Origin: a virus
IMG/VR virus record: IMGVR_UViG_3300046328_000073
Location: 1-21,025 of that record
Direction: 5' to 3' (one strand)
Length of the DNA: 21,025 nt
Shown: positions 1 to 21,025 of the stretch, piece by piece
Layout: the number at the start of each line of letters is the position of its first letter
Position numbering within the stretch: the first letter of the stretch is position 1
Made by a program: the position numbers and the translations under genes
The notes under the pieces: generated by a model
Told to the model about the DNA's origin: nothing
The model's database searches: none
What the model saw: only the letters and a program-made list of their open reading frames with translations

Positions 1-61
1 ACTTAACGTGCCCTTGGGTATTGACGTTAAATTCGGAAAAACCTACTCGGAAGTCCACTGA
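1..61 (+). CDS. Family A DNA polymerase, C-terminal end only
   Basis: The reading frame from position 2 encodes a short tail, VPLGIDVKFGKTYSEVH, ending at a TGA at 59-61. Family A DNA polymerases (E. coli Pol I, phage polA-type enzymes) end in a very similar segment: a VPL/VDV-like strand, a GK or GxNW-like turn and a terminal histidine. Everything upstream lies outside the window, so catalytic motifs cannot be checked. The position fits, because an ssDNA-binding protein, exonuclease and nucleotide enzymes follow on the same strand. The call is based on only 19 residues and the neighbourhood. Confidence 0.7.
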   Translation, partial: LNVPLGIDVKFGKTYSEVH

Positions 62-66
62 GGCTA

Positions 67-95
67 TTGACTTTAGCCCTCTCAATACCTATATA
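67..95 (+). promoter_or_regulatory. Candidate sigma70-like promoter before the ssDNA-binding protein gene
   Basis: TTGACT (67-72, 5/6 match to the -35 consensus) is followed after exactly 17 bases by TATATA (90-95, 4/6 match to the -10 consensus). It sits in the only real intercistronic gap at the start of this gene run, 28 bases before the ATG at 123. A ribosome site AAAGGA lies at 108-113. The -10 box is weak and AT-rich spacers can give chance matches. It would allow the ssDNA-binding protein to be made at higher level than the polymerase upstream. Confidence 0.4.
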
Positions 96-122
96 CCTTA
101 ATCAACTAAAGGAAACCAACTA

Positions 123-710
123 ATGGCTGACGCTAAATCGAAAACCGTCTGGGTCACTCTTTCAGACGTAACTCTTTACTACCCCCAACTGTTCGAGGGA
201 AACCGGGACAACGGGACTATGCACTCTGAAACCAACGGAGTGACTAAAGTTACTGTTGCTCTTACTGATGCACAAGAACAAGAACTATTGGGCCTTGGTG
301 TCCCTGCTGTTGCCCTTGGCTACCAAACTTTCAAAGATATGACGATTGATGGTGTTAACTTCCGTGGTGCAGTGTTCAAGCGCCCTTGGGATAGTAAATA
401 TCTTAAGAACGAAGATGGTAGCCCGCAACATATGGGTGCCCCTAAAGTCTTTGACTTCAATAATGCTATGGAAGCTTGGAAAGCTGCTGGCGCTACTGGC
501 CGTATCATGGATGATCACAAGACTTCCTGGGACTCTCGTGAAGACGGTTTGATTGGCAACGGTTCTAAGGGTAAGGTCAAACTTTCTGTCTATCGTGGCA
601 CTAACAAAGCCGGTAAACCTACTTGTGTGGTGCAACTGGAAGAGGTTGCTGTTACCGAGCTGGTTAAGTATGACGCTCCTGCTCGTGATGAAAATGAGGT
701 TAGCTTCTAA
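123..710 (+). CDS. gp2.5-like single-stranded DNA-binding protein (DUF2815 type)
   Basis: This 195-residue protein resembles the phage DUF2815/T7 gp2.5 family of OB-fold ssDNA-binding proteins, which coat single strands at the fork and recruit polymerase through an acidic C-terminal tail. Visible support includes the N-terminal TLSDVTLYYPQLFEG strand region, the middle stretch rich in aromatic and basic residues (FKRPWDSKYLKNEDG around residues 81-95), and an acidic tail ending DENEVSF with a terminal phenylalanine, as in gp2.5. The ATG at 123 has an AAAGGA site nine bases upstream. The stop overlaps the thyX start as TAATG. Position right after the DNA polymerase supports the role. Family assignment is from remembered sequence patterns, not a search. 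Confidence 0.75.
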   Translation: MADAKSKTVWVTLSDVTLYYPQLFEGNRDNGTMHSETNGVTKVTVALTDAQEQELLGLGVPAVALGYQTFKDMTIDGVNFRGAVFKRPWDSKYLKNEDGSPQHMGAPKVFDFNNAMEAWKAAGATGRIMDDHKTSWDSREDGLIGNGSKGKVKLSVYRGTNKAGKPTCVVQLEEVAVTELVKYDAPARDENEVSF

Positions 711-1375
711 TGACAAAACTCTCAGCAAGGTTGGTAGCTATCACGCAACCGACTATTGATCTGAGGGTGCCTAGTGCAGAGGGTTTAATCGCCTTCTGTG
801 TTAGGGTCAGTAATCCTCAACACCAAGACAAGGAACTAGGTTCGCTACTAGACTACTGTATCAAGAATAAACACTGGTCGGTCTTCGAAATGGCTAATGC
901 TGTTGTTGAGGTAGAGGCCCCACGGGATATCAGTCGTCAACTTTTGCGTCATCGTTCTTTTAGCTTCCAAGAATTTAGTCAACGTTACTCTGATGAGATT
1001 GAGTTTACGGATCGTGAGTTTCGCAGGCAAGATACTAAGAACCGACAAAACTCTGTTGATGATCTACCAGAAGCTACTCGTAATGAGGCTTCCCTGTTTG
1101 TAGATGATGAGGTTGCTGCGGCACAACACACCTATAACTGGATGCGTAAGCAAGGTGTAGCTAAAGAGTGTGCTAGGGTCTTCTTGCCAGAAGGTCTTAC
1201 TATGAGCAAATTATATATTAACGGAACATTACGCTCATGGATGACCTACCTAGACGTTAGGGATGATCCCGGTGTGACGCAATGGGAGCATGTAGTTCTA
1301 GCAAGGAAAATCAGGGAGTGTCTAATGCCAGCCTTCCCTAACATCTTGAAGAGTGTGTCTGATGATAAGAATTAG
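710..1375 (+). CDS. thyX: Flavin-dependent thymidylate synthase ThyX
   Basis: ThyX makes dTMP from dUMP using methylenetetrahydrofolate and FAD, supplying thymidine for phage replication. The 221-residue length is typical. The signature RHRxxSxxxxSxR is present as RHRSFSFQEFSQRY at about residues 81-94. The C-terminal half carries the conserved NGTLRSWMTYLDVR region and a later QWEH segment, corresponding to the substrate-binding arginine and glutamine/glutamate part of the family. The ATG overlaps the upstream TAA (TAATG), implying coupled translation. It belongs with the MazG-like and NrdJ genes further along in a dNTP-supply set. There is no sign of truncation. Confidence 0.96.
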   Translation: MTKLSARLVAITQPTIDLRVPSAEGLIAFCVRVSNPQHQDKELGSLLDYCIKNKHWSVFEMANAVVEVEAPRDISRQLLRHRSFSFQEFSQRYSDEIEFTDREFRRQDTKNRQNSVDDLPEATRNEASLFVDDEVAAAQHTYNWMRKQGVAKECARVFLPEGLTMSKLYINGTLRSWMTYLDVRDDPGVTQWEHVVLARKIRECLMPAFPNILKSVSDDKN

Positions 1376-1517
1376 TGACCTGAACTACCTATTACAAAGA
1401 GTGGGGTTGCCAAACCAAGTCCAAGAACGAGAGCCTATCTGGCCTGCATTTGAACTGATAGTAGAGCAGTTGGTTAAACGTATTGAACGTCTAGAGCGGG
1501 AAGTGTTAGATGAATAA
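1362..1517 (+). CDS. Small hypothetical protein, 51 residues
   Basis: An ATG at 1362 inside the end of thyX opens a 51-codon frame that fills the otherwise empty space before the exonuclease and overlaps that gene by 8 bases. The product starts MIRISDLNYLLQRVGLPNQV and ends in a charged helix (LVKRIERLEREVLDE) that looks amphipathic or coiled-coil. No family is recognised. The case for a real gene is the overlap at both ends, which matches the tight packing of its neighbours, and a protein-like composition. No strong ribosome site is visible, so expression would rely on translational coupling. Confidence 0.6.
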   Translation: MIRISDLNYLLQRVGLPNQVQEREPIWPAFELIVEQLVKRIERLEREVLDE

Positions 1518-2235
1518 AACAATCCTCTTTGATGCAGATGTGCTTGCATACCGTTGCTCTTGGGCTGAACAGGAGTCTGACGAGGAAACTGCTAAACTAA
1601 AACTAGACGAACTGGTTGGGCATATTGTTGAAGAGGTTGACGCCTACGGTACCAGTAAAAACCGTAAGTTCTTCCTGACAGGTAAAGGAAACTTCCGTCA
1701 CGATATTGCTAAAACAGCAGTCTACAAGGGGAACCGAAAAGAGCAAGAACGACCAAAGCACCTAAGTCTGTTGCGAGAATACCTGATGCTTAAATACGAT
1801 GCTCTTGTATCTGAGGGTTGTGAGGCAGATGACCTAATTGGTATTTACGCTAATCACTACGGTTACGATAATGTGGTGATCGTCTCTATCGACAAAGACT
1901 TTGAGCAAATCCCTACCAACATCTTTAATCCTACTAAGTGGGAATGGAAGACTATCGACCCTTGGACGGCTACCAAGAACTTCTATAAGCAAATTCTTAT
2001 GGGGGATCGGGTAGACAATATTGTGGGTATCTATGGTATCGGCCCTGTGAAAGCTGATAAGCTGTTGTCTAGTTGCGATAGTGAGAAAGCTTTGTATTGG
2101 GCTTGTGTTGAGGCTTACGGGGAAGATGTTAGAAAGGTTGATGATATCTTTACGTCAGAAGAGCGCGTTCTAGAGAACGGCAGGTTGCTGTATATTCAAC
2201 GATATAATGGTGAACTATGGCAACCCCCACAGTAA
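1510..2235 (+). CDS. 5'-3' exonuclease / flap endonuclease-like (PIN and H3TH domains)
   Basis: This is a phage exonuclease of the Pol I 5'-nuclease/T5 FEN/T4 RNase H superfamily, expected to remove RNA primers and degrade DNA 5'-3' with two metals. Metal-ligand motifs appear in the expected order: DAD (residues 8-10), EADD (105-108), DKD (128-130) and GDRVDN (165-170). The last runs into a helix-three-turn-helix, IVGIYGIGPVKADKLL (171-186). YKGNRK at 72-77 matches the arch basic region. Its 241 residues are compact but complete for the phage form. It starts inside the upstream small gene and overlaps the next gene by 19 bases. Confidence 0.92.
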   Translation: MNKTILFDADVLAYRCSWAEQESDEETAKLKLDELVGHIVEEVDAYGTSKNRKFFLTGKGNFRHDIAKTAVYKGNRKEQERPKHLSLLREYLMLKYDALVSEGCEADDLIGIYANHYGYDNVVIVSIDKDFEQIPTNIFNPTKWEWKTIDPWTATKNFYKQILMGDRVDNIVGIYGIGPVKADKLLSSCDSEKALYWACVEAYGEDVRKVDDIFTSEERVLENGRLLYIQRYNGELWQPPQ

Positions 2236-2609
2236 AAACAAAGAGAAACCCTACAAACATTAGTCGTAATAATAAGCAGAGAGGTAGAAGTTTTCAGCAA
2301 GAGATTAGAGACCTGATACTAGAAAAATTCGACACTTTAGAGCCAGATGATGTAGTCTCAACAAGTATGGGGGCGCAAGGCCAAGACGTAAAGCTATCCC
2401 CCGCCGCTAGGAAACTTCTACCGATTCAGACAGAGTGCAAGAGAACCAAGTCTGCTATCACAATCTATAAATGGTTGAAGCAAGCTGAGTCACATGGTCC
2501 ACATGAACCAGTTGTGTTCCTTCGTGCTGATCGTGAGAAGCCTCTTGTAATTCTGTCTGCCGCTGCTTACCTTGGTCTACTTAGGAGAGTGAGTGATGGA
2601 AAACCTTGA
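2217..2609 (+). CDS. Putative PD-(D/E)XK nuclease, Holliday junction resolvase-like
   Basis: This 130-residue basic protein has the order expected of a small PD-(D/E)XK nuclease: a helix with E29 (RSFQQEIRDLIL), then D57 in GAQGQDVKLS, then E73-C-K75 in the QTECKRTK strand, followed by a helix with conserved-looking tryptophan and glutamine. Phage proteins of this kind are often annotated as endonucleases or resolvases that process recombination or replication junctions. That role is inference. It follows the 5'-3' exonuclease with a 19-base overlap, which supports DNA processing. The ATG at 2217 gives an N-terminal basic, probably disordered segment of about 20 residues. A Vsr-like or VRR-type nuclease is an alternative. 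Confidence 0.7.
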   Translation: MATPTVKTKRNPTNISRNNKQRGRSFQQEIRDLILEKFDTLEPDDVVSTSMGAQGQDVKLSPAARKLLPIQTECKRTKSAITIYKWLKQAESHGPHEPVVFLRADREKPLVILSAAAYLGLLRRVSDGKP

Positions 2610-2829
2610 AAGGCTTTGGGATTCTGAGGTGACGGGTTTTGGCCTGTGGCGTCAACCTACGGGGGCGGGGGGCTACCGATACTGGACAGACGATAACTCT
2701 ATAGGTCGCGTTGCTTGGGATGACGCTATTGATGACCCCCTGCTAGTGTTTGATATTCTTGACAGAGAGGGTTCACTGGAAAACTGGTTGAAGCTTTACT
2801 ATGAGCGCAAGAAAGTGAGTGATAAATGA
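2596..2829 (+). CDS. Small hypothetical protein, 77 residues
   Basis: I do not recognise a family. The ATG at 2596 is preferred over the in-frame GTG three bases earlier because AGGAG (2583-2587) sits eight bases in front of it. The protein is acidic and rich in tryptophan (five residues) with GFGLWRQPTGAGGYRYW near the N-terminus and a helical C-terminal half (WLKLYYERKK). It overlaps the nuclease gene upstream and shares ATGA with the gene downstream, so it is part of the same coupled run. Function is unknown. Confidence 0.75.
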   Translation: MENLERLWDSEVTGFGLWRQPTGAGGYRYWTDDNSIGRVAWDDAIDDPLLVFDILDREGSLENWLKLYYERKKVSDK

Positions 2830-3242
2830 AGCGCGGTGATTGGGTTTTCTCTGGCGACCAACTTGTAGCTATTGCAACACAAAATAGGTATGTTGCTCAA
2901 GACCAAGAGTTAGTGTTCACTTGGATTAGTGAAGGTTCTTACGGTTACTTATGCCCCTTAGAAGATGAACCTAGCCCTTTGAGCAGTAACAGAGGCTACC
3001 TGCGGCGTATCTTCAAGCGTGGTGATGTGCAACATTGGGAAGTTAGTCTCTACGGGGATACGAAAGATAACATTTGGATGGGCAATCTGTTTGAAAAGCC
3101 CCCAAGTGAACCCGGTGTTGATCCCTCCGGTATGGTGTCTGCTATTGGGGTGCTTATGCGAGATTTAATTGCTGACAGTTACGTTCGTCCTTACTTACAA
3201 CAGGCCCAAGATTATTACTCATGGAGAGCAAAACCCAAATGA
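2826..3242 (+). CDS. Hypothetical protein, 138 residues
   Basis: This is an unrecognised protein starting MKRGDWVFSGDQLVAI. The N-terminal half looks like alternating short beta strands with aromatic residues, followed by a linker containing EKPPSEPGVDPSG and a C-terminal helix (AIGVLMRDLIADSYVRPYLQ). No catalytic motif is evident. The start overlaps the previous stop (ATGA) and the stop overlaps the next start (ATGA). Codon use resembles the flanking genes. It may be a small regulatory or host-takeover protein, but nothing in the sequence shows that. Confidence 0.75.
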   Translation: MKRGDWVFSGDQLVAIATQNRYVAQDQELVFTWISEGSYGYLCPLEDEPSPLSSNRGYLRRIFKRGDVQHWEVSLYGDTKDNIWMGNLFEKPPSEPGVDPSGMVSAIGVLMRDLIADSYVRPYLQQAQDYYSWRAKPK

Positions 3243-3493
3243 AGATCGAAATCTTTACCGAACAAGACTATTTTGACTGTGAAACTTGCGGGGCAAGCCG
3301 GGATGAGGGAGGTTACGTTCTGATTGATGGTGAGGAGGTCTTCCGCTATACCCCCAAAGCAAGTTGTTTCGGGACGGCTAACTATAACGACAGTGATCTT
3401 CTGTTCAAAGCCCTTGAAGCCTTGGGCCACACTATTACTGTAGATGGCGAAGTGCCGTATGCACTCTACAAGTATAATGAGGATGACAACTGA
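3239..3493 (+). CDS. Small hypothetical protein, 84 residues
   Basis: The start is placed at the ATG at 3239, which overlaps the upstream TGA as ATGA like most neighbours; an ATG at 3221 would add six residues. The product begins MKIEIFTEQDYFDCETCG and contains a CETC pair (about residues 14-17) and another cysteine near residue 43 (KASCFG), too few for a convincing zinc site. The C-terminal half is helical and acidic. No family is recognised. The stop shares one base with the next start. Confidence 0.7.
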   Translation: MKIEIFTEQDYFDCETCGASRDEGGYVLIDGEEVFRYTPKASCFGTANYNDSDLLFKALEALGHTITVDGEVPYALYKYNEDDN

Positions 3494-3717
3494 TGAAACC
3501 ACTACGAGTATACCAGTTAGTAGAGGGTCCAATCTCTACATACGATATCCCCCTCTGGGATGAGCCTCACGGTTGGCTAGTTGTTGCTCTTGTTGAGCAA
3601 GAGAATGGTGCCCTAGAGGAAGAGGAAATCATCCTGGACACCTTTGATGAAGCTTACGATATTGTCCGCTGGTTCAAGGGACAGATTATCCCTTATGAAG
3701 TGATTGGATATGCTTAA
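3493..3717 (+). CDS. Small hypothetical protein, 74 residues
   Basis: This is an acidic 74-residue protein starting MKPLRVYQLVEGPIS, with a strand-rich N-terminal half, a run of glutamates (EEEEI, about residues 42-46) and a short helix (DEAYDIVRWFKG). The layout resembles small phage proteins of unknown role. TGATG at 3491-3495 gives a one-base overlap with the previous gene, and the stop TAATG is shared with the next one. No motif allows a functional call. Confidence 0.7.
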   Translation: MKPLRVYQLVEGPISTYDIPLWDEPHGWLVVALVEQENGALEEEEIILDTFDEAYDIVRWFKGQIIPYEVIGYA

Positions 3718-3881
3718 TGAGTAACCTACAAAAACTACTTGGTTATATTAAAGGGGGTTATGATTACGAGTTTGATTGGTGTAGTCAAACAGGTGTCGTA
3801 TACCTAATTGTTCAAAACCCCGAGTATAAAAAAAGGGGGGATAACCCGAATCTTGTGGCCGTATTGGTAGAGAAAACATGA
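3717..3881 (+). CDS. Small hypothetical protein, 54 residues
   Basis: The frame opens at an ATG overlapping the upstream TAA (TAATG) and closes in the ATGA that starts the phosphoesterase gene, so it fills the gap exactly. The product starts MSNLQKLLGYIKGGYDYEF and is probably a mixed alpha/beta mini-protein (LVAVLVE near the end). It contains an A7G6 homopolymer at 3828-3840 encoding KKRG, which could promote slippage or sequencing error; in the given sequence the frame stays open. No family is recognised. Confidence 0.65.
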   Translation: MSNLQKLLGYIKGGYDYEFDWCSQTGVVYLIVQNPEYKKRGDNPNLVAVLVEKT

Positions 3882-4651
3882 GTAAAACCGCAATCGTATG
3901 GTCTTGCGCTCACACCAAACCAGAAGTAACTAACGAACGCTTCAACTGGCTTGGTGATCTAATCGAGGATATCAAACCTGATTACGTCTTGGACTTAGGG
4001 GATGGTGCTGATATGTCATCCCTTAATTCTTACGACACTAGATACCCTAAAGCTATCGTATCCCAATCTTACGAGAAAGATATCAACTCATATAATGATG
4101 CTCAGTCTCGTTTGTGGGATCGCTACAGTCTCAAGAAAAAGCGTAGGCCATACCGTATTGGGTTTGAGGGTAACCATGAAAACCGAATTAAGAAAGCTGT
4201 AGCCCTTGATCCGCGACTAGAAGGCGATAAGTATGGAATCTCATTCTCTCATCTACAAACTGATCACTGGTTTGATGACTATCATGGTTATCATAATTCT
4301 GGCCCTGCTATTGCCTCATACGATGGTGTATCATATGCTCACTACTTTAGTGCAGGGAATTACGGAACAGCTATCAGCGGTATGCACCATGCTTACGCCC
4401 TAATCCAACAGAGGCATAGTTCTTCTGTCTGTGGTCACAGTCATAAAAGGGGTATCTACTTTAAGGATGATGCACACCCTAACCCCTCTATTGGTATGGT
4501 TGTAGGTTGCTTCAAAGGTAAAGAAGAGTTGTGGGCTGGTCAGTCTAATAATGCTTGGTGGCAAGGTGTGGTTATCATGCGGGATATTGAGAATGGGGTG
4601 TTTGATCCTGAGTTTGTGTCGATGGAAAGGTTGAGGAAAGCTTATGGGTAA
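3878..4651 (+). CDS. Calcineurin-like metallophosphoesterase with altered first motif
   Basis: The 257-residue protein has the metallophosphoesterase layout: a first strand IVWSCAH (6-12), GDGAD (41-45), GNHE (98-101), a VSYAHYF strand with H155, and GHSH (186-189). The family uses two metals to hydrolyse phosphomonoesters or diesters. In the usual first motif DxH, the aspartate position here is cysteine (C10-A-H12), which may change metal preference or activity. The other ligands are intact. Phage members are often called phosphoesterase or phosphatase, substrate unknown; nucleotide or DNA-end processing would suit the neighbours. The start is in an ATGA overlap with the preceding small gene. 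Confidence 0.85.
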   Translation: MSKTAIVWSCAHTKPEVTNERFNWLGDLIEDIKPDYVLDLGDGADMSSLNSYDTRYPKAIVSQSYEKDINSYNDAQSRLWDRYSLKKKRRPYRIGFEGNHENRIKKAVALDPRLEGDKYGISFSHLQTDHWFDDYHGYHNSGPAIASYDGVSYAHYFSAGNYGTAISGMHHAYALIQQRHSSSVCGHSHKRGIYFKDDAHPNPSIGMVVGCFKGKEELWAGQSNNAWWQGVVIMRDIENGVFDPEFVSMERLRKAYG

Positions 4652-4779
4652 ACGTATTTTAGTCTGTGGTGGTAGTAGGTTCAATGTTTAGTGAACTAAC
4701 TGCCCAACATGCTACAAAGGGGCTTAATACTTTTGGTGAGCATTGGGAATACCATTGGAGGTTTAATGGGCAAGCGTGA
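4644..4779 (+). pseudogene. Possible remnant of a SLOG/DUF2493-like gene
   Basis: An ATG at 4644, in the usual overlap with the previous gene, starts MGKRILVCGGSRF and then hits TAG at 4689-4691 after 15 codons. The peptide matches the first strand and glycine-rich loop of nucleotide-binding SLOG/DUF2493-type proteins. A second frame, shifted by one base, runs from an ATG at 4684 to TGA at 4777-4779 (31 codons, including FGEHWEYHWRF). Read together with one frameshift they would give about 45 residues, far below a full SLOG domain. I read this as a decayed or deleted gene; two tiny real peptides remain possible. Confidence 0.35.
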
Positions 4780-5326
4780 AGAGACTAAGAAACCCCGTCT
4801 TGCTAGGGACTGGTATCCTACTAGAGACCCTGCGGCGGTAGCAGCCCTAGCCCCTTTCCTGTGGCCCGTAGGAGGCTCACAAACCCGCTATATCGAACCC
4901 TGCGCTGGTGACGGTAGCCTGATTGATCTACTGGCCTCTAGCGGCCCTCCTGTGACCTGTGTGGCAGCGTATGACATTGAGCCTCAACGGGCTGACATTG
5001 TGCAAAAGAATTGTCTGTTCCTCACAGGTGCAGATGTTAAAAATGTAGACGGCTTTATCACTAATCCACCATACGAATGGTCTATGCTTCAACCGATGCT
5101 AGAGTATCTACCTAGACTACTTCCTACTTGGCTGCTACTACCGGCAGACTGTATCCATAATAAACGTATGGCACCTTATATGGGTGTCTGCTCTGACGTA
5201 GTTTCAGTAGGTAGGCTTTGGTGGTTCGAGAGTGAAGACGGTAAGAAGATTAAAGGTGTCGATAATTTCGTGTGGATTAAACTTGACAACAAGTATGAAG
5301 GATTTACGAGGTTCTTTCACAGATGA
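4766..5326 (+). CDS. DNA N6-adenine-type methyltransferase (NPPY)
   Basis: A class I SAM-dependent DNA methyltransferase is indicated by motif I EPCAGDG (44-50), an acidic residue after strand 2 (YDIEP, D70) and catalytic motif IV NPPY (100-103) typical of N6-adenine enzymes. At 186 residues it is short and lacks an obvious separate target-recognition domain, so specificity is unknown. The ATG at 4766 is chosen because GGAGG (4757-4761) precedes it; upstream in-frame starts add a hydrophobic stretch unlike the family. No cognate restriction gene is adjacent, which suggests an orphan enzyme for protection from host restriction or for regulation. The stop overlaps the next start (ATGA). Confidence 0.85.
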   Translation: MGKREETKKPRLARDWYPTRDPAAVAALAPFLWPVGGSQTRYIEPCAGDGSLIDLLASSGPPVTCVAAYDIEPQRADIVQKNCLFLTGADVKNVDGFITNPPYEWSMLQPMLEYLPRLLPTWLLLPADCIHNKRMAPYMGVCSDVVSVGRLWWFESEDGKKIKGVDNFVWIKLDNKYEGFTRFFHR

Positions 5327-5490
5327 ATAAAATGCGTATTTTAGAGGATAAGAACCGACTCCTCTACGTTCAAGAACTTAAGTTTGGTTTGTTCTGGTGG
5401 ACTGTGTTCAAGACCTATAATGCACAAGGGGCTTTGGCTATCGCTAGTGCTGGCCGAGAGTATAATGAGAATACAGGTAACTTTGAATGA
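5323..5490 (+). CDS. Small hypothetical protein, 55 residues
   Basis: This short frame begins in an ATGA overlap with the methyltransferase and ends at TGA 5488-5490. The product, starting MNKMRILEDKNRLLYVQELK, has two beta-like segments and an aromatic cluster FGLFWWTVFK at residues 21-30. No family is recognised. It fills a region that would otherwise be blank and follows the overlap pattern of the operon, which is the main evidence for a gene. Confidence 0.65.
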   Translation: MNKMRILEDKNRLLYVQELKFGLFWWTVFKTYNAQGALAIASAGREYNENTGNFE

Positions 5491-5499
5491 GTAACAACC

Positions 5500-5652
5500 G
5501 TGAGTGATTATGACAAACGTAAAATCCTAGATTTGATTGAGACCTACGGGTACGAGGAAATCCTGCTGCGGTTTAATCTAACCCTGTGGAAGGTTCTAGA
5601 AATCTTAGATGACACAGGCTACATTTACCTAGAGGTATTCAATGAGGACTAA
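5500..5652 (+). CDS. Small hypothetical protein, 50 residues, GTG start
   Basis: The frame is open from just after a TGA at 5488 and the only usual start is GTG at 5500. The product starts MSDYDKRKILDLIETYG and is acidic and helical (RFNLTLWKVLEILDDTG). This resembles a small helix-turn-helix-like fold by helix pattern, but I cannot show DNA binding. A six-codon frame (ATG 5487 to TGA 5507) spans the gap from the previous stop and could couple translation. It overlaps the MazG-like gene by 11 bases. Confidence 0.55.
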   Translation: MSDYDKRKILDLIETYGYEEILLRFNLTLWKVLEILDDTGYIYLEVFNED

Positions 5653-6007
5653 AACAAACTACGAGAAGGTTCGAGAATTCCACCAAGCTTTTGAGTCTGC
5701 TTTAGACCAACCCTTTGCTCGCAACTGGCACTTACAAGACTTGCGGTTTGCTTTAGTTTCGGAGGAACATACTGAGGCTTGGAACGCGGAAACACCAGAA
5801 AACCTACTTAAAGAACTTGCTGATCTTTTGTATGTTACATACGGCTTTGCTGCAACATTTGGTTGGGATATCGACACGGCCTTTAACCGAGTTCATACAA
5901 GTAACATGAGTAAGCTTGACGACGATGGAAAGCCTATCTATCGTGAAGATGGAAAAGTTCTTAAAGGCCCTAACTATGTTCCACCAGATTTGAGTGACCT
6001 AGTGTGA
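5642..6007 (+). CDS. MazG-like / phosphoribosyl-ATP pyrophosphohydrolase-like NTP hydrolase
   Basis: All-alpha NTP pyrophosphohydrolases remove pyrophosphate from nucleotides; phage members may clean dNTP pools or lower stress nucleotides. The metal-binding signature EExxE...ExxD is visible: SEEHTEAW (about residues 40-47) and KELADLLYVTYG (about 57-68). The C-terminal segment, with SKLDDDGKPIYREDGKVLKG followed by NY and PPDL, is a common tail in phage PRA-PH-like members. The 121-residue length is normal for single-domain forms. GAGGT before the ATG at 5642 supports the start. It lies two genes before the ribonucleotide reductase, consistent with nucleotide metabolism. The true substrate cannot be read from sequence. 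Confidence 0.85.
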   Translation: MRTKTNYEKVREFHQAFESALDQPFARNWHLQDLRFALVSEEHTEAWNAETPENLLKELADLLYVTYGFAATFGWDIDTAFNRVHTSNMSKLDDDGKPIYREDGKVLKGPNYVPPDLSDLV

Positions 6008-6141
6008 CAGTAAGAGAACTGATTGAACTACTACAACAGCAACGTCCCACTAAGAAAATCTATCTCTCTGGTGGGGCATCTTGTGTAGAAATGAAACAAG
6101 ATAACGTAATTGATTTGCCTTGGGGATTGACCTTCCGATGA
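6004..6141 (+). CDS. Small hypothetical protein, 45 residues, GTG start, before nrdJ
   Basis: A GTG at 6004 overlaps the MazG-like stop (GTGA) and the frame closes at TGA 6139-6141, overlapping the nrdJ ATG as ATGA. The product begins MTVRELIELLQQQRPTKKIY, a helix-then-strand pattern common in small phage proteins that start TVxELIxxLxxxP. No function is known. Its exact fit between two metabolic genes is the best evidence that it is translated, and it fixes the nrdJ start. Confidence 0.65.
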   Translation: MTVRELIELLQQQRPTKKIYLSGGASCVEMKQDNVIDLPWGLTFR

Positions 6142-7877
6142 CTGGACCTACCATTAGTGTTGCCATTTGGGCTGATGAAAAGAAATATCGACAAGAGGGA
6201 GAAACCTTTAATCAAAAGTGTGCTAGGGTTGCTGGTGCATTAACTGATAACGAAGAGCACTACAATTATTTTAACGAGCAACTCAAAGAGCAACGTTTCC
6301 TTCCTGGTGGACGTGTTCAATCCGCTTCTGGTTCCTACCGTAAGGTAACAGCCTTTAACTGCTTTGTTATGCAGAAAGTCCCAGACTCCCTGATGGGAAT
6401 TATGGCTGTTGCTACCGAGGCGGCTAAGACTATGCAGATGGGTGGCGGGGTTGGTTACGACTTCTCTGGTATCCGACCTAAAGGGGCTAAGATCAAATCC
6501 CTTGGGTCACAAGCTTCTGGTCCAGTGTCGTTCATGCAAATCATGGATGCTATCTGTAAAACCATTGCATCTGCTGGTCATCGTCGCGGGGCACAGATGG
6601 GTTGTCTTCGTGTAGATCACCCAGATATTATGGAGTTTATTACTGCTAAAGCAAACTCTACTAATCTTACGCAATTTAACGTTTCTGTTCTTGTCACTGA
6701 CAAGTTCATGCAGGCTGTTAAAGATGACCAGATGTTTGACCTTGTGTTTGAGGATCAAGTGTATGACACTATCCGCGCAGTCAATCTGTGGGAAGCTATC
6801 CTTCGTAATACTTGGGATTGGGCTGAACCAGGTGTGATCTTTATTGATCGCGTCAACCATATGAACAACCTCTACTACTGTGAAGATATTAGCGCGACAA
6901 ACCCCTGCGGAGAACAACCCTTACCCCCGTATGGCGCTTGCCTACTTGGCTCTTGGAATATGACTAAGTATGTTTACAAAGACGACAACGGCAAGTTCCA
7001 ATTCAACGAAGTTTTGCTTAAGGCAGATATTCCTCATACTGTTCGGGCTATGGACAATGTGATTGACGAAACTATCTACCCTCTACCTGAACAGGAACAG
7101 GAGGCTAAGAATAAACGTCGAATGGGTTTGGGTATCACTGGCCTTGGTAATGTTCTCGGTGCTCTTGGTATCGAGTATGGTTCACTAGAGGCTCAAGCTT
7201 TTACTAAGCGTGTTCTAAAAATCATTGCTAATGGCTCCTACTACGCTTCTGCTATGTTGGCTAAAGAGAAAGGTGCATTTCCTCTCTACGACGAAAAGCG
7301 TTACCTTGCTGGTAAGTTCATTAAGAAGTTGGATAAGGAAGTTCGAGATGCAATCAAGGAGTATGGTATCCGTAACAGTCACCTTACTTCTATTGCGCCT
7401 ACCGGGACTATCTCTCTAACCGCTAACAACGTATCCTCTGGTCTTGAGCCTGTGTTTAGCTACTCTTATACTCGGACTATCCAAACTGCTGATGGCCCTA
7501 TGTATGAACAAGTTGAGGATTACGCTTACCGTGAGTGGGGGGTTAAGTGCAAGACTGCGGATCAAGTCCCTGTTAAAGATCACGTTGCTATGTTGACTGC
7601 TGCTCAGGAGTGGGTTGATAGTGCTTGCTCTAAAACTTGTAACGTAGGTAATGATGTTACTTGGTCCGAGTTCAAAGATGTATACATGCAGGCTTATGAC
7701 GGTGGGGCTAAAGGTTGCACTACTTTCCGGGTTGCAGGCAAACGTTTTGGTATCCTGAACGCCAGTGCTGTTGAAGATGTTGTAGATGAAAAGGTGGAAG
7801 AGGATGAAACTATTGTAGAGGGTGGGGCTTGCTACGTTGATCCAACTACAGGTTTCCGAACCTGTGACACTGTATAA
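6138..7877 (+). CDS. nrdJ: Class II (adenosylcobalamin-dependent) ribonucleotide reductase
   Basis: Reduces ribonucleotides to deoxyribonucleotides using B12 as radical source, without oxygen or a small subunit. In the 579-residue product are C75 (AFNCFV, first redox cysteine), GGGVGYDFS (102-110), NPCGE (255-259, radical cysteine and glutamate), the APTGTIS phosphate-binding loop (420-426) and a C-terminal cysteine pair C565/C576 for re-reduction. NPCGE, rather than the NLC typical of class I, the lack of an ATP-cone and the absence of an nrdB neighbour point to class II. The start is ATG 6138, in an ATGA overlap with the preceding small gene; the frame can be extended to a TTG at 6120 without a ribosome site. 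No intein is present. The phage would depend on host cobalamin. Confidence 0.9.
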   Translation: MTGPTISVAIWADEKKYRQEGETFNQKCARVAGALTDNEEHYNYFNEQLKEQRFLPGGRVQSASGSYRKVTAFNCFVMQKVPDSLMGIMAVATEAAKTMQMGGGVGYDFSGIRPKGAKIKSLGSQASGPVSFMQIMDAICKTIASAGHRRGAQMGCLRVDHPDIMEFITAKANSTNLTQFNVSVLVTDKFMQAVKDDQMFDLVFEDQVYDTIRAVNLWEAILRNTWDWAEPGVIFIDRVNHMNNLYYCEDISATNPCGEQPLPPYGACLLGSWNMTKYVYKDDNGKFQFNEVLLKADIPHTVRAMDNVIDETIYPLPEQEQEAKNKRRMGLGITGLGNVLGALGIEYGSLEAQAFTKRVLKIIANGSYYASAMLAKEKGAFPLYDEKRYLAGKFIKKLDKEVRDAIKEYGIRNSHLTSIAPTGTISLTANNVSSGLEPVFSYSYTRTIQTADGPMYEQVEDYAYREWGVKCKTADQVPVKDHVAMLTAAQEWVDSACSKTCNVGNDVTWSEFKDVYMQAYDGGAKGCTTFRVAGKRFGILNASAVEDVVDEKVEEDETIVEGGACYVDPTTGFRTCDTV

Positions 7878-7885
7878 GGTAAACA

Positions 7886-8086
7886 ATGATTAGTATTGCA
7901 GACGCGATTATCCTAGCGGGTTTGGTGGGCCTGCTAGGCTTCCTCTGGCACGAGAAGTTTCGTATGGAAATGTTAGAGCAAGAGAATGATGATCTTTGGG
8001 AAGACATGTCCACAATGATTGATCACATTCGTCAAGTAGAAGAGAAAGTAGAGGGTTTGAAAAATGGCAACGAGACCCAAGACTAA
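7886..8086 (+). CDS. Small membrane protein with coiled coil, 66 residues
   Basis: Residues 4-21 (IADAIILAGLVGLLGFLW region) form one hydrophobic segment, followed by a charged, heptad-like helix to the C-terminus (EMLEQENDDLWEDM and IDHIRQVEEKVEGLK). This is a type of small anchored coiled-coil protein often found in phages, without known function. It starts eight bases after nrdJ, preceded by AAGGTAAACA as a likely ribosome site, and overlaps phoH by 23 bases. A membrane or lysis-related role is possible but it is not in the lysis cluster. Confidence 0.7.
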   Translation: MISIADAIILAGLVGLLGFLWHEKFRMEMLEQENDDLWEDMSTMIDHIRQVEEKVEGLKNGNETQD

Positions 8087-8741
8087 GCGGGCTACTACTC
8101 AACTCTTTGCTATGAATGAGCATCAGGATGACTACATCAAAGCCCTAGAGGCTAACAACCAAGTTGTAGTTATTGGCAGCAGTGGCACGGGGAAAACCTA
8201 TGTCGCTGCTACCTATGCTTCCCAAATGCTACAGACCGGACAGGTGGAAAAGATCATCCTTACTCGCCCTAACGTATCTGTAGGGCGTGATCTAGGCTAC
8301 TTCCCCGGTACCCTCTTGGAGAAGATCACCCCTTGGGCACAACCTGTCCTAGAAGTTTTGTTCAAACACCTTGGCAAACAGGAAGTGGCTACCTATATGC
8401 GTGAGGGGATCATTGAGATTGCCCCCTTGTCCACTATGCGGGGGCGTAGCTTCGAGAAGTCTTTCATCCTGCTTGATGAGGCACAGAACACTACCCCGGC
8501 AGAAATCAAGATGCTGGTCACTCGTGTTGGGGAAGACTGCAAGTTAGTTATAAACGGGGATATTCAACAGAATGACCTTAGAGGTAACAACTCTGGCCTT
8601 GATCAGATTGTGGATATGATCTACCGTTATGACTTAGGCATCCCTATCATTGAGTTTGATGTAGACGATATCGTGAGGTCCAAAGTTTGTCGGGACTGGA
8701 TTGTTGCTTTTGGTAAATACGAGAAAGGACTTAGGGATTGA
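8064..8741 (+). CDS. phoH: PhoH-like P-loop ATPase
   Basis: The 225-residue protein carries Walker A GSSGTGKT (38-45), ILTRP followed by a GRDLGYFPG loop (about 73-82) typical of PhoH, Walker B ILLDEAQN (135-142) and the NGDIQQ sensor region (about 164-169). PhoH proteins are P-loop ATPases related to superfamily 1 helicases; they are very common in marine phages, and RNA-related roles have been proposed, although the name comes from phosphate regulation. The start at 8064 overlaps the preceding membrane-protein gene. The stop TGA overlaps the next gene's TTG start. No PHO box was sought or seen nearby. Confidence 0.93.
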   Translation: MATRPKTKRATTQLFAMNEHQDDYIKALEANNQVVVIGSSGTGKTYVAATYASQMLQTGQVEKIILTRPNVSVGRDLGYFPGTLLEKITPWAQPVLEVLFKHLGKQEVATYMREGIIEIAPLSTMRGRSFEKSFILLDEAQNTTPAEIKMLVTRVGEDCKLVINGDIQQNDLRGNNSGLDQIVDMIYRYDLGIPIIEFDVDDIVRSKVCRDWIVAFGKYEKGLRD

Positions 8742-9019
8742 ATAATATATTCTTCTATCGTGATCCGCCCCATGAACCAACCGCCTCTGGGGACACACAT
8801 GACCCCGTAGAAAAACCTGCACACTACAATCAAGGGGGTATCGAGTGTATTGACTATATCCGACAAGTCCTTGGTGAGGGGGGTTTCAAAGCCTACTGTC
8901 TGGGGAACTGCATTAAATACTTACACCGACATGACTACAAAGGTAAACCAGAAGAGGACTTGCGTAAGGCTCAATACTACCTCAACGCAGCCTTATCAAC
9001 TTTAAAGGGAGACGATTAA
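8738..9019 (+). CDS. DUF3310 (SaV-like) phage protein, TTG start
   Basis: The core matches the DUF3310 pattern: KPAHYNQGGIECIDYI (about 25-40), then FKAYCLGNCIKYLHRHDYKG, then EDLRKAQYYL. The family is widespread in phages and sometimes annotated as a nucleotide kinase, a label I would not trust. Function is unknown. The frame starts with TTG at 8738 overlapping the phoH stop (TTGA), with AAAGGACTTAGGG just upstream as ribosome site; no in-frame ATG precedes the conserved core. It lies at the end of the replication arm. Confidence 0.82.
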   Translation: MNNIFFYRDPPHEPTASGDTHDPVEKPAHYNQGGIECIDYIRQVLGEGGFKAYCLGNCIKYLHRHDYKGKPEEDLRKAQYYLNAALSTLKGDD

Positions 9020-9204
9020 TGTGGACAGTGATTGCTTTATTCTGCGAGGTAGCTAACCCCTACTCTTGTTTCCCCGCTACTCCTTCTATTGTCTTCCCTA
9101 CGTACGAGGCTTGCAATAGGTTTGCTGTATCGGAGACTGCTTCTATTGACCTAGAGGTTGTGACTTACGATTTTCAATGTGTTAGTTGGCTCCCTAAAGT
9201 CTAG
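9019..9204 (+). CDS. Small hypothetical protein, 61 residues, last gene of the plus arm
   Basis: TAATG at 9017-9021 joins this to the DUF3310 gene, with AAAGGGAG as ribosome site. The product starts MWTVIALFCEVANPYSCF, with a short hydrophobic N-terminus and four cysteines (about residues 9, 17, 31 and 53), ending FQCVSWLPKV. The cysteine pattern suggests a small disulfide-bonded or membrane-proximal protein, but no cleavage site or family is clear. It is followed directly by the shared terminator. Confidence 0.65.
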   Translation: MWTVIALFCEVANPYSCFPATPSIVFPTYEACNRFAVSETASIDLEVVTYDFQCVSWLPKV

Positions 9205-9211
9205 ACAAAAG

Positions 9212-9262
9212 AAAAAGGCCCGATAGATTCCCTAGCAATAGGGTTTCTATCGGGCCTTTTTT
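9212..9262. terminator. Bidirectional rho-independent terminator between convergent arms
   Basis: AAAAAGGCCCGATAG (9212-9226) pairs perfectly with CTATCGGGCCTTTTT (9247-9261), giving a 15-bp stem; an inner stem CCCTA/TAGGG (9230-9234 with 9239-9243) closes a GCAA loop of GNRA type. T6 follows on the plus strand and the matching A-run gives a U-tract on the minus strand, so it should stop transcription from both sides. It lies between the plus-arm stop at 9204 and the minus-arm stop at 9263. Confidence 0.95.
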
Positions 9263-9535
9263 CTATTTGTGCTTCCAGAGTTCAGAGATATCAGATTGTA
9301 GTTTGTCTACCTTCTGTCGCATCTCTTTGTTATCTTCTTTTAGTTCAGTCCGCATGGTGAGCAAAACTGCTCTATCCTCTTCCCTCATGTGCGTCCTATT
9401 AGCTATTTCATCTTTCAACAGTGCTATTTCTTTTTGATTAGTAAACACTGTCCGAAATAACCAAGTGACCCCTCCAATCAACATGACAACAATACCCGTA
9501 ATAAATTGCTCTATATACTGTGAGACCAACATCAT
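9263..9535 (-). CDS. Small membrane-anchored coiled-coil protein, possible spanin-like lysis protein
   Basis: The 90-residue product has one N-terminal hydrophobic segment (about residues 11-28, FITGIVVMLIGGVTWLF) and then a highly charged coiled-coil to the C-terminus. This N-in/C-out layout resembles inner-membrane spanins or XhlA-type hemolysin-like lysis proteins; both are inference. No lipoprotein partner (outer-membrane spanin) is visible overlapping it. It is the last gene of the minus arm, after two holin candidates and the endolysin, and its stop touches the terminator. Two tandem ATG codons make the first residue uncertain. Confidence 0.7.
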   Translation of the reverse strand: MMLVSQYIEQFITGIVVMLIGGVTWLFRTVFTNQKEIALLKDEIANRTHMREEDRAVLLTMRTELKEDNKEMRQKVDKLQSDISELWKHK

Positions 9536-9539
9536 AAAC

Positions 9540-9923
9540 CTATTTTCGTTTTGGTATTACTGTTCTGCCAACCTCTGCGATAAGGATAGCGGGTATTAAG
9601 ACCTTAGCCATCCCATCAATTTGAGGAGGGAGGGCTAGGATGACCCAAGGCATGTCAAAGATGCTGTCAATAAACACAGCACTCCACCACACACCGTAGG
9701 GTAAGACAATAAGGTAGCGACCGATGGAAGTAGCACCCCATCTATCACTAGCCGCTATCTTAGACATTTCAATTGCAGCTTCAATCCGTCCGAGGTCTCG
9801 TTCAGCGGATATCTTCTCTACGTCTGTTTCAGCTTTTAGCTTGGCCTCGTAAGCTTTCCTAAGAGTGTCCCCAAGGCCAGATGCACCTGTAAATAGTCCT
9901 ATAAGCTTACTCAGCATCCACAT
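9540..9923 (-). CDS. Putative holin, 3TM holin family type
   Basis: The 127-residue protein resembles the phage 3TM holin family common in alphaproteobacterial phages. It has an N-terminal amphipathic part (LIGLFTGASG), a charged helix (AYEAKLKAETDVEKISAERD, about 25-44), then DRWGATSIGRYLIVLPY followed by hydrophobic segments at roughly 68-88 and 93-120. Holins permeabilise the inner membrane and set lysis time. The start ATG at 9923 lies within the end of the preceding small membrane gene (17-base overlap), with AAGG upstream. Membrane topology was judged by eye. Confidence 0.75.
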   Translation of the reverse strand: MWMLSKLIGLFTGASGLGDTLRKAYEAKLKAETDVEKISAERDLGRIEAAIEMSKIAASDRWGATSIGRYLIVLPYGVWWSAVFIDSIFDMPWVILALPPQIDGMAKVLIPAILIAEVGRTVIPKRK

Positions 9924-10119
9924 CAGGCTTTACCTTCTGCTGGTCAACCACGCGGCCAATGGCAGCTACAACAAGGAAGAAAGCCATAACATGAGGTTCA
10001 ATACTGTCTGGAACTAAAGCCTGGGTCTCTGGGGGTAACATTTCCCAGACGAAGGCTGCGGTTACGGCTTGTAGAGAGAACCATTTCCAAGCGTCCCGCC
10101 AGTTGTCAACAAACTTCAT
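9907..10119 (-). CDS. Small two-segment membrane protein, holin-like
   Basis: This 70-residue product starts MKFVDNWRDAWKWFSLQAV, has hydrophobic segments at about residues 13-29 and 44-58 and a charged C-terminus. This matches small phage proteins (MK-x-V-x-DWR-x-A-W-x-W-x-S type, DUF7940-like) often labelled holins. A clear ribosome site, AGGAG, precedes the ATG. Located directly after the endolysin and overlapping the 3TM holin gene, it is probably a second holin or an antiholin. Which one is inference. Confidence 0.7.
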   Translation of the reverse strand: MKFVDNWRDAWKWFSLQAVTAAFVWEMLPPETQALVPDSIEPHVMAFFLVVAAIGRVVDQQKVKPDVDAE

Positions 10120-10128
10120 TTAGTTCTC

Positions 10129-10908
10129 CTAGAACAATAGGTATAAGAAGGAAGCCCACTCTTTCAAGTAATCCCAGGCAGCTATGACAGATACAAGTAA
10201 ACCAGCACCTAAAGCAGTCTTACCGTCAATAAGAGGTTTATCCTTGTTATCCTTCTGTGTCGTAGAAGGTTTACTAGGTTCCCAACCAGCGGCAGTAAGA
10301 GCGTTGTAGAAATATTTGTGGTAGCCAGCAATCAAGGCAGCTTTATCAGAGCCATTAACTGTAGCCCTAGCATCAGCCGCTTCCCTATCATCCAGGAAGT
10401 CATCCGACCCCTCGTAATAGGAAAGACCTTTACGTTTACCTGACCACCTACCGTCAAGAAGTCCTTTGATAAGAACCCTAGCGGAAATAGTGGGATCAAG
10501 CATAGCGTCAGGCTCTTTAACCAGATCAACGCCAGCATCAGCAGAAGAGTTCTTGTAGTTCTCTAGCCAAGTGAGTTGCACATGACCTCTGCCATAGTAT
10601 ACATGGTCGTAGGGGCCAGCAGGCTTCGCGTAGCGGGCTACAGCAGAGTTAGGGCCACGCTTCCTAGCCAAGTTGTTAACAACCTTCCTAGCGCCTGCGT
10701 CTGTAGTGGCAAAGCCCTCTCGGACTGGAATCATGCGTGAGCCTGTCTCATGGTAAGCAGTAGCTAGAGCGTAGGCTAGGGTATCCTTGTCACCATCCCC
10801 TACCAAGTCGAAAGCTTCAAGGATACCATTGATACCATTTACTTGTGCTTGGGAGAGGCTCTTAAATAGAACCCCCCTAACCTTAGAGAAGAATAGTTCA
10901 TTGTTCAT
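10129..10908 (-). CDS. Endolysin, GH19 chitinase/lysozyme-like, with C-terminal membrane segment
   Basis: GH19-type endolysins cleave peptidoglycan glycan. In the 259-residue protein AYHETG (51-56) holds the likely catalytic E54, and YYGRGHVQLTWLENY (104-118) is the family's conserved second block; FLDDREAADARATVNG (171-186) matches the C-terminal lobe. After residue 210 comes a lysine-rich linker and then a hydrophobic tail (about 232-259). That tail is unusual for a soluble endolysin and may tether it to the membrane. ATG 10908 is preferred, with AGGA upstream, over a TTG seven codons earlier. It heads the lysis cluster. Confidence 0.88.
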   Translation of the reverse strand: MNNELFFSKVRGVLFKSLSQAQVNGINGILEAFDLVGDGDKDTLAYALATAYHETGSRMIPVREGFATTDAGARKVVNNLARKRGPNSAVARYAKPAGPYDHVYYGRGHVQLTWLENYKNSSADAGVDLVKEPDAMLDPTISARVLIKGLLDGRWSGKRKGLSYYEGSDDFLDDREAADARATVNGSDKAALIAGYHKYFYNALTAAGWEPSKPSTTQKDNKDKPLIDGKTALGAGLLVSVIAAWDYLKEWASFLYLLF

Positions 10909-10980
10909 CGGGGTATATCCTATTAACAAGGTGGGGGCAGGAATAGGGATGCGGTGCAGGTCATGCTGGCATTCCCCCCC

Positions 10981-11607
10981 TTACACCACAATCCGGCGAT
11001 CCATGAAAATCTGTCCGACAGTGACCCTCGTGGCAAAGCTGCCGGTCGAAAACCGCGCTTTCAGGCGCTTCTGGGCGGTTGTCCTTGAGTCTGCATAAGT
11101 TTGCCGGTTGGCTAGGGCTGAAACGGCGTTGCCAGTCACACTGCTTACGCCATAGATATCTACGTTCACAAAATTCGCTGAAATCCGTGGCCGCAGGATT
11201 TCCAATACCGCAGATCGGGTGCTCGCAGTTGCTGTTGCGAAAATCTGTATCGTCGGGTTATAGACCGCATCCGTGTCGGCAAAAATGTCCATGAACAGCC
11301 CGCCTGATGCCAGCGCGGTTATGCCCTCGAACCTAAGCCGGTATTCGTAGCGGTCCTGCCAGTTCGGGGTTTCCTTGAACACCGAGTTGGTAATGTCCGG
11401 GTCAACGCCGCCAGTCCAGATCAGCCCGGTATTGGCGTCTCCGTATGTGACTTTGTTATAGGGGTGCCAGCAGGCGGCATTAACCGGGGCAGTGGTGTCA
11501 CCTTCGGCGATGGCGAGGGGGTTATCTCGCCATTTCTTAGCAAGCTCAGAGGTGAGGGGTGCCTCTGGATCGGTCTCTGGGTCAGTGATGGTAATGTATG
11601 TAGTCAT
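10981..11607 (-). CDS. Putative tail-tip or receptor-binding protein, GC-rich
   Basis: The 208-residue product starts MTTYITITDPETDPEAPLTS, followed by a KWRDNPLAIAEG segment. This N-terminal pattern (PxAPLTSxLxxxxRDNPLAIAEG) recurs in tail-fibre or tail-tip proteins of proteobacterial phages. The rest is beta-rich without recognised domains. It lies between the hub protein and the endolysin, the usual place for receptor-binding genes. By eye, sampled lines are near 57-58% G+C against about 43-48% in the adjacent hub gene, suggesting recent replacement by exchange. Function is inferred from position and N-terminus. Confidence 0.6.
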   Translation of the reverse strand: MTTYITITDPETDPEAPLTSELAKKWRDNPLAIAEGDTTAPVNAACWHPYNKVTYGDANTGLIWTGGVDPDITNSVFKETPNWQDRYEYRLRFEGITALASGGLFMDIFADTDAVYNPTIQIFATATASTRSAVLEILRPRISANFVNVDIYGVSSVTGNAVSALANRQTYADSRTTAQKRLKARFSTGSFATRVTVGQIFMDRRIVV

Positions 11608-11619
11608 CGGGTATAACCT

Positions 11620-13395
11620 CTAGTTAAATAGGTATGGTGTTCCGCCATCGGGAAACTCTAGTAAGGTTCCATTTACAAAGTAAGCACCAAACCTGAGTTC
11701 AGCCTCAGTAGCACTGCCATAATCATTGGCTGTGTTTTCCATGATCTGGCCGTACTTACCGTTGTAGTTGAAATCTTGACAAGATACTTTGAAGTCATGT
11801 CCTGATCTAGTCTCTTCCCTACGGAATACTTGGATCAACTTTAAGATGGGAAAACCAGCGTTGTCTGTGGCTACTCTACTATCAAGTCTAAGAACACCCC
11901 CAAGATCAACGTCATCGTCCTGAACATCTAGGGTGATAGTGTAGTGGACGGGAGAGGTGTTAAACCTTTTAAGAAGCCTTAAAGCCAATGTTCTAACGAT
12001 AGCATCAGCACCGTTGTTCAACCAACGACAAAAGACTTCCCTGACTTTAGTATCGTCAAAGGCATTAACGCCTTCCGCATCGGTATCAATAAGGACGTTG
12101 ATCTGGCTGTAGTTACTCTTGTCTTTGTAGTCCTTGGTAGGATCAGTTTGTTTAGTGTAGTAGTGGACCTGAGTAATACGGTCTTCGTCTCTATCTTCTT
12201 GCTTGATAGCTTTGATATTGTTCTTGTCGCTGATGACTTTGATATCTAACTCAGTGGCGGGGTGGTTAGCGAGAAGCTTTACTTTTTGCTCTACATCATC
12301 CCACCAGATAGAAACACCAAGGTCAGCAAGTTCACCAATCAACTGTGCAACACCAGTAGGTTTAGTAATCACCGTATCAAGGAGAACAGAGTTCATCCAG
12401 CGGGTAATCTCAGGTTCCCACTCAGTAACAATAGGGAGGAAACCGGCAGGGACTTTAGCATAGGTAGTTAAAAGATCATAGATAGCATCATCTACTCTAG
12501 CAGCAGTAAAGTTCAAAGCTTCTTGAAAACTGTCGTTAACGTTGTGAGACGCAGCGATAGTTCCCTTAAGCCCCCGACCTGTAGGGGTAATAATATCGCC
12601 ACTACGAGTATAGGAGATTACCTCCGAGCCAATAGTAGCAAAACCAGATGCAGGATATTCTACACCGATACCCGTGGGGGTAAGGGTAACAGCGGTTAAT
12701 GACACGTTGGTCATGGCAGAAAGTAGTTTACCGCGAGAAGGCTTAGGCGCTAGGGCTTTCTTATCATCTGCAAGAGCAAGAACATCTTTGGCCTCAAAGG
12801 TAACTTTACCACTATCCTCTGGACCTTTAACATCTGTGATAATGAAGTTTCTGGTTTGGGAGATAGTAAGCACACCCCCATCAACAAAACCCTCAACAAC
12901 CCTAAGAGGACGACCAGCATAGTGGGGCCATCTAGCTTTAAGTCTGGTAAAGAAAGTTCCATACTCTTCCGGCTTATAGCCAACAGCAGGGGTTTGAGCA
13001 GCCCCAGAAACACGTTCTAAGACGTATTTATCGAAACCAATGTCGTCATCAATAAAGTCAACAAGAGTTACTGAGACAGTAGCCCTACGACCAAAGGCAG
13101 ACATTTTAGGATCACTACCAGCAATGTTGACGGTGCTAGAGAATGTGCTAACTCCACGCTCTTCAAGAACGGGGTAAGCAAGCAAGTCTTTGGGTAAGTT
13201 ACTACGGTTGTTAATGAACCGAAGGGTCTTTACAGACTTAACAAAGGCAGATTTGAATTGACAAGTGCCAAAGGTATTGAAGCACTTCCTAACACCAGTG
13301 GAACCTAGAGCAGCGTTGCAAGGGGCTGTTCCATAAGTCCGAGTGCAGTAGTCTACATCAATTTCAACATACTGAATAGGTTCTCTATTCGCCAT
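11620..13395 (-). CDS. Tail hub/baseplate-like protein with N-terminal four-cysteine motif
   Basis: A 591-residue tail protein, placed after the distal tail protein. Its N-terminus has C17, C26, C38 and C45 in the arrangement YC-TRTYGTAPC-NAALG...KC-FNTFGTCQ, a pattern shared by many siphophage tail proteins. Cysteine-rich sites of this sort bind an iron-sulfur cluster in some tail tips (lambda gpL); assignment here is inference. Residues about 240-285 (IGSEVISYTRSGD, then RGLKGTIAASH) look like a small beta domain used as an insert in tail proteins. The C-terminal half contains a hub-like region (EYGTFFTRLKARW, QEDRDEDRITQVHYY). It overlaps the preceding gene by 11 bases and begins with ATG after GGAGGTT. 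Confidence 0.75.
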   Translation of the reverse strand: MANREPIQYVEIDVDYCTRTYGTAPCNAALGSTGVRKCFNTFGTCQFKSAFVKSVKTLRFINNRSNLPKDLLAYPVLEERGVSTFSSTVNIAGSDPKMSAFGRRATVSVTLVDFIDDDIGFDKYVLERVSGAAQTPAVGYKPEEYGTFFTRLKARWPHYAGRPLRVVEGFVDGGVLTISQTRNFIITDVKGPEDSGKVTFEAKDVLALADDKKALAPKPSRGKLLSAMTNVSLTAVTLTPTGIGVEYPASGFATIGSEVISYTRSGDIITPTGRGLKGTIAASHNVNDSFQEALNFTAARVDDAIYDLLTTYAKVPAGFLPIVTEWEPEITRWMNSVLLDTVITKPTGVAQLIGELADLGVSIWWDDVEQKVKLLANHPATELDIKVISDKNNIKAIKQEDRDEDRITQVHYYTKQTDPTKDYKDKSNYSQINVLIDTDAEGVNAFDDTKVREVFCRWLNNGADAIVRTLALRLLKRFNTSPVHYTITLDVQDDDVDLGGVLRLDSRVATDNAGFPILKLIQVFRREETRSGHDFKVSCQDFNYNGKYGQIMENTANDYGSATEAELRFGAYFVNGTLLEFPDGGTPYLFN

Positions 13396-14179
13396 ATGCC
13401 ATAACCTCCATACCTACGCTCATCCAGGAACCATTCTCATCGAAACGAGGGGCCATGATTGAGTTAGGCTCACGCCAGACATAACCCACATCTTTAGTAA
13501 AGACAGATGGGCCAGCAGCCCATACGAAAGCTTTGCCCGAATTATAATGTTCCCTAAAGGGAAGGATAGTTGATTCACCAAAGGTTCTATCAAAGGAAAC
13601 TAGGTTGATAGCGGCCTTAGCCCCTTGACGAAGGACACGATTACCTAAGAACTGCCCACCCATAGTAGTGGAGACTAATAGTTCATAAGTCTGCGACAAC
13701 CATACAGGGGTATATGGGGCCTTCACACCAGCAGGGAAGTTAAACCTAGCGGATACCATAGCCACCCCAATGTTAGGGACAGTGCCGTTAGTAATCCTCA
13801 GACGCCAGTATCTAGCGGATACAGAGGTGAATAGGCCAATAATAGTTGTGTCGTCAGTGGGAACAACAGTGCAGCGGGTAGTATAGGTAACGTTATCGGG
13901 GGAGGTTTGAATCTCTACTGTGTTGCCTTTAGTGCCACAGTTATGGGCAACCAAAGCAAAGCTATCAGCAGCAACAGCAGAAGTCATATCTACTGTTAAG
14001 GTTGCAGGTAGTGCAGTAGGTTGCCAAGATTTAGTGGTGTTCTCAGAAGCAGCATTTTCCTTCGGGAAGTTTACAGCCTCAGTAGAAGCCGATAGAACCC
14101 CCGAAGAAAAGAAGTTGTTAAAAACGATAGTGGGGAGTTGATCCGTAGCGGTCGGGGCGTTCTGGATAAAGATAGTCAT
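13385..14179 (-). CDS. Distal tail protein-like, discoidin-type beta domain
   Basis: The 264-residue protein follows the tape measure gene and precedes the hub gene, the position of a distal tail protein. The first half looks like an F5/8 type C-like beta sandwich: SWQPTALPATLTVDM, VAADSFALVAHNCG, then SARYWRLRITNG, a jelly-roll motif used by many tail proteins to bind carbohydrate or scaffold the tip. The second half (TYELLVSTTMGGQFLGNRVL, with FDRTFGESTILPFREHY) is hub-interface-like. Start ATG at 14179 has GAGGAA upstream. No catalytic motif is seen. Confidence 0.7.
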   Translation of the reverse strand: MTIFIQNAPTATDQLPTIVFNNFFSSGVLSASTEAVNFPKENAASENTTKSWQPTALPATLTVDMTSAVAADSFALVAHNCGTKGNTVEIQTSPDNVTYTTRCTVVPTDDTTIIGLFTSVSARYWRLRITNGTVPNIGVAMVSARFNFPAGVKAPYTPVWLSQTYELLVSTTMGGQFLGNRVLRQGAKAAINLVSFDRTFGESTILPFREHYNSGKAFVWAAGPSVFTKDVGYVWREPNSIMAPRFDENGSWMSVGMEVMAYGE

Positions 14180-14207
14180 ATATTCCTCACTATCGTTTTA
14201 GTTTACT

Positions 14208-16421
14208 TTAACGGGCAACTACAAATACCTTACCACGTTTATCGTTCTCGTTATAAAAAGCTTCAAACAGATTGATAAGGGTTTGTCCAGAGTAAAGACT
14301 ATCAGGAGTAATACTATCAACATAAACTGTTTGAGGGTTAGGTTCTCTCTCAGTGGGGGCTACGGTAGAGGTTCCTACGCCACCACCACCTCCACCACCG
14401 CCAGCACCTCCAATAGACTTAATCTTGGCTACAGCACCCAAGCCTTGCGCAAGGAATGTAGCATAAGCAGCTATCTTACCGGGAATAGTGGTAGCTTTAG
14501 CAGCAGCGGTAACAGCGTTTTCATAGGCGGCGATAGTAGTAGATGCAGCAGATAGGGTGGCCTGAACCTTTAGCATTTTCTTACCACCAACCCCAGCCAA
14601 GTCAGCAAGGGCACCAAACATGTCCCCAGTCTCACCTAAACGAGTGTTTGTTTCCGCAGAGAGCAACCCTCTAAGTCTGGACTGATACTCCTCTTCAAGT
14701 TTAATTTTAGCCTCATTCTTACCACCGACAATAGCAAGTTCAGCGTCAGAGGCAGATTGAAGTGCGGACTGGGATTCTTCATACCAAATAGCAAGAGTTT
14801 CTTGTTCAGTCTGTAGTTCAGTGATAAGAGACTCTAGGCGAGCATTACCTCCACCGCCAGAACCACCGGAGGAACCAGAACCCTCAACCTCACCAAGCAT
14901 AGCAGGGGCACCCCTTGGTCTTGGGGAGTTAAAGATGGGTTCAGAGCCGCCAGCAATAGCAGACATAGTGCCTGCAACCCCACTAGCCCATTCGGCAGCT
15001 TTCCCAGTAAACCCACTGAAAGCAGCTTGGAAGTTAACAGCCACACTAATAGAGGTTCCACTTAGGCTTGTTAGGATATCAGAAAGCTTTTGTGCCCTTA
15101 TTTTACCTTCCTCAATAGCCTTGGCAAGTTCTTCTGCCCTTTTAGCAGCGGCAGTTATAGCTTTTTCAGAGGCAACAAGGGAATTATAATAAGTTGTATA
15201 TTGAAGATTCCTCTCTTTAGCGGATGAAATCTCTTTGTCTAACTTTGCTTGTGCTTCTGCTCTTTTATTATTAGCATCACTTAGTTGAGCCAAATCTTTA
15301 ATAGAAAGCTGTAACTCTTCTTCTTTTAGAGCGATTTGGTTTTCTAAAATACCAATTTGCCTACCACCAGCGATAGCACGTTCGGCGTCTAATACTTTCA
15401 AATCTTCGTTGATTTGAGCCACTCTTATGGAGAGGTCTTCCATCATTTGCCCAAACTCAGTTCCAAACCTAAGTTCAGACCACTTTGCAGCCAGAGAATC
15501 CGTCTCGGAAGACAGTCTTTTTAAGGAATCTTCTACTTTAGTAAGGGCTTCTTCCCCCTCACTACCTGAACGCATCCACAGAGCACCAAGAGCGGTAATT
15601 AGGGGAATACCGATACCCAAAACAGTAGACAGACCAATAGCAGCAGCGGTAGTTAAGCCTAAGCTAGTAGCAACAAGGGGGAGAACACCAACCAACTGTG
15701 TAGCCTGTTGGCCGAAAGCAACCATCCAGTTAGTGCCAGACTGAATTTGGACTAAGAAGTCACCAACCTGATAACCTGTCTGTTGGGTAACAACACCCCA
15801 CTGGTTCATTTTACCAGCAGCCATTGCACTCCTAGTACTAACCTGAGCAAACTCTCGATTTAAGTTTTCAACTGCGAGTTCATGTTGCTTCGCGTTAAAC
15901 ACCCCCATCCTATGAGCCATATTGAGTTCTTCAAGGGAAGCTTCATACCTTTTAGATGAGGCGTAAATACTATCGTATTTAGAACGGAGCCTGTCCATTT
16001 CAGCAGACATAGCAGCAGCAGATGCAGCGGCATTAGTGCCGTTGCTACTTAGGCCAAGGTTACCCCCAATATTGCTTTGGTAGGAGGAGGCTCTAGAGGC
16101 GGCAAGTTGGGCTTCTGCATCCCTTTGACGAAGGGTAGTGGCAATCTCTCTTTGAGCCATACGCTCAGACTCTTGCATCAAAGCAATACGTCTACGTTGA
16201 GCGTTACCCCACTCGGTCATAGACTTTTGGGCTATAACCCCAATAGTCATTTCGATAGCTTGTTGTTGAACTTTAGCGTCTGCTTGTAAGGCTTGAGTAA
16301 GCCTTTTATTTTCTCTAGTTAACCTAGCCACCATCGCAGTAGCGGCAGGGCCTAACTCAGTGAGAATACGCTTAAGGTCTTGAAGATCATTAAAGTTGGC
16401 TGTTACGTTAAGATCGTCCAT
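14208..16421 (-). CDS. Tape measure protein
   Basis: The longest gene in the window codes for 737 residues and lies just after the frameshifting tail chaperones, as tape measure genes do. Residues 216-243 (GYQVGDFLVQIQSGTNWMVA and on) match the conserved core of the lambda-type prophage tape measure family. A hydrophobic region follows (about 232-283), probably membrane-inserting during DNA ejection. Most of the rest is alpha-helical and coiled-coil, with two glycine-rich linkers (GSSGGSGGGG and GGAGGGGGGGG). At roughly 0.15 nm per residue the tail would be near 110 nm, an estimate. ATG 16421 is used, with AAAGGTGG upstream, rather than a TTG two codons earlier. Confidence 0.93.
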   Translation of the reverse strand: MDDLNVTANFNDLQDLKRILTELGPAATAMVARLTRENKRLTQALQADAKVQQQAIEMTIGVIAQKSMTEWGNAQRRRIALMQESERMAQREIATTLRQRDAEAQLAASRASSYQSNIGGNLGLSSNGTNAAASAAAMSAEMDRLRSKYDSIYASSKRYEASLEELNMAHRMGVFNAKQHELAVENLNREFAQVSTRSAMAAGKMNQWGVVTQQTGYQVGDFLVQIQSGTNWMVAFGQQATQLVGVLPLVATSLGLTTAAAIGLSTVLGIGIPLITALGALWMRSGSEGEEALTKVEDSLKRLSSETDSLAAKWSELRFGTEFGQMMEDLSIRVAQINEDLKVLDAERAIAGGRQIGILENQIALKEEELQLSIKDLAQLSDANNKRAEAQAKLDKEISSAKERNLQYTTYYNSLVASEKAITAAAKRAEELAKAIEEGKIRAQKLSDILTSLSGTSISVAVNFQAAFSGFTGKAAEWASGVAGTMSAIAGGSEPIFNSPRPRGAPAMLGEVEGSGSSGGSGGGGNARLESLITELQTEQETLAIWYEESQSALQSASDAELAIVGGKNEAKIKLEEEYQSRLRGLLSAETNTRLGETGDMFGALADLAGVGGKKMLKVQATLSAASTTIAAYENAVTAAAKATTIPGKIAAYATFLAQGLGAVAKIKSIGGAGGGGGGGGVGTSTVAPTEREPNPQTVYVDSITPDSLYSGQTLINLFEAFYNENDKRGKVFVVAR

Positions 16422-17153
16422 GTGCAACCACCTTTATATAGACTGTATCCAGCCGCTTAATTACTTCTACCTCCCAAGGAGAGAGGGTTATTCCCGTAAG
16501 ATCACACCAAGCTTTTATCTCTTGGTAGGAAATAGGTAAGGGGGCACTATAGCCTTGACCACGAGTATGAGAGAGTTCAAGGAAGATAGACCAGACAGGC
16601 TCTAATAGATCAGGGAACCCTGGGCTTTGTAAGGCAACAGGGGTTCTACCCATCTGGTCTTCTACTTGCTTAAGATGTTCTCGCTCCGTCACACCGTCTT
16701 TATCTGGTATGGAGAGTTTGAAATCCCACTTGGCATACTCTTCTAGGTCAAGGGTTAGTTGGTCAAAAAACTAGTGAAGTCCTCTTGTGCCTCAAGAACC
16801 TGCATCTTAACCCAAGGGAGTTTGTCAAACAGGTCACGAGCAGCCTCTGGACTAAACTTAGGAGTCTTGCCCTCAAGTTGGATATCCCAATCTTTAGTGG
16901 TGTCAACCAGCATGTTGGTAGCGGAGTCTTCAATCTCTTCCGAGGTGAAAGTCAACTTCTTACCTTTAGCAGCCTTCTGCAAACGCTTGTTGGTTTGAGC
17001 GTGAATAACCGCTTTGTATTGTGCAGAGTGTGGGGCGTAAGTAGTAATAGTCTGGGGCTTACCATCATCTTTATTGAGAACCTCCTGAGTGACAGGGTGC
17101 TTGAGTTCAATAGTAATGGTATCAGATTTTGGGATCAGGTTGGAAAGGTCCAT
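16408..17153 (-). CDS. Frameshifted tail assembly chaperone (gpG-T-like fusion), 248 residues
   Basis: This is the -1 frameshift product of the tail assembly chaperone gene. The first 130 codons (17153 to 16764) are read in the G frame; after slipping on T TTT TTG the ribosome continues at GAC (16764-16762) for 118 codons to the stop at 16408-16410. The extension begins DQLTLDLEEYAKWDFKLSIP and stays open from the slip site; the 94-codon frame usually seen from GTG 16692 lies inside it and has no good start of its own. In lambda-like phages the minor GT product links chaperone to tape measure. Its tail contains IKAWCDLTGITLSPWEVEVI. The final bases overlap the tape measure start. Confidence 0.88.
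16755..17153 (-). CDS. Tail assembly chaperone, gpG-like
   Basis: This is the main, unshifted product, 132 residues, ending SFLTN just after the slippery site. It starts MDLSNLIPKSDTITIELKHP, with a beta-rich N-terminal half and a basic central part (NKRLQKAAKGKKLTF), typical of G-type chaperones that hold tape measure protein before tail tube assembly. Order (tail tube gene, this gene, shifted frame, tape measure gene) is exactly that of lambda-like and many other siphophages. The ATG at 17153 has an AGGA stretch about 12 bases upstream. Confidence 0.88.
   Translation of the reverse strand: MDLSNLIPKSDTITIELKHPVTQEVLNKDDGKPQTITTYAPHSAQYKAVIHAQTNKRLQKAAKGKKLTFTSEEIEDSATNMLVDTTKDWDIQLEGKTPKFSPEAARDLFDKLPWVKMQVLEAQEDFTSFLTN
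16764..16770 (-). promoter_or_regulatory. Slippery heptamer for programmed -1 frameshift
   Basis: On the minus strand the sequence T TTT TTG is in register with the G-frame codons AGT TTT TTG ACC AAC TAA, so both tRNAs can re-pair after a -1 shift, and the zero-frame stop is only two codons on. The -1 frame is then open for 118 codons. This is the standard X XXY YYZ form. No clear downstream pseudoknot was recognised by eye. Confidence 0.88.
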
Positions 17154-17182
17154 TGTCGGGTATGTCCTATATGTGTTAGTCG

Positions 17183-17229
17183 GGATAAAATAAAACGGGT
17201 GAGCCTTGCCCCGACAACAAAGCCCACCC
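17183..17229 (-). terminator. Rho-independent terminator or attenuator after the tail tube gene
   Basis: Reading the minus strand, GGGTGGGCTTT (17229-17219) pairs with AAGGCTCACCC (17207-17197) over 11 positions (two G-U pairs), with an 11-base loop, and is followed by GTTTTATTTTATC. It lies between the tail tube gene and the tail chaperone genes, so it would reduce, or stop, read-through and leave the tail tube mRNA more abundant. A partial terminator fits because the genes beyond it must still be expressed. Confidence 0.8.
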
Positions 17230-17231
17230 TA

Positions 17232-17245
17232 CCAACCGAAGTTGG
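17232..17245 (-). other. cUUCGg-capped RNA hairpin just after the tail tube stop
   Basis: In the minus-strand transcript CCAAC-UUCG-GUUGG forms a 5-bp stem with a canonical, very stable cUUCGg loop. It starts seven bases after the tail tube stop codon and precedes the terminator stem. It may protect the 3' end of the tail tube message from exonucleases. The role is inference. Confidence 0.6.
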
Positions 17246-17251
17246 ATTCTA

Positions 17252-18409
17252 TTAGGTCGGGTTACGGATAATCTCGACGTTGGTATTCTCTGCGGTGTCA
17301 TAGAGGGCGACAAACGGCAGGGTAACAATACGAGAACCAGTAGGCCCATCAACAGGAACAGCAGCACCATTGATCTTCACACGAGGGAAGTGGAACGTGT
17401 AGTTGGAGAGGCCAGTAGGGTCGTTAACCGTAACTTGGAAAGCGGAAGCAGTCTCGTTAATGAAACGGTTGATCAGGGTAGCATCCTCAAAGTAGGCAGT
17501 AATAGTGCCTTCAACAGTAGCCATACCAAATTCAAGTTGGGGGGTAGAAGCAGAGCCAACAACAAAGGTAGGGGCAACCGAGTTTGAGATAGAGAAGTCA
17601 ATACCCGTAATCAAAGCAACTGCCGTCATAGCAGCCCCAGCGTTACCAAGGCTAAGAGAACCAGAGTAGCTATCGAAGGGTTGGTTGAGGGACGAAGGGT
17701 CTTTAGTGGGATCAAGTGATGTGCCCGAAAGGGTCATGTCTTTACCGATCATGCTAAAGGTAGCACTAATCATCGAGTTAGGTTTAATAGAGATAGCAGC
17801 AGTATCAACCGTCATACCAGTGAACAGACGGAACTGAGCAATGTCAGTAGCAGCATCTTCAATGGAGAAAGACTTGGGGGTAACGCCAACCTTTAATACG
17901 CGGTTAACAATCGTTCCTGCGACAGTCTGAGGGCCAGCGGTGCCGTTCAGGTAAGATACGCTGGTAGTAGTGCAAGCGGTAACAGTAAAGGTGCCATTAA
18001 AGCCAGCAGGTGTAACACCAGCAATCGTGATAGCAGAGCCTACAGGGAAGGGCGGGGTTGTCTGGACAGCGAAGGTAACAGTAGCTGTACCAGCAGCACT
18101 AGTAGCAGTAAGGGTAGCGAGGGGGGTAGAGTTAGCGAAGGCACTCATAAGGGCGCTCTCAAAGAAAGCGTCAAAGTCACCTTTACGGAGGTCTACAGCA
18201 ATATCACCACCAGTCTGACGGTTACCATGACGGTCAACACGGGCCATACGATCTGGTTGGATTTCATTACCCTGCACCCGATCTTTAGTAAGATCAAGCG
18301 AGTGGGTATTGATAGGTAGGGTTACGAAGACCGGAGAACCGGGGGTAACACCGAAAGTAACCTCGGTGACGTAAGAAAGGCCAGCACGGCTATTCTGGGA
18401 AAAGGGCAT
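17252..18409 (-). CDS. Major tail (tail tube) protein with inserted beta domain
   Basis: The 385-residue product starts MPFSQNSRAGLSYVTEVTFG, typical of siphophage tail tube subunits, and the region after residue 168 repeats the strand-rich tube fold (SFSIEDAATDIAQFRLFTGM, and later FHFPRVKINGAAVPVDGPTG). Residues about 98-168 interrupt it with a Gly/Thr/Val-rich module, VGSAITIAGVTPAGFNGTFT, of the Ig-like/'PxGxNGTxTV' type found on virion surfaces. Position between tail terminator and tail chaperone genes is decisive. The hexameric tube is built around the tape measure protein. Start ATG 18409 has GATAGGAG upstream. A strong hairpin and terminator follow. Confidence 0.88.
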   Translation of the reverse strand: MPFSQNSRAGLSYVTEVTFGVTPGSPVFVTLPINTHSLDLTKDRVQGNEIQPDRMARVDRHGNRQTGGDIAVDLRKGDFDAFFESALMSAFANSTPLATLTATSAAGTATVTFAVQTTPPFPVGSAITIAGVTPAGFNGTFTVTACTTTSVSYLNGTAGPQTVAGTIVNRVLKVGVTPKSFSIEDAATDIAQFRLFTGMTVDTAAISIKPNSMISATFSMIGKDMTLSGTSLDPTKDPSSLNQPFDSYSGSLSLGNAGAAMTAVALITGIDFSISNSVAPTFVVGSASTPQLEFGMATVEGTITAYFEDATLINRFINETASAFQVTVNDPTGLSNYTFHFPRVKINGAAVPVDGPTGSRIVTLPFVALYDTAENTNVEIIRNPT

Positions 18410-18423
18410 GGTTTAGACTCCTA

Positions 18424-18828
18424 TCAGTTATAGATATACCAGGCAATAGTGACTGGTGTGCAATAGAAAGGAGGGCTAAAGTAACTGTTCCCTACCTCAG
18501 AATATTCAACAGAAACGATGATACCAGCGAAACTAATATCCGTAGTGGCTACAAACCTATCTAGGAGTAAGTCAGCAAGATCGTAACCAGCACCAGCCCC
18601 TTGCCCCTCTGGTGTGCAGATAAGGATACTGTAGAGACCGTCATAGCGTTTCTGTGGGTTTGGGCCTCTAACAGCAGGCCTGACTGTATTTGGAACTAGA
18701 GTAGACTTTAGGAAGGCTACACCAGTAGTGGGGTTGTATAGAACGTTCTGCGGGGCTACAGCAGGGATACCAGCAGTTGCCAGTAGCCTAGTATCTAAAG
18801 CACCTCGGATATCATTTAGGATGCTCAT
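18424..18828 (-). CDS. Tail terminator protein
   Basis: The 134-residue protein matches the DUF4128-like tail terminator pattern: an N-terminal helix (SILNDIRGALDTRLLA), a strand-rich middle ending GLYSILICTPEGQGAG, a helix (DLADLLLDRFV) and a final strand CTPVTIAWYIYN. Terminators cap the tail tube and join it to the neck. Its gene order, after the tail completion gene and before the tail tube gene, is standard for siphophages. Start is in an ATGA overlap with the preceding gene. Confidence 0.82.
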   Translation of the reverse strand: MSILNDIRGALDTRLLATAGIPAVAPQNVLYNPTTGVAFLKSTLVPNTVRPAVRGPNPQKRYDGLYSILICTPEGQGAGAGYDLADLLLDRFVATTDISFAGIIVSVEYSEVGNSYFSPPFYCTPVTIAWYIYN

Positions 18829-19244
18829 TGAAGACCTACCTTACTCTTAGCGGTAACAATCAGGGCGGGCCACTGTTGCGCTAACTTAGCATAAACAAAG
18901 TAACCAGAGGTTCTCCAAGGTGATCCACCAAACTCCACTTGTGTAGCGTGAGGGGCGTTGTTACCTACCCACACCCTAGTAGTCTCTGGGGAGATAGCGG
19001 CAGCTTGAGCGTACAAACCAGCCCTAGCATCATCCCTGTGCGTATTAGGGGCTTGTGGCCTACCGTGAGAACTAATCTGTCTACCTACAGCACCGGATTG
19101 ACCGATAGAGTGGGAGAGAATATAAGCACCAGTATCATCAGGAGAAGCGTTAACCAGAACGTCAGCTACCTCTGTTAAGAGGGCAGCAGGAAGTCGATTG
19201 ACTTTATCCTCCAAGACCTTAAGTCTACCAAGGAAAGCTTTCAT
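18825..19244 (-). CDS. HK97 gp10-like tail completion / neck protein
   Basis: The 139-residue product resembles HK97 gp10-family neck proteins, with NASPDDTGAYILSHSIGQSG (the common SPVDTGxLxxS segment) and VWVGNNAPHATQVEFGG (NxAPYAxxVExG) at the expected places. These sit between head closure and tail terminator. ATG 19244 is preferred, with AAAGGA seven bases upstream and starting just after the previous gene; an upstream in-frame start would overlap that gene by 28 bases. Stop overlaps the next start (ATGA). Confidence 0.82.
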   Translation of the reverse strand: MKAFLGRLKVLEDKVNRLPAALLTEVADVLVNASPDDTGAYILSHSIGQSGAVGRQISSHGRPQAPNTHRDDARAGLYAQAAAISPETTRVWVGNNAPHATQVEFGGSPWRTSGYFVYAKLAQQWPALIVTAKSKVGLQ

Positions 19245-19246
19245 AA

Positions 19247-19606
19247 CTATTCCTTTACATAAAGTAGTTGACACATGGTTGCAGAACCAGAACTAATCTT
19301 GGAACTACGGGTTACGTTAACTGTATCACCGTTACCAACAATCTCGTCATTAGCAGTAATATCGGGAGTAGGTTGTCCGTTAACTAACAGGTCAGAAACT
19401 ACAACCCTGCGCTCACCCATAATGATAGTATTAAACTCAGCAATAGACGGATCGTTATTGAAGAAGTAAACTCTAACCGTGTAGTCTGTAGCAGTCTGAG
19501 CAATGACCCCGGTAGTGGCATCATAGGCTCCGTTAGCTTTCTTACGGAGGGTAACGTTAACCCCATGCTCATTGATTAGTTGTCTAAGCGAGGTTACATC
19601 AAACAT
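19247..19606 (-). CDS. Head closure protein candidate
   Basis: The 119-residue protein is small and strand-rich, with MFDVTSLRQLINEHGVNVTL at the N-terminus, then VRVYFFNNDPSIAEF and VVSDLLVNGQPTPDITANDE. It fits SPP1 gp16/HK97 gp7-like head closure (stopper) proteins that keep DNA in the head before tail joining. The main support is position between adaptor and tail completion genes. The start overlaps the upstream stop (TAATG). I recognise the fold only loosely. Confidence 0.7.
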   Translation of the reverse strand: MFDVTSLRQLINEHGVNVTLRKKANGAYDATTGVIAQTATDYTVRVYFFNNDPSIAEFNTIIMGERRVVVSDLLVNGQPTPDITANDEIVGNGDTVNVTRSSKISSGSATMCQLLYVKE

Positions 19607-20067
19607 TAGTCTTGCTCCGGGAAATAACCTGCTTGGCTTAGGTTGTCAAACTGCCCAACGTTAAATGCGGGGCGCGGACGATCAGTGTCTTGGTTAGCAA
19701 GATTCATAGCGGTGCGGGAGATACCACCAGCAGATACTCCCATGTTACGGCCACCCATCTTCTTACCTAACTCTGACAGTTGAATGGCAAGGATAGTGTA
19801 TTGCTTTACGCGGTCGCTGTATTCAGCCTCAAGGGCACCATCAAGTTGTGTATTGACCATCCTGGCGTATTTACTGGCGAGCAGTCTAGCACAGAAGGCC
19901 GCAGAGAAATAAGCGTTGTCACCATTCTCAGAGAGGGCAAAAGCAATCTCTTCATTCTGCATCTGTTGTGCGCTAAGGTCATTGTCTCCAACAAGCAACC
20001 TGACAACATTAAGTCTGCCAGAAGCGGTAGAGGTTATTAAATCAAGGGGGTCATATGTATAGGCCAT
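19606..20067 (-). CDS. Head-tail adaptor protein candidate
   Basis: This 153-residue, mainly helical protein begins MAYTYDPLDLITSTASGRLN, with VVRLLVGDNDLSAQQMQNEE, a helix of AAFCARLLASKYARM and VKQYTILAIQLSELGKKMGG, a pattern typical of HK97 gp6/SPP1 gp15-like adaptors (short N-terminal helix, 'GDxDxxxxxLxDEEI' motif, long helices) bridging portal and closure proteins. The C-terminus is flexible and ends with NVGQFDNLSQAGYFPEQD. The start has TTGGAGGT upstream. The stop overlaps the head closure gene start. Confidence 0.8.
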   Translation of the reverse strand: MAYTYDPLDLITSTASGRLNVVRLLVGDNDLSAQQMQNEEIAFALSENGDNAYFSAAFCARLLASKYARMVNTQLDGALEAEYSDRVKQYTILAIQLSELGKKMGGRNMGVSAGGISRTAMNLANQDTDRPRPAFNVGQFDNLSQAGYFPEQD

Positions 20068-20475
20068 TTATACCTCCAAATGCCCGTAGGCTGCGCGCCA
20101 ACTTCTAATCTTACCAATCTGCTTATCTTTGATACTAGAGAAAGCACACGCCTTCTTCTGGTATTCTCTTGGATTAGCAGCTTTAGCTTTAACTTGTTTA
20201 TTAATAGCGTTACGCAGATGATGCAAGGCGTCAAGTGTGTAGGACTCTAAACCATCACCAATAGTCTTACTTACGATATCCAGAAAGGAACTCTCAAGGT
20301 CGGGTCTATGGTTCAGGTAATTGTTGTCGTAGTAGTAGTGGATAATGTTTTCTTGATAATCCAAACCCTCTTCTTCCCAAGGGAAGTGTGAGTCAACCGT
20401 CCAAACCTTATTATTAGCTGGAAACGGTTGACTCACGAAGAGGGGGCGACGGGGATCAAATCGTAGTCGGGACAC
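20068..20475 (-). CDS. Hypothetical protein between capsid and adaptor genes, GTG start
   Basis: This is an unrecognised protein of 135 residues. The GTG at 20475 is preferred because GGGGG ends six bases before it; a TTG two codons earlier would have no spacing. The N-terminus contains RFDPRRPLFVSQPFP, then a tyrosine/histidine-rich patch (ENIIHYYYDNNYLNHR, about 43-58), and a basic helical C-terminus (NKQVKAKAANPREYQKKACA). Position between major capsid and head-tail adaptor suggests a virion-assembly role such as decoration or head completion. No direct evidence supports a particular one. Confidence 0.65.
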   Translation of the reverse strand: MSRLRFDPRRPLFVSQPFPANNKVWTVDSHFPWEEEGLDYQENIIHYYYDNNYLNHRPDLESSFLDIVSKTIGDGLESYTLDALHHLRNAINKQVKAKAANPREYQKKACAFSSIKDKQIGKIRSWRAAYGHLEV

Positions 20476-20492
20476 GTTCAACCCCCTTCTAG

Positions 20493-21025
20493 TTAGGCAA
20501 TAACAGTGTCGATAAAGGCACCGAGGTCAGCAGCCACAACCTTTTGGTCATAAGCCATGTTGACTTCGATCTTTTCAGCAATGCCACGCTCTGCCAGCCA
20601 GTCGCCGGTATACGATTTGATCGTGATACCATAACCCGAGGCATTTTCCAGTTCATCCCAAGTGAAGGTCATACCTGCCGAAGCAGTCATAAGGCCAGCA
20701 GCCGGGGGAACATAGAAGAAGGCAACCGCTTTACCACCGATGAAGGCGTTAGTCTCAGCAAGACCTTCTTTGGCGGTGTTACGAACAGCTTCCATAACGA
20801 GGAAACGCTCAACACCAAAGATTTCAGCAAGCTTCGAGTCAGCCACCAGCGCGGTGTTGGTAACAGTAGCGCCACCATTAAGGCGGTTCAGGATGATCGG
20901 GTGGTTAACCAGAACGTCACGGGCTTCTTTACCAATAACCATAACGTTGGCTTTGAAGCCACCGGAACGGAGTTGCATGGTGCGGATGATGTTGGTAACG
21001 TCAACAATCGGGTTCGAGTTAACAT
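20493..21025 (-). CDS. Major capsid protein, C-terminal part (cut by window edge)
   Basis: The minus-strand frame is open from the window end to TAA at 20493-20495, giving about 177 residues of the C-terminus. The pattern FKANVMVIGKEARDVLVNHP, then LAEIFGVERFLVMEAVRNTAKEG, FIGGKAVAFFYVPPAAGLM and TASAGMTFTWDELENASGYG is typical of a phage major capsid protein of the lambda gpE-like or related class. These lines are consistent with HK97-fold P-domain strands. Sampled base composition is higher in G+C than for the neck genes. The upstream part, and the scaffold, portal and terminase genes, lie outside the window. Confidence 0.85.
   Translation of the reverse strand, partial: VNSNPIVDVTNIIRTMQLRSGGFKANVMVIGKEARDVLVNHPIILNRLNGGATVTNTALVADSKLAEIFGVERFLVMEAVRNTAKEGLAETNAFIGGKAVAFFYVPPAAGLMTASAGMTFTWDELENASGYGITIKSYTGDWLAERGIAEKIEVNMAYDQKVVAADLGAFIDTVIA

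Follow-up and report, generated by a model that had tools for sequence, protein, structure and literature searches.

A predicted lambda-type programmed −1 frameshift with a P2-type slip site in the tail assembly chaperone genes of an IMG/VR phage and its relatives

In phage lambda, the tail assembly chaperones gpG and gpGT are described as being made in a ratio of roughly 30:1. The two proteins attach to the tape measure protein, T being the part that contacts the tail tube protein; the G/GT arrangement is reported to be widely conserved among long-tailed phages (PMC5009743). Phage P2 is described as making E and E+E' at the sequence TTTTTTG (PMC3091744), and an HK97-related cluster of phage tail assembly chaperones showed ~7% frameshifting in reporters (PMC3711429).

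The window analysed here is a whole stretch of 21,025 nucleotides (positions 1 to 21,025 of IMG/VR virus record IMGVR_UViG_3300046328_000073), and it carries a locus that closely recalls these systems. As in lambda, a short G and a −1 GT lie between the tail tube and tape measure genes, with a stop soon after the slip site. Lambda slips at G GGA AAG, whereas the phage of the window carries T TTT TTG; the likeness to lambda is drawn from layout and frames, T in the window belonging to the Pfam family Phage_TAC_18. The likeness to P2 E/E+E' is drawn from the site and the layout, i.e. an identical TTTTTTG, a −1 shift, a position between the major tail and tape measure genes, and no evident 3' structure, but the tail of P2 is contractile and the two P2 proteins, of 91 and 142 aa, are shorter (PMC3091744, as far as that account goes). 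From the sequence comparisons that follow, we conclude with near certainty that the locus encodes a lambda-type G/GT programmed −1 frameshift with a P2-type slip site, by which two chaperones would be made from one start codon.

The 3' end of G reads TTC ACT AGT TTT TTG ACC AAC TAA, so that the zero-frame gene ends two codons past an in-register T TTT TTG, as the original prediction had it, exact to the base (Table 1). At the junction the −1 frame reads TAG TTT TTT GAC CAA CTA..., and reading of the minus strand confirmed that it is open from the slip site for 118 codons, up to a stop ending at 16408; the third frame of the region is full of stops. Because the −1-frame TAG lies directly 5' of the heptamer, the shift must come after this TAG. 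The −1 frame also absorbs the 94-codon frame that starts with GTG (16692..16408), as had been proposed, and the gap of about 60 bases expected between the two conventional ORFs measures 62 nt; the coordinates and counts of the original prediction were all correct. TTTTTTG occurs only once over both strands of the whole record.

Table 1. Coordinates of the G/T overlap and neighbouring tail genes in the window
Feature	Position	Strand	Details
Tail terminator	18424..18828	minus	PF13554, E=9.7e-15
Tail tube protein	17252..18409	minus	PF18906 Phage_tube_2, E=5.4e-39
Gene G (zero frame)	17153..16755	minus	ATG start, TAA stop, 132 aa; from ORF
CAA GAG GAC TTC	16787..16776	minus	Contains GAGGA, weakly resembling a Shine-Dalgarno sequence; 9 nt upstream of the heptamer
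TAG closing the −1 frame	16773..16771	minus	Abuts the slip site on its 5' side; from sequence
Slippery heptamer T TTT TTG	16770..16764	minus	G register (AGT TTT TTG); from sequence
T domain, −1 frame	16764..16408	minus	118 codons + stop; PF23812 match
GTG ORF, 94 aa	16692..16408	minus	Downstream part of the T frame; conventional-annotation call
Tape measure gene	14208..16427	minus	phrog_1538 tail length tape measure, E=1.4e-15

In the proposed mechanism, most ribosomes would translate G, of 132 aa, up to the stop at 16755. A minority would slip back by one base with tRNA-Phe (on TTT) in the P site and tRNA-Leu (on TTG) in the A site, both of which could re-pair with TTT in the −1 frame. These ribosomes would continue through T as GT, a protein of ~248 aa that would read ...EDFTSFL followed by DQLTLDLEEYAKW..., and the predicted peptide across the G/T junction is ...EDFTSFL followed by DQLTLDLEEYAK. 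On the lambda model, many G and few GT would bind the tape measure protein, the T part would recruit tail tube subunits, the slip rate would set the G:GT ratio, and neither protein would be present in virions. That slippage occurs is our inference, as are its rate and the parts played by G and GT; the frame architecture, the heptamer, its conservation, the protein families, the gene order and the lack of a conserved T start are read directly from the sequences.

The protein families agree with this layout. G matches phrog_313, a tail assembly chaperone family (E=1.2e-7), which is also matched by 17 of 23 G homologues. For T, read in the −1 frame, the match is to the Pfam family Phage_TAC_18 (PF23812; E=3.7e-19) and lies well beyond the family cut-off; all 34 of the aligned T homologues match this family too. 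The genes run in the order tail terminator, tail tube, G, T and tape measure; the order tail tube, G, GT and tape measure that had been likened to lambda-like phages is borne out by the PF18906 and phrog_1538 matches. The tape measure ORF is listed from a TTG at 16427, and an ATG at 16421, which overlaps the last T codons, is its likelier start. Neither G nor T is represented by a model in NCBIfam, sequence searches of the PDB gave no relevant matches, and a scan of the window for tRNA and Rfam elements found none. A homopolymer patch (an A run followed by a G run) stands on the plus strand of the window at 3828-3841, outside long ORFs, between 3717 and 3878.

Structure predictions were obtained for both proteins. 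For the G model (pLDDT 83.6), the top solved match among 839 chains compared with VIA-align is 2OB9, a tail assembly chaperone of HK97, over 94 residues with 11% identity (Z 3.6, a weak match; Foldseek E=2.0). Because Z is just 3.6, we take this match only as a hint that G may adopt an HK97-type chaperone fold. The T model (pLDDT 92) begins with a helix at residues 2-18, and its comparison with solved structures gave no convincing match.

Searches of viral contigs and phage records with the G and T proteins yielded 305 sequences, window included; a nucleotide search of phage records returned no matches, so that searching with proteins was required. The relatives are mostly metagenomic contigs, and related sequences among them are not independent. 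T was recognised in 299 loci, and in 291 of these it lies in the −1 frame of G, while an in-frame G-T fusion was found in none of the 299. The eight loci without the −1 relation comprise five in which G is cut off by the contig end, two (L007 and L170) that are one contig seen twice and have T in the +1 frame, and L202. Removal of duplicates left 151 distinct junctions.

All 21 distinct close relatives analysed carry an in-register T TTT TTG. In these sequences the heptamer stands 13 nt ahead of the G stop, at identities of 57-67% for G and 65-70% for T. Conservation of the heptamer and the −1 frame in related phages had been proposed as a check: the −1 relation is conserved, and the clade of the window keeps T TTT TTG, but the heptamer is not universal in the wider family. 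Homologues with two independently started genes, which would speak for separate G and T, were not found. Since the relatives keep the signal, we regard the frameshift as almost certainly real, and the lambda-like G/GT interpretation put forward earlier is supported by the −1 relation, the families, the gene order and a GTG that is not conserved.

Several loci stand apart. L202 (1484-1574) keeps GCT TTT TTG, and the reading frame of its T changes at a later point, which is probably due to an indel made in assembly. In L007 (940-1000; L170 is the same contig) the junction reads AAC TTT TTT CGT and T is in +1 relative to G; this arrangement, seen in a single contig, could reflect either +1 slippage at TTT C, similar to the UUU CGU of influenza PA-X, or a homopolymer indel. 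In Serratia phage Serbin (L038, 2001-2061) and in L222 the −1 relation of T to G holds, but the overlap shows no convincing slip heptamer.

The same records bear on whether an error of sequencing or assembly split one gene in two. The homopolymer at the junction is the sole feature in favour of such an error, and the same −1 split recurs family-wide, at distinct junctions with differing DNA, as well as in the isolated phages CRP-6 and AAT-1. We consider this explanation refuted by independent records with the same split, and its probability negligible.

A more serious alternative is that G and T are two separate genes, with G ending at its stop and T either having a start of its own at GTG 16692 or being re-initiated once G has been read. 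The 94-codon ORF does exist and covers the Pfam domain, and the relative CRP-6 has been annotated with two genes. However, this GTG, at T codon 25, is present in only 10 of the 21 distinct sequences (window included) and lost in the other 11. L004 has no ATG, GTG or TTG until T codon 57, and in six further relatives (L015, L018-L020, L031 and L032) no start codon precedes T codon 43, which is inside the conserved domain. A Shine-Dalgarno motif was looked for ahead of GTG 16692 in the window and none was found.

Separate genes would also leave the first 24 codons of T untranslated. The 24 residues from the slip site to the GTG (DQLTLDLEEYAKWDFKLSIPDKDG) are conserved in relatives, and the first predicted T helix lies 5' of this GTG, the sole one nearby. 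A conserved N-terminus and a helix upstream of the GTG imply that the stretch is under selection as protein, and frameshifting from G is therefore the only evident route by which it could be translated. With the heptamer and the synonymous constraint described below also left without explanation, we judge independent translation of T very unlikely. The sequence comparison indicates that the 94-aa GTG ORF is not an independent gene, and that T would be made only as a G-T fusion.

The slip site itself shows signs of selection. Using a codon alignment of the 21 sequences, we measured synonymous divergence in blocks of seven codons over the entire GT gene, and the lowest value (observed/expected 0.32) falls at codons 124-130, which end in TTT TTG and take in GAG GAT/C, 9 nt upstream. 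Values of 0.38-0.42 are found in a few further blocks, and the divergence at the slip site is thus the lowest in the gene but not uniquely low. The slip codons TTT and TTG are invariant in this alignment.

Chance is a poor source for a heptamer at this position. When the codons of G in the window were shuffled, a canonical in-register heptamer appeared at the gene end in 234 of 20,000 trials (~1.2%). Across the 151 junctions, canonical in-register heptamers occupy 4.6% of sites in the overlap vs 0.24% elsewhere in G, an enrichment of ~20-fold. For T6G in particular, ~38 overlaps contain an in-register copy, as against 0 of 19,897 sites outside the overlap.

As to elements that may stimulate the shift, a downstream RNA structure was sought 3' of the slip site and none stands out (z = 0.34). 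P2-type T6G sites are likewise reported to lack a 3' structure, in the account given in PMC3091744. Upstream, GAG is preferred over GAA within the GAGGA stretch in 20 of the 21 sequences. Shine-Dalgarno-like stimulators are known at other bacterial −1 sites, e.g. in dnaX. The GAGGA located 9 nt upstream resembles these elements and, judging from its place and conservation, may be a stimulator of the frameshift. Its predicted anti-Shine-Dalgarno energy is weak (−5.8 kcal/mol), and we offer this role just as a suggestion, because the stretch is conserved yet is not the strongest anti-Shine-Dalgarno site in the gene.

In the wider family, the −1 relation persists while the heptamer changes. Sister groups that include CRP-6 (L035, 5380-5400), a marine clade, mostly carry G GAT TTT (~87 distinct junctions, by label), without a canonical XXXYYYZ, and the spacing between this sequence and the stop codon of G is fixed. 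At the same codon, neighbours have A AAT TTC (10), G GGT TTT (5) or A AAT TTT, and T TTT TTC is also used by sister clades near the same place. A tree of 146 T proteins shows 14 heptamer changes compared with a mean of 54 when shuffled, i.e. heptamers are strongly clustered, and the tree holds no CRP-6-group member without a recognised slip heptamer. Elsewhere in the G genes that carry G GAT TTT, Asp is encoded by GAC in 473 of 929 cases and Phe by TTC in 79 of 198, figures that are descriptive as the genes were picked by motif.

These sister clades also weigh on a third alternative, in which transcriptional slippage on the T6 run would put part of the mRNA in the −1 frame. A homopolymer run is indeed present, but it is of just six T and is no longer than this across the T6G clade, whereas bacterial cases are described on runs of ~nine (PMC5009743). 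Moreover, sister clades carry G GAT TTT or A AAT TTC in its place, with no long homopolymers. Slippage by the polymerase is accordingly even less probable than an independent start of T, and frameshifting by the ribosome is the reading we retain.

In pea enation mosaic virus, G GAU UUU has been demonstrated to be the slip site; in umbraviruses, A AAU UUU can take its place (PMC4737148). The likeness concerns the sister clade only, in which the same unconventional heptamer is found and the swap for A AAU UUU is paralleled between umbraviruses and phages; the viral site differs in belonging to a polymerase gene of a plant RNA virus, with a large 3' RNA element and a eukaryotic ribosome. A motif called 'twoonefour' is listed by PRFect among the sites of annotated phage frameshifts, according to the account in PMC10885494, and in our reading this name fits GG-A-TTTT. 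Because the pea enation mosaic virus site and the PRFect motif are already known, G GAT TTT in the sister clade is no more than a new, well-supported instance of a class that has been described before. Altogether, it is likely that one slip site gives way to another in this family while the −1 frameshift itself is conserved, with T TTT TTG in the clade of the window and, in the sister clade, a fixed G GAT TTT with substitutes at the same codon.

Roseobacter phage CRP-6 is the closest isolate with an annotation; its G and T are listed as separate unnamed hypothetical proteins, and the available part of the text of the CRP-6 paper has no mention of frameshifting (PMC6918029). As far as our searches show, the frameshift annotation of this phage group is new, an earlier one not having been found. 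The arrangement itself is standard, as in lambda and P2, and involves no new biological principle; we see it as an ordinary but solid case.

The finding corrects the annotation of this phage group, in which the G/T pair is to be read as one frameshifted product. The 151 distinct junctions form a well-conserved comparative series with a constant frameshift and a varying slip sequence, on which frameshift predictors can usefully be trained and the rules of bacterial slip sites tested. If G GAT TTT is functional in the sister clade, it would represent widespread bacterial use of a site of the pea enation mosaic virus type, and these phages would offer a natural series in which the evolution of slip sites could be followed.
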